Source: Nitrospira japonica (GTDB lineage: Bacteria; Nitrospirota; Thermodesulfovibrionia; Thermodesulfovibrionales; DYHX01). Taken from it: a DNA stretch of 47,677 nt. The notes under the pieces were generated by a model. It saw only the letters and a program-made list of their open reading frames with translations. It made no database searches and had not been told where the DNA came from. Made by a program: the position numbers and the translations under genes. Positions 1 through 47,677 of the stretch are shown here, in pieces (position 1 is the first letter of the stretch; every line of letters starts with the position of its first letter). The stretch is from contig DYHX01000005.1 of the NCBI GenBank assembly GCA_020723925.1, forward strand, positions 1 through 47,677, written 5' to 3'.

Positions 1-20
1 TGAGACAGCCTTTCCTATAT

Positions 21-500
21 CTATTTTAAGGTGACAATTATTATCGCTGGATTTGGGTACTTCTTTATGAATGATCTTATAAAAATCACAGCAAGCCCCA
101 CTGTGAGGGCAGAATCTGCAACATTAAAGGCAGGCCAGTGAAACCTGCCTATGGAAAGGTCTATAAAATCTATAACATGGCCCAAAAAAAGCCTGTCTAT
201 TAGATTGCCTATTGCACCGCCGAGAACGAGGGAAAGTCCGAAATAGTCTTCCTTTCCTTTTATGAGAAGCAGGACTATGAGCAGTATTGCCACAAGAGAG
301 ATAACTATAAATACACTGTTTCCGAAACTCTTGAAGAGACCAAAAGCAGCCCCCTCATTCCTTACATTCACAAGGTGTAAGACAGAGAGTATCTTAATGG
401 ATTCGAATGGGTTTATGAAATTCTTTGCAAGATACTTTGTTGACTGGTCAAGAATCACTACTAGAGATACTAAAAAAGAGATATAAAATGCCCTTTTCAT
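21..500 (-). CDS. lspA: Lipoprotein signal peptidase (signal peptidase II)
   Basis: Inner-membrane aspartyl protease that removes the signal peptide from diacylglyceryl-modified prolipoproteins. The 159-residue product has four hydrophobic segments and the family motifs: DQSTKY near residue 18, NEGAAFG near 49, GNLIDR near 98-103 and FNVADS near 125-130. The aspartates in the last two (about D102 and D129) are the expected catalytic pair. Length is normal for the family. The ATG overlaps the ileS stop as ATGA, so the two are translationally coupled; ileS-lspA is a common bacterial pair. A client, the small lipoprotein at 21423-21656, is encoded in the same window. Confidence 0.96.
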   Translation of the reverse strand: MKRAFYISFLVSLVVILDQSTKYLAKNFINPFESIKILSVLHLVNVRNEGAAFGLFKSFGNSVFIVISLVAILLIVLLLIKGKEDYFGLSLVLGGAIGNLIDRLFLGHVIDFIDLSIGRFHWPAFNVADSALTVGLAVIFIRSFIKKYPNPAIIIVTLK

Positions 501-3349
501 TTAATACCATTATAACATCTCTGGCATAGTTCTGGGACATCTCTGAACGTCCCGACAGTGGGGCTCCAGTTCCAGCACCTCTCGCATTTTCTGCCTTCTG
601 CCCTTTCAACAATCACAGACATGCCTTTGATCTCTTCACTCTCATAAGCGCCGTCCAACTTGACAAATCCCCCCATTCCCCCCTTTACTAAAGGGGGGTG
701 AAGGGGGATTATCTCAGCACTGGATACAATAAATAAGGTTGGAAGAAATCCCTTATATTCACTCAGGAGATTAAATTCATTCTCAGGCAGATATAAGATA
801 ACCTTTGCCTCGAGGGAATTGCCTATGAACTTATCCCTCCTTTTGATCTCAAGCGCCTTATTGACTTCGTTTCTTATGACTATCATCCTTGCCCATTTTT
901 CTTCGAGCGCTGGATTTAAGAATTTTTCGTCGGCATTTGGAAATGCTGAAAGAAATACACTCTCTTCTGCTCCTTGCCCCTTGCTCCCTGACCCTTGACC
1001 CTTCGGTATATAACTCCATATTTCTTCTGCTGTGAATGAGAGAACGGGGGCAATGAGTCTTGTCATGGTCGAGAGTATATGGTATAGGACCCACTGTGCA
1101 GCGCGTCTATCCTTTGAGTCTGCCCTAAATGTATATAGCCTGTCCTTGAGGATGTCAAGGTAAAATGAGCTCATGTCAACAACGCAGAAATTGTGCAGTG
1201 CGTGAAAGACCTCATGAAAATCATACTTTTCGTATGCAGATGTAACCTTTTTCGTAAGTCCCTGCAGCCTGGACACGGCCCATCTGTCTATCTCAAGAAG
1301 ATTATTGCTGTAGTCCTTACCATCATAGTCATATATATTGCCAAGCAGGAACCTGCATGTGTTCCTTATCTTTCTGTATGCCTCTGTGAGCCTGTCTATT
1401 ATCTCCTTTGATATTCTTATGTCATCCCTGTAATCCTCAGCAGAGACCCACAACCTTAAAATCTCAGCCCCATTAGCCTTTATGACCTCTTGAGGCGACA
1501 CAACATTTCCGAGGGACTTTGACATCTTCTTGCCCTGGCCATCAACAACAAACCCATGTGTTAGAACTGTCCTGTAAGGAGCAGTGCACCTTGTGCCGAC
1601 AGATACAAGCAATGAACTCTGGAACCAGCCTCTGTGCTGGTCACTTCCTTCGAGATACATGTCTGCAGGCCATGAAAGCCTCTGGTCACTCTCCATTACA
1701 GCGGCGTGGCTCACACCAGAGTCAAACCATACATCAAGGATGTCCATCTCTTTTGAGAAAGAACTGCTGCCGCACTTTGTACATTTGCATCCTTCAGGCA
1801 GAAGCTCTTCTATCTTTTTGATGAACCATATATCTGCTCCATGGGTCTCAACAAGTCTCACAATTCCATCAAGGACATCATATTCTTCAACAAACTCTCC
1901 ACAGCCATTGCATTTAAGAAGCGTTATGGGAACCCCCCATGCCCTCTGCCTTGATATGCACCAGTCTGGCCTGTTCGAGACCATCCCATATATCCTTTCC
2001 TTTCCCCATCTCGGAACCCATGTGACTTTTTCTATCTCATCAAGGCACCTCTTTCTCAGGTCGTTCTTTTCCATGGATATAAACCACTGCTCAGTTGCAC
2101 GGAATATCACAGGCTTTTTGCACCTCCAGCAGTGGGGATAGGAATGTGTAACCCTTTCTTCTTTTATAAGGGCATTCTTATTTTTGAGCATCTCTATGAT
2201 TGTCGTATTTGCCTTAAAGACAAACTGCCCCTGTATGGGCAGGGCTTGCTCTGCCCCAACGAATTTGAAGCGCCCCCTGTCATCAACAGGTGCATATATA
2301 TCAAGGCCATATTTCAATCCAGCCTCATAGTCGTCCTCTCCATGTCCAGGCGCGATATGGACAATACCTGAGCCCTCACCCACAGTCACAAAGTCTCCGA
2401 GGATTACTCTCGATTCCCTGTCAATGAACGGATGTTTTGCGCTCATGCCCTCAAGACTTTTACCTTTAACAGTTTCGAGGACTCTACCATCGAGGGAGAG
2501 CTTCTCCCTCAATGAATATAGAAGCCCCTCTGCAACTATATATATCTCGTCGTCTTTCTCTACTGCTACATATTCGAGTTCTGGATGCACTGCGAGGGCA
2601 AGATTTGCAGGCAAAGTCCATGGAGTAGTCGTCCATATCACGATGAAAACCTTTTTGTCTGCTATGCCCGGTAATCTATCTTTTAACTCCGAACTCCGAA
2701 CTCCGAACTTTACATATATAGAGGGTGACTCCTTATCAACATATTCAACCTCTGCCTCTGCAAGGGCAGTAACACATGAAGGGCACCAGTGGACAGGCTT
2801 CTTGCCTTTATACACATAGCCTCTTTTTACAAACTCTGTAAACTCCTTTACTATTGAGCCTTCATAGGCATAGGACATTGTAAGATAAGGAGATAGCCAA
2901 TCGCCGAAGACACCGAGCCTTTTAAATTCGTCTCTCTGTATATCAACGAACTTCGATGCATACTCCCGGCAGAGCTTCCTCTTTTCAAGGATGTCAACGC
3001 CCTCTTTTTTTTCACCAAGGTTCTTATCGACCTGAAGCTCTATAGGGAGTCCATGGCAGTCCCACCCCGGCACGTATGGCGCATAATAACCCTTCATGGA
3101 TTTGTATTTCACAATTATGTCCTTCAGTATCTTGTTGAGTGCGTGTCCTATATGAATATGGCCGTTGGCATAAGGCGGCCCGTCATGAAGTATATAATGT
3201 TTGTTATTTTTGTTCTTCTCCTGAATCCTCTCGTATGTCTTCTTCTCTTCCCAGAACCTGAGCATCTCAGGTTCCCTATGGGTAAGGTTCGCCTTCATGG
3301 GGAAGTCTGTCTGTGGAAGGTTAAGAGTATCCTTGTAGTCATTTGACAT
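497..3349 (-). CDS. ileS: Isoleucyl-tRNA synthetase
   Basis: Charges tRNA-Ile in the cytosol. About 950 residues, normal for the bacterial class I enzyme. The HIGH motif reads HIHIGH near residue 65 and the KMSKS motif reads KKMSKS. The CP1 editing region with WTTTPWTLPAN is present. A C-terminal zinc site is seen as CERCW followed by CQRC. I chose the ATG at 3349; a TTG two codons upstream (3355) is possible, and neither has a strong ribosome binding site. Three stretches look like dispersed repeats translated in frame (about 655-716, 967-1013, 2685-2711). They add residues such as PLHPPLVKGGMGGF just before the zinc domain and a GQGSGSKGQGAEE linker. The frame stays open, so the gene is probably functional. 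Confidence 0.97.
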   Translation of the reverse strand: MSNDYKDTLNLPQTDFPMKANLTHREPEMLRFWEEKKTYERIQEKNKNNKHYILHDGPPYANGHIHIGHALNKILKDIIVKYKSMKGYYAPYVPGWDCHGLPIELQVDKNLGEKKEGVDILEKRKLCREYASKFVDIQRDEFKRLGVFGDWLSPYLTMSYAYEGSIVKEFTEFVKRGYVYKGKKPVHWCPSCVTALAEAEVEYVDKESPSIYVKFGVRSSELKDRLPGIADKKVFIVIWTTTPWTLPANLALAVHPELEYVAVEKDDEIYIVAEGLLYSLREKLSLDGRVLETVKGKSLEGMSAKHPFIDRESRVILGDFVTVGEGSGIVHIAPGHGEDDYEAGLKYGLDIYAPVDDRGRFKFVGAEQALPIQGQFVFKANTTIIEMLKNKNALIKEERVTHSYPHCWRCKKPVIFRATEQWFISMEKNDLRKRCLDEIEKVTWVPRWGKERIYGMVSNRPDWCISRQRAWGVPITLLKCNGCGEFVEEYDVLDGIVRLVETHGADIWFIKKIEELLPEGCKCTKCGSSSFSKEMDILDVWFDSGVSHAAVMESDQRLSWPADMYLEGSDQHRGWFQSSLLVSVGTRCTAPYRTVLTHGFVVDGQGKKMSKSLGNVVSPQEVIKANGAEILRLWVSAEDYRDDIRISKEIIDRLTEAYRKIRNTCRFLLGNIYDYDGKDYSNNLLEIDRWAVSRLQGLTKKVTSAYEKYDFHEVFHALHNFCVVDMSSFYLDILKDRLYTFRADSKDRRAAQWVLYHILSTMTRLIAPVLSFTAEEIWSYIPKGQGSGSKGQGAEESVFLSAFPNADEKFLNPALEEKWARMIVIRNEVNKALEIKRRDKFIGNSLEAKVILYLPENEFNLLSEYKGFLPTLFIVSSAEIIPLHPPLVKGGMGGFVKLDGAYESEEIKGMSVIVERAEGRKCERCWNWSPTVGTFRDVPELCQRCYNGIK
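666..710. repeat. C/G-rich palindromic repeat inside ileS
   Basis: Two 20-bp arms (666-685 and 691-710) are near-perfect inverted copies: runs of C flanked by AAT on one side, runs of G ending in GGATT on the other, around a short TACT-type loop. It resembles the C-rich extragenic palindromes seen in many environmental genomes, but here it is translated, giving a Pro/Gly-rich insertion between the end of the anticodon-binding domain and the zinc motif of IleS. Confidence 0.75.
967..1013. repeat. Degenerate CCCTTG-type repeat inside ileS
   Basis: Repeated CTTGCCCCTTGCTCCC and TGACCCTTGACCCTT units form a low-complexity direct repeat. In the minus-strand frame it encodes a Gly/Ser/Gln/Lys linker. 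Such arrays are normally intergenic. Confidence 0.55.
2685..2711. repeat. Tandem 7-mer repeat (AACTCCG)x3 inside ileS
   Basis: Three consecutive copies of AACTCCG followed by AACTT, translated in frame as part of GVRSSELK just before the editing-domain WTTTPWT region. The same unit flanks the REP-like sequence at 46919-46998. Confidence 0.7.
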
Positions 3350-3387
3350 AACCAAAAAGTTACCACTATGAAGGCTTGAAAGTCAAG

Positions 3388-3418
3388 GTTCGAGTGAACT
3401 TATGTTCGAGTAAACTTA
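3388..3418. repeat. 16-bp tandem repeat between ileS and the EF-G gene
   Basis: GTTCGAGTGAACTTA (3388-3402) is followed by GTTCGAGTAAACTTA (3404-3418), one mismatch, period 16. It lies in the 83-bp gap upstream of ileS and might affect ileS expression; no clear promoter is visible there. Confidence 0.6.
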
Positions 3419-3432
3419 AATAAATATCTGCC

Positions 3433-5535
3433 TCACCTCTCCTCTGTCTTCTCGTTTTTCTGTGCCTCACGTTCTGCTATGATCTTCTGCGTAAGGTGCC
3501 CAGGGACCTCCTCATAGTGAGAAAACTCCATGGAATAAAGCCCCCTTCCTGAAGTAAGGCTCTGGAGCTGGTTCGCGTATTTGAGCATCTCTGCCATTGG
3601 TACAAGGGCCATAATCTTCTGGTTTCCACCTGCCTGCGGTTCAACTCCCTGGATCTTCCCCCTCTTTGAATTTAAATCTCCAATTACAGCGCCGAGGGTT
3701 TCATCAGGGGTTGTTACCTCAACCTTCATTACGGGTTCAAGCAGCACAGGCCTTGCATCCTGAACAGCCTTCTTTATAGCCATTGAGCCTGCAATCTTAA
3801 ACGCCATTTCTGATGAGTCAACAGAATGGTATGAGCCATCAAAGAGCGTAACTTTCAGGTCAACGAGCGGATAACCTGCAATAACACCCTCATGCATCGC
3901 CTCGACAATACCTTTCTCAACCGCTGGAATGTATTGTCTTGGTATTACTCCTCCAACAATCTTATCAACGAACTCAAACCCGGCACCCCTCGGAAGTGGC
4001 TCTATCTCAATCCAGCAGTCGCCATACTGCCCGCGTCCTCCAGACTGCTTCTTGTATTTGCCCTGGGTCTTTGCTGATGCCTTTATAGTCTCTCTGTAGG
4101 GAATCTTCGGAGTCTTCATCAGGACCTCGACTCCAAACTTCCTTTTTAATCTCTCAAGGGCTACCTCGAGATGGACCTGCCCCATGCCTGACAGAATCAT
4201 CTCCTTTGTCTCATCATCCCTGTGGAACCTCAGGGTTGGATCCTCCTCAAGAATTCTATGAAGCCCAGCGCTCACCTTCTCTTCATCGCCCTTGCTCTTT
4301 GGGGCTATGGCATAGGAGATAATCGGTTCTGCAAATTTCACCTTCTCGAACACTATTGGATGGGTCTCATCAGAAAGGGTGTCTCCTGTGTTTGTATCCT
4401 TGAGTTTTGCAACAACGCCTATCTCACCGGGGCATACAACCTGCGCAGGAACCTGTTTTTTGCCAAGCAGGTAGAAGACCTGGCCTATCCTCTCCCTTGT
4501 GCCAGTTGTTGCATTAAGCACATTTGAATCTGCCTTGAGTGTGCCTGAATAGACCCTGAACATCGAGAGCTTTCCTGCATACGGGTCTGCAATGGTCTTG
4601 AATACATAGGCAGAGAGGGGTTCTTTCTCATCTGGCTTCCTTTCTACCTCTTTCCCCTCTTTTAGGTCCTTACCCCTGATCGGTGATATCCTTGCCATAT
4701 CTGCCGGGGATGGAAGACAGAGTATAAGCGTATCAAATAGTTGCGGTATCCCGATATTTTTTGTGGCTGAACCGCATACAACAGGGATAAACCTTCTCGT
4801 CAATGACCCTTCCCTTATGCCTTTTATAATTTCATCCTGGGTCAGTTCTCCGCCCTCAAGGTATTTCTCAAGGAGGGTATCCTCTGACTCTGCAATCTTC
4901 TCGACAAGCTTCTTCCTGTATTCCTCTGCATCTAAAAGCATATCTGCAGGGATATCAGATTCCAGAGCCTTCCCATTATTGAACTTATAAGCCTTCATCT
5001 TTATAAGGTCGATAATGCCTGAAAAACTGTCTCCTGCACCTATTGGTATCTGCAGCGGTATTGCCTCTGTCTCAAAGGACTTTTCCAATTCCCCAACTGC
5101 CCTTGAGAAGTTTGCTGTGTCCTTGTCCATCTTGTTTATAAAAACAATCCTCGGGATCTCGTATTCACATGCATATTTCCATATCTTCTCTGTCTCTGCC
5201 TTGACACCTGATATTGCGCTGACTATGACAATGGCACCATCAACAGCCTTGAGACATCCCCTTGCATCCTCTATGAAATTTATAAAACCCGGGGTATCTA
5301 TAAGATTTATCCTGTGGTTATTCCAGTTGCAAAAACATAGAGCTGATGTGGCGGTTATCTTTCTTGCTATCTCTTCTGGCTCGTAGTCTGTTGTTGTATT
5401 CCCACCCTCAACAGTGCCGAGCCTGTCTATAGAACCAGAGTCAAATAACATCGCCTCCACAATGGAAGTCTTTCCTGCACCCCCATGTGCGATAACAGCA
5501 ACATTACGGATTTTGTTGACATCGAAGTTTGCCAT
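3433..5535 (-). CDS. fusA: Elongation factor G-like GTPase (non-canonical EF-G)
   Basis: Translational GTPase of the EF-G family, 700 residues, with the G domain, domain II and C-terminal domains III-V (QYGDCWIEIEP and the GVIPRQYIPAVEKG region). The P-loop is AHGGAGKTS (16-24) instead of the usual AHIDAGKTT. The switch II motif is DTPGFINF (80-87) instead of DTPGHVDF, so the normally catalytic His is Phe. NKMD is present near residue 135. These substitutions place it with the EF-G2/EF-G-like branch rather than the canonical str-operon EF-G. No rpsL, rpsG or tuf is next to it. Role could be translocation, ribosome recycling or a stress-specific function; the canonical EF-G would have to be encoded elsewhere. 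A G-rich stretch lies just before the ATG. Confidence 0.9.
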   Translation of the reverse strand: MANFDVNKIRNVAVIAHGGAGKTSIVEAMLFDSGSIDRLGTVEGGNTTTDYEPEEIARKITATSALCFCNWNNHRINLIDTPGFINFIEDARGCLKAVDGAIVIVSAISGVKAETEKIWKYACEYEIPRIVFINKMDKDTANFSRAVGELEKSFETEAIPLQIPIGAGDSFSGIIDLIKMKAYKFNNGKALESDIPADMLLDAEEYRKKLVEKIAESEDTLLEKYLEGGELTQDEIIKGIREGSLTRRFIPVVCGSATKNIGIPQLFDTLILCLPSPADMARISPIRGKDLKEGKEVERKPDEKEPLSAYVFKTIADPYAGKLSMFRVYSGTLKADSNVLNATTGTRERIGQVFYLLGKKQVPAQVVCPGEIGVVAKLKDTNTGDTLSDETHPIVFEKVKFAEPIISYAIAPKSKGDEEKVSAGLHRILEEDPTLRFHRDDETKEMILSGMGQVHLEVALERLKRKFGVEVLMKTPKIPYRETIKASAKTQGKYKKQSGGRGQYGDCWIEIEPLPRGAGFEFVDKIVGGVIPRQYIPAVEKGIVEAMHEGVIAGYPLVDLKVTLFDGSYHSVDSSEMAFKIAGSMAIKKAVQDARPVLLEPVMKVEVTTPDETLGAVIGDLNSKRGKIQGVEPQAGGNQKIMALVPMAEMLKYANQLQSLTSGRGLYSMEFSHYEEVPGHLTQKIIAEREAQKNEKTEER

Positions 5536-5562
5536 AGGCCCCCCTATCTATTTAGTTGCAAT

Positions 5563-5668
5563 TGACGAGTTACGAGTTGAGAGTTAAGAAAAACTCACAT
5601 AACTCCGTAACTCTTGATGTCGCCAGGTGACGCGTTACGCATTACGTAACTTGTTACTCGTTACTGAT
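5563..5668. repeat. Imperfect inverted GAGTTACG/CGTTACTG repeat region
   Basis: The gap between the EF-G gene and the RseC-like gene is filled by related short units: GACGAGTTACGAGTTGAGAG on the left and GTTACGCATTACG with TTGTTACTCGTTACTG on the right, in inverted orientation. The stop codon and the last residues (SNE) of the RseC-like protein lie inside it. Confidence 0.6.
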
Positions 5669-6085
5669 TATCTCTTCAATAACAGGCATGGATTCAGTCT
5701 TCTTCGCTGCCCTGCCACTCCAGATTTTGATGCCGATAAAGGCAAGTATTAGTGCGCCAAAACCGAATATTGCTGAGACTATATCAGGGTCCATATCTTT
5801 AAATTGATGGCTGAATATCTCTTTACCGAGTATTGCGCCTATTATCAGGGCAAGGGCAGGAACACCATAGACAATGAAAGAACCCTTAAGGTAGGTGTAC
5901 GGTTTCATAACAACCCTGACCTTCTGCCCAACATGGGCCTTTATGGGGTTCAGGGCATCTATCTCTGCGCCGCCTTCCGTGACCTTACATACCCCCGCTG
6001 CACACTGGTCACATACGCTCTTCCTTTCCACTATGACCTTAGCAGTGAAACCCTCAACGCTCTTTACTATGCCAATCTCATCCAT
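5654..6085 (-). CDS. RseC/SoxR-reducing-type membrane protein
   Basis: 143-residue protein of the RseC (COG3086) type. An N-terminal soluble domain carries a cysteine cluster, SVCDQCAAGVC (C25, C28, C33). Two transmembrane helices follow (about 68-87 and 103-122), then a short charged tail. In Gammaproteobacteria RseC works with the Rsx/Rnf electron-transfer complex or modulates RseA; no rnf or rse genes are visible here, so the role is open. It lies 9 bp downstream of cimA and probably shares its transcript. Its last residues and stop codon come from a dispersed repeat, so the original C-terminus may differ. Confidence 0.75.
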   Translation of the reverse strand: MDEIGIVKSVEGFTAKVIVERKSVCDQCAAGVCKVTEGGAEIDALNPIKAHVGQKVRVVMKPYTYLKGSFIVYGVPALALIIGAILGKEIFSHQFKDMDPDIVSAIFGFGALILAFIGIKIWSGRAAKKTESMPVIEEIISNE

Positions 6086-6094
6086 TGCAGTCTC

Positions 6095-7663
6095 TTATCC
6101 TTCTTCCTTCAGAAGTTTGTATTCGATGCTGTCAACAAGTGCCTGCCATGATGCCTCGATGATATTCTCTGAGACTCCAACAGTCCCCCATTTTCTCTCT
6201 TCATCTCCAGACTCAACAAGCACCCGGACTTTCGCAGCCGTGCCCTTCCCTGCTGCGAGGACGCGGACTTTGTAGTCATGGAGTTTCACATCCTTTAGCG
6301 CTGGATAGAACTTATCGAGGGCCTTTCTCAGCGCGTTGTCAAGTGCATTCACAGGACCATTGCCAGTGGCAGCAGTATGCTCAATACGGCCTCCAACCCT
6401 CACCATTATGGTTGCCTCACTAAGAGGTTCCTCCCCTTCCTTCCTCTTTTCAACAATAACCCTGAAGCCTATCAGATCAAAGAACCTCTTGTGAAGGCCA
6501 AGGGCCTTTTTCATCAGCAACTCAAATGATGCCTCAGCTCCCTCGAACTGGAAACCCTGGTTTTCAAGTTCCTTTAAGGTGGTAACTATATCCTGAAGTT
6601 GAGGAGAGTCAGGGTCGAGGTGTATACCAAATTCCTCTGCCTTTCTTAGAATATTGCTCTTTCCTGCAAGGTCTGATATGAGGACCCTCTGGGAGTTTCC
6701 AACAAACTCTGGCCTTATATGTTCGTATGTCTCTGGTTTTTTTCTTATTGCGCTCACATGCATACCACCCTTGTGCGCAAAAGCGCTGTCGCCCACAAAG
6801 GGCTGCCTCTTGAAATGTCTGAGATTCGCTATCTCATTCACAAACCTCGAGACATCCCTGAGCCTCCTGAGTTGCTCATCTGTAACACATCCCAATCCGA
6901 GCTTTATCTGAAGATTCGGGATCACAGAGCAGAGGTTTGCATTCCCGCACCTCTCCCCAAGGCCATTTATAGTTCCCTGCACATGGGATGCGCCGAGGTC
7001 TACAGCTATGATAGAATTTGCAACAGCGCACTCAGAGTCGTTATGAGCATGTATCCCGACTGGAGCGGTCACTTTGCTGAGAACCGCCCCTGTTATCTCT
7101 TTCACATCGGCAGGGAGTGTGCCTCCATTTGTGTCGCAAAGCACAAGGCAGTCTGCGCCAGCATCCTGTGCAGATAAAAGACATTGCATCGTAAACTCTG
7201 GATTGTCTCTGTATCCATCAAAGAAGTGCTCTGCATCAAAGAAGACCTTATCAACATGCTTTTTCAGATAAAAAATAGAGCTGTGTATCACATCGAGATT
7301 CTCCTTAAGGGGTATCCTTAATGCCTCTTTCACATGAAAGTCCCATGTCTTCCCGACAATAGTCACAACTCCTGTCTTTGAATCAAGGAGTGCCTTGATA
7401 TTCGTATCCTCATCGACCTTGTGTTTAGGCCTGTGTGTACTGCCAAAGGCAACAACCAGCGAGCTCTTAAGGCTGAGTTTTCTTACCTTCTTGAAGTAAT
7501 CTATATCTTTTGGATTGGAACCTGGATAGCCTCCCTCGATATAGCGAACCCCGAGCTCATCGAGTTTCTCTGTTATCCTGAGCTTATCCTCAACAGAAAA
7601 GGCAACATCCTCTGCCTGGGCACCATCTCTTAATGTAGTATCATATATCTCGATCTTACGCAT
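6095..7663 (-). CDS. cimA: (R)-citramalate synthase
   Basis: Condenses pyruvate and acetyl-CoA to citramalate, the first step of the threonine-independent isoleucine route. 522 residues, matching the long CimA (TIGR00977) form rather than 2-isopropylmalate synthase. The HMGL-like TIM barrel begins with [13 protein letters not shown] (7-19). The metal and substrate motifs [13 protein letters not shown] and [15 protein letters not shown] are present. The LeuA-type C-terminal regulatory domain spans roughly residues 390-515. The gene separates fabH from the rseC-like gene on the same strand, with about 47 bp upstream to the fabH stop. Confidence 0.93.
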
Positions 7664-7710
7664 ATCTGGTTTTTAATTTAACACATTTAGCTTAACAAAA
7701 AAAAACCTGA

Positions 7711-8691
7711 CTACCACTTTATCAATGCAGATGCCCATGTGAGACCTCCGCCGAATGCCTCAAGGAGGATATAATTCCCATCCCTGACCCTTCCGGTTTT
7801 GGCAGCCTCATCAAGGGCTATCGGGATGGATGCAGCAGAGGTGTTTCCATATCTGTCAAGGTTCACAATGACCCTATCCATTGGTAAGTCAAGCCTGTTT
7901 GCTGTTGCCTGTATTATTCTCAGATTTGCCTGATGGGGTATGAGAAGCGAAAGTTGTGATGGCTTTAATTTGTTCTCCTTCAGGGTATCAACAATAAGGT
8001 TCTCGAGCGTTCTCACTGCAACCTTGAATGTTTCATTACCCTTCATCTTGAGATAATGAAGCCTCTTTTTTATCGTATCTTTTGATACCGGGTTCCTTGA
8101 ACCGCCTCCAGGAAGGTTCAAGAGTTCCCACAAGCTGCCATCAGAATGTATCTTTGTTGATATTATTCCCCTGTCCTCTTCTGTTGGCTCAAGAATAGCT
8201 GCACCAGCACCATCCCCAAAGAGAACGCATGTTGACCTGTCCTCCCAATCCGTGAACTTGGAAAGTATCTCTGCGCCAACAACAAGGATTCTTTTATACG
8301 TGCCGCTCCTTATAAAGCTGTCAGCAACAGAAAGACCATAAATAAAACCAGAGCATGCAGCATTGATGTCAAAGGCAGCAGCCTTCCTTGCGCCGAGCTT
8401 GTCCTGAAGAAGGCACGCGGTTGACGGTACAGGCATGTCGCCTGTGACTGTTGCAACGATGATGAGGTCTATATCCTTCGATTTTAAATTAGCTCCCTTA
8501 AGTGCTGCCTTTGATGCCTCATATGCAAGGTCTGATGCAGCCTGCTTCTCATCAGCAATCCTCCGCTCCTTTATGCCTGTTCTCTCAGTAATCCATTCAT
8601 CCGATGTATCCACCATCTTTTCGAGGTCCTGGTTTCTGAGAATCCTCTCAGGTGCGTAAGAGCCTGTTGCAATAATTTTAGACCTTAACAA
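7711..8691 (-). CDS. fabH: 3-oxoacyl-ACP synthase III (KAS III)
   Basis: Starts fatty-acid elongation by condensing an acyl-CoA primer with malonyl-ACP. The catalytic triad is seen: Cys in NAACSGF (C113 with this start), His in PHQAN and Asn in GNTSAAS. I chose the TTG at 8691 because a good AGGAG lies 7 bp upstream, the overlap with plsX becomes short (14 bp), and the active Cys falls where it does in E. coli FabH (112). An ATG at 8709 is in frame but has no ribosome binding site. Part of the yceD-rpmF-plsX-fabH cluster. Confidence 0.95.
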   Translation of the reverse strand: MLRSKIIATGSYAPERILRNQDLEKMVDTSDEWITERTGIKERRIADEKQAASDLAYEASKAALKGANLKSKDIDLIIVATVTGDMPVPSTACLLQDKLGARKAAAFDINAACSGFIYGLSVADSFIRSGTYKRILVVGAEILSKFTDWEDRSTCVLFGDGAGAAILEPTEEDRGIISTKIHSDGSLWELLNLPGGGSRNPVSKDTIKKRLHYLKMKGNETFKVAVRTLENLIVDTLKENKLKPSQLSLLIPHQANLRIIQATANRLDLPMDRVIVNLDRYGNTSAASIPIALDEAAKTGRVRDGNYILLEAFGGGLTWASALIKW

Positions 8692-9700
8692 CTGTCCTCT
8701 CCTTAGCATGCAGATTGCTTATATCCTCTGATATAATTTCATACACCTTCTTTTTAGAAAATTCTGCAGCAACCCTCAGTGCATTTCTTATCGCCTTTGA
8801 CGTGGACCTTCCGTGGCTTATTATGCATGTGCCGTTTATTCCGAGAAGCGGTGCTCCGCCATATTCAGCATAATCTGTCTTCTTCTTGAAGTTTCTTAAG
8901 GCAGGTTTCATCAGGAGATACCCAACCCTTCCGGTTGTCAGCTCTGCAATTTCCCTCTTGAGCATCTTCATTATAGCCTCAGCCAGTCCCTCGCTGGTCT
9001 TGAGCACGATGTTACCTATGAACCCATCACATACAACAACGTCGGCGTTGCCTGCGAAGACATCCTTGCCCTCGATGTTCCCTGTGAAGTTTATATCCGC
9101 CTCTTTAAGGAGCTTGAATGCCTCTTTCGTGAGTTCATTCCCTTTTGTATCCTCTTCCCCAATGCTCAGGAGTGCCACCTTTGGCTCAGGCCTCTCAAGT
9201 ATGGACCGACAGTAGGCATTCCCCATTACCGCAAACTGGAGAAGATTTTCGGGTCTGCAGTCAACATTTGCACCTGCATCTATAAGCACAAACGGACCCT
9301 TTAGTGTTGGCATTATGGCTGCTATGGCAGGCCTATCAACACCCTTTGATGTGCCGAGAATAAACAGGGCAGTTGCCATTGCAACGCCAGAGTGACCTGC
9401 GCTCACAACAGCATCTGCCCCGCCGTTTTTAACAAGCTCAACAGCCTTTCTTATGGAAGAGTCTTTCTTTTTTCTGAGGGCAACGGTAGGGGATTCGTCC
9501 ATCCCAATAACCTGGGATGCATGTTTGATCAGAATGCGGTTAGCCGGGTATCTTTTCCCATCGAGCTCTTTCTTCAGATGTGATTCATCACCGACAAGAA
9601 TTACCTCGATGTCATCGTATTCGCTTACGATCTCAACAGTGCCCTCGACCGTAACAGCAGGGGCATGGTCACCCCCCATCGCATCAAGGGCAACCCTCAT
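8678..9700 (-). CDS. plsX: Phosphate acyltransferase PlsX
   Basis: Converts acyl-ACP to acyl-phosphate for phosphatidic acid synthesis at the membrane. 340 residues, full length. It starts RVALDAMGGDHAP and contains GANVDCRPENLLQFA and VVCDGFIGNIVLK, all typical of PlsX. The ATG overlaps the rpmF stop as ATGA, so it is translationally coupled to rpmF; its 3' end overlaps the fabH start. Confidence 0.96.
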   Translation of the reverse strand: MRVALDAMGGDHAPAVTVEGTVEIVSEYDDIEVILVGDESHLKKELDGKRYPANRILIKHASQVIGMDESPTVALRKKKDSSIRKAVELVKNGGADAVVSAGHSGVAMATALFILGTSKGVDRPAIAAIMPTLKGPFVLIDAGANVDCRPENLLQFAVMGNAYCRSILERPEPKVALLSIGEEDTKGNELTKEAFKLLKEADINFTGNIEGKDVFAGNADVVVCDGFIGNIVLKTSEGLAEAIMKMLKREIAELTTGRVGYLLMKPALRNFKKKTDYAEYGGAPLLGINGTCIISHGRSTSKAIRNALRVAAEFSKKKVYEIISEDISNLHAKERTVVKV

Positions 9701-9885
9701 GCCTCTTTTTCAACGATCTCAAGAACCTTACGGCCATTATATGAGCCGCAGCTCGGGCAGACCCTGTGTGGCAGTTTGAGTTCATTACACTCAGGGCACT
9801 GGCTGAGGTCAGGTGTCTGACCTTTCCAGTTTGCCCTTCTCTTGTCCCTTCTTGACCTTGTATGTCTGTGCGTTGGATTTGCCAC
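9697..9885 (-). CDS. rpmF: 50S ribosomal protein L32
   Basis: 62 residues beginning MANPTHRHTRSRRDKRRA, the standard L32 N-terminus. A C-terminal zinc ribbon is formed by CPEC and CPSC. The gene sits between yceD and plsX, its conserved location. This zinc-binding (C+) form needs zinc for folding. Confidence 0.95.
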   Translation of the reverse strand: MANPTHRHTRSRRDKRRANWKGQTPDLSQCPECNELKLPHRVCPSCGSYNGRKVLEIVEKEA

Positions 9886-9932
9886 TTCTTACTCCCTTCC
9901 TCCAAATTGCTGATTGTTGATTCAAGAGCCTC

Positions 9933-10436
9933 CTATTTATCCAATAATTTCTTTAAAACTTCAAGTCTAGGGTCTATATATTTCTCGCTGCAACTGCAGC
10001 TGTCAGTGTTCAGGTCTGTCCCGCACCTCAGGCATATGCCTTTGCAGGCCTCGCTGCAGAGGGGCTTCATCGGGGTATTCAAGATTACCTGTTCTTTCAT
10101 CAATTCCTGAATGTCAAGTTCATCACCTGCATAAAATCCCATATCGAGTTCCTCCCCCTTAAGTTCATACCTCTCTTCCCCCCTGAGTTCCTCGGCTGGA
10201 TGGTACACAACGTCAACAGGCACAAGCACCTCTCTCCTGAAGTCTTTGAGGCATCTGCCACACTGCAACTCTACATGGGCTGTAAGGTCGCCTCTTATAA
10301 TAACCTCTTGACCAACCTTCTCGACTCTGAGCCTTGCTGTAACAGGAGAGATTAACTTAATGACGTCTAACTCCAGTGACTCCTCGCCCTCTAAGTCAAG
10401 CCCTTCATCCGGTATCTCTGAGATTACCACTTTCAT
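9933..10436 (-). CDS. YceD/DUF177 family protein
   Basis: Cytosolic DUF177 protein encoded directly upstream of rpmF, the usual arrangement; in other bacteria YceD homologues are linked to 23S rRNA maturation. Start set at the ATG giving MKVVISEIPDEG. An upstream in-frame start at 10493 would add 19 residues unlike the family. The middle contains CGRCLKDF and the C-terminus is cysteine-rich (CSEACKGICLRCGTDL then CSC), a probable zinc-binding part typical of the family. Confidence 0.88.
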   Translation of the reverse strand: MKVVISEIPDEGLDLEGEESLELDVIKLISPVTARLRVEKVGQEVIIRGDLTAHVELQCGRCLKDFRREVLVPVDVVYHPAEELRGEERYELKGEELDMGFYAGDELDIQELMKEQVILNTPMKPLCSEACKGICLRCGTDLNTDSCSCSEKYIDPRLEVLKKLLDK

Positions 10437-10505
10437 TTTTAAAGACCCGCAGTAAAACGTTTGATTATAAAGGCTATTCCATACTATTGTCAAGAAATGA
10501 AGGGG

Positions 10506-10883
10506 TCACGAACGACCTTCCACTGTCTGCAATTCAACTACCTTCGATTCTTCCCTGTGCATTGATGACTTTCCATCGAGTATGCCGCCTTCTGAAATAG
10601 AGAGTTTGCTTGTCACTATCTCACCAATGATCCGACCTTTAGATTTTATCTCGATAATCTCTTTTGCCTTTATATTGCCATCAATCCTTCCACCAACTAT
10701 GACACCCCTTGCCATAGCATCGCCTTTGAGATATGCCTTCTCTCCGAGGATAAGCCAGTCAGCCTCGACATTGCCGTCAACCGTGCCATCTATCCTGAGA
10801 GTCCCCTTTGTCTTTATCTCACCCCTAAAATGACTGTTGCCTCCAACAAAGGATTCAAGTTTCTCGGTATTCTTTGAAAACAT
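10506..10883 (-). CDS. Bactofilin family cytoskeletal protein
   Basis: 125 residues with a central beta-helix core of short repeats (GTLRIDGTVDGNV, RGVIVGGRIDGNI, GRIIGEIVTSKLSI), diagnostic of bactofilins (DUF583). These polymerise without nucleotide and often position cell-wall enzymes. It lies 3 bp downstream of the M23 peptidase gene. Its ribosome binding site (GGGAGG) is formed by the last codons of that gene. Bactofilin plus LytM/M23 peptidase is a recurrent functional pair in cell-shape control. Confidence 0.9.
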   Translation of the reverse strand: MFSKNTEKLESFVGGNSHFRGEIKTKGTLRIDGTVDGNVEADWLILGEKAYLKGDAMARGVIVGGRIDGNIKAKEIIEIKSKGRIIGEIVTSKLSISEGGILDGKSSMHREESKVVELQTVEGRS

Positions 10884-10886
10884 CTG

Positions 10887-11723
10887 CTAATTCCTCCCTT
10901 CAATAAAAGATTTCGGATTAACAGCCCTGCCATTTTTCCAGACTTCATAATGAACGTGTGGGCCAGTGGAATTCCCGGTTGAACCCAGATAAGCGATGAT
11001 GTCTCCCCTTTTCACGCGCCTGCCAATACTCACTGCATTCATCTTGTTATGTGCATAACACGTTGAATATCCAAACCCATGTTCTATAACAACAAGGTTT
11101 CCGCTTCCACCGCTCCAACCAGAAAAACTGACAATACCGTCTGCAGTGGCCTTTACAGGATTCCCAGGGCTCGATGTTATATCAAGACCCGTATGAAAAT
11201 CCTCCTCGCCAGTCTTTGGATGTTCCCTCTTACCATAATGAGAAGTTATATTTCCATCAACAGGCCATCCCTTTGGGGTTGCCATATAAAGGTCTTTCTG
11301 CTGGCTCAAATAATCCTTAATATCTCCGACAGTTTCCATGGTTTTCTCAATTTGTTGCTTTAAAGTTTCCATATCGATTGAGCCGCTGTCTGATGTGTCC
11401 ACATTTTCAAGAACCCTGTCCTTTGTACCGAGAGAGAAGAGTCTTCTAAACTCGCCTTCAGCCTTCTTTAGGGCTAACATCGTTGCCCTGAGATCTATGA
11501 ACTGGCTTGAGTAATAATTCAGTCTCATTTTCATTCTATTGTACTCAAATGTATCAACAGCTATTGAGAAAACGTATACCGTCCCGATGAGCCACAAGAC
11601 TATCGAGACAAGGATTCCTATGGATGGGATTCTAAGGCTGAATGGCCTCGTATTGCTGTGAGGGATTAACATTATCGTTATGGGAGTAAATGCCCTTTTA
11701 AGAAACACCTTAATTTTATACAT
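10887..11723 (-). CDS. Membrane-anchored M23 (LytM) peptidase
   Basis: 278 residues: short cytosolic N-terminus, one transmembrane helix (about 33-53), a coiled-coil stretch (about 60-140) and a C-terminal M23 domain. The metal-ligand motifs are HYGKREHP, HTGLDI and GPHVHYEV, so the zinc site looks intact and the enzyme can be active on peptidoglycan crosslinks. Its first 8 bp overlap the end of purM. Coupling with the downstream bactofilin suggests a localised wall-remodelling module. Confidence 0.9.
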   Translation of the reverse strand: MYKIKVFLKRAFTPITIMLIPHSNTRPFSLRIPSIGILVSIVLWLIGTVYVFSIAVDTFEYNRMKMRLNYYSSQFIDLRATMLALKKAEGEFRRLFSLGTKDRVLENVDTSDSGSIDMETLKQQIEKTMETVGDIKDYLSQQKDLYMATPKGWPVDGNITSHYGKREHPKTGEEDFHTGLDITSSPGNPVKATADGIVSFSGWSGGSGNLVVIEHGFGYSTCYAHNKMNAVSIGRRVKRGDIIAYLGSTGNSTGPHVHYEVWKNGRAVNPKSFIEGRN

Positions 11724-12750
11724 ACCTTACGCCTCTGCCTCCTTTCTCAATGTTTCCGATTATGTATGAATTAAAGCCAGATTTATTCAATATAGAGATG
11801 GCATCCTGAGAAACATCCATAGAAACGATAAGAATATAACCGATTCCCATATTAAATGTCCTCTTCATATCATCATCCGGTACATTGCCCATATCTTTTA
11901 TGAAGTTGAATATTGGAGGCGCAGGCCATGAATTTTTATTTATGCTCGCACAGACACCTTCAGGGAATATCCTCGGCAGGTTGCCTGGAATGCCTCCGCC
12001 TGTGATGTGGGCCATACCCCTGACCTTGACTTTATCCTTAAGTGCATTAAACGCCTTCACATAAATCCTTGTTGGCTTCAAAAGCTCCTCGCCGAGGGTT
12101 GTGCCGAGTTCCCGGATATATGTCCCGATATCCAGCTTCTCCATATCAAAAAAGAGCTTCCTGACAAGGGAATACCCATTACTGTGAAGACCGCTTGATG
12201 CAATCCCTATGAGCACATCTCCTTCTTTTATATCCGAGCCACTGATTATCTTCTCTTTATCAACAACGCCAACTGCAAAACCGGATAGATCATATTCGCC
12301 TTCGGGATAGAATCCAGGCATCTCTGCTGTCTCGCCTCCTATGAGTGCGCACCCAGCATCCCTGCAGCCCTCAACTATCCCCTCTATGACCTCAGCAGCC
12401 TTCTCAGGCCTGAGTTTTCCTGTTGCGAGATAATCGAGGAAAAACAAAGGTTCTGCGCCACTGGTAAGGATGTCATTCACACACATTGCAACAAGATCAA
12501 TGCCGACTGTGTTATGCCTGTCCATCATAAAGGCTATTTTCAACTTTGTGCCGACACCGTCTGTGCCACTCACGAGAACAGGCTCTCTGTATTTATTTAT
12601 GTCGAGTTTAAAGAGTGCGCCAAAGGAGCCGATATCAGTCATGACCTCATGCCTGAAGGTCCTCCTGACAAGAGGGGAGATGAGATTTACGAACCTGTCC
12701 CCTTCGTCAATATCAACACCAGCCCTCTTATAGGTAAGCTCGTTACGCAT
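11716..12750 (-). CDS. purM: Phosphoribosylformylglycinamidine cyclo-ligase
   Basis: AIR synthetase of de novo purine synthesis. 344 residues, full length. Family motifs present: YKRAGVDIDEGD, VSGTDGVGTKLKIA, ALIGGETAEMPGFY and AHITGGGIPGNLPR. The ATG at 12750 begins MRNELTYK. First gene of a minus-strand unit with the M23 peptidase and bactofilin. No other pur gene is nearby. Confidence 0.96.
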   Translation of the reverse strand: MRNELTYKRAGVDIDEGDRFVNLISPLVRRTFRHEVMTDIGSFGALFKLDINKYREPVLVSGTDGVGTKLKIAFMMDRHNTVGIDLVAMCVNDILTSGAEPLFFLDYLATGKLRPEKAAEVIEGIVEGCRDAGCALIGGETAEMPGFYPEGEYDLSGFAVGVVDKEKIISGSDIKEGDVLIGIASSGLHSNGYSLVRKLFFDMEKLDIGTYIRELGTTLGEELLKPTRIYVKAFNALKDKVKVRGMAHITGGGIPGNLPRIFPEGVCASINKNSWPAPPIFNFIKDMGNVPDDDMKRTFNMGIGYILIVSMDVSQDAISILNKSGFNSYIIGNIEKGGRGVRYV

Positions 12751-12758
12751 CTCTATTG

Positions 12759-12786
12759 AAGTTCCAGGTTCCAGGTTTGAGGTTTT
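12759..12786. repeat. Short direct repeats in the purM/surE intergenic region
   Basis: Units GTTCCAGG, TTCCAGG and TTTGAGG follow each other between the divergent purM and surE genes. The 140-bp gap must hold both promoters, but no convincing -35/-10 pair was found. Confidence 0.4.
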
Positions 12787-12890
12787 GAGATTAAGTCCGA
12801 ACCTCGGACCAATTTTAAAACTCTTGTATTTTGCACAAAGAAGACATAAAGGTCAAGGATTTTTTTGGTTTTTCTGATAGAATATCTTTG

Positions 12891-13640
12891 ATGCCAGTTA
12901 TCCTTGTTACGAACGACGACGGTGTTCATTCACCTGGATTAATCGCCCTCTTCAGGGCCATGAAAGAACTTGGCGATGCATACATCGTTGCACCTGACAG
13001 GGAAAGAAGCGCTGCAAGCCATTCCCTCACACTCCACAGACCCCTCAAGGTAGAAGCGATCAGAGAGCACGTCTATGCTGTCAATGGAACACCAACAGAC
13101 TGCGTGACCATCGGTGCAAACAAGGTTCTTCCTAAAAAACCCGACCTCGTTGTCTCTGGCATCAACAAAGGCGGAAACCTCGGAGATGATGTCACGTATT
13201 CTGGTACTGTCTCTGCTGCCATAGAGGGAACCATACTCGGTATCCCATCCTTTGCCATTTCGATGGTTGGAGAAAAAAATTTCCATTTTGATACTGCATC
13301 ATCCGTTGCCCTCGAAATTGGCAGATATATCCTTGAAAAATCCTTACCCTATGATACACTTTTAAATGCGAATGTCCCGAATGTCCATAGAAACAGTGTC
13401 CTGGGAATCAAATTCACAAGACAGGGAAAGCGCATCTATGACAACTCCATCCAGGAGACATTCGACCCAAAAGGAGAAAAGCATTACTGGATCGGCGGAG
13501 GGAAACCCTACTGGGAGCATGGTGAGGACACAGACTTTCAGGCTATTCAGGAGGGATACATCTCTATTACTCCGATACACCTCGACCTCACCAATTATGA
13601 TGCACTTGAGTATTTGAAGAAGGTGTGGAAAGGGAGTTAG
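12891..13640 (+). CDS. surE: 5'/3'-nucleotidase SurE
   Basis: Survival protein E, a metal-dependent nucleoside monophosphate phosphatase. Start set at the ATG giving MPVILVTNDDGVHSPGL, the invariant SurE N-terminus with its DD metal ligands; upstream in-frame codons back to 12831 do not fit the family. SGINKGGNLGDDVTYSGTV is the second signature. 249 residues, normal length. First of a plus-strand trio with the FAD protein and pcm; surE and pcm are neighbours in many bacteria. Confidence 0.95.
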   Translation: MPVILVTNDDGVHSPGLIALFRAMKELGDAYIVAPDRERSAASHSLTLHRPLKVEAIREHVYAVNGTPTDCVTIGANKVLPKKPDLVVSGINKGGNLGDDVTYSGTVSAAIEGTILGIPSFAISMVGEKNFHFDTASSVALEIGRYILEKSLPYDTLLNANVPNVHRNSVLGIKFTRQGKRIYDNSIQETFDPKGEKHYWIGGGKPYWEHGEDTDFQAIQEGYISITPIHLDLTNYDALEYLKKVWKGS

Positions 13641-13679
13641 GGGAAAAGGCAGGGATAGGGTGAGGGGTAGGTCTAAGTA

Positions 13680-15071
13680 ATGAAAAATCAGATAAATAAA
13701 TATGATGTCATAATCGTGGGCGCAGGCCCTGCAGGTATCTTCTCTGCCATCGAACTCATCGAGAAAAATGAGAACCTGAAGATACTCATCATTGAAAAGG
13801 GTGCGGATATCGATAAAAGGGAATGTCCCATGAAACTCAGGGAGGTTTCGTGTAACGCGTGTCCTGAGTGTGCTCTCCTGAGCGGCTGGGGAGGTGCCGG
13901 AGCATTCAGCGATGGAAAGTTGAACCTTTCCCCTGAGGTGGGAGGGTTCCTTTCGCGTTACATAGATAAAGACACACTGCAGTCCCTGATTATTTATGTT
14001 GATGAGATATATGTAAGGTATGGTGCGCCTCGTGAAACATATGGCGGAAGCAGGGAAGAGATAGCAGAACTCGAAAAGCTTGCGTCAAGGAACGACCTCG
14101 TATTCATCCCATCAAGGATAAGACATATCGGCACTGACAGATGCAGGGGACTATTGAAAAGGATAAAAGAGGTCCTCAACAGGGGGGTAGAAACCATATT
14201 TGATTCTGATGCAGAGAGGGTGCTTGTAGAAAATGGGAAGGCAGTTGGGGTTAGACTTAAAAGCGGTGAAGAGTTTTTTTCAAACTTTGTCATCCTTGCG
14301 CCTGGGAGGGAAGGTTCAAGATGGCTTGAGAAGGAGGCAAAATATCTCAGGCTCACACTCCTGAAGAACCCTGTTGACATTGGTGTGCGGGTTGAAATCC
14401 CTGCATCTGTATTAGAACCCCTCACAAAGATAACGTATGAGCCAAAGCTTATATTTTATTCGAAGAAATTCGATGATAAGGTAAGGACATTCTGCGTAAA
14501 TCCCTATGGTGAAGTTGTCAGAGAATACCTTAAGGGTATCTGGACCGTAAATGGCCACAGCTACGCGAATAGAAAGACCAATAACACAAACTTTGCACTC
14601 CTTGTGAGCACATACTTCACAGAGCCATTCAATGAGCCTATCTCCTATGGAAGATACATCGCGCGGCTTGCGAACTTCATTGGACAGGGTGTAATCGTAC
14701 AGCGCCTCGGCGACCTTCAGCGTGGAAGACGCTCAACCCACGAAAGGATTTCAAGGGGGATTGTGCAGCCAACATTGAAGGATGCAACCCCCGGTGATCT
14801 GAGCTTTGTAATCCCCTATCGCTATCTATTAGATATCATTGAGATGCTTGAGGCACTTGACAGGATTGCACCCGGAGTAAATTCAAGACACACCCTTCTC
14901 TATGGTGTTGAGGTGAAGTTCTATTCCATGCAGCTCAAGCTGACAAATAATCTTGAGACAGAGATCGAAAACCTCTTTGCAGTTGGCGATGGTGCAGGCG
15001 TGAGCAGGGGGCTGATTCAGGCATCTGCATCAGGAGTAATAGCAGCGAGGGAGATAGCGAGAAGGATGTAA
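13680..15071 (+). CDS. COG2509-type FAD-dependent dehydrogenase
   Basis: 463 residues. N-terminal Rossmann motif VIIVGAGPAGIFSA (10-23) binds FAD; the C-terminal AVGDGAGVSRGL completes the flavin fold. After the first beta-alpha unit there is a cysteine cluster (C49, C58, C61, C64: RECP followed by CNACPEC), then GGAGAFSDGKL, which mark the uncharacterised COG2509 family. The cysteines could bind metal or an Fe-S cluster, or do redox chemistry; not known. No clear sign of membrane association. Sits 39 bp after surE and 22 bp before pcm, splitting the usual surE-pcm pair. Confidence 0.85.
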   Translation: MKNQINKYDVIIVGAGPAGIFSAIELIEKNENLKILIIEKGADIDKRECPMKLREVSCNACPECALLSGWGGAGAFSDGKLNLSPEVGGFLSRYIDKDTLQSLIIYVDEIYVRYGAPRETYGGSREEIAELEKLASRNDLVFIPSRIRHIGTDRCRGLLKRIKEVLNRGVETIFDSDAERVLVENGKAVGVRLKSGEEFFSNFVILAPGREGSRWLEKEAKYLRLTLLKNPVDIGVRVEIPASVLEPLTKITYEPKLIFYSKKFDDKVRTFCVNPYGEVVREYLKGIWTVNGHSYANRKTNNTNFALLVSTYFTEPFNEPISYGRYIARLANFIGQGVIVQRLGDLQRGRRSTHERISRGIVQPTLKDATPGDLSFVIPYRYLLDIIEMLEALDRIAPGVNSRHTLLYGVEVKFYSMQLKLTNNLETEIENLFAVGDGAGVSRGLIQASASGVIAAREIARRM

Positions 15072-15093
15072 AGATGACAGGGCATGGATAGTT

Positions 15094-15750
15094 ATGGATT
15101 TTAAAGAATTAAGAGAGTTAATGGTTAAAACCCAGCTCATCCCCAGAGGAATAAAGGGCGAACGTGTCCTTGATGCCATGAGAAAGGTTCCCAGACATCT
15201 CTTTGTTGATGATTTCATCCAGCATAAGGCATACGATGACATGGCCATTCCAATTGGAGACGGACAGACTATATCACAACCCTATATGGTTGCAATCATG
15301 ACGGAACTTCTTGAGCTGAAGGGTAATGAAAAGGTCCTTGAGATAGGCACAGGCTCTGGCTATCAGACCGCAATACTTGCAGAGCTTGCCAGAGAGGTTT
15401 ATACACTCGAGAGGTTCTCATCCCTCGCTGACAGGGCAAAGGAGAGGTTCATCTCACTTGGATATACAAATATCAAGATAAGGGTTGGCGATGGCACCCT
15501 TGGCTTGCCAGAGGCTGCACCCTTTGACCGGATACTGATAACTGCGGGCACACCAAAAATACCGGCGCCGCATGTAGAGCAATTAAGCGAAGGTGGAATC
15601 ATAGTTGCACCTGTTGGCGATAGATTTTCCCAGATTCTCATAAAGGCAAAAAAAGAGAACGGTGAAATAACTGAGGAGTATCACACCCCATGCGTATTCG
15701 TGCCGCTGGTCGGAAAGTATGGGTGGAGGGAATCGGAGAATAGTGAATAG
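15094..15750 (+). CDS. pcm: Protein-L-isoaspartate O-methyltransferase
   Basis: Repairs L-isoaspartyl residues in aged proteins using SAM. 218 residues. Contains the family hallmark AIPIGDGQTISQPYMVA, the SAM-binding VLEIGTGSGYQTA (about 80-92) and the post-II region RILITAGTPKIP. The last residues ENSE and the TAG stop are encoded by a copy of the GTGAATAGT dispersed repeat, so the native end may have been a few residues different. Catalytic core is complete. Confidence 0.95.
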   Translation: MDFKELRELMVKTQLIPRGIKGERVLDAMRKVPRHLFVDDFIQHKAYDDMAIPIGDGQTISQPYMVAIMTELLELKGNEKVLEIGTGSGYQTAILAELAREVYTLERFSSLADRAKERFISLGYTNIKIRVGDGTLGLPEAAPFDRILITAGTPKIPAPHVEQLSEGGIIVAPVGDRFSQILIKAKKENGEITEEYHTPCVFVPLVGKYGWRESENSE

Positions 15751-15758
15751 TAAAAGTG

Positions 15759-15787
15759 AAGCTCTCCGAGCAAAGCTCGGAGAGCTT
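15759..15787. terminator. Strong hairpin between convergent genes (pcm / transglutaminase)
   Basis: AAGCTCTCCGAGC, loop AAA, then the exact 13-bp complement (15775-15787). A short T-rich run follows at about 15801-15810. It can terminate pcm transcripts, but its perfect symmetry also fits a REP-type palindrome. Confidence 0.6.
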
Positions 15788-15828
15788 CCATGTAAGGAAA
15801 ATTTTTTATTTAGATAGCTGACTTTCAT

Positions 15829-15847
15829 CCCCGACTAAAAGTCGGGG
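15829..15847. repeat. CCCCGAC hairpin between convergent genes
   Basis: CCCCGAC (15829-15835), loop TAAAA, GTCGGGG (15841-15847). Second stem-loop of the pcm/transglutaminase gap. Possibly the minus-strand terminator, but without a good T tract; more likely a dispersed palindrome. Confidence 0.5.
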
Positions 15848-15875
15848 CATTCAGTCAACATCCATGTAAATTATC

Positions 15876-17795
15876 TTATTCGCTCGTTTTCGTCATCTCT
15901 CTTAGAAGGTGTCTATACATCTCCATATCTTCTTTGTCCATTTTCTTTCCTCCAAACCTCGCCTCTTCATAGAGTCTTATGAACTCTGCTGCCTTTCCGT
16001 CTATACCGAGTCTCATCGCCTCACGTGCCACATCTGATGGGGTTGAAGATGCGGTTATCATTGCACCCCTGTTCTCCAACGCACCCCTGAGTTTCAGATA
16101 ATTGGCCGTTACAAAGTCATATCTTTTATGACCAAGCCTTTTTATAATGAATACCACCAGCACAGTGATTGCAACGAAAATAATTATATATAGTGCTGGC
16201 TCTATCCCGTGCACTTTAACCTCTGGCATCTGCGGCATCCTCACAAAGGGCATATAGATAAACTCTATGAGTCTCATCTGGTCAATTGAACTGAACCCAA
16301 TGACGTATCTGTACCATTTCAATCTCAGGGTATCGAGGTACATGGCTAAAAGAGATGGCATCTCAACTGATGCCACTGGTGGCGTGGGATCAAATCTTTT
16401 CCACCTGCCATCAATAACAGCCTCAACCCATGAGTGGGCATTGCTCTGCCTCACGATTATATATCCGCCGTACTTGTTCTCTTCTCCGCCTACAAAGCCG
16501 GTTACAATCCTTGCAGGTATCCCAACAGCCCTCAGCATGAACACCATTGATGTTGCATAGTGTTCACAGTAACCCTTTTTCGAATTAAAGAGAAAATTCT
16601 CTATGGGAGAGACGCCCTCTGGAGGAGAAGATGTTATCAGGGAGTATTTGTAATTTGTTTTTAGATAGTCCTCAATCCCGACAGCCTTCTCCGTGTCTGT
16701 TCTTATGCCTTTTGTAATGTCTTCTGCAAGTCTCGAAATCCGTCCAGCATCAGGAGAAAGTTGAAGATAACGCAAGAGGTCGCCCTCTGCCACCTGTTCC
16801 TCAAAAATGCTGTACACGGTGTAACTCATCCTCATGGAAGACTTGCGAGGGATAAAAAGGGCACCTGCATCATCAACAAGCAGCGTCCGGCTTTCAATCT
16901 CAACCGCAGTGACATTGTTCAGTCCGAATATCACTTCTGATTCTATTGGTTCAAGAAATATCCTCTGGATTATTGCTTTATCCCTGGGAAACGGCCTGAG
17001 CAAAAACTGTTCGCCTTTCTTCTGTATCTCATATTTATCCTCCAGTGTATCCTGCCATGATTTGCCGTCAAAATAATTCAGGGTTAAGCCCCTCCAATAA
17101 AAAGGCCATTCAGCCCTGCCAGAAAGTTCAACCCTCATAACAATAGTCGGATCGAGTTTCACATTACCAAAGGAACCGAAGTCCACTCTCTCTGAGAAGC
17201 CAACTGTCTTTATCCCCTTTGTGAGGCTTCTTCCCAGTAGACCGCCCTTTATCCTCGGTGCTGAAATAAAAAACAGAGTGGTTGCAAGCAGGGTTATCAA
17301 GGATATGACTACCACTGGCCTTTTAAATCTTACCCTCTGCAGCGTCCCCTCTTTCAAAAAGTGGGACAGGACCATTGCCGTAACAAGGGCTACAAGGAAA
17401 AGCACAAATACAACTCCAAAGGCAATTGAGCGCGTCAGCTCTGATGCTATGATTAACTGAAGCAGAGACATAAAATAAACCTGAAGATGGTCCCACGGCT
17501 CCTTCAGGTCAAAGCTCTTTATTGCATGGAAAACTATTGTGAGATGGGCTACTGCGATGAATACATCGCCTGTTATTACAAGGGCATCGAAAATGGAAAA
17601 AAAGAGGGCAGCTATAGAAAGACCACCTATTGTCCATTTTGATGCATGAGGCATACCCTTCCAGAGTCTGTAATAACCAGGGATAAGACCGATACCAGCT
17701 ATAAACATAAAGGGATTTAACGCCCCTGAGATAAAAAGGCTTATGCAGCCTGTAAAGGCAAGTACTGCTGTCATCGCCTTATAAAGCGGCGGCAT
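15876..17795 (-). CDS. TgpA-type transmembrane transglutaminase-like protein
   Basis: 639 residues. Five or six N-terminal transmembrane helices (about 1-195), a periplasmic part with a transglutaminase/cysteine-protease domain, one more helix near 545-565 and a C-terminal DUF4129-like cytosolic tail. The catalytic triad is intact: Cys410 in KGYCEHYA, His454 in NAHSWVE, Asp469 in RFDPTPP. Family members act at the cell envelope on unknown substrates. Third gene of the moxR-DUF58-tgpA operon; its start overlaps the DUF58 end by 17 bp. Confidence 0.92.
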   Translation of the reverse strand: MPPLYKAMTAVLAFTGCISLFISGALNPFMFIAGIGLIPGYYRLWKGMPHASKWTIGGLSIAALFFSIFDALVITGDVFIAVAHLTIVFHAIKSFDLKEPWDHLQVYFMSLLQLIIASELTRSIAFGVVFVLFLVALVTAMVLSHFLKEGTLQRVRFKRPVVVISLITLLATTLFFISAPRIKGGLLGRSLTKGIKTVGFSERVDFGSFGNVKLDPTIVMRVELSGRAEWPFYWRGLTLNYFDGKSWQDTLEDKYEIQKKGEQFLLRPFPRDKAIIQRIFLEPIESEVIFGLNNVTAVEIESRTLLVDDAGALFIPRKSSMRMSYTVYSIFEEQVAEGDLLRYLQLSPDAGRISRLAEDITKGIRTDTEKAVGIEDYLKTNYKYSLITSSPPEGVSPIENFLFNSKKGYCEHYATSMVFMLRAVGIPARIVTGFVGGEENKYGGYIIVRQSNAHSWVEAVIDGRWKRFDPTPPVASVEMPSLLAMYLDTLRLKWYRYVIGFSSIDQMRLIEFIYMPFVRMPQMPEVKVHGIEPALYIIIFVAITVLVVFIIKRLGHKRYDFVTANYLKLRGALENRGAMITASSTPSDVAREAMRLGIDGKAAEFIRLYEEARFGGKKMDKEDMEMYRHLLREMTKTSE

Positions 17796-18876
17796 AAATC
17801 ACCATATCGCAGCGTGAGGTCATCTTCTTCAATGGCGAGTCCTCTGATTTGAGTATCAGGAGGCTTGCGCCTTCAATTTCCTGTGGCATGGGACACTCCC
17901 ATGTATCCTCCTCCTCTATAACTGCGAGGATATCGAGGATTTTAAACAGGTGTTCTGAGCCGCTGCCGAATGGAATAAGTTTTCTGCATGTCATCAGCCT
18001 GAGAAAAAATCCATCTCTCAGAAGCCTGTCAGACGCTGATGCTGCGAGGGATACAGCCTTTTCGAATATATCCTTATTCAGGGGCCCTATATTGTCGAGT
18101 ATCACAGTAAGTATCTTTGTTTCCTCTATACCAAACTCCTTCATCATGAGCTTTCCTGCCTTTGCAGATGCTTTCCAGTGTATCCTGCGCATATCATCAC
18201 CGTACCTGAAATCCCTTATCATACTCAACTCCTCACCTGTCCCGGGCCTTGTGATATAGGTCCCATAGCCATGTCCTGTCAATTCAGGGAGCAGCCCATC
18301 AACCTCCCTTATCTCAGGATAGACGATTATCTCTCCGCTTACGCGTGACTTTATCTTTTTTGAAAACAGGATAAGCGGAAAGCCGCTCTCAATGATGAAA
18401 TCACCATATCTGTAGATTCCCCTTCTCTCGAATAAAACAGAAACGTCCATAGAAATTTCGGATGAGGATGGTATATAAGGCATGTATCCAGCGCCTTTTA
18501 TCCCTTCTAAAAGATGAACCTTTATTGAGTATGATGGCAATAGCCTTTTCCTGTTTGATATGGATATTTTAAAAATTGCCCTGCCTTTTACGAATACTGG
18601 ATGCTGGACAGATACACTCAGGGTTAACCCCCTGAGATTAAGACTCAATACAGTAAGAGAGATTGTCAGGATGGAGAGCATCATGGAGAGGATAAGGTAT
18701 ATGAGATTATTGCCTGTATTGAACGCTGCCACTGCTATGAGGAATGTGGCAAGCAGAAACCTCTTACCCTCTCTCGTCGGTCTCACGGTTTTAGCCCCCT
18801 CGAACCCTTCAGCGCTGTTAAACTCAAACCGGAACAGGAATCTTTTCGAGTATCTCTTCCACCACCCTCTCAGCAT
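17779..18876 (-). CDS. DUF58 family protein
   Basis: 365 residues. Two adjacent hydrophobic helices near the N-terminus (about 38-82), then the DUF58 core with the signature YGDDMRRIHWKASAK and a vWA-like fold. Partner of the MoxR ATPase. The ATG at 18876 overlaps moxR by 53 bp. A GTG at 18786 with a GAGGGGG upstream is an alternative start just before the conserved RPTREGKRF. Function unknown; the trio is usually linked to envelope stress or protein assembly. Confidence 0.9.
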   Translation of the reverse strand: MLRGWWKRYSKRFLFRFEFNSAEGFEGAKTVRPTREGKRFLLATFLIAVAAFNTGNNLIYLILSMMLSILTISLTVLSLNLRGLTLSVSVQHPVFVKGRAIFKISISNRKRLLPSYSIKVHLLEGIKGAGYMPYIPSSSEISMDVSVLFERRGIYRYGDFIIESGFPLILFSKKIKSRVSGEIIVYPEIREVDGLLPELTGHGYGTYITRPGTGEELSMIRDFRYGDDMRRIHWKASAKAGKLMMKEFGIEETKILTVILDNIGPLNKDIFEKAVSLAASASDRLLRDGFFLRLMTCRKLIPFGSGSEHLFKILDILAVIEEEDTWECPMPQEIEGASLLILKSEDSPLKKMTSRCDMVIYAAAL

Positions 18877-19747
18877 CAGATATATATGTGCGTGCCTTGA
18901 GTATTATCCTGTGTCCAAGGACAAGAGGCGCTGGCTCCTTTATGTCATCAGGCACAACATAGTCTCTGCCCTCGTAATATGCGTTCGCCTTTGCAGCCTT
19001 GAGCAGGAATTGTGCCCCCCTTGTGCTTGCACCAAGTCTCACCCTATCATTCCTTCTCGTTTCAGTGATGATTGCCATAAGATAATCAAGGAGGCTCTCA
19101 TCAACCCTGACATTATCAACCTCTTTCTGCATCCGCAGTATTTCCTCGCCTGTTATCACTGGTTCAAGATGCTCCAGCAGCTCAAAGCTTGATTGCTCAA
19201 GCACAGCCTGCTTTTCGTATTCAGGAGTCGGATAACCAAGTTTTATATGCATCATGAACCTGTCAAGCTGGCTTTCAGGAAGTGGAAAAGTTCCCTGATA
19301 TTCTATCGGGTTCTGCGTTGCAATGACCATGAATGGCTCTGGGAGTGTGTATGTCTTCCTTTCTACAGATACCCTCCTCTCATTCATTGCCTGAAGTAGA
19401 GCTGACTGGGTCTTCGGGTTAGTCCTGTTTATCTCATCGGCAAGCACTATGTTTGCGAATACAGGGCCTGGCTTGAACTCAAACTCCCTGTTCTCAGGGT
19501 TATATATGCTCACGCCTATGATGTCTGTCGGAAGGAGGTCGCTTGTAAACTGCACCCTCTGAAATGAGCAGTTTGTTGCCCTGGCAAGGGTAAATGCAAG
19601 GGTGGTCTTTCCAACGCCAGGCACATCCTCTATAAGGAGATGTCCCCTTCCAAGGAGGGTGACAATAGCCATCTTAACAGCCCTGCCCTTCCCCTTTATT
19701 ATTAGGTCCATCCTTTGGTGTAGTAGTTTCAGTGAATTATTTTCCAT
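18824..19747 (-). CDS. MoxR family AAA+ ATPase
   Basis: About 307 residues. Walker A GVGKTTLA, Walker B LADEINR, sensor 1 IATQNPIEY and arginine-finger region LPESQLDRFMM are all present. A chaperone-like ATPase, here encoded first in an operon with DUF58 and TgpA proteins. Start chosen at ATG 19747 (MENNSLK); a TTG at 19774 would add nine residues. Confidence 0.94.
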   Translation of the reverse strand: MENNSLKLLHQRMDLIIKGKGRAVKMAIVTLLGRGHLLIEDVPGVGKTTLAFTLARATNCSFQRVQFTSDLLPTDIIGVSIYNPENREFEFKPGPVFANIVLADEINRTNPKTQSALLQAMNERRVSVERKTYTLPEPFMVIATQNPIEYQGTFPLPESQLDRFMMHIKLGYPTPEYEKQAVLEQSSFELLEHLEPVITGEEILRMQKEVDNVRVDESLLDYLMAIITETRRNDRVRLGASTRGAQFLLKAAKANAYYEGRDYVVPDDIKEPAPLVLGHRIILKARTYISDAERVVEEILEKIPVPV

Positions 19748-19785
19748 TACATTATTATTACCCCAATCCAGCAATAAGAGTTATA

Positions 19786-19995
19786 AATTCAATATCACCA
19801 ATGCCTATAGGAGGCATGGCAGGTGAAGAATTTTTAGTTCGACACCTTTAAATCCTTCATAAAAGGATTAAACAACCTTATCATCAAAAGCTAAACAGAT
19901 CAATCAGATTAGAAATATCTTTATGATATCTTGTCGATTCTAAAAATTATGAACCCCTGCCATACCTCCTATAGTTATCGCTGGATATTTGAGTA
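19786..19995. repeat. About 210-bp element with long imperfect terminal inverted repeats
   Basis: Most of the 305 bp between moxR and argH. CTATAGGAGG-C-ATGGCAGG (19805-19823) matches the complement of CCTGCCAT-A-CCTCCTATAG (19956-19974) with one mismatch. Similarity continues inward (AATTTTTAG and TCGACA on both sides) and outward (AATATC). An internal hairpin, AATCCTT / AAGGATT, lies near 19851-19869. No open frame inside. It looks like a MITE or a fold-back regulatory element. Confidence 0.6.
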
Positions 19996-20015
19996 TTATA
20001 CAACGAATAAAACCC

Positions 20016-20044
20016 TTGACACATTACTTCTAAAATTTTATCCT
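20016..20044 (+). promoter_or_regulatory. Possible sigma-70 promoter of argH
   Basis: TTGACA at 20016-20021 is a perfect -35 box. With a 17-bp spacer the -10 would be TATCCT (20039-20044, four of six matches). Transcription would then start almost at the argH ATG (20053), implying a very short or absent leader; no ribosome binding site is seen. The -10 assignment is weak. Confidence 0.35.
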
Positions 20045-20052
20045 TAGCCCAT

Positions 20053-21426
20053 ATGAAAAAACCATGGGCAGGGAGATTCAAGGAAAAGACCTCAAGGACT
20101 GTCGAGTCATTCACAGAATCCATCTCTTTTGACAGACGTCTCTGGAGATACGATATTATGGGGAGTATTGCCCATGCAAAGATGCTGGGCAAACAGGGCA
20201 TAATCCCAGGGTCAGACTCTGAGAAGATAGTCAGAGGCCTCGAGGAAATTGCTAAAGAGATAGAGGCAGGAAAGTTCAAGTTCAGGGACGACCTCGAGGA
20301 CATACATATGAACATAGAGGCAGCCCTCATAAAAAATATAGGCCCTGTCGGAGGAAAACTTCACACAGCAAGGTCAAGAAACGACCAGGTTGCCCTCGAC
20401 CTCAGACTCCTTCTCAGGACTGAGGCAAAAGAGATAATATCCCTCATAAAGCGGTTCCAAAAAACGATACTCAGCGTTGCAGAAAAAAATCTTGATGTTG
20501 TGATGCCCGGCTACACCCATCTCCAGAGGGCACAGCCAGTGCTCCTATCACACCATCTTCTATCATATATCGAGATGCTCCAGAGGGACAGGGAGAGGCT
20601 TGAGGATGCATTGAAAAGGATAAACATTCTTCCCCTCGGTTCATGCGCCCTTGCAGGGACAACACTGCCGATAGACAGGGCATATGTAGCAAAACTGCTC
20701 GGATTTAAGGGGATCTCAGAAAACAGCATTGATGCGGTCTCTGACAGAGACTTTGCCATAGAGTTTCTATCTGATGCGAGCACGCTCATGATGCACCTCT
20801 CAAGGCTTGCCGAGGAACTTGTCCTCTGGTCAACAGAGGAGTTCTCCTTTATTGAGCTGCCTGATGCATTCACAACAGGCTCGAGCATAATGCCGCAGAA
20901 GAAGAACCCTGACGTGGCAGAGCTTGTGAGGGGAAAAACAGGAAGGGTCTACGGAAATCTTGTCTCGCTCCTTACGATAATGAAGGGGCTCCCCCTTTCA
21001 TATAACCGTGACATGCAGGAAGACAAAAAGCCTGTTTTCGACACAGTGGATACACTGAAGGCATGCCTTGCTGTATTTGATGAGATGTTTTCAGGGATAA
21101 GATTCAAAAAACAAAGGATGCGTGAGACAGCAGGAGAGGCATATTCCACTGCAACAGACATTGCAGAGTATCTTGTCAGAAAGGGTCTTCCATTCAGAGA
21201 AGCCCATGAAGTAACAGGAAGAATTGTACTTCACTGTATCGAGAACAGAAAGAGGCTTGAGGCACTCTCAATTGAAGAGCTCAAGAAGTTCTCTTACTTA
21301 ATAGGGGAAGATATCTATTCTAACATTGAGGCTGAAGAGTCTGTGAAGGCAAGGAGATCGAGGGGCGGCACTGCGCCATCAGAGGTCAGGAAACAGATAA
21401 AAAGACTCAGAAGCGTAATCAGATGA
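20053..21426 (+). CDS. argH: Argininosuccinate lyase
   Basis: Last step of arginine synthesis: splits argininosuccinate to arginine and fumarate. 457 residues, full length. It begins [12 protein letters not shown], has [15 protein letters not shown] and the fumarase/aspartase signature [12 protein letters not shown] near residue 277. The TGA overlaps the start of the following lipoprotein gene as ATGA. No argG is in the window. Confidence 0.97.
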
Positions 21427-21656
21427 GAGAATACAGAATACAGAACACAGCCTCCCTATCTCTGTTATCTGTTATCTGCGTTCTGTTCCTGCTTGCCTCA
21501 TGCGGGAAAAAAGGAGAGCCTGTCCTTAAATCCTATGAAAAACCTGATGCACCATCGGGCCTGAGGGCAATACACGGGGATGATAAGACAAAACCTGAAG
21601 GGACTCCAAGCACGGATTCAAATGTCATTGTTATAAATCCAAAACCTGTTCCCTGA
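21423..21656 (+). CDS. Small LptM-like lipoprotein
   Basis: 77 residues. A hydrophobic signal segment ends in the lipobox LASC, followed by GKKGEPV, resembling the CGxKGP motif of LptM/YifL, which helps the LptD/LptE translocon in Enterobacteria. argH-lptM-lysA is a known gene order; here the lysA position is taken by a MITE-like element. Nucleotides about 21427-21480 consist of repeated AGAATACAGAATACAG and CTGTTATCTGTTATCTG units in inverted orientation, so the signal peptide appears to be repeat-derived. The assignment rests on position and lipobox. Confidence 0.65.
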
Positions 21657-21698
21657 ATTTGTTGAATTCGGGTTTAATTTTATGATTTTTAATTATAT

Positions 21699-21837
21699 CC
21701 TAAATTGAGCGATTCTTTGATTATAAATCACTCTTTGACAGGCGAGACGCCTGTCCTACTGTTTGACGACATCACCCATAGGGTAGGACAGCCGTCTCGG
21801 CTGTCATGGGTTTGTATAATAAATCGCTCAATTTAGG
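21699..21837. mobile_element. MITE-like element with 16-bp perfect terminal inverted repeats
   Basis: CCTAAATTGAGCGATT (21699-21714) is repeated as its exact complement at 21822-21837. Directly outside both ends is TATAT, a possible 5-bp target duplication although low in complexity. Inside are two hairpins, GACAGGCG-AGA-CGCCTGTC (about 21737-21755) and GACAGCCG-TCT-CGGCTGTC (about 21787-21805), each flanked by a TCCTAC/GTAGGA half. No coding capacity. It ends 14 bp before the next start codon. Confidence 0.75.
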
Positions 21838-21850
21838 TATATAATTGTTT

Positions 21851-23773
21851 ATGGTTAAAGCTCATGAATCCTTTATAGACAGGGCATTAAAGCTACTCAA
21901 TCGTATTGCTGATTTTATTGCCTTCAGAGGTCTGACCATTCGTTGGAGGTTTACCCTCTTCTTCTTTGGAACGCTCTTCTGGTTCATAGTTATCGCTTCT
22001 ATTTCCATAGTAACCATGCGGATTGAAAGTTCGTATTACAAAGGGCTTGAGGCAATAGCAAACCATGATAACGCAGGGCAAAGGGTTATCAGGAAGTTGA
22101 GGGGTGCAAGTATATCTGCCCATAAGGTCGTAATATACAATGACATTTATGTAATCAGTCAGCATGCTGAAAGGGGAAGGGCAAGGCTTGATGATGCGAC
22201 AGCGTTTATTCAGATATTACTAAAAGGAGGGGTGCTCAGAGATTACTCCAAGGCAATAGAACACCTTTTTGATGAATTTTTAGTAAAACCTGTTCAGGGT
22301 AGTGAGCGTAAGAAACTTCTAATAGAGGCGATGGGGAAGGTTGAGAAGTTACGCGAGGTATTTGATAGGTTAATTATGGTTAAGTTAGGGAGAGATTACG
22401 AATACAGGCTCTTAGAGGGCTTAAGAGAGGTTGATACAATTACCATGGAGACAATAATAGTTATGAGCAATTTTTCTTCTGCCAACACAAAACTAATTCA
22501 TGATAACAAATACAAAATAAATAGATTGCAATACATATTAATAATTGCAATTGCCCTATCATTACTTACTGCAACCTCATTATTATTGATATTCCTCATC
22601 AGACTTTCCAGTTCTATGACAAAACCCATAAAGACAATGACAGGGTATATTAAGGACATTTCGGCTGGTGGGGTGATTACTTCACAAAGACATACCCGGA
22701 TGGCGGAAAAAGACGAGATGGGAGAGCTTTTCCATCAATTTGAGGGTCTTGTAGGGTGGTTCACCGAGATAAATTCCTATAAAAAGGTCATAGAGGAAGA
22801 CTATACAGTAGAGGATGTGTATTCCAGGCTTGCAGATGTCTTTAAAAGGCAGATAGGGCTCGATAATTTCCTGATCTATGAGGTATCAAATAGCAAAAAC
22901 ACTATGAAGGTTGTGTATCCGTTAGGGTCTGTGGGGTCGGAAATTTACTGTAACAGGGATACCCCGATTGACTGCAACCTCTGCAGGGCAAAGAAGACCG
23001 GACATATTATCTCATCACTGGAGTATCCTGATATATGCAGGCAATTTCTCTATGATAAGGAAAAGGAGTATGTCTGTGTGCCGCTGATTATGGGAGGCAG
23101 CACAGGCGGCGTAGTCCAGTTTGTATTTGATAAACATGAAGAAGGATTCAGTCAGGAGGCAGTAGATAAAAAGGTCTCTAATGCCCGGCAATACATAGAT
23201 GCAGCCCTCCCTGTTATTGAGGCAAAGAGGCTTCAGCTCGCCTTAAGAGAATCATCCCTCAGAGATACCTTAACAGGTTTACATAACAGGAGATTCCTCG
23301 AAGAGTATGTTGAAACCTTCGTGTCAGGGGTTTTAAGGAAAAAGACGCTCATGGGGCTTCTGATGTGTGATGTAGACTTCTTTAAAGAGGTAAACGATGT
23401 CTATGGGCACGATGTTGGGGATATGGTCTTGAGGGAGACAGCAAACATCATAAAGGGAAATGTCAGGTGTTCAGACATGGTTGTAAGATTTGGAGGGGAG
23501 GAATTTTTGGTAATCTTAATGGATGTCAGAGAAGGTGAAGCACAGGGGGTAGCAGAGGAGATAAGGAGTCAGATGGAAGGTGCCAAGATAAAGATAGCTG
23601 GAGGCCTTATCCAGAAGACAATCAGTATAGGGATAAGTGAATTTCCAAAGGATACAGAACAATTCTGGGAGGCTATCAAGTTCTCAGATGTAGCCCTTTA
23701 TAAGGCAAAAGAGACAGGCAGAAACAGGGTCGTTAGATTTACTCAGGAGATGTGGGCCGAGGAAAAATATTAA
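21851..23773 (+). CDS. Membrane diguanylate cyclase (HAMP-GAF-like-GGDEF)
   Basis: About 640 residues. Two transmembrane helices (about 27-55 and 221-247) enclose a helical periplasmic sensor. Then come a HAMP domain, a GAF-like domain with cysteines C367, C375, C378 and C396, and a C-terminal GGDEF domain. The active site reads RFGGEEF, preceded by RCSD exactly five residues upstream, so a product-inhibition I-site is present. CDVDFFKEVND and RDTLTGLHNRR are typical. Predicted to make c-di-GMP. A TATAAT overlaps the MITE end just upstream (21840-21845). Stops within the stop codon of the convergent gene at 23770. Confidence 0.9.
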   Translation: MVKAHESFIDRALKLLNRIADFIAFRGLTIRWRFTLFFFGTLFWFIVIASISIVTMRIESSYYKGLEAIANHDNAGQRVIRKLRGASISAHKVVIYNDIYVISQHAERGRARLDDATAFIQILLKGGVLRDYSKAIEHLFDEFLVKPVQGSERKKLLIEAMGKVEKLREVFDRLIMVKLGRDYEYRLLEGLREVDTITMETIIVMSNFSSANTKLIHDNKYKINRLQYILIIAIALSLLTATSLLLIFLIRLSSSMTKPIKTMTGYIKDISAGGVITSQRHTRMAEKDEMGELFHQFEGLVGWFTEINSYKKVIEEDYTVEDVYSRLADVFKRQIGLDNFLIYEVSNSKNTMKVVYPLGSVGSEIYCNRDTPIDCNLCRAKKTGHIISSLEYPDICRQFLYDKEKEYVCVPLIMGGSTGGVVQFVFDKHEEGFSQEAVDKKVSNARQYIDAALPVIEAKRLQLALRESSLRDTLTGLHNRRFLEEYVETFVSGVLRKKTLMGLLMCDVDFFKEVNDVYGHDVGDMVLRETANIIKGNVRCSDMVVRFGGEEFLVILMDVREGEAQGVAEEIRSQMEGAKIKIAGGLIQKTISIGISEFPKDTEQFWEAIKFSDVALYKAKETGRNRVVRFTQEMWAEEKY

Positions 23774-24186
23774 TGCCCTCCTGACTTCAGTATCCCGGAG
23801 GCAGCGAGCATCAATACCAGAACCTCAAGGATTGCGATGACACCATAAACTGAATCTTTCTTTCTGAAGAGTATCGGAATAACCCGTGTATAGCATATGA
23901 TGGTTACACCAGCAAGAAAGGCAATCCCGATAAAATTAAGAAAATCCCCTCTGCCGAGCATCCCGATCCATGACCAGCCAGGATAAATATTTGTATATTC
24001 AAGATATTTATGAACAGACATGCCCCAGTATTTTGAAAGGTCATTTACAGGCACATGGGGCTGAAGAATGCCTGACAGATAGATAATAAATGTAACCATT
24101 AGAATAAGCAGTCCTATCTTCATCCCCATATCAAGTATCTTTGCATAGGCAAGCTGTTCCTTTGTTGCCTTTAATCTCTTTTCCAT
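23770..24186 (-). CDS. Small membrane protein, partner of TauE permease
   Basis: 138 residues with three hydrophobic helices (about 18-39, 72-95 and 108-130). Start chosen at ATG 24186 because GGAGG precedes it by 5 bp. The last part (FRKKDSVYGVIAILEVLVL) resembles in layout the DUF1634 proteins that accompany TauE permeases, but I cannot confirm membership. Follows tauE in the same direction; the two are separated by a GTGAATAGT repeat. Its stop codon shares TTAA with the stop of the convergent diguanylate cyclase gene. Confidence 0.7.
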   Translation of the reverse strand: MEKRLKATKEQLAYAKILDMGMKIGLLILMVTFIIYLSGILQPHVPVNDLSKYWGMSVHKYLEYTNIYPGWSWIGMLGRGDFLNFIGIAFLAGVTIICYTRVIPILFRKKDSVYGVIAILEVLVLMLAASGILKSGGH

Positions 24187-24206
24187 AGAATTCCTCCGTT
24201 TATTAT

Positions 24207-24275
24207 AGTGAATAGTGAACAGTGATAAAATCAAAAATTTTTACTATTCACTGTTCACTGACGACTATTCACTGT
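24207..24275. repeat. GTGAATAGT-family inverted repeat
   Basis: AGTGAACAGTG (24214-24224) pairs with CACTGTTCACT (24249-24259), with extra GTGAATAGT/ACTATTCAC units on both sides. Lies between the tauE stop (24281) and the ribosome binding site of the small membrane gene; the stem may attenuate read-through. Confidence 0.75.
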
Positions 24276-24280
24276 CTTTA

Positions 24281-25249
24281 TCAGTTCCATATTCCAAGAC
24301 CTTTAAGCAACGCCCTTGCGCCTGCGAAAAGAAGCATTGCTATGACTATATATCGAACTGCTGCCGGTTTTGTCTTTGCAAGTATCCTGACACCAACTAT
24401 TGAACCAAGCATTATTCCAATAATTGAAGGTACAACCATCATGGGCAATACTGCACCATTATTAATATAGATCCAGGCAGCTGATGTGTCTGTTATGGAA
24501 AGCAGAAACTTGCTCGTTGCAACAGACACCTTTAAAGGAGCACCCATCATGAGGTTCAGAACCGGCACATTGGCCCATCCGGCGCCAAGTCCGAACATAC
24601 CGGCCATAACTCCAACAACAATAAAAGCCGCTAACCCCTGCGGCGTTCTGTGAATCTTCCAGTTAACTTCCTGCCCTGTTGATACCTCATAATAGACACC
24701 GTTTATTCTGAGGGCAGTTGATAGAGCATCAGCCTGCTTAACCTCCGGATATTCTGATTTCCTCGCCATCAGCATAATTGCCACAATGCCTAAGATAGTC
24801 GCCCCCAGTGCGGTCTGCACAATATTGGTCGGGAGTGCAAGACCTACCATTGCGCCCACAATGGCACAAGAAGAGGCAATAAGCGCAACGGGCAGGGCTA
24901 ACCGCAGGTCAGCCATTCCCTTTTTAAGCAATCCCGGACCGGCAGCCAGTGCGCCGGAAAGGGCGACCAGGAGACCAGCGCCCCTAACAAAGTCGAGATG
25001 AAATGGAAAGAAACCTCCAATAATAGGGACAAAAAGTACTCCACCACCTACACCTCCTAAAACAGCCACAATGCCGAGCAAGAATGTCACAACAAATAAG
25101 ACCAACGGCCATATCCACCATGGAGTGGAAGAATCTTTCTCAATTGGCGCTGCCACTGGTTCCACCCCATAAGCAATTCCAGAAAAATTTAGAAAAAGGT
25201 AAGCTGCTATTGTGATAATACAAATTGCGTACAAAAACTTGCGCAACAT
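24281..25249 (-). CDS. TauE/SafE family permease (sulfite exporter type)
   Basis: About 322 residues. N-terminal helix, then eight or more helices with the family's glycine-rich AVLGGVGGGVLFVPI near the first core helix and AGMFGLGAGWANVPVLN in the second half. Predicted anion exporter for sulfite, sulfoacetate or similar small organosulfonates; the real substrate is not deducible. Start at ATG 25249, with GAGGAGG 8 bp upstream. A 40-residue soluble insertion (about 180-205) separates the two repeats. Follows two receiver-domain genes on the same strand. Confidence 0.88.
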   Translation of the reverse strand: MLRKFLYAICIITIAAYLFLNFSGIAYGVEPVAAPIEKDSSTPWWIWPLVLFVVTFLLGIVAVLGGVGGGVLFVPIIGGFFPFHLDFVRGAGLLVALSGALAAGPGLLKKGMADLRLALPVALIASSCAIVGAMVGLALPTNIVQTALGATILGIVAIMLMARKSEYPEVKQADALSTALRINGVYYEVSTGQEVNWKIHRTPQGLAAFIVVGVMAGMFGLGAGWANVPVLNLMMGAPLKVSVATSKFLLSITDTSAAWIYINNGAVLPMMVVPSIIGIMLGSIVGVRILAKTKPAAVRYIVIAMLLFAGARALLKGLGIWN

Positions 25250-25317
25250 CCTCAATGCCTCCTCGATAGACTATGTTCATTCATAACGGCCAATAACAAA
25301 CACTTTTAAGAAATGCT

Positions 25318-25758
25318 TCACCAGCCTTTAGACTCTAATATCTCTTTCACATGTTCTTCAGCTTTTTTCTCAACTACGAGGATCCTCTTATGCTTGGCCT
25401 CTCCAATCTTTTCGAGCAATTTATTCAAGTCCACGGGTTTCTCTAAAAAATCCAATGCCCCCTCCTTCATAGCTTCAACACCTTTCTCCACTGTTGCATG
25501 CCCGGTAAGGATTATAATCTGGAGGTCAGGATTCTCGCTCCTCAGGCGTTTCAGGGTCTCTAAGCCGCCCATTCCAGGCATAGCGAGGTCCAGGACAATT
25601 GCATCAAAATCCTTGCCCTTTGCCCGCTTGATAGCCTCCTCACCGCCTGTAGCGGTATCGATTTTTAAACCGCGCCCCTCCAACCTCTTTGAAAACACAT
25701 CAAGAAACTGTTCCTCATCGTCCACTAAAAGGACATTTGCTTTAAGTTCTTCAGACAT
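25318..25758 (-). CDS. Stand-alone response-regulator receiver domain (1)
   Basis: 146 residues, receiver domain only. Acidic pair D13/D14, phospho-acceptor D57 (IVLDLAMPG), Thr in ILTGHA and Lys in LEKPVD are all in place, so phosphorylation is expected. A short charged helical tail follows the domain; no DNA-binding or enzyme output. A strong GGAGG precedes the ATG. Third receiver of the kinase/receiver cluster at 25318-29093. Confidence 0.93.
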   Translation of the reverse strand: MSEELKANVLLVDDEEQFLDVFSKRLEGRGLKIDTATGGEEAIKRAKGKDFDAIVLDLAMPGMGGLETLKRLRSENPDLQIIILTGHATVEKGVEAMKEGALDFLEKPVDLNKLLEKIGEAKHKRILVVEKKAEEHVKEILESKGW

Positions 25759-25776
25759 TTTAAATACCTCCTTTTT

Positions 25777-26235
25777 TTATTCTTCTTTTTTGATTATTTT
25801 CCGGGCAGTATCAAGCTCTCCTTCCTCAGCAAATGCGATTGCTGTCATAGCCCTCTCGATCTTCTCCCAGTATGCCTCTTTAATTTTAGCCACTAATAAA
25901 TCTATGTCAGCAGGCTTTCTGAGGAAATCAAATCCGCCCAGCCTTTTTGCCTCTTCCTCGTCTTTTTCAGTGCCGTGTCCTGTCAGGATAATCACCTGTA
26001 TATGTGGAGATAATTGTTTTATCTCTCGAAGGACTTCCATGCCGTGTAACCCTGGCATCTTTAAATCCAGCACTATTACATCAGGTTCTATCTTTTTGAT
26101 GAACGACAGTGCCTGCTCTCCGTCATAAACCGTAGCCACCATTAATTCCCTCATTTTGAGCCTCTGTGCAAGGGTATCCACAAAATCCACCTCGTCATCA
26201 ACCAACAGAACCTTTATTTCCTTCTTTTTCTTCAT
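25777..26235 (-). CDS. Stand-alone response-regulator receiver domain (2)
   Basis: About 152 residues. Acidic pair D13/D14, acceptor D57 (VIVLDLKMPG), TGHGTEKD and KPAD are present. The C-terminal extension (about 115-150, WEKIERAMTAIAFAEEGEL) is helical and looks like a short protein-interaction segment. No output domain. ATG at 26235 follows GGAGG; a GTG two codons upstream would overlap that site. 18 bp upstream of receiver 1. Confidence 0.92.
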   Translation of the reverse strand: MKKKKEIKVLLVDDEVDFVDTLAQRLKMRELMVATVYDGEQALSFIKKIEPDVIVLDLKMPGLHGMEVLREIKQLSPHIQVIILTGHGTEKDEEEAKRLGGFDFLRKPADIDLLVAKIKEAYWEKIERAMTAIAFAEEGELDTARKIIKKEE

Positions 26236-26307
26236 AGACACCTCCTTCCCAAAGGTTAATTTATATTTTTATCAAATATTTTTCATAAACATTGTTCACC
26301 ATATACT

Positions 26308-26997
26308 TCAGTCGGCCATCTCACTGCCAGAATGCCTGGAGATAGGTAATGTGATTGTCACCCCCTCACCTCCTTCTTCCTGGTAAATAGTTCCTCCTAA
26401 TTGATTTATAACATGTTGAGAAATCTCATTAGAGCATAGTCCTTTTTCATCCGTCTCTATAAAATTCCCCTTTTGGATAATATTGATTGCTATTGAGCCA
26501 CCTGAGCGTGTCGTCTTGAAAATGATCCTGCCGTTTCTATCGAGCCTTCTTAAGCCCTCCTCAATCAAACAGAAAATGAGAAATTGCAGCTTTGATGGGT
26601 CATTATGAATCACGGGAATATTCTCCTGAAAGTCTTTTTCAAAGCTTATCTTCTTCTGGTTTGCAATCCTGTTTAATAATACCAAAAGTTCTTCCACGCT
26701 TTCATTCACGCTGAAGATAGAAAGGGGGTTGTCCATCCTGTGGCCAAAACTACTGAGCTGCTTACAAAGCCATGAAGTCTTTCCAGTCTGGTTTTCAATG
26801 GATTGAATGGTCTTCAAACTCTCCTCTAAACCATGCTGAACCGATGATTTTTGAGAGCTTAAAATATCTCCAATTAAACCGATAGACTCTTTCATAATGG
26901 CAAGATGATTGTTGAGTTCATGAGTAAATACCGATAAAACCTTTCCTATAAATTTCAATTGAGAGACCCTCAGTTCATGCTCTTTTTTATATTCCAT
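26308..26997 (-). CDS. Degenerate histidine kinase / possible histidine phosphotransferase
   Basis: 229 soluble residues. A dimerisation-type helix carries the H-box FTHELNNHLAI with H26. The rest follows the layout of a HATPase domain and ends GGTIYQEEGGEGVTITLPI. The N-box region (about 135-150) has no Asn, no DxGxG G1 box is found near 172-180, and the F/G2 boxes are missing. ATP binding therefore looks lost while the phospho-accepting His remains, as in Spo0B/ChpT-type phosphotransferases. Encoded between receivers 2 and 3. Function inferred, not shown. Confidence 0.75.
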   Translation of the reverse strand: MEYKKEHELRVSQLKFIGKVLSVFTHELNNHLAIMKESIGLIGDILSSQKSSVQHGLEESLKTIQSIENQTGKTSWLCKQLSSFGHRMDNPLSIFSVNESVEELLVLLNRIANQKKISFEKDFQENIPVIHNDPSKLQFLIFCLIEEGLRRLDRNGRIIFKTTRSGGSIAINIIQKGNFIETDEKGLCSNEISQHVINQLGGTIYQEEGGEGVTITLPISRHSGSEMAD

Positions 26998-27011
26998 AGT
27001 TCCTCCAGTCT

Positions 27012-27389
27012 TTAAACTTTGTTGTGTTTCTCCCTGGCCTTATCAATTTTTGCAATAAGTTCTCCTATATCTACTGGTTTCAAAATATAATCGAAGGCCC
27101 CAATCCTTATCCCTTCTATCTTGCTCTCGAGATCTATGTGGCCTGTCAATAAAATGACCTCGATACCGGGGACGTATTCCCTGATCGTCATGAGAATCTC
27201 TATGCCATCCATCCCCGGCATCTTAAGGTCAAGCAATATCACATCCGGCGGGTCACTTTTAGCGATGGCAAAAATATCTTCCGCAGAATATACAGCCTTT
27301 GCATCATAACCACGTAATTGAAGCCGCTCAGAAAGTGTGGATGCAAATTCCACCTCATCATCCACAACAAGCACTTTAGTCTGTCTCAT
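27012..27389 (-). CDS. Stand-alone response-regulator receiver domain (3)
   Basis: 125 residues, a minimal receiver: acidic pair D10/D11, acceptor D54 (ILLDLKMPG), TGHIDLES and KPVD. No output domain. It starts 12 bp after the sensor kinase gene, so it is the most likely direct phospho-acceptor of that kinase. The pseudokinase gene follows 14 bp downstream. Confidence 0.93.
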   Translation of the reverse strand: MRQTKVLVVDDEVEFASTLSERLQLRGYDAKAVYSAEDIFAIAKSDPPDVILLDLKMPGMDGIEILMTIREYVPGIEVILLTGHIDLESKIEGIRIGAFDYILKPVDIGELIAKIDKAREKHNKV

Positions 27390-27401
27390 AGGTTACCTCT
27401 T

Positions 27402-29093
27402 TTAAAATCTCGGTTGAATAGGAATCTCAAGTATAAAAGTAGTTCCCTTACCGATTTCACTCTCTGCAAGTATAAATCCCCCCAATTTTTTCATGATTAC
27501 ATAGGATACAAAGAGGCCAAGGCCTGTGCCCTTTCCCCTTTCCTTTGTTGTAAAGAAGGGCTCAAAAATATGTTTGAGTTTATCTCTCGGAATTCCGGGT
27601 CCATTATCTTTAATTGATACCTGGGCTGTATTTTCATCTTTGATTCGGGTCGAAACCTCTATCAGGCCACCTTCTTCCACTGCATCGATGGCGTTCTTGA
27701 TAATATTAAGGAAAACCTGTTCAAGGAGGACCTTATCACTCTTGATTTTAGGGAGGTCTTCCCCGATATTCAATTCCACTCTAATATTTTTAAGTAAAAT
27801 CTCATTTTCGAGGAATCCTTTCACCTCTATGACAGCCTCATTCAAGTCCATGAGTTCAACAATTACATCAATTCTACGGGCAAATCCTAAGAGTTGGTGG
27901 GTTATAGTGCGGCAACGGTTTACGCTACCAATGATTCCATTGATTAAATTTGAAAATTTTTCCTTGTGCTGGAAATCAGCAGACATCTGGAGAATATCTT
28001 GCATCAAGCCTGCCTTTTCATTGATTATAGCAAGAGGGTTGTTAATCTCATGTGCAACACCGGCAGCGATCCTCCCCAAGGAGGCAAGTTTTTCAGCCTC
28101 CACAAGCTGTGCCTGTTTTTCATGCAATCTTTTTATTGCAAGCTCGAGGGATTCCATGGCATCACGGAGCCGGGTCCCCATCTGATTGAAAGAGATTCCG
28201 AGTGACGCGATCTCGCCCTTCCCCTTAATCTCTATGCGCTCTGAAAAATCTCCTGCTGCGACTTTCTTTGTTATCTCTTCCAGTCTTTTAATAGGCGTGG
28301 CAATACCTCTTGCAAGTCTCATATTTATAATAGTGCCCAGTATTATGAACGCCAGAAGCGCATATAGAAGTAATCTCATAGACCTCTTACTTACCGCGTC
28401 TATGTCTGTCCTTTCTTTCTTTGACAGGTTCTCTGTGAAGGACTGTATCTCCCTGGCCTTTAATCTGATCTTATCTATAGAATCCTTTTCATATCTATAA
28501 AGTTCAAAGAGCCTGGTCATAAGAATACGATATCTTCTGACCTCTTCATATCTATCAAGGTTTGCCGAGTTGAGGGTCCTGATAAAGGTGTCATAGGTCT
28601 CCTGATCCTTATAAAGCATAAGGTTTTTTTCATCCCTCCTAATATCCAGAAAGGACTCAAGTTCCCTGCCTGTTAACCTTCTCTCGATCTTCCCTCCTGC
28701 AGCTCTCATAGAAGTCGTGATTTTTTCCTGTGATCTAAAGTTATCCACAATAGCATCAAATAGCTGTTCATATTCACTTATAGTCTCCTTCATCATGTTA
28801 TAGTTGTTTATCCCTATCTCTTTGATTACCTCAGACTTAATGCTATCTATGTACTTCTTTAACACGCCAAGATAATTTTTAAGTTCCTGCAGGTTATCTT
28901 TATCCTTATACAACAGGAAATTCTTTTCGTATCTCCTCACCTCAAGGATGGTATTGGTTATATCACCTGCTATTTCAACGAGTGTTAATCTCGTTGTGAT
29001 TGTCCTGAGCTCCATGTATGCAAAGAATCCAAGGATGGCTGCAAGGAGAATATAAAAACCGAAACCGAGAAGGAGTTTATCTCTTATTTTCAT
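27402..29093 (-). CDS. Membrane sensor histidine kinase (helical sensor-HAMP-HisKA-HATPase)
   Basis: 563 residues. Transmembrane helices near 7-26 and 241-261 flank a helical periplasmic sensor. Two copies of a RRYEKNFLLYKD / RRDEKNLMLYKD motif suggest a helical bimodular (HBM-like) fold, a sensor class known to bind small organic acids. Then come HAMP, a HisKA box AGVAHEINNPLAI (H348) and a complete ATPase domain: N-box FLNIIKNA, G1 KDNGPGIP, F FEPFFTTK, G2 GKGTGLGL. The kinase should be active. It heads the receiver/pseudokinase group and follows the ArsB/NhaD-type carrier gene. Confidence 0.93.
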   Translation of the reverse strand: MKIRDKLLLGFGFYILLAAILGFFAYMELRTITTRLTLVEIAGDITNTILEVRRYEKNFLLYKDKDNLQELKNYLGVLKKYIDSIKSEVIKEIGINNYNMMKETISEYEQLFDAIVDNFRSQEKITTSMRAAGGKIERRLTGRELESFLDIRRDEKNLMLYKDQETYDTFIRTLNSANLDRYEEVRRYRILMTRLFELYRYEKDSIDKIRLKAREIQSFTENLSKKERTDIDAVSKRSMRLLLYALLAFIILGTIINMRLARGIATPIKRLEEITKKVAAGDFSERIEIKGKGEIASLGISFNQMGTRLRDAMESLELAIKRLHEKQAQLVEAEKLASLGRIAAGVAHEINNPLAIINEKAGLMQDILQMSADFQHKEKFSNLINGIIGSVNRCRTITHQLLGFARRIDVIVELMDLNEAVIEVKGFLENEILLKNIRVELNIGEDLPKIKSDKVLLEQVFLNIIKNAIDAVEEGGLIEVSTRIKDENTAQVSIKDNGPGIPRDKLKHIFEPFFTTKERGKGTGLGLFVSYVIMKKLGGFILAESEIGKGTTFILEIPIQPRF

Positions 29094-29136
29094 GTTTAAT
29101 AATTGTAGTCCATTGAAGCTAAAAAAGTTAAGGGCT

Positions 29137-29155
29137 TTGAAGGACTGCCCTTCAA
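29137..29155 (-). terminator. Possible intra-operon attenuator hairpin
   Basis: On the minus strand TTGAAGG-GCAGT-CCTTCAA forms a 7-bp stem, followed about 14 nt later by TTTTTT. It lies between the carrier stop (29173) and the kinase start (29093). Distance to the T run makes it a weak terminator. Confidence 0.35.
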
Positions 29156-29172
29156 GGACCTTAAAGAAATTT

Positions 29173-30543
29173 TTATATCTTCAATACATAATACCTCAGC
29201 CAGACATAAACTGTTGAAATCACGACCGTCATTATCATTATCGGCATTCCATAGAGCATAAACTTTCCAAAGGATATTCTTTTACCGAGTTTCTCTGACA
29301 TCCCGACCACAATGACATTTGCCGATGCGCCGATTGCAGTGCCGTTTCCGCCAAGACATGCGCCGAGCGCAAGTGACCACCACAGAGGCATGAGGTCAAC
29401 ATGATGAAGAAGCTGGATTCCAGAAAGGTCAGGCCACAACTGTTTTGCCATGTCAACCATCAATGGGTTCATTGTCGCAACATAGGGGATGTTATCTATA
29501 AATGCAGATGCAAATGCGGAAAACCACATGACGACCATTGATGTAGCAAATAAGTTTCCCTGCGTTATATTAAGAACCTGAATGGACATCCATTTTATAA
29601 GACCTACTTTTACAACGCCGCCGATAATAATAAAAAGCCCCATGAAAAAGAATATTGTAGGCCATTCCACCTCTGCTAAGACATGATGCGGCTCGTGGGT
29701 CTTTGAAAGTAAGAGCAACAACCCTGCTCCGAATAATGCTATTGTTGCAGGCTGGAAGTGAAGCATTCCGTGAAGCACAAAACCTGTCAAAACCATTGCA
29801 AGGACTACAAGTGATTTCTTCAGCATCACAGGGTCTTTAATCGCCTCATTCTCATTCATAGCCATTATCCTTTTCTTGAGTTCCTCTTTTGTCTTTAGAT
29901 TTTTCCCCCATATGAGTTTTATGGCAAAGACATAGAAGACCATTGTTATGATTATTACCGGCGTAAGATGATATATGAAGTCCATAAAATTCAGCTGCGC
30001 CTTTGAGGCTATCATTATGTTCGGCGGGTCGCCGATGAGTGTTGCGGTACCGCCTATATTTGATGCTAAGGCACATGAAATAAGATAAGGCAGAGCATCA
30101 ACCTCAAGCGCATCAGCGATAAGGATGGTAACAGGCACGATTAAAAGCACTGTCGTGACATTATCGAGGAAAGCGCTCAAAGTTGCCGTAACAACGGCAA
30201 ATATAGCTAAAATCCTCATTGGATCTCCCTTGCCCCATTTTGCGCTCTTGATTGCAAGATACTCGAACACCCCTGTAGGCCTCATAAGATTGATTATCAC
30301 CATCATAGAGATAAGGAGAAAGATTACATTCCAGTCAATCCCAAACTCCTCAAGATGAAATGCCTCGCGCTGCTCAAGTATTTTTAAAACGAGCATCAAT
30401 CCCGCTCCAAATACCGCAATAATTGTCTTGTGTATCTTTTCGGAAACAATTACAGCATAAGCAAGTAAAAATATTGTCGTGGCAGTCCAGAAGGCTGTGT
30501 CCATGACAAATGGCTGTGATGCAGTGGCTGCTTCGTGTGTCAT
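29173..30543 (-). CDS. ArsB/NhaD-type ion transporter (IT superfamily)
   Basis: 456 residues with about 11-12 transmembrane helices in two inverted halves. Signature regions are SAFLDNVTTVLLIVPVTI and IGGTATLIGDPPNIMIAS in the first half, FASAFIDNIPYVATMNPL and GGNGTAIGASANVIVVG in the second. These are typical of the ArsB/NhaD/P-protein branch, which moves Na+/H+, arsenite or organic anions. Substrate cannot be read from sequence. The ATG overlaps the upstream CBS gene stop as ATGA, so it is coupled to that putative regulator. Confidence 0.88.
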   Translation of the reverse strand: MTHEAATASQPFVMDTAFWTATTIFLLAYAVIVSEKIHKTIIAVFGAGLMLVLKILEQREAFHLEEFGIDWNVIFLLISMMVIINLMRPTGVFEYLAIKSAKWGKGDPMRILAIFAVVTATLSAFLDNVTTVLLIVPVTILIADALEVDALPYLISCALASNIGGTATLIGDPPNIMIASKAQLNFMDFIYHLTPVIIITMVFYVFAIKLIWGKNLKTKEELKKRIMAMNENEAIKDPVMLKKSLVVLAMVLTGFVLHGMLHFQPATIALFGAGLLLLLSKTHEPHHVLAEVEWPTIFFFMGLFIIIGGVVKVGLIKWMSIQVLNITQGNLFATSMVVMWFSAFASAFIDNIPYVATMNPLMVDMAKQLWPDLSGIQLLHHVDLMPLWWSLALGACLGGNGTAIGASANVIVVGMSEKLGKRISFGKFMLYGMPIMIMTVVISTVYVWLRYYVLKI

Positions 30544-31073
30544 TTTTCACCTTCATCTTCTTTATTGTTGAACTTTGAACCTTCAACTTTCAACATTGAA
30601 CTGTTTTCTTCAAGCATCGCCTTTGTGATGGCAAAAAATACATCCCTTTCATAGAGCATCCCCACTACTTTGCCTGTTTTGTCTACTACAGGAAGTCTTT
30701 TTACATTCTTCTTAATCATATGGTCAACGCACTCCATCAAGGATGCATCCCCTCTGACTGTCATAACATCCCTTGTCATCACCATTGCTACCTTTTTGTC
30801 TGCTACCTTCTTTGCAATGGATTCAACCATCCCATCCCATGTGAAATCTCCAAGGTCCATCAGAGACATATACGATGGCCATACAGCCTTGAGTATGTCC
30901 CTCATCGAGAGCATTCCTACGAGCTTCCCGTTTTCATCGAGCACAGGCAATCCCTTAACCCCAACCCTTTCTTCCCCTCTCTTCGCAGTCCTCAAAAGAT
31001 TAACAGCATCTTTAAGGGTGTTGTCAGGCCGCAAATACTCCTGAAGGGGTGTCATTAAGTCTTTAGCTTTCAT
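30540..31073 (-). CDS. CBS-domain pair protein (1)
   Basis: 177 residues, two CBS motifs. First: KAKDLMTPLQEYLRPDNTL to GLPVLDENGKLVGMLSMRDIL. Second: VAMVMTRDVMTVRGDASL to RLPVVDKTGKVVGMLYERDVF. CBS pairs bind adenosyl compounds and regulate attached or partner proteins. Translational coupling to the carrier at 29173 suggests it gates or senses for that carrier. The C-terminal tail (about 160-177) is encoded by a run of TTGAACTTT/CTTCAACTTTCAAC repeats and is probably not functional. Confidence 0.9.
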   Translation of the reverse strand: MKAKDLMTPLQEYLRPDNTLKDAVNLLRTAKRGEERVGVKGLPVLDENGKLVGMLSMRDILKAVWPSYMSLMDLGDFTWDGMVESIAKKVADKKVAMVMTRDVMTVRGDASLMECVDHMIKKNVKRLPVVDKTGKVVGMLYERDVFFAITKAMLEENSSMLKVEGSKFNNKEDEGEK

Positions 31074-31088
31074 AATTCCTCCTGTTTA

Positions 31089-31211
31089 TTTAGTGAATAG
31101 TTAAAGATAAAACTGTCATTGCGGCTTGTCCGCAATCTTTCCCTTGTTTTAGAAGAAGGATTCCCGTCAAGCGGGAATGACATATTAACTTTGCCTTTAC
31201 TATTCACTTTA
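31089..31211. repeat. Composite GTGAATAGT inverted repeat with nested palindromic element
   Basis: Outer arms TTTAGTGAATAGTTAAAG (31089-31106) and CTTTACTATTCACTTTA (31195-31211). Nested inside is a 69-bp element (31114-31182) bounded by TGTCATT/AATGACA, with two hairpins: ATTGCGG-CTTGT-CCGCAAT and ATTCCCG-TCAAG-CGGGAAT. This fills the gap between the LCIB-like gene and the CBS gene, and the outer repeat supplies the LCIB-like stop codon (31204-31206). Confidence 0.75.
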
Positions 31212-31947
31212 ATGTTATTTCCTGTCTTATTCCATTCATAACTACATAACACGATACTGGCCATACATAATTAACCTCCGGCCCGTGTATCTGTATGCCT
31301 GTTATTATTGCATAATCACTCTTATCGGTGTTCACCGTTAGACTTATCATACGTTCTAAATCAGCCTCAATTGCTTTCTGTGTAATCTTTGTGAGTTCAA
31401 AAAGGTCAGGAGCAATGTCAGAGGGAATTTCTTTACTCAACCTCATTCTTATAAGGCTCATCTCTATGTCGTCTGTAAAGGCAGTGTCAGTGTCTGTGTC
31501 AGTCTGGCCGGCACTGTCACTGATTTCTTTCTGCAATGCAACCAGCGCCCCACATGCAGATGATTCCCCTTTTCTGCCTTTTCTAACACATACGCCTATC
31601 TGTCCCTGTGAGTCAATTGCTATATGCGGCATGGCAAAAAAGATATATCTCTCTTTTCCTTCTTCGTCAGGAGAATGATGTTCGGCTGCCATGAAACCTG
31701 TCCTGCCAAGAAAAAGCATCCCTGCAAGGCTTGAGAGATTAAAGGCATATCCCCATTTTCTGTTAACTTCTTCAAAAAAGGATTGGCTGATTTCATCTCT
31801 ACAGATTCCAACGCAGGCGATTGAGTTGTTTGCATTGAAACCAAATTTATTCAATGATTCATAAGTCCTTTTCACAAAATCGGCCTCAGGCATCGAACCT
31901 TGAAAAGCCTCTTGTAATCTTTTTTCAAAATTATGTTCGCTATTCAT
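31204..31947 (-). CDS. LCIB-type (theta/beta-like) carbonic anhydrase family protein
   Basis: 247 residues, soluble. The order of motifs matches the algal limiting-CO2-inducible LCIB/LCIC family: FGFNANNSIACVGICRDE (35-52), LAGMLFLGRTGFMAAEHHSP, ERYIFFAMPHIAI and GESSACGALVAL. Predicted zinc ligands are C49, H108 (or H90/H91) and C132, with the R50/D51 dyad next to the first Cys as in active family members. It may interconvert CO2 and bicarbonate. Flanked by SLC13 and CBS/ArsB-NhaD genes on the same strand. A short TDTDTDT tract near 149-155 is a minor low-complexity insert. Family membership is from memory of the motifs, not from a search. Confidence 0.78.
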   Translation of the reverse strand: MNSEHNFEKRLQEAFQGSMPEADFVKRTYESLNKFGFNANNSIACVGICRDEISQSFFEEVNRKWGYAFNLSSLAGMLFLGRTGFMAAEHHSPDEEGKERYIFFAMPHIAIDSQGQIGVCVRKGRKGESSACGALVALQKEISDSAGQTDTDTDTAFTDDIEMSLIRMRLSKEIPSDIAPDLFELTKITQKAIEADLERMISLTVNTDKSDYAIITGIQIHGPEVNYVWPVSCYVVMNGIRQEITLK

Positions 31948-31950
31948 TGT

Positions 31951-31982
31951 TTACTATTCACTAAATACTATTCACTATTCAC
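31951..31982. repeat. GTGAATAGT-family repeat, direct copies
   Basis: TTACTATTCACTAAATACT followed by ATTCACTATTCAC. It fills the 35-bp gap between the SLC13 carrier stop and the LCIB-like start, replacing any clear ribosome binding site. Confidence 0.7.
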
Positions 31983-33491
31983 TTACTTAATTAATATCGG
32001 CATTCCCAGAAGGGGCCACATGGTAACCAGTGCTATGCCGAGAACCAGTATCAATATAATACTCATTGGTATGCCGTGTTTAAAGAATTCACCTGTTGTA
32101 AACTGCTTTGATTCATACGCAATGGCATTCGGAGCTGCACCGATTAACAACACAAAGGGCATGCCTGCCGTTACAAGTGAAGCATAAAATATCGGCTCCG
32201 GTGCAACACCGAGATATCCGGCTACGACAAGGGAGACCGGAAGCGATATTGCGATTGCCGCAACGTTCATTATGAAATTTGTCATTATCAGGACAAATGT
32301 GGCTATGCTCAAAACAAACACCAGCCAGTGCGCTTTCTGGAACATTACAAGCCACTCAACAGCCATCCACTGTGCAGCGCCTGTTTGCCATAGGCAGAAA
32401 CCGATGCTCATAGCGCCGCTGAACAGCAGAATAATATTCCATGGTATTTCTTCAAGTTCTTTGACTGTAAGTACCCTGAATATGAAGAAAAGCAGAGTTG
32501 ATACAAGCATGATGGCTGACCTATCCAATGCCTTCAAAGCAGGGACAAAGGACTGTAGGGACATTGTGATTACAACTCCGATTACGCAGAAGATTACAAA
32601 TTTTTCATCTCTGCTTAGTGGTCCAAGCTCTTTTGAAAGCCTTTTCACTTTATCTCTCAAACCAGGGATTACTTTCTTTTCAGGCCTCGAGAGAATCATT
32701 AAGAGTATCCATATTACGAAGACCATTCCCCAACCAATCGGGAACATATATTTGGTCAGTTCAAAAAAGCTTATGTCTGTTCCTGTAAATTCTTTGAACA
32801 TTCCTGCTGCTGCCGGCGCACGGGCAGAGCCGAGGATTGTTACAATACTGCCTGCTCCTGCTGCATAAGCCATCCCTATGAAAAGGGCCTTGCCGAATTT
32901 TGTCTGTTTATCTCCTTCGCCATAAAGGGCATGGATAGCTAATAAAATAGGGAATACTGTGGCTGCTGCTGCTGTGTGCGCCATAAAATGAGCCAAGCCT
33001 GCTGTTATCACAAGGGCGCCTAACACAATCATACTTGTTTTTTCTCCAACGACTTCCAGCATCTTGTAAGCAAGGCGTTTGGTCAGGCCTGTCTTTGTAA
33101 AAGCAAGGCCAACGATAACTGAGCCGAAAATAAACATAACAGAAGGGTCCATGAAATCTTTGAAGGCATCTTTTGCAGAGCGGATTGCAAAGATAGCCTG
33201 AAACACGCCGATTGCAAGAGCTGTTACTCCTATCGGCATGACCTCAAAAACCCACCATATTCCAGCCAGCAAAAAAAGCGCTATAGCTCCCTTGCCCTGT
33301 TGTGATAAAGGGAATACTTTACCGGTTGGGTCAACAGCATCCTTCCACTGGGGCATGTAATAAATAAAAAGGAAAATACCTAAGCCCAATAAGATGAAAA
33401 ACACCCTTTTCCAGTCAATCTTTATTTTAGGAACAGCAACTCCTATCTCTTCGGGCGGCTCTGGTAAGCCGTGTATCTCTTTTTCTGCCAT
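31983..33491 (-). CDS. SLC13/DASS family anion transporter
   Basis: About 502 residues, 11-13 transmembrane helices after a 40-residue soluble N-terminus. The two hairpin regions are present: SVMFIFGSVIVGLAFTKTGL plus GLAHFMAHTAAAATVFPIL in the first half, and IPWNIILLFSGAMSIGFCL plus MTNFIMNVAAIAISLPVSL in the second. Family members carry sulfate, dicarboxylates or similar anions, usually with Na+. Several SNT motif positions differ (HTA, NVA), so the substrate may be unusual. ATG at 33491 follows GGGGGGTAGG. Begins 1 bp after the upstream CBS gene. Confidence 0.88.
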   Translation of the reverse strand: MAEKEIHGLPEPPEEIGVAVPKIKIDWKRVFFILLGLGIFLFIYYMPQWKDAVDPTGKVFPLSQQGKGAIALFLLAGIWWVFEVMPIGVTALAIGVFQAIFAIRSAKDAFKDFMDPSVMFIFGSVIVGLAFTKTGLTKRLAYKMLEVVGEKTSMIVLGALVITAGLAHFMAHTAAAATVFPILLAIHALYGEGDKQTKFGKALFIGMAYAAGAGSIVTILGSARAPAAAGMFKEFTGTDISFFELTKYMFPIGWGMVFVIWILLMILSRPEKKVIPGLRDKVKRLSKELGPLSRDEKFVIFCVIGVVITMSLQSFVPALKALDRSAIMLVSTLLFFIFRVLTVKELEEIPWNIILLFSGAMSIGFCLWQTGAAQWMAVEWLVMFQKAHWLVFVLSIATFVLIMTNFIMNVAAIAISLPVSLVVAGYLGVAPEPIFYASLVTAGMPFVLLIGAAPNAIAYESKQFTTGEFFKHGIPMSIILILVLGIALVTMWPLLGMPILIK

Positions 33492-33492
33492 T

Positions 33493-34026
33493 TTACCTAC
33501 CCCCCTCACTTTTCAAGATAGCATCTGTCAGTTCATCAAATACCTCTATCATCCTGACCACACCAACCAGTTTCTTTTTGTTTTCAAGAACAGGAAGTAA
33601 AATCAGGTCATTGTGGAGCATTAGATATGCTGCCTTGGTTATGGGGTCATCCGTCCCAACAAAAAACTTGGCTGAAATCATAACCTCGCTCACAGGTCTT
33701 TCTGATAGCTTTTTTGATTCCTTATCAAAAAGGCTGTCCCAGATTATGGATAATCCTACTTCATTATCTTCAGTGACCTGAGCCTTCACAGAAGGTCTTA
33801 AAAACTTTGGCTCAAGCCCTTTCAGGATATTGATGTGTGTCAATGTGCCGACGAGATTGTATTTTTCGTCAAACACCAGCACTACGATTGGTCTGACACA
33901 CTTAGCGCTTTCAAGTACTGATTTTTTGATAATTCCCATTGCCTGTCTTATCGAAAACCAATACGGAATGTGAGGAAACTCAAAGACATCAACCATCAAA
34001 TCCTTTACTGTTTTCCCTCCTGCCAT
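33493..34026 (-). CDS. CBS-domain pair protein (2)
   Basis: 177 residues with two CBS motifs. First: TVKDLMVDVFEFPHIPYWFS to LVGTLTHINIL. Second: PVSEVMISAKFFVGTDDPI to ILLPVLENKKKLVGVVRM. Same length as CBS protein 1 but clearly divergent. Directly precedes the SLC13 gene, so each carrier in this cluster has its own adjacent CBS protein. The ATG follows a strong GGAGGAGG. Confidence 0.88.
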   Translation of the reverse strand: MAGGKTVKDLMVDVFEFPHIPYWFSIRQAMGIIKKSVLESAKCVRPIVVLVFDEKYNLVGTLTHINILKGLEPKFLRPSVKAQVTEDNEVGLSIIWDSLFDKESKKLSERPVSEVMISAKFFVGTDDPITKAAYLMLHNDLILLPVLENKKKLVGVVRMIEVFDELTDAILKSEGGR

Positions 34027-34046
34027 AAATCCTCCTCCTTTTTTAT

Positions 34047-34101
34047 TAGTGAATAGTCGTTAGTGAACAGTCGTCAGTAAAAAACTATTCACTATTCACT
34101 G
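34047..34101. repeat. GTGAATAGT-family inverted repeat
   Basis: TAGTGAATAGTCG and TTAGTGAACAGTCG on the left, ACTATTCACTATTCACTG on the right. Lies between gntR and the CBS gene; the gntR stop codon (34096-34098) is inside it. Confidence 0.75.
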
Positions 34102-34833
34102 TTTTCTTTCAAGTTCTATAGTCAATTTAAACCTGTCAGGCCTTTTGATTGAACGAGAAAACATTATCTGGCTTTCACCTGAATAAAAGTACTGACTCAG
34201 GAGCAATGCTGCAGCCCCACCAGATAAACCTAAAAGCCTTCCTTCATTCTCATTAAGATATGCAATTTCAATATACCCCTTTACCTTTGTAATCTTTATG
34301 CCGTACTTTTTCTCAAAAAGCTCAAAAATGGAATTGTTCTCAACATCTTCCTCAATGAAAGGGGGACATATATGGTAGGGGATATATGTTTCCTGAACTA
34401 AAACAGGTTCATTGTCAACTGTCCGTAATCTCTTGATATAAATGATATGTTTATCCTCAGGGACATTGAGTTTTACATACAGATCATCAGATGGCATTAT
34501 CACAGTTTGAGCAAGTACTTTTGTAGAGAAATTCACGCCTGCCTCAAGCATGAGCTCTCTGAAACTTGTCAGCATTGAAAGACCTTCAGTGATAATCCTT
34601 TTGCAAACAAAAGTTCCCTTCCCCTGTTGGCGTCTTAGATAACCCTGTCTTGCAAGCCCTAAAATAGCAGTTCTTACTGTTGCCTTACTTACGCCGTATA
34701 TCTTGCAGAGATCTTCTTCTGTGGGTATCTGAGAATCAGCAGCCCATTCCCCGCTTTCTATCTTCCCTCTTAATCTTTCATGGAGCTGGACATAAAGCTT
34801 TTGAGGATTTTCTCTGTCAATTAATTCTTTCAT
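34096..34833 (-). CDS. GntR family transcriptional regulator (HutC/UTRA type)
   Basis: About 245 residues. Winged helix near 5-70, with recognition region KIYGVSKATVRTAILGLARQ and wing LRRQQGKGTFV. A UTRA effector domain follows (about 90-240). Start set at ATG 34833 (MKELIDRENP); the frame continues upstream to 34872 into a MITE-like repeat. Divergent from the PEP-synthase-like gene at 35093 and first of the minus-strand carrier series, so it probably regulates one or both; see the palindromes at 35034 and 43427. The UTRA ligand is unknown. Confidence 0.92.
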   Translation of the reverse strand: MKELIDRENPQKLYVQLHERLRGKIESGEWAADSQIPTEEDLCKIYGVSKATVRTAILGLARQGYLRRQQGKGTFVCKRIITEGLSMLTSFRELMLEAGVNFSTKVLAQTVIMPSDDLYVKLNVPEDKHIIYIKRLRTVDNEPVLVQETYIPYHICPPFIEEDVENNSIFELFEKKYGIKITKVKGYIEIAYLNENEGRLLGLSGGAAALLLSQYFYSGESQIMFSRSIKRPDRFKLTIELERKQ

Positions 34834-34842
34834 ATTACTTAT

Positions 34843-34974
34843 GAGCCACTTGCAAAAGTCCCATTTTGTCACCCTGAATTTATTTTAAGGTCTCATAACC
34901 AATTGATTTTATTAGATGCTGAAACAAGTTCAGCATGACATAGTGTGTTATTCAAAGACTTTTGCAAGAGCCTC
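34843..34974. mobile_element. 132-bp MITE-like element upstream of gntR
   Basis: Terminal inverted repeats GAGCCACTTGCAAAAGTC (34843-34860) and GACTTTTGCAAGAGCCTC (34957-34974) match at 15 of 18 positions, with the inner 12 bp (CTTGCAAAAGTC) perfect. TTAT lies directly outside both ends (34839-34842 and 34975-34978), a possible 4-bp target duplication. Inside are GTCACCCTGAATTTATTTTA and GCTGAAACAAGTTCAGCATG palindromic parts typical of extragenic repeats. Non-coding. Confidence 0.75.
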
Positions 34975-35033
34975 TTATAACCTATATTATCGAATATTAT
35001 CGAAAATTATATCGTCATGATTAATTACTTTAG

Positions 35034-35047
35034 GTCATTATAATGAT
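35034..35047. promoter_or_regulatory. Candidate GntR operator, site A
   Basis: GTCATTATAATGAT, a palindrome with one mismatch (perfect form GTCATTA-TAATGAC). Located 46 bp upstream of the PEP-synthase-like start. It contains TATAAT (35039-35044), so a bound protein would cover a likely -10. A near copy lies at 43427-43440. That GntR binds it is inference. Confidence 0.5.
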
Positions 35048-35092
35048 ATAAACCCAACTTGTCGAGAGTTTTTTTCTAAGTTATAATTAAAT

Positions 35093-37642
35093 ATGCTTGA
35101 TTTTTTAAAAATATTCAAAAAATCTTCTAAGGGGGCACAGCAAAACATTATCCTCAGAGAAGCTTTTAAAAACAAATATTATACATTTCAGAAACTTCTC
35201 ACGAAAAACAACCATATTCTTGAGCTTATGGCAGATATGGAGGAGAAACTTTCAGGCGAATACCTGTTTGACAGGCATTATATTAATACAAATGTCAGGC
35301 TAATTGCTGATGGGGTTTTTAAAATCATTGAAAACCTTAATGCCCTCTCTAACAACAAATACATACAGCTTTATAAAGTCTACGATGATATATACAAAGA
35401 GATTGATAAGACCTTATCGCATAAATTAGCGGTGCCGGTCAGTGACCTTACTATTCCTCTTGAAAAGCTTACCAGTGAGATGTCTGATATTGCAGGTGGC
35501 AAAATCGCACATTTAGGTGAGATAAAAAACCGCCTTAATCTTCTAACCCCTGATGGTTTTGCAATTACTGCATACGCATTTAAAAGACTTATGGAAGATA
35601 ACAGGTTCACAGAAAGGATAAATGAAAGACTATCAGCAGTGAGCATAGATAATATGGCAAAGCTTAATGAAGTCAGCAAAAAAATACAAAACATGGTAAT
35701 AGGGGCGGAAATCCCTGATGATTTAGAGAAGGCTATCAGAGATGCCTATTCAAAGCTTTGCGATAAAGCCGGCCAGAAGGTTATGGTCTCTGTAAGAAGC
35801 AGTGCACTGCAGGAGGATGGGGAATTCAGTTTTGCAGGGCAGTATTCCACCTTTCTAAATGTAAGGGGAGATTTAATCCTTCAGAGGTATAAAGAGGTTG
35901 TGGCAAGTCTATTTACCCCACAAGCAATATTCTACTATAAGACAAAGGGCTTTCAGGAATATGATATGGTCATGTCCGTGGGTGTCCTCGCAATGGTTGA
36001 TGCCAGGGCAGGAGGTGTAATGTACTCAAAAGACCCAAATGACCCGCAAAAGAATACCATTATCATCAGCGCTATCTGGGGATTGGGGAAATGCGCAGTT
36101 GAAGGAGTGGTAACCCCTGAAACATATACTGTATCAAGATATCCGGATACAGCCATAATCGAAAAAAGGATTCCAAGACAAGAGACTATGCTTGTATGCA
36201 GGCCAGATGGAGAACTGGAAGAAGTGGTTTTATCTGATGATATGAAGGGAAAGCCTTGCCTGACCGATGAACAGATAAAAGTTCTTGCTGATTATGCTAT
36301 TGCTCTTGAGAATCACTATAAATGCCCTCAAGACATAGAATGGGCAATCGATGAAAACAGCCAGCCTTACATTTTACAGACCCGGCCATTGAGAGTCGCT
36401 GCAAAAGAGGCAGCAAAGCCTGTTCCCACCCGAATCAGCGGTTATAACATCTTAATTGACAAAGGTGTCATTGCATGCAAAGGGATAGGTTTTGGCAAGG
36501 CATGTGTTATAAGAACAGAGGAGGATTTGAAGAACTTCCCTGAAGGTGCTGTGCTTGTGGCAAGGCATACCTCTACCAAATTTGTAACTGTTATGAATAA
36601 GGCGTCTGCTATTATTACAGATGTTGGAGGCGCTGCAGGACACATGGCATCACTTTCCAGAGAATATCGAATTCCAACAATTCTTGATACCGAAGTGGCA
36701 ACAACTACCATCAAAGGTGGGCAGGAGATAACAGTGGATGCTATTAACTGTAATATTTATGATGGAAAGGTTAATGAACTTCTTGAGTATGCTTTAAAAA
36801 AGAAAGAGCCTTTTAAAGACACACATCTGTTTACAACATTGGAAAAGGTATTAAAATGGATAGTTCCTCTGAATTTAGCAGACCCTGAAGATGAGAACTT
36901 TAAGCCTGAATATTGTATGACTTTTCATGATATAACACGCTTTGCTCACGAAAAGGCGATGCACGAGATGTTCAAGATTACTGGAATACCCTCTGTAGAA
37001 GATGGTGAGGCGGTTAGACTCGTAGCAGGGATACCCCTTGATGCATATCTTATTGACTTAGGTGACGGCATAGAAGGTGCTCCCAAAAAACTCAGACCTG
37101 AACATATCCGCTCCGCACCCTTCAATGCCTTTTTCAGAGGTCTTGTTTCGATGAAATGGCCTGAGCCAAGGCCTTTTGATGTGAAAGGGTTCTTTGGCAT
37201 GGTGGCACATACTACTTCCATACCAGAAGGAGAGCTTGAGCAGGTGGGCGAGAAGAGTTTCTCGTTTATTTCCAGTGAATATATGAACTTCTCCATCAGG
37301 CTCGGTTATCATCTCTCAACAGTCGAGGCATGCGCAAGAGAAAACATAAACGACAATTATATAAGGTTCTTCTTTAAAGGCGGAGGTGCTGTTAGAGACA
37401 GAAAATTAAGAAGGGTCAGGCTGATAACCGAAATACTCAAAAAGATGGACTTCAAGGTAAATGTCACAGAAGACGTCATCGATGCCATTATCACAAAGTA
37501 CAAAAAATCAACCATTGAAGAAAAATTAGAGATATTGGGCAAACTTACAGCCTACACCAAACAATTAGACATGGTCATGTATAATGATGCCATTACTGAC
37601 TGGTATATAGAAGAATTCGTTAAAGACCACATGAAGCAGTGA
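35093..37642 (+). CDS. PEP synthase-like protein without the TIM-barrel domain
   Basis: 849 residues. An N-terminal helical region (1-130) has no known domain. Then a pyruvate phosphate dikinase-type ATP-grasp domain (about 140-445) with VMVSVRSSALQEDG and the terminal DIEWAIDENSQPYILQTRPL. Then a PEP-utilising mobile domain (about 455-570) with the phospho-His motif GGAAGHMASLSREYRIPTI (H517). The PEP/pyruvate-binding TIM barrel is absent; instead there are about 240 residues beginning after EYALKK that I cannot assign. It could be a dikinase with a different acceptor. Divergent from gntR; its stop codon lies in a GTGAATAGT repeat. Confidence 0.82.
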   Translation: MLDFLKIFKKSSKGAQQNIILREAFKNKYYTFQKLLTKNNHILELMADMEEKLSGEYLFDRHYINTNVRLIADGVFKIIENLNALSNNKYIQLYKVYDDIYKEIDKTLSHKLAVPVSDLTIPLEKLTSEMSDIAGGKIAHLGEIKNRLNLLTPDGFAITAYAFKRLMEDNRFTERINERLSAVSIDNMAKLNEVSKKIQNMVIGAEIPDDLEKAIRDAYSKLCDKAGQKVMVSVRSSALQEDGEFSFAGQYSTFLNVRGDLILQRYKEVVASLFTPQAIFYYKTKGFQEYDMVMSVGVLAMVDARAGGVMYSKDPNDPQKNTIIISAIWGLGKCAVEGVVTPETYTVSRYPDTAIIEKRIPRQETMLVCRPDGELEEVVLSDDMKGKPCLTDEQIKVLADYAIALENHYKCPQDIEWAIDENSQPYILQTRPLRVAAKEAAKPVPTRISGYNILIDKGVIACKGIGFGKACVIRTEEDLKNFPEGAVLVARHTSTKFVTVMNKASAIITDVGGAAGHMASLSREYRIPTILDTEVATTTIKGGQEITVDAINCNIYDGKVNELLEYALKKKEPFKDTHLFTTLEKVLKWIVPLNLADPEDENFKPEYCMTFHDITRFAHEKAMHEMFKITGIPSVEDGEAVRLVAGIPLDAYLIDLGDGIEGAPKKLRPEHIRSAPFNAFFRGLVSMKWPEPRPFDVKGFFGMVAHTTSIPEGELEQVGEKSFSFISSEYMNFSIRLGYHLSTVEACARENINDNYIRFFFKGGGAVRDRKLRRVRLITEILKKMDFKVNVTEDVIDAIITKYKKSTIEEKLEILGKLTAYTKQLDMVMYNDAITDWYIEEFVKDHMKQ

Positions 37643-37696
37643 ACAGTCGTTAGTGAATAGTATTTAGTAAAGGCAAGCTATTCACTATTCACTATT
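37637..37696. repeat. GTGAATAGT-family inverted repeat between convergent genes
   Basis: CAGTGAACAGTCG and TTAGTGAATAGTATT on the left, CTATTCACTATTCACTATTC on the right, able to form a stem. It holds the stop codons of both converging genes (37640-37642 and 37685-37687) and may serve as a bidirectional terminator. Confidence 0.75.
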
Positions 37697-38104
37697 CTTC
37701 AGTCGTTCCTTCAGCATCTTGTTTTCTTTCTGAAGCCTTAACCATTTCAATGCTTTTTCTATTGTAAAAAGTATCTGTTCTTTTCTGAAAGGCTTGGTGA
37801 TGAAGTCAAAGGCCCCTTTGTGCATTGTCTCAATAGCAGATTCAACGGTGCCGTAGGCAGTTATGATGATGACCGGGATATCCTCATCTACACGCTTGAT
37901 GGCTTCAAGAAGCTCAATTCCATCAAGCCCGGGCATTTTTAAGTCTGCAATAACAAGGTCAAATCCGCCCTGCCTGGCTAATTCAAGGGCTTCAAGAGGA
38001 TTATTGGTGGTCACTGTTTCATAAGGTGTCTTTTCTCTGATAATCATGCTCAAAAGCTTCAGCATATCTGGCTCATCATCTACGGATAGGATTTTTTCTG
38101 GCAT
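37685..38104 (-). CDS. Stand-alone response-regulator receiver domain (4), NtrC-like N-terminus
   Basis: 139 residues. Receiver with acidic pair D9/D10, acceptor D54 (VIADLKMPG), IITAYGTVESAI and KPFRKEQ; this style is typical of NtrC-family regulators. After the domain a coiled linker (WLRLQKENKMLKERLK) begins, as it would before a sigma-54 AAA+ domain, but the frame ends in NSE and a TAG from a GTGAATAGT repeat. It may be a truncated NtrC-type regulator or a true single-domain receiver. Partner of the kinase at 38566. Confidence 0.9.
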   Translation of the reverse strand: MPEKILSVDDEPDMLKLLSMIIREKTPYETVTTNNPLEALELARQGGFDLVIADLKMPGLDGIELLEAIKRVDEDIPVIIITAYGTVESAIETMHKGAFDFITKPFRKEQILFTIEKALKWLRLQKENKMLKERLKNSE

Positions 38105-38120
38105 ATCTCCTCCCTTTTTT

Positions 38121-38211
38121 AGTGAATAGTGAACAGTATTTAGTGAATAGTAAAAAATTGAAAGACTGTATGTCTTGGACTATTCACTATTCACTGACGA
38201 CTATTCACTGT
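38121..38211. repeat. GTGAATAGT-family inverted repeat with inner hairpin
   Basis: AGTGAATAGTGAACAGTATT and TAGTGAATAGT on the left, ACTATTCACTATTCACTG and ACTATTCACTG on the right, with an inner AAGAC-TGTAT-GTCTT hairpin. Lies between receiver 4 and the four-helix-bundle gene. Confidence 0.75.
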
Positions 38212-38213
38212 CT

Positions 38214-38573
38214 TTAAAGACATTTAATTAATCCCGTAATCATTTTATTAAGTTCATTGGTATCAGCCTGTATATTTTTGCCTTGTTCATTTTTCAAAAG
38301 CCCTAACTCATCAGAGAGGATAATCTGAGTCTCGAGTTCTGCTAATGAGCCAAGAGCAATATACAGAAATTGTTTGTACTCTTTATTATGTCTTCTCATG
38401 AAACCTTCAGCAATATTTGATGGAACAGAAATCGCAGATCTTCTCATTTGACTAACAATGCCATATGTTTCTTTGGAGGGAAATGAATCTGTTATTTGAT
38501 ATACAACTTTTACTAATTCTATCCCCTTCTGCCAAATTTTTAAGTCTTTAAAACTTTTTATCTTACTATTCAC
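38214..38573 (-). CDS. Four-helix-bundle protein (S23/TIGR02436 type)
   Basis: 119 residues. KSFKDLKIWQKGIELVKVVY, then MRRSAISVPSNIAEGF, then LGSLAELETQI: the signature of the 23S rRNA intervening-sequence/S23 family, the same fold as Avd proteins of diversity-generating retroelements. No reverse transcriptase or 23S rRNA is nearby. The only in-frame start is a GTG inside a GTGAATAGT repeat, overlapping the end of the kinase gene by 8 bp. Flanked by that repeat on both sides. Function unknown. Confidence 0.82.
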   Translation of the reverse strand: MNSKIKSFKDLKIWQKGIELVKVVYQITDSFPSKETYGIVSQMRRSAISVPSNIAEGFMRRHNKEYKQFLYIALGSLAELETQIILSDELGLLKNEQGKNIQADTNELNKMITGLIKCL

Positions 38574-38584
38574 TGTTCACTATT
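38563..38584. repeat. GTGAATAGT-family repeat giving both a stop and a start codon
   Basis: TTACTATTCACTGTTCACTA, read on the minus strand, holds the TAG of the histidine kinase (38566-38568) and the GTG of the four-helix-bundle gene (38571-38573). Confidence 0.75.
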
Positions 38585-40812
38585 TGCTGTTTAATTGCTG
38601 GTAAAGTTATTATAAAGGTTGTTCCTGTTTCACCGGATTCTTCCCCAGTCTTTGTTTTAAAGGTGATATTACCGCCATGTTTCGTAATAATTCCATAAGA
38701 AACTGAAAGACCGAGACCTGTGCCTTCTCCCATCTTTTTGGTGGTAAACAATGGATCGAATATTCTCGTCCTGTGCTCTTTTTTAATCCCACAACCTGTA
38801 TCCGAAATCCTTATTTCTACATTCTGTCCTTCGTCTATCATCCTTGTAACAATCGTTAGAATGCCGCCGCCCTTCATTGCAGATATCGCATTATTAATTA
38901 TATTCAAGAAAACCTGCTGGAGTTCCCTCAAATCTCCTTTTACTGTAGGCAGGGATTCAGACAGTTCTCTATTGATAGCAATTTTATTAAGCGATAAGGT
39001 ATTCCCTACAACAACAAGAACCTCCTCTATATTCTTATTTATATTCACATCTTCTTCTTTATACTCTGTAAAACGGGCAAAGGTCAAAAGGTTTTCTACA
39101 ACCCTCTTTGCATTCATCCCCTGCTTCTCTATGGTCTTTAATATCTCATAAAATTCGGAATCTGGAAGTACCTTTTCTGCCAGCATGTCTGTAAAACCGA
39201 GGATTATCGCAAGAGGGTTGTTTATCTCATGGGCTACACCTGCTGATAGCGTGCCAAGGGATGCCAATTTCTCGGTATGGTACATCTGCCCTTCTATCTT
39301 CTTCCTCTCTGTGAAGTCCCTTGCGATTCCAAGAACAGCAAAGACCTCTCCCTTTTCATCCAATAGTCCGCTGAAGTTTGTGCTGAGCCAGTATTCATTA
39401 CCGTTAATCGTCACAGGGTAAGTTATCTGTTTGCTCATCTGTGTTTTAAAGACCTCGTCAATAGCTGTGAATTGAATAGAAGCGCTATCTTCGTTAAAAC
39501 ATATCTCTCCTATATTACGCCCTAAAATCTCTTCGCCTGTTTTCTTAAAAAAAGAGCGCCCTGCCTGATTTACGGATATGATTTCGCCATTACGGTTCAC
39601 TGTAAAGATAATATCATTTGCATGTTCGATCAGTGACCTGTACAGGTTTTCTGACTTTTTTAACTCACCTGTCTTCTTTTTGACCTCCTCGTTCAAAGAA
39701 CTCGACCATCTTAACATTATGCCTATCAATAGAAGTCCTCCTGAAAAGATTGCCAGAATAACAACGCCTTCAAGCATAAACTGCCTGAACTGTATGTCAT
39801 GAATCACGCCTTCAACCTCGCTTATAGGCGCTACTACTGCTACAGACCAGATATGATTTTCATTTCTGCCATTTAGGCGAATGGGAGAATAAGCTATCAA
39901 TTTCTTCATTTCCTCTTCCTTGCCACGGTGCCAGCCAGATATATACCAGCTTACTCCATCTTCACCTTTTATCATCTTTTTTCTCTGAATCTCATTAATT
40001 CTTGCAAAAGATATAGCAGGCTTTCTTTCCTTACGGGCTTCAAATGCGTTCTTCCCTACGAATTCCATTTCAGGGTGATATAAGAAAATACCGTTTTTAT
40101 CAATTGCCCATGAATATCCTGTCTTCCCTGAGCCTATCCCTTTTGTAATTTTTTCTATTAAGCGAGTCACATCAACTACAAAGATTAAAACACCTGAAAA
40201 CTTATTTGTTGCAATTGGGTGCGACTCATCAACAGAAACCTGCCGGACAGGTAAAATCATCTTCATTATAGTCGTGGGGTGTGGGGGGATTGGAAAAACA
40301 TCACTTATCAAGATATTGCCTTTATTTTCCTCCTGCCTTGCCCACTCCAGATGATTTTCATCTTCAGGAAAAGGATTCATAGTCTGGTATCCATGGTCAT
40401 CCACCACATGGGTTCTTTTATTTTCAACAAATCTTATCTCCAGTCCACCTGCTTCTTTAATACTCGAAAAAGCAATCCCTATTCGTTTACTCATAAAAAC
40501 TTCCTCAGCGTACTGAACAGACGGAGATAGACTAAGGAGAGTTAGTTCTCTTCTTAACAAATTAAGGCTGTTTTCTATCTGACTTGCTGAGTGCCTTGCG
40601 AGGACTAACTGCTGTTGGTTAAAGTCTTCAACCACCACCTCCCTGACCTTCTTAGCAGACATCCAGCCGAGCATTAAAACAATCCCGAGCAAAATGGCGA
40701 TAACAATGCTTATTATCTTCTTGAAGTGTTTAATATAAAAGTCAAACCATGATTTTGAAGGGAAATCTAATAGTCGGCTTAAGAAAGCCTTCGTATCTTT
40801 TGTTCTATCCAC
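38566..40812 (-). CDS. Sensor histidine kinase (dCache-PAS-HisKA-HATPase)
   Basis: 748 residues. Transmembrane helices near 36-58 and 345-366 enclose a large periplasmic double-Cache-type sensor with GYSWAIDKNGIFLYHPE. Then a PAS domain (about 390-505), HisKA AGVAHEINNPLAI (H528), and ATPase boxes FLNIINNA, ISDTGCGI, FDPLFTTK and GEGTGLGL, all intact. Start is a GTG at 40812 without a clear ribosome binding site; TATAAT lies just upstream. Ends in NSE and a TAG from a dispersed repeat. Likely partner: receiver 4. Cache domains often bind carboxylates or amino acids. Confidence 0.92.
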   Translation of the reverse strand: MDRTKDTKAFLSRLLDFPSKSWFDFYIKHFKKIISIVIAILLGIVLMLGWMSAKKVREVVVEDFNQQQLVLARHSASQIENSLNLLRRELTLLSLSPSVQYAEEVFMSKRIGIAFSSIKEAGGLEIRFVENKRTHVVDDHGYQTMNPFPEDENHLEWARQEENKGNILISDVFPIPPHPTTIMKMILPVRQVSVDESHPIATNKFSGVLIFVVDVTRLIEKITKGIGSGKTGYSWAIDKNGIFLYHPEMEFVGKNAFEARKERKPAISFARINEIQRKKMIKGEDGVSWYISGWHRGKEEEMKKLIAYSPIRLNGRNENHIWSVAVVAPISEVEGVIHDIQFRQFMLEGVVILAIFSGGLLLIGIMLRWSSSLNEEVKKKTGELKKSENLYRSLIEHANDIIFTVNRNGEIISVNQAGRSFFKKTGEEILGRNIGEICFNEDSASIQFTAIDEVFKTQMSKQITYPVTINGNEYWLSTNFSGLLDEKGEVFAVLGIARDFTERKKIEGQMYHTEKLASLGTLSAGVAHEINNPLAIILGFTDMLAEKVLPDSEFYEILKTIEKQGMNAKRVVENLLTFARFTEYKEEDVNINKNIEEVLVVVGNTLSLNKIAINRELSESLPTVKGDLRELQQVFLNIINNAISAMKGGGILTIVTRMIDEGQNVEIRISDTGCGIKKEHRTRIFDPLFTTKKMGEGTGLGLSVSYGIITKHGGNITFKTKTGEESGETGTTFIITLPAIKQQIVNSE

Positions 40813-40837
40813 AATATATTATAACGCATAAAAAAGT

Positions 40838-41275
40838 TTAAAAGGGTAGTTTGACCACGTATACAGAGCATGGACTATGCCTCACTACCTTTGAAGCAAC
40901 ACTTCCTATCTTAAATCTTGAAGCTAGGCTAAGGCCACGGCTGCCGATGACTATAAGGTCAATCTTTTCTTTTTCTGCAAAATCTATTATAGCATCAGGT
41001 ACAGAAGTCGAGACAACTATCGTCTTGCAACTGGCAATTACATTTTCAACCGCTAAAATACCGCAGGCTTGCTGGACTATATAATCTGCACGCTTTTCCA
41101 TACTCTCTTTGAACTTCTCTCTCTCAGATGCTGAAATTTCAAGGTCCATACCTCCAATATACGGTACCACATTAATCAGGTATATCTCGGCACCTTTTGT
41201 CTTCGAATAGTCTATTGCTACTTTAAGGGCTTCCATAGAATATTTTGAACCATCGACGGGAACTAATACTTTCAT
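40838..41275 (-). CDS. Universal stress protein (UspA family)
   Basis: 145 residues, one Usp domain. It starts KVLVPVDGSKYSMEAL and ends with the ATP-binding motif GSRGLSLASRFKIGSVA (G-2x-G-9x-GS), so it belongs to the nucleotide-binding branch. Downstream of the TauE operon by 9 bp and just before the dCache kinase. Confidence 0.95.
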   Translation of the reverse strand: MKVLVPVDGSKYSMEALKVAIDYSKTKGAEIYLINVVPYIGGMDLEISASEREKFKESMEKRADYIVQQACGILAVENVIASCKTIVVSTSVPDAIIDFAEKEKIDLIVIGSRGLSLASRFKIGSVASKVVRHSPCSVYVVKLPF

Positions 41276-41284
41276 TTTTTCCTC

Positions 41285-41995
41285 CTAAACCTCTTTTTTA
41301 ACCTTTGCCTTTTTCATACTAAGTCCAATGCCTTCAAACAAATAGAAGATTGCATACCCCCACCACATGGTATATGCTACATAAAAGATCAGGAGACCTG
41401 TCATAATCCCGGCTTTATCTACAACCTTCTGTGCATCAATCTTGTAGAAGTTATAGGCAGGCTCAACTGCCTTCTTTGTTACATCAGAGACAAGCTTAGC
41501 CTCCTCAACCTTCCCTTCCTTCTTGAACTGCTTGTCAATCTTGCTCAGCACCTGCCACCATGATGCCATGACTTCCTTCTCACCAAACCCATAAAGGTTT
41601 GATACTTTTTCTCCATCGTTTTTATACATAGCATCAGAGTCCTTGAGAACATTCGACAGGAGGTTGCCGAGGTCACCATTACAGGTTAATTCGGTACCCT
41701 TTGCCTCAACCTGTGCACCAGCCACAGTAAGGACTTTCACTGACTTTTCAGCAAATTCAGATTTATCCAGTCTAATGGTAACGGTAAAGGTTTTACCAAC
41801 AAACTTTTCATTAGTCTTTGCTATTTTGGGTATAAAATAGGACGAACCTTTTGATAGCTTGTTAAACAAATCATCAGCATACTCTAAGCCGCTTTTTCCA
41901 TCAAAGACAGGGGAAAAAATCAAAAGCAGCACTCCAAAAAACGATATACCGAGGACTACTCCAAGATTAAAAGGTCTCTTATGTCTAATTAACAT
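41285..41995 (-). CDS. TauE-associated membrane protein of unknown function
   Basis: 236 residues. Helix near 11-29, a periplasmic domain (about 30-190) with alternating beta and helical stretches and no recognised motif, and a second helix near 195-222. Its stop lies 9 bp before the usp start and its own ATG is 2 bp after the tauE stop, so it is tightly coupled to the permease. Probably an accessory subunit or extracytoplasmic sensor; not recognised further. Confidence 0.7.
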   Translation of the reverse strand: MLIRHKRPFNLGVVLGISFFGVLLLIFSPVFDGKSGLEYADDLFNKLSKGSSYFIPKIAKTNEKFVGKTFTVTIRLDKSEFAEKSVKVLTVAGAQVEAKGTELTCNGDLGNLLSNVLKDSDAMYKNDGEKVSNLYGFGEKEVMASWWQVLSKIDKQFKKEGKVEEAKLVSDVTKKAVEPAYNFYKIDAQKVVDKAGIMTGLLIFYVAYTMWWGYAIFYLFEGIGLSMKKAKVKKEV

Positions 41996-41997
41996 TT

Positions 41998-43248
41998 CTA
42001 TCCCACCTCTCTTAATTGTTTGAGGTTTGTAAAAAACTTACCGAAAACCCATATGCCGAAGAAACCTACAACTACCCAGAATACAATGGAGCCAACAAAC
42101 TCAATGCCATTGACCACGGACTTAGACATGTCTATAACCTCAAGCTCTGTGAGCTTTTTTGGAAGCACGGTTAGTCTGTTTACAAAGCCGGCAAGGATAG
42201 AGACAGCATAAAATCCTCTGATATGTATCCCCTTGACAACCTTCGTAGTGAGCGCTCCCACCTGAATGCCGATTAGTGAGCCAATCAGCATACCCATTGC
42301 AAGGGTGTAAAATACATAGCCATAAATAGCATACTGACCGACTGCAGCAAGCCCTGCTGTAAAGATAATCTGCAGTATATCTGTCCCAACCGTTGTCATA
42401 GAGGAGATGCCAAAGATATAGATAAACATGGGGAAGGTTATAAAACCGCCACCAACACCCATGATTGCCGCCATAACACCAACCACGACCCCACCCATGG
42501 CAACAATAATCCCTGAAATCCTTTTCCCACCAGGAATATAATCTTCATCAAATTTAATCATCGGCGGAACATTTATCGCCTGCAATTTTATTGCAAGGGG
42601 AGGCGTGCCTGATGGGGCACTACCGTGTGCATCCCCGCCGCTGTCTCCTTTCCTCGACCTTAGAAAGTCAGCAAGGGCGTAAAAACCGAGGAACCCAAGT
42701 AATGCGGCATAGACTGCACTGATAAATGCCTCGCTCAAGAGTGGGTCCTTGTTATAGAGCCCTTTGTTTATAGCACCGCCAATAAATGTTCCGCCAGCAG
42801 AACCGACAAGAAAGGCCAGCGCAAGCTTGGCCGAGACATTGCCGAGCTTTTTATGCACCGCTGTTCCCATAATCGCCTTTGCAAATATATGGAACAAATC
42901 CGTTCCCACCGCAAGGATGCCTTTTACCCCAGCTGCCATCAGCGCAGGCGTAATTATAAACCCTCCGCCTGCGCCAATGCACCCTGTGATCAATCCTGCT
43001 GCCAACCCAATTGCAATTGAGATAATAAATATCTTTGTGGCATAAAATGCTGGTGCGTAGGCAGTCTTTCCACCTAGGACTGACCCGGCCTCTGTAAAAG
43101 TTACTGCAAGAATCGGCAGTAATAAGATTAACAGGATTAGAAGTTTCTTCCGATTTTTTATAATGGACATAGAAACCTCATAATCCCATCTGGCGTGAGC
43201 AACAGATGACATCTTGAGAAATTCAAAAACCCTTCTTGGAACACTCAT
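41998..43248 (-). CDS. TauE/SafE family permease (COG0730), long form
   Basis: 416 residues, larger than the permease at 24281. N-terminal soluble stretch, then about eight to nine helices. The duplicated glycine-rich motifs are GCIGAGGGFIITPALMAAG and MGVGGGFITFPMFIYIFG. A soluble loop (about 195-235) with a Gly/Ser/Pro tract links the halves. Predicted anion exporter; substrate unknown. GGAGG precedes the ATG by about 11 bp. First gene of the minus-strand series down to 37685. Candidate promoter and palindrome lie upstream at 43427-43478. Confidence 0.9.
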   Translation of the reverse strand: MSVPRRVFEFLKMSSVAHARWDYEVSMSIIKNRKKLLILLILLLPILAVTFTEAGSVLGGKTAYAPAFYATKIFIISIAIGLAAGLITGCIGAGGGFIITPALMAAGVKGILAVGTDLFHIFAKAIMGTAVHKKLGNVSAKLALAFLVGSAGGTFIGGAINKGLYNKDPLLSEAFISAVYAALLGFLGFYALADFLRSRKGDSGGDAHGSAPSGTPPLAIKLQAINVPPMIKFDEDYIPGGKRISGIIVAMGGVVVGVMAAIMGVGGGFITFPMFIYIFGISSMTTVGTDILQIIFTAGLAAVGQYAIYGYVFYTLAMGMLIGSLIGIQVGALTTKVVKGIHIRGFYAVSILAGFVNRLTVLPKKLTELEVIDMSKSVVNGIEFVGSIVFWVVVGFFGIWVFGKFFTNLKQLREVG

Positions 43249-43332
43249 TTTTTCTGCAACCTCCTTTTTATTTATTTGGAATTGATTCTCAAATCGTTAT
43301 CAAACAACCTATCAATCGTTAGGAATAGATTA

Positions 43333-43359
43333 TAGGGGCGACCCACCGGCTCGCCCCTA
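43333..43359. repeat. GGGGCGA/TCGCCCC palindrome
   Basis: TAGGGGCGA (43333-43341) pairs with TCGCCCCTA (43351-43359) around a 9-nt loop. A common type of extragenic palindrome, here in the leader of the long TauE operon. The rest of the 245-bp gap (43249-43493) holds the promoter candidates; no gene is seen. Confidence 0.7.
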
Positions 43360-43426
43360 CATTACTGAGCAGCAATCTATAAGACAAGCAGCCCAACTGT
43401 TCCTTTATTTCTTCTATTATGGTTAT

Positions 43427-43440
43427 ATCGTTATAATGAC
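43427..43440. promoter_or_regulatory. Candidate GntR operator, site B
   Basis: ATCGTTATAATGAC matches the perfect palindrome GTCATTATAATGAC at 12 of 14 positions. Allowing for orientation, a 16-bp stretch here (43425-43440) matches the complement of 35034-35049 at 15 positions. It lies just downstream of a possible promoter for the tauE series. Binding by GntR is inferred. Confidence 0.45.
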
Positions 43441-43448
43441 ATAACTAT

Positions 43449-43478
43449 ATTTAAATTTAAACCTATTGCGGGTGTCAA
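43449..43478 (-). promoter_or_regulatory. Possible promoter of the long TauE operon
   Basis: On the minus strand TTGACA (43478-43473), then an 18-bp spacer and TTAAAT (43454-43449). Good -35, weak -10. The start site would fall next to palindrome B, a usual place for a repressor site. Confidence 0.35.
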
Positions 43479-43493
43479 GGAAGAATTGTGGTT

Positions 43494-44942
43494 TCACTTA
43501 AATATCTCCCTCCAGCGAATAATCCTGACTCTGCCCCCTCCGCCGAGGGATTGGGAGTCTGAAAATTCAGAGGTGTTGCCTTCACTGTCCATTGCCGTTG
43601 CTGTTACAGAGTCAGAAGGCAAGACACCCGGAACCGTCAGGGTTCCCTCAAAGCTGCCTCCTTTTACAGACAGTGTACCAAGGTATCTGCCCTGTCTTGA
43701 GTTAACAGGGTCAGACTTGAATACCTCGACAAAATCGGCCTGACGGCAGGCTGTCCCCTGAACCTTTAACTGGTTTCCTGAAAGGCTGACACCTGTTATT
43801 ACAGGGAAGTCCATCCCCCTGTTGGGCTGGCTGCCTGAGTTACATACACCATCGTTTTCAGTAACCCCGTCGTTACCCAGGTCTATGCCGATAACCGAAT
43901 TCTGATATATGTGGTTCTGGGTAATTTTGTTCTCGCGTGTCGAATCCCGCATATCTTCACCTATAACGACGCCCCCTTGGTTAAAGGCTATCGTGTTCAG
44001 AGAGATGGTATTTCTGTCAGACTTGTTCATTATGTAAATACCGTGGCCGTTTCCGAGGGCGCTATCTCCGTCTGCCGCTGTGCCTATCCAGTTGTTTGAG
44101 AGGGTGTTTCTCGTATCCGGCCCTCCGTCAATCCGCACTCCATCCTCGGTGTTACCAGATATGTAGTTCCCGGAGATTGTATTATGTTTCGCGCTGCTGC
44201 TTATGTATATTCCCGTGGCGTTGGGAAGTGCGTCGGTCCCGTTCGGTTTGAGCCCGATATAGTTCCCCTTGATTTCATTGCTGTCGCCCTTGAAAATCCA
44301 TATACCGTAAAGGGTATTCCCTGATATGTAATTCCTCTTGTCCTCAGTGTCACCCCCTATCGTATTCTTATCCGCTGCACTGGTGTCTATAACTATCCCA
44401 TACTTGTTTCCGAGACCGGTTGCCCCCGAAGAATCCGTCCCTATGAATGAGCTCTCGACTGTGTTTGAGTCGTCCTTTAAATAGATGCCGTAACCATCAG
44501 TCATCACATATACAGTAAGCCCTTTCAGCAAGACATTTCGGCTGGAGATGTAAACAGCATATGCGCTCGAGGCAGAATTGCCGACAATTGTAAGGTTCTG
44601 CAGAGTTGTGCCTTTTCCGAGGTCGAAAAATCTTGCGCCGGTAATAGTGGAGAAATTCCGTATCGTGTGATTATTGCCATTGACGGTCACGTTATCTTTA
44701 TCTCTCTTCGAGAGGTCATAGGTCCGTCCGTTAGCGTCCACATTGGTCTGGATGGTGATGGTCTGACCGTTCTTGACATTGCTTACAGCGCAGCTTAATG
44801 TCCCGTTGCTTCCGTCATCAAAGGAGATATCAACAGTCAGCTTTCCTGCACATGGTGCTGCCACGGCAATATCGCCACTCACCGCTGCAATAAGCAGCGA
44901 ACAGACAATGATGATTGATGCCTTATGGTAAAAACCCACCAT
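43494..44942 (-). CDS. Secreted right-handed beta-helix protein
   Basis: About 482 residues. Sec signal peptide (hydrophobic 8-24, probable cut after AVA). Then many PbH1-type turns such as NTISGNYISGNTEDGVRI and YGIWIFKGDSNEIKGNYIG, giving a NosD/parallel beta-helix (about 80-370), and a C-terminal Ig-like beta domain (about 385-470). Start at ATG 44942, with GGAGG 10 bp upstream. Lies 27 bp after the PilX-like gene, so in the pilin operon. Could be a pilus-tip adhesin, a polysaccharide-binding or a cleaving protein; no catalytic residues identified. Confidence 0.8.
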   Translation of the reverse strand: MVGFYHKASIIIVCSLLIAAVSGDIAVAAPCAGKLTVDISFDDGSNGTLSCAVSNVKNGQTITIQTNVDANGRTYDLSKRDKDNVTVNGNNHTIRNFSTITGARFFDLGKGTTLQNLTIVGNSASSAYAVYISSRNVLLKGLTVYVMTDGYGIYLKDDSNTVESSFIGTDSSGATGLGNKYGIVIDTSAADKNTIGGDTEDKRNYISGNTLYGIWIFKGDSNEIKGNYIGLKPNGTDALPNATGIYISSSAKHNTISGNYISGNTEDGVRIDGGPDTRNTLSNNWIGTAADGDSALGNGHGIYIMNKSDRNTISLNTIAFNQGGVVIGEDMRDSTRENKITQNHIYQNSVIGIDLGNDGVTENDGVCNSGSQPNRGMDFPVITGVSLSGNQLKVQGTACRQADFVEVFKSDPVNSRQGRYLGTLSVKGGSFEGTLTVPGVLPSDSVTATAMDSEGNTSEFSDSQSLGGGGRVRIIRWREIFK

Positions 44943-44969
44943 CCTTTTCACACCTCCGCCTCAAGAGCC

Positions 44970-45875
44970 TTACTGAAGAGGCATAATAGTGCCCTGTACC
45001 ACCCGGTTTATATTGCCAGCCAAAAGGGTCGTCTGCATAACACCCTCGACTGTCACAAGGACGCTTATATAGGACTGGTAAACAGTCCTGCCCTGGTTAT
45101 GGTTAAAACCGTTACCTCCGCCGTTAAACGCCTTTCTGACACATCCGGTAAAACTCGTAGCTGTCTTCCCTGTGTAAAAAACATCCTCTATCAGAGTTTC
45201 GTTCGTCTCGACTATCCTTATAAAACCCTTTTCTAAAAAGCCTGCTGTTGAGTCAACATCTATCGTGGTGTCCTTCGGTTTCACATTTTTACGAAGGGTT
45301 GCCGAGACAGATGTATCCCATGTGTAGGACAGGACCGCAGCGTTCTGTGGATGTGCTGAGTTGTTGCTGCTGTCCCGCCCTCTCGTACATGTCGAAAAGG
45401 AGGTATCTGTTTTTCCAGTACAGCTTATCTTCTCGAGGGTAGATGAGGTATTCAGGGGCTGGGTCTTATCGACAGCAGAAAGCATTATCCAGTAGCCGCC
45501 CTGGGGGGCCTGGGTAAAGCCTTCTGTTGCCTTGAGGTTGCCTGTAAAGGAATATATCGATACATTAATAGGTCCGGTTGTTCCGGCATTTATGCTATCA
45601 GTCAAATACGGTATGGAAGAAGTAAATCTCCCGCTGCCGAGATTAACGGGCGTCGTAATCTCATACTCAGGAAAATCATTCTTTCTGATAACATACTGCA
45701 GACCACCATCTGCGATATAGAAGACATGAGCCCCCTGCTCTTCCTGAAGACCGATGTTGCTTCCAGTTGTAACGAGCGAGACCGCAACTGCAATGAAGAG
45801 AGAAAATATCAGTAGTGCGAGGATTGCGGCGATGAGGGAGACGCCAGATTGGTTCTTCACAGTTTTCATTTTCAC
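44970..45875 (-). CDS. PilX-like prepilin / pilus assembly protein
   Basis: 301 residues. A type IV pilin-like N-terminus, GVSLIAAILALLIFSLFIAV (11-30), without the usual FTLIE Glu-5 form, as in PilX/GspK-type minor pilins. The C-terminal part contains two similar units: CTGKTDTSFSTCTRG... and YTGKTATSFTGCVRK..., each followed by a His-containing stretch. The start overlaps the PilW-like stop as ATGA. Confidence 0.75.
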   Translation of the reverse strand: MKMKTVKNQSGVSLIAAILALLIFSLFIAVAVSLVTTGSNIGLQEEQGAHVFYIADGGLQYVIRKNDFPEYEITTPVNLGSGRFTSSIPYLTDSINAGTTGPINVSIYSFTGNLKATEGFTQAPQGGYWIMLSAVDKTQPLNTSSTLEKISCTGKTDTSFSTCTRGRDSSNNSAHPQNAAVLSYTWDTSVSATLRKNVKPKDTTIDVDSTAGFLEKGFIRIVETNETLIEDVFYTGKTATSFTGCVRKAFNGGGNGFNHNQGRTVYQSYISVLVTVEGVMQTTLLAGNINRVVQGTIMPLQ

Positions 45876-46387
45876 AGGTTTCTGAGGTAAACCTCTGACT
45901 GAAGCTGGACGCTCTCACCGGAAATTGTTGATGTTAAGTTTATCCCTATCATCCTCGTTTTTGCAGGAGGTGCTGGGTCAGGAGTCCCATCTGCCTGAAT
46001 GTATGAAAAAGTAAAAGCATCTATATTTGTAGCAAGTGTATTCCCAGCAACACCAGGGCAAGCAGCCCCACCCTCTTCCCTTATTATGTTGGGGTTTGCG
46101 TACCTGAAACTTATCCTTACTCCATTAACATTAATAAAACAAAACTGTGATGCATTAGCAGTCTCTATATCAGATAGGCTTCTCACATTCCTCATCTCCC
46201 GCGTCATCCTCTCCACAGCAATACGCCCATTGTCAAGCGCCTCCTTGCGGTAGTCAGTCACAAAGAATGCCCTGATACCTGTTAACATTGCATCAGCCAC
46301 TATAAAGGCAACAATGCCTATCAAGACCATCGTCATAACAAGCTCTACGAGGGTAAAACCTCTATGGTCATTATGCTTCATATCCAT
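45872..46387 (-). CDS. PilW/GspJ-like prepilin
   Basis: 171 residues. Leader MDMKHNDHRG followed by FTLVELVMTMVLIGIVAFIV, the class III prepilin peptidase site with Glu at +5. The body has RIAVERMTREMRNVRS, typical of PilW/GspJ minor pilins. Its start overlaps the upstream PilV-like stop as TGATG and its stop overlaps the PilX-like start. Confidence 0.88.
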   Translation of the reverse strand: MDMKHNDHRGFTLVELVMTMVLIGIVAFIVADAMLTGIRAFFVTDYRKEALDNGRIAVERMTREMRNVRSLSDIETANASQFCFINVNGVRISFRYANPNIIREEGGAACPGVAGNTLATNIDAFTFSYIQADGTPDPAPPAKTRMIGINLTSTISGESVQLQSEVYLRNL

Positions 46388-47001
46388 CAGTAATTCGAGA
46401 CAACAGTCACAAGTTGAACGTTGCTGTCCCAGTTTGCCGGGGCAGTAACTGTGATTGCTATTTTTTTATAATTCGACGTGCCTCCAATGCAGGTAGTAAG
46501 GTCTGCTGAATCCACATAGCAAACAGAAGCACTCACCGTAAAGTTCACCCCATTAGCCGTAACAATGTCCGGAGTTGCGTTCAGAAAATTATAATCATCC
46601 ACATCATCAAAGTCTTCCCTTGCCTCTCCATCAGGCCCAATGGCAGATGGGGACACTGCCCCGCTACAGCTCGGCGCTGTTGCCGCTGTCTCATCCCAGC
46701 ATTTTGCCCTTATCTCCTCCAATACTGCCTGGGCAACGTTTGTGGCAGTGACCCTGAGTTCTGCGTCAACACCCAGTTTTGCTCCCTGACCAAGAAGTAT
46801 GAGAAGGGCCGGGACCGCGATGGCAACTACAATAATAACCATCACAATTTCTATCAGGGTAAAACCCCTTTTATTAGCAGACAATAAGCAATAGCCAGTA
46901 ACCAGTTTCTTTAAATAACTCCGAACGGCTCGATTGAGCTCGCCGAAGTCTCTGAACCGCTGCTCTGAGCCTGCCGAAGGGTCCAAACTCCGAACTTTCA
47001 A
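46387..47001 (-). CDS. PilV/GspI-like prepilin (start uncertain)
   Basis: Up to 204 residues; prepilin motif RGFTLIEIVMVIIVVAIAV. The body has AQAVLEEIRAKCW, as in PilV/GspI minor pilins. The frame opens with TTG at 47001, overlapping the FimT-like stop as TTGA, but the first 40 codons run through a REP-like repeat and would give an abnormally long leader. A TTG about 46884, just before SANKRGFTLIE, gives a normal short leader and is more likely the mature start. Confidence 0.82.
   Translation of the reverse strand: MKVRSLDPSAGSEQRFRDFGELNRAVRSYLKKLVTGYCLLSANKRGFTLIEIVMVIIVVAIAVPALLILLGQGAKLGVDAELRVTATNVAQAVLEEIRAKCWDETAATAPSCSGAVSPSAIGPDGEAREDFDDVDDYNFLNATPDIVTANGVNFTVSASVCYVDSADLTTCIGGTSNYKKIAITVTAPANWDSNVQLVTVVSNY
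46919..46998. repeat. REP-like repeat at the prepilin start
   Basis: AACTCCGAACGGCTCGATTG, then a CTCGCCGAAGTC / CTGCCGAAGG region and AACTCCGAACTTT at the end. This is a widely distributed extragenic palindrome type. It shares the AACTCCGAACT unit with the ileS repeat at 2685. Confidence 0.65.
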
Positions 47002-47489
47002 TAGCTCACCCTCCCTGTGCCTGCCTCTATGGTAATTGTCCTGCTGCCATTAAACGTAACTGTCACGGTCTGGGTTGACAAAGCCGCACCCCCCGAATCA
47101 ACAGGCATGCCAAGTGAGTTAAACGCTATTGTAGCGACAGAAAAAGCAAGCTGTACCCTCTCGTAACTACTGCATCTATTCTGTGTGAAGTCAACCACAA
47201 AATTATATGACGCATCGGTTGAGCATGGGTCGCCAGGGCTTTTTGCAGGTTTTGATGTGGTTATATCTTCGTAAACACTATACCCATTAGCATTTAGCGC
47301 AATCGCTGACCTCTGCTGGGTTGTGATAGCAAGCTTCTGGGCATATCTTATATCAGCCGCAACCTTGCGTGTGGCACTGTCAAGCTTAACAGTGTCAAAA
47401 GGGTTTCCCCTCAGAAAAACAACAGCAGCAAGGATACCGACTACAACCATTATTATCACTGTCTCTATGAGCGTGAAACCCCGTGACAT
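46998..47489 (-). CDS. FimT/GspH-like prepilin
   Basis: 163 residues. Leader MSRG followed by FTLIETVIIMVVVGILAAVV, a classic prepilin peptidase site. Body with ATRKVAADIRYAQKLAITTQQ, typical of GspH/FimT pseudopilins, and a C-terminal beta domain ending ITIEAGTGRVSY. Start set at ATG 47489 with GGGAG just upstream. First of four prepilin genes plus the beta-helix gene. Confidence 0.9.
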   Translation of the reverse strand: MSRGFTLIETVIIMVVVGILAAVVFLRGNPFDTVKLDSATRKVAADIRYAQKLAITTQQRSAIALNANGYSVYEDITTSKPAKSPGDPCSTDASYNFVVDFTQNRCSSYERVQLAFSVATIAFNSLGMPVDSGGAALSTQTVTVTFNGSRTITIEAGTGRVSY

Positions 47490-47550
47490 AAGCTCCCTTT
47501 TTGTGAAGATTATATCATACCCCTTATTTTCGAGCCAGCACATTATTCAG

Positions 47551-47677
47551 TAATTTTGCATTTTGATTTTTGAATTTTGCATTTGTCAGCATTACCTCTG
47601 CGAACTCTGTGGTTTTCTAACTGCATTTTCCGGGTTAGTGAATAGACAATGATGATTGAGGAGGAACGGGAGACAAT
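47551..47677. repeat. Repeat-rich region at the window end
   Basis: TTTTGCATTTTGATTTTTG and TTTTGCATTTG direct repeats, then CTCTGCGAACTCTGTGGTT, a familiar extragenic repeat type, and a partial GTGAATAG copy near 47636-47645. No gene was recognised in the last 190 bp. Confidence 0.5.

Follow-up and report, generated by a model that had tools for sequence, protein, structure and literature searches.

What is a gene for an LCIB-type, carbonic anhydrase-like protein doing in a bacterial operon, in the company of carriers and CBS-domain proteins? The question is raised by a 47,677-nucleotide stretch of DNA from Nitrospira japonica, referred to here as the window. The gene order, the proteins, their distribution among relatives and the metabolism of the host were used to answer it.

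Gene order and the control region

A first-pass annotation had described five genes in one order on one strand, separated by short gaps or overlaps. All five reading frames were found where it had placed them, on the minus strand. In the direction of transcription, they encode an upstream CBS-domain protein (33493-34026; PF00571, 36.7 bits), which is the first structural gene of the cassette, a DASS (SLC13-type) carrier (31983-33509; PF00939, 160 bits), an LCIB_C_CA family protein of 247 aa that is a putative beta-type carbonic anhydrase (CA) (31204-31947; PF18599), a second CBS-pair protein (30540-31073; PF00571 in two stretches, 102 bits) and, paired with it, a CitMHS/ArsB/MamN-like carrier (29173-30543; PF03600, 301 bits against a cut-off of 31.9, E=1e-89). 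The reading frames of the upstream CBS protein and the DASS carrier, as called from GTG, overlap by 17 bp. Gaps of 35 bp and 130 bp separate the LCIB gene from the DASS gene and from the second CBS gene, respectively, and the claimed ATGA coupling of this CBS gene with its carrier is present as a 4-bp overlap at 30540-30543.

Two further genes had been overlooked. A gene for a GntR/UTRA (HutC-type) transcriptional regulator (34096-34872, minus strand; PF07702, 111 bits; PF00392, 64 bits) precedes the upstream CBS gene and is the first of the operon. A gene for a PEP-synthase-like (PPDK-like) protein (35093-37642, plus strand) is transcribed divergently from the conserved intergenic region of the operon. 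In about 20 cassettes the regulator gene is in the same place, and the PPDK-like gene is the divergent partner in about 20 as well. The PPDK-like protein matches only PF01326 and PF00391 (PPDK_N and mobile domain). No C-terminal PEP/pyruvate-binding domain was recognised in the profile search, and PEP synthases in the PDB match it over residues 121-572 only.

The best predicted promoter of the region, TCGACA-17-TATAAT (35037-35065, minus strand), is a consensus match only, with 11 of 12 positions in agreement. Its -10 box is overlain by a candidate operator, TTATAATGATATAA (35038-35051, unstranded), which is an inverted repeat TTATA-N4-TATAA. Of 22 homologous intergenic regions, 20 contain the repeat with at most one mismatch (expected 3.4; shuffle maximum 9). 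The exact matches in the loci compared are all located in the operon intergenic region, except one inside mrpD and one at 43423. The latter suggested a wider regulon that would include a TauE/SafE gene, and was rejected because the site is unconserved upstream of the orthologues. The inverted repeat at the -10 box is probably the site from which the GntR regulator controls the PPDK-like gene as well as the operon.

Each CBS protein has one conserved phosphate/ribose-type motif (G-h-h-T/S-x-x-D/N) and one degenerate motif. In the upstream protein a single CBS repeat scores in PF00571, and the motif GTLTxxN/D is kept in its orthologues. Its gene directly precedes the DASS gene in nearly all cassettes, and the protein is presumed to be the regulator of the DASS carrier. 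Judging from their CBS folds, the CBS proteins probably tune carrier activity in response to a nucleotide, and from these folds the energy gating suggested by the first-pass annotation is a possibility.

The LCIB-type protein and the DASS carrier

The LCIB-type protein is a true member of the PF18599 family, as had been proposed. The profile matches it at 208.5 bits (curated cut-off 25, E=1e-61), and LCIB itself is a sequence match in the PDB (5k5w, E=2e-41). The AF2 model (pLDDT 92) matches the folds of LCIB and PtLCIB4 (5k5w/5b5y) with TM 0.79-0.83, and beta-CAs rank after these two with lower scores. C49-R-D, H108 and C132, to which the first-pass annotation had drawn attention, belong to a set of residues (C49, R50, D51, E52, H108 and C132) that does not vary among 38 aligned homologues. 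The Cys-His-Cys metal ligands and the Asp/Arg align with the corresponding residues of LCIB/PtLCIB. The expected agreement of the ligand residues with the predicted structure, judged by overall fold and alignment, was not contradicted. From sequence and model, we infer that the protein may act as a carbonic anhydrase. Chlamydomonas LCIB and LCIC have a CA-like site, yet are without CA activity in vitro (PMC8825250); an intact site in the bacterial protein is therefore no proof of catalysis, and the role of the algal protein is debated for the same reason. A search of plasmids for LCIB gave no match. The scan of genome contigs with the single LCIB protein found one distant relative only (L031), whose neighbours were uninformative. 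Weak LCIB matches in family f7 covered the profile only partially and were set aside.

The DASS carrier scores 206.6 bits with TIGR00785, over the cut-off of 198.6, and is thereby assigned to the family. It matches VcINDY in sequence with E=9e-28. NaS1, NaCT and VcINDY are the best PDB matches of its AF2 model (pLDDT 85; TM 0.75-0.83), and the best of all is human NaS1, a sulfate carrier. The score over the family cut-off and a full fold match unite the window carrier with VcINDY and NaS1. It differs from them in having mostly a CBS gene before it and an LCIB gene after it, and in its SNT motifs, which are altered to AHT (177-179) and MNV (414-416) and conserved as such in the clade. The two SNT motifs associated with Na+ and carboxylate in VcINDY are thus lacking, which argues against a dicarboxylate substrate and leaves the assignment to the DASS/SLC13 fold family unaffected. 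We regard the protein as a candidate Na+/HCO3- symporter and infer the anion. To our knowledge, no DASS/SLC13 protein is known to carry HCO3-.

The cassette among related genomes

The neighbourhoods were surveyed in 167 genomes of the same class. The order GntR > CBS > DASS carrier > LCIB recurs across the survey; because it is found in more than 20 other genomes, the arrangement is not due to chance. The proposed linkage of LCIB with SLC13 and CBS genes is therefore conserved in related genomes. LCIB was present in 27 of the 31 genomes with the DASS clade and in 8 of the 136 without it (Fisher p=6e-20, uncorrected for phylogeny). A beta-CA was present in all four DASS-clade genomes without LCIB, compared with 8 of the 27 with LCIB (p=0.016). 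Over all 167 genomes the exclusivity of LCIB and beta-CA is weak (p=0.05), so the argument rests on the DASS-clade genomes; both are absent from 72 of the 167.

The partnership of DASS and LCIB is not obligatory: in five cassettes (G194, G180, G130 and both copies of L085) no LCIB gene lies between the DASS carrier and an antiporter, and LCIB accompanies an MrpD-like gene in three family-f6 genomes that are without the DASS clade. G072 retains LCIB and has a broken DASS gene. Elsewhere in the phylum, the neighbours of LCIB include a bestrophin gene that overlaps it by 4 bp (L032), a Ca2+/H+ exchanger gene 12 bp upstream (L047, L048) and an MrpD-like gene paired with it (L070, L072, L073). Universal stress protein genes adjoin several cassettes.

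The place occupied in the window by the CitMHS carrier is exchangeable. A cation/H+ antiporter-type module fills this slot in 24 of the 26 readable cassettes: NhaD in ten, CBS plus CitMHS carrier in six, a longer CitMHS carrier with Usp in five and an Mrp operon in three. Two cassettes have a sigma-54 regulator and no antiporter. The first-pass annotation had placed LCIB between two carrier/CBS pairs. This is so in the window, but the second pair is one occupant of a variable slot and not a fixed part, since most relatives have NhaD, Mrp or the longer CitMHS carrier there. The CBSc-CITM pair also occurs at L034, L039, L046, L049, L062, L081, L083 and L085. The NhaD proteins of relatives score 165-169 bits with NF038006 (cut-off 80) and match TIGR00775 (NhaD) below its equivalog cut-off. 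For the Mrp slots, subunits score over the cut-offs of PF01899 (MNHE), PF04039 (MnhB), PF00361 (Proton_antipo_M) and PF00420 (Oxidored_q2). The window carrier falls within broad Pfam families only, such as CitMHS, and stays under the equivalog cut-offs of MamN (182 of 500 bits), ArsB (113 of 457) and NhaD_1 (29 of 80). It matches ArsB PF02040 at 72.7 bits and the ArsB structure 10tp with E=4e-14. The CitMHS carrier of the slot was not accepted as a proven Na+/H+ antiporter, because it reaches no equivalog cut-off and NhaD co-occurs with it in L039 and L049.

Inorganic carbon uptake as a candidate function

The genome of the window (93.8% complete) contains CODH/ACS and dsrA; RuBisCO, beta-CA, SulP, DabA and SbtA were not found in it. 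Carbon is probably fixed by the Wood-Ljungdahl pathway. CODH/ACS is nearly universal in the class, in which many genomes have the cassette. In the order, dsrA and CODH/ACS are both near-universal and therefore do not discriminate between the hypotheses.

We give an even chance to the explanation that the operon serves the uptake of inorganic carbon in an anaerobic bacterium, with HCO3- import by the DASS carrier, an antiporter in the slot and CO2 release by LCIB. HCO3- would enter through the DASS carrier, driven by Na+. The slot antiporter (CitMHS here, NhaD or Mrp in relatives) would then expel Na+ and admit H+; for NhaD and Mrp the antiporter family is assigned by profile, and for CitMHS it is presumed. 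LCIB would turn HCO3- and H+ into CO2 for CO2-using enzymes, or might run in reverse and trap CO2. The net result would be the conversion of outside HCO3- and H+ to inside CO2, with Na+ recycled. The exchange of the slot for NhaD or Mrp, the coupling of bestrophin with LCIB and the beta-CA in LCIB-less cassette genomes strengthen the role of bicarbonate. Points against it are the fold match to a sulfate carrier, the lack of a known HCO3--carrying DASS/SLC13 protein, the dsrA of the organism, the inactivity of the algal proteins in vitro, the cassettes and genomes in which DASS and LCIB are not together, the broken DASS gene of G072, the sigma-54 regulators in two slots and the 72 genomes without LCIB and beta-CA.

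The main rival, which we consider unlikely, is that the DASS carrier imports sulfate together with Na+ for dissimilatory sulfate reduction, and that LCIB is there only to handle the CO2 and pH changes of sulfate-dependent growth. Like almost every genome of the order, that of the organism contains dsrA, so the cell does need to import sulfate. The absence of SulP from the genes found and the closeness of the fold to NaS1 fit this explanation. Sulfate transport is also known or proposed for members of the DASS family and considered possible for TauE/TSUP proteins (PMC5840216); genes of the latter lie near several cassettes. However, almost the whole order has dsrA, and the DASS clade occurs in just 31 of the 167 class genomes. 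The sulfate reducer Thermodesulfovibrio yellowstonii, from the same phylum, has neither DASS nor SulP, and CysP/TSUP are its candidates (PMC5840216, Table 1). No sat, apr or dsr gene is among the labelled cassette neighbours, for which annotation is partial. Sulfate transport also leaves unexplained why the operon contains a CA and why every LCIB-less cassette genome contains a beta-CA.

Somewhat less probable still is the movement of a C4-dicarboxylate, pyruvate or a similar organic acid that would be carboxylated or decarboxylated inside, with LCIB interconverting CO2 and HCO3- and the PPDK-like protein handling PEP. In its favour, metabolite sensing is common among GntR regulators of the HutC type, di- or tricarboxylates are the substrates of many bacterial DASS proteins that have been characterised, such as VcINDY, and the divergent PPDK_N protein is conserved. 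Yet both carboxylate-binding SNT motifs of VcINDY are replaced by the conserved AHT and MNV, none of the conserved operon genes was identified as one for a carboxylase or decarboxylase, and the PPDK-like protein is without a recognised PEP synthase C-terminal domain. Least probable of the three is outward or bidirectional pH/CO2 homeostasis, in which metabolic CO2 would be hydrated by LCIB, HCO3- would leave through the carrier, alone or in exchange for another anion, and H+ or Na+ would come back through the antiporter: NhaD and Mrp are classic pH homeostasis systems, exchangers exist among DASS proteins, and the Ca2+/H+ exchanger and the stress proteins mentioned above would fit, but inward is the normal direction of Na+-coupled DASS carriers, and uptake is the more pressing need because the genome has CODH/ACS and neither a known importer of dissolved inorganic carbon (DIC) nor a beta-CA was found in it.

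Inorganic-carbon uptake, the explanation preferred here, has parallels in known systems. In Aphanothece halophytica and Ca. Nitrospira alkalitolerans, bicA is clustered with Mrp and NhaB genes, and Na+ extrusion was proposed to drive HCO3- uptake (PMC7784846). A Na+-coupled HCO3- carrier, Na+/H+ antiporters and a carbonic anhydrase supplying CO2 would be common to these Mrp/Nha clusters and the window operon. The carrier is SulP there and DASS/SLC13 here; the window operon itself encodes the CA, which is of LCIB type, together with a GntR regulator and CBS proteins, and the host probably uses the Wood-Ljungdahl pathway instead of the rTCA or Calvin cycle. In algae, LCIB/LCIC has bestrophin-like proteins, candidate HCO3- channels, as interaction partners (PMC6708349). 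The LCIB fold, the site residues and the company of an anion carrier are shared with this system (PMC6708349, PMC8825250), and in L032 the gene that overlaps LCIB is likewise for a bestrophin. The window, in contrast, has DASS instead of bestrophin and a single LCIB without an LCIC partner, and RuBisCO was not found. DAB complexes (DabA/DabB) also take up DIC by means of an antiporter-type subunit in the membrane and a CA-like partner in the cytoplasm. In layout, the MrpD-like > LCIB gene pairs resemble them; LCIB itself gives no match to the DabA model.

Whether DIC transporters of Wood-Ljungdahl organisms still await description is a question posed in a 2024 review (PMC10880623). We tentatively suggest, at somewhat less than an even chance, that the operon represents a new class of DIC uptake in Wood-Ljungdahl bacteria, with the first DASS/SLC13 HCO3- carrier, LCIB, an exchangeable antiporter and nucleotide control by CBS proteins. 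If this is true, bicarbonate would join the substrates of the SLC13 fold, and bacteria would offer a simple context for LCIB, one in which its partner carrier is defined. For Wood-Ljungdahl organisms, which are mostly without known inorganic-carbon transporters, the operon is a concrete and testable candidate.

Gene order and the LCIB-family protein

Between 34872 and 29173, the minus strand carries a GntR/UTRA regulator gene followed by genes for a CBS protein, an SLC13-type (DASS) carrier (31983-33509), an LCIB-family protein (31204-31947), a second CBS protein and a CitMHS/ArsB-like carrier (29173-30543). The first CBS gene overlaps the DASS gene by 17 bp, and gaps of 35 bp and 130 bp separate LCIB from DASS and from the second CBS gene. 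The second CBS gene overlaps the CitMHS gene by 4 bp, which confirms the ATGA coupling reported in the first-pass annotation. A PPDK-like gene (35093-37642) diverges from the far side of the GntR intergenic region. Its 849-aa product has PPDK_N and phosphohistidine domains, and the last ~280 residues matched no known domain. Since about 20 genomes keep this gene in divergent orientation next to the operon, it is probably co-regulated with it. Elsewhere in the window, a beta-helix (NosD-like) protein gene (43494-44951) lies near three type II secretion/pilin-like genes (45872-47543) whose products carry N-terminal methylation motifs.

The LCIB assignment, first made by eye, was borne out by a PF18599 score of 208.5 bits (cut-off 25); the protein is the single PF18599 member in its genome (93.8% complete). 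The best PDB sequence matches were the algal LCIB (E=2e-41) and LCIC (E=1e-40) structures. An AlphaFold2 model built from 38 homologues (mean pLDDT 92) matched LCIB, LCIC and PtLCIB4 at TM 0.70-0.83, followed by beta-carbonic anhydrases. The proposed metal-site residues C49, R50, D51, H108 and C132 are invariant in 38/38 homologues, as is E52; the zinc-site comparison rests on alignment with solved structures. Carbonic anhydrase (CA) activity in vitro is absent from algal LCIB/LCIC (PMC8825250). The protein of the window is a putative carbonic anhydrase.

Conserved linkage and the exchangeable downstream gene

The LCIB and DASS proteins were each searched in 396 genomes of the phylum, and 60 neighbourhoods were mapped. 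The linkage of carrier and CBS genes noticed in the window is conserved: most members of this order and class that have LCIB share the arrangement GntR, CBS, DASS, LCIB, preceded by the divergent PPDK-like gene. The LCIB-linked DASS clade (at least 65% identity) has a sharp boundary: the proteins nearest to it fall to 47-49% identity and further DASS proteins to about 30%. Among 167 genomes of the class, LCIB was present in 27/31 with this clade versus 8/136 without it (Fisher p=6e-20, uncorrected for shared ancestry). A beta-carbonic anhydrase was found in all four DASS-clade genomes lacking LCIB (G194, G180, G130, G376) versus 8/27 with LCIB (p=0.016), as would be expected of a system that requires a carbonic anhydrase of some kind.

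Several variants were also recorded. In genome G072, the DASS gene (neighbourhood L050, 1632-3110) is broken by several stops while LCIB and the CitMHS carrier are still open, and the DASS carrier is possibly decaying. Contig C34 of genome G282 (L085, L058) carries several cassettes: DASS-CBS-CitMHS is followed by GntR-CBS-DASS-NhaD, and GntR-CBS-LCIB, lacking the DASS gene, lies at a distance of about 15 kb. In genome family f7 (L086, L087), DASS relatives at 47-48% identity keep the first SNT motif and still adjoin the PPDK-like gene and a TauE/SafE gene, without LCIB; these may be ancestral or different-substrate versions.

The gene after LCIB could be read in 26 cassettes with DASS and LCIB. 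It was NhaD-type in 10 (two with a 129-aa insert and one with an intervening short CBS-like ORF). Six cassettes, that of the window included, had CBS plus CitMHS, two of these also with NhaD behind; five had a longer CitMHS carrier and then a universal stress protein, three an Mrp operon and two a sigma-54 regulator. NhaD representatives passed the NF038006 cut-off, and the tested Mrp subunits passed those of MNHE, MnhB, Oxidored_q2 and Proton_antipo_M; labels for the remaining members come from their similarity to these. Thus, of the two carrier/CBS pairs described around LCIB, CBS-DASS recurs, but CBS-CitMHS is one filling among several (6/26). Exchange among unrelated families sharing known Na+/H+ antiport activity is the main clue to the role of this position, and the CitMHS carrier of the window may be such an antiporter.

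Elsewhere in the phylum, a bacterium of another class has a bestrophin (PF25539) gene with a 4-bp overlap into LCIB (L032, 7552-9368). This echoes the algal partnership, where the Chlamydomonas LCIB/LCIC complex interacts with bestrophin-like candidate HCO3- channels (PMC6708349). In L047 (7289-9088) and L048 (8335-10137), 12 bp separate LCIB from a Ca2+/H+ exchanger gene upstream. An MrpD-like protein (PRK12668 family) directly precedes LCIB in L070, L072 and L073, behind an Mrp operon in L073; L070 and L073 also have a downstream Usp gene. This layout recalls DabB-DabA. Across several unrelated arrangements, LCIB thus accompanies either cation/proton exchangers or channels of the HCO3- type.

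Candidate regulation

The inverted repeat TTATA-N4-TATAA occurs with at most one mismatch in 20/22 GntR/PPDK-like intergenic regions (3.4 expected, at most 9 in shuffles), an optimistic figure since these 22 loci also served to find the motif. The window copy (35038-35051) lies over the -10 box of the region's best promoter-like match (35065-35037), and this box may itself account for part of the conservation. A second exact copy (43423-43436; 0.1 expected by chance in the window) lies upstream of the TauE/SafE-family gene (41998-43248) and was not conserved upstream of its orthologues. Each CBS protein keeps one phosphate/ribose-type motif. Nucleotide sensing would be plausible, and the "energy-gated" system of the first-pass annotation is a hypothesis.

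Carrier substrate and a possible ion cycle

The DASS protein passed the TIGR00785 cut-off and aligned to VcINDY, and its predicted model (pLDDT 85) matched NaS1, NaCT, NaDC3 and VcINDY. The two SNT motifs of VcINDY hold Na+ and carboxylates. At these positions the LCIB-linked clade keeps AHT and MNV throughout; less closely related DASS proteins of the phylum have SNT/TNA, HDA/SNS or SEH/SNA. A further DASS-like subfamily (L093-L100) has HDA where the first SNT motif would stand, conserved across eight genomes. The AHT/MNV residues speak against an ordinary dicarboxylate substrate and are compatible with a small inorganic anion, bicarbonate and sulfate alike.

Sulfate import is the strongest rival to bicarbonate, as the organism has dsrA and the modelled fold is closest to NaS1. 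However, dsrA is near-universal in the order, unlike the DASS carrier; DASS is also missing from a cultivated sulfate reducer of the phylum (PMC5840216), and sulfate would leave the carbonic anhydrase link unexplained. Organic-acid transport by the carrier and outward pH control by the operon are less likely.

The genome also encodes the CODH/ACS beta subunit, which suggests a Wood-Ljungdahl pathway that may run in either direction; searches for RuBisCO, beta-CA, SulP, DabA and SbtA in this genome (93.8% complete) found none. Nitrospirota, the phylum named in the first-pass annotation, fits, and the order is probably Thermodesulfovibrionales. A 2024 survey of inorganic-carbon toolkits reports that Wood-Ljungdahl organisms have few DIC transporters and calls for undescribed ones; neither LCIB nor SLC13 is named in its text (PMC10880623). 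The literature searched, with most subscription papers outside its scope, held no description of an LCIB-DASS operon or a DASS bicarbonate carrier. The parts belong to known families, and the LCIB-DASS combination is new relative to that literature.

For bicarbonate, we propose that the DASS carrier would bring in Na+ with HCO3-, the downstream antiporter would move Na+ out and H+ in, and LCIB would dehydrate HCO3- with exactly the H+ so supplied. The three activities would form a closed cycle with the net reaction HCO3- + H+ (out) -> CO2 (in). An equivalent scheme was proposed for Aphanothece halophytica and Ca. Nitrospira alkalitolerans (PMC7784846); the logic is alike, but the carrier there is BicA and here DASS. 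Such a cycle would explain why DASS, LCIB and an antiporter sit together and why the antiporter family is exchangeable.
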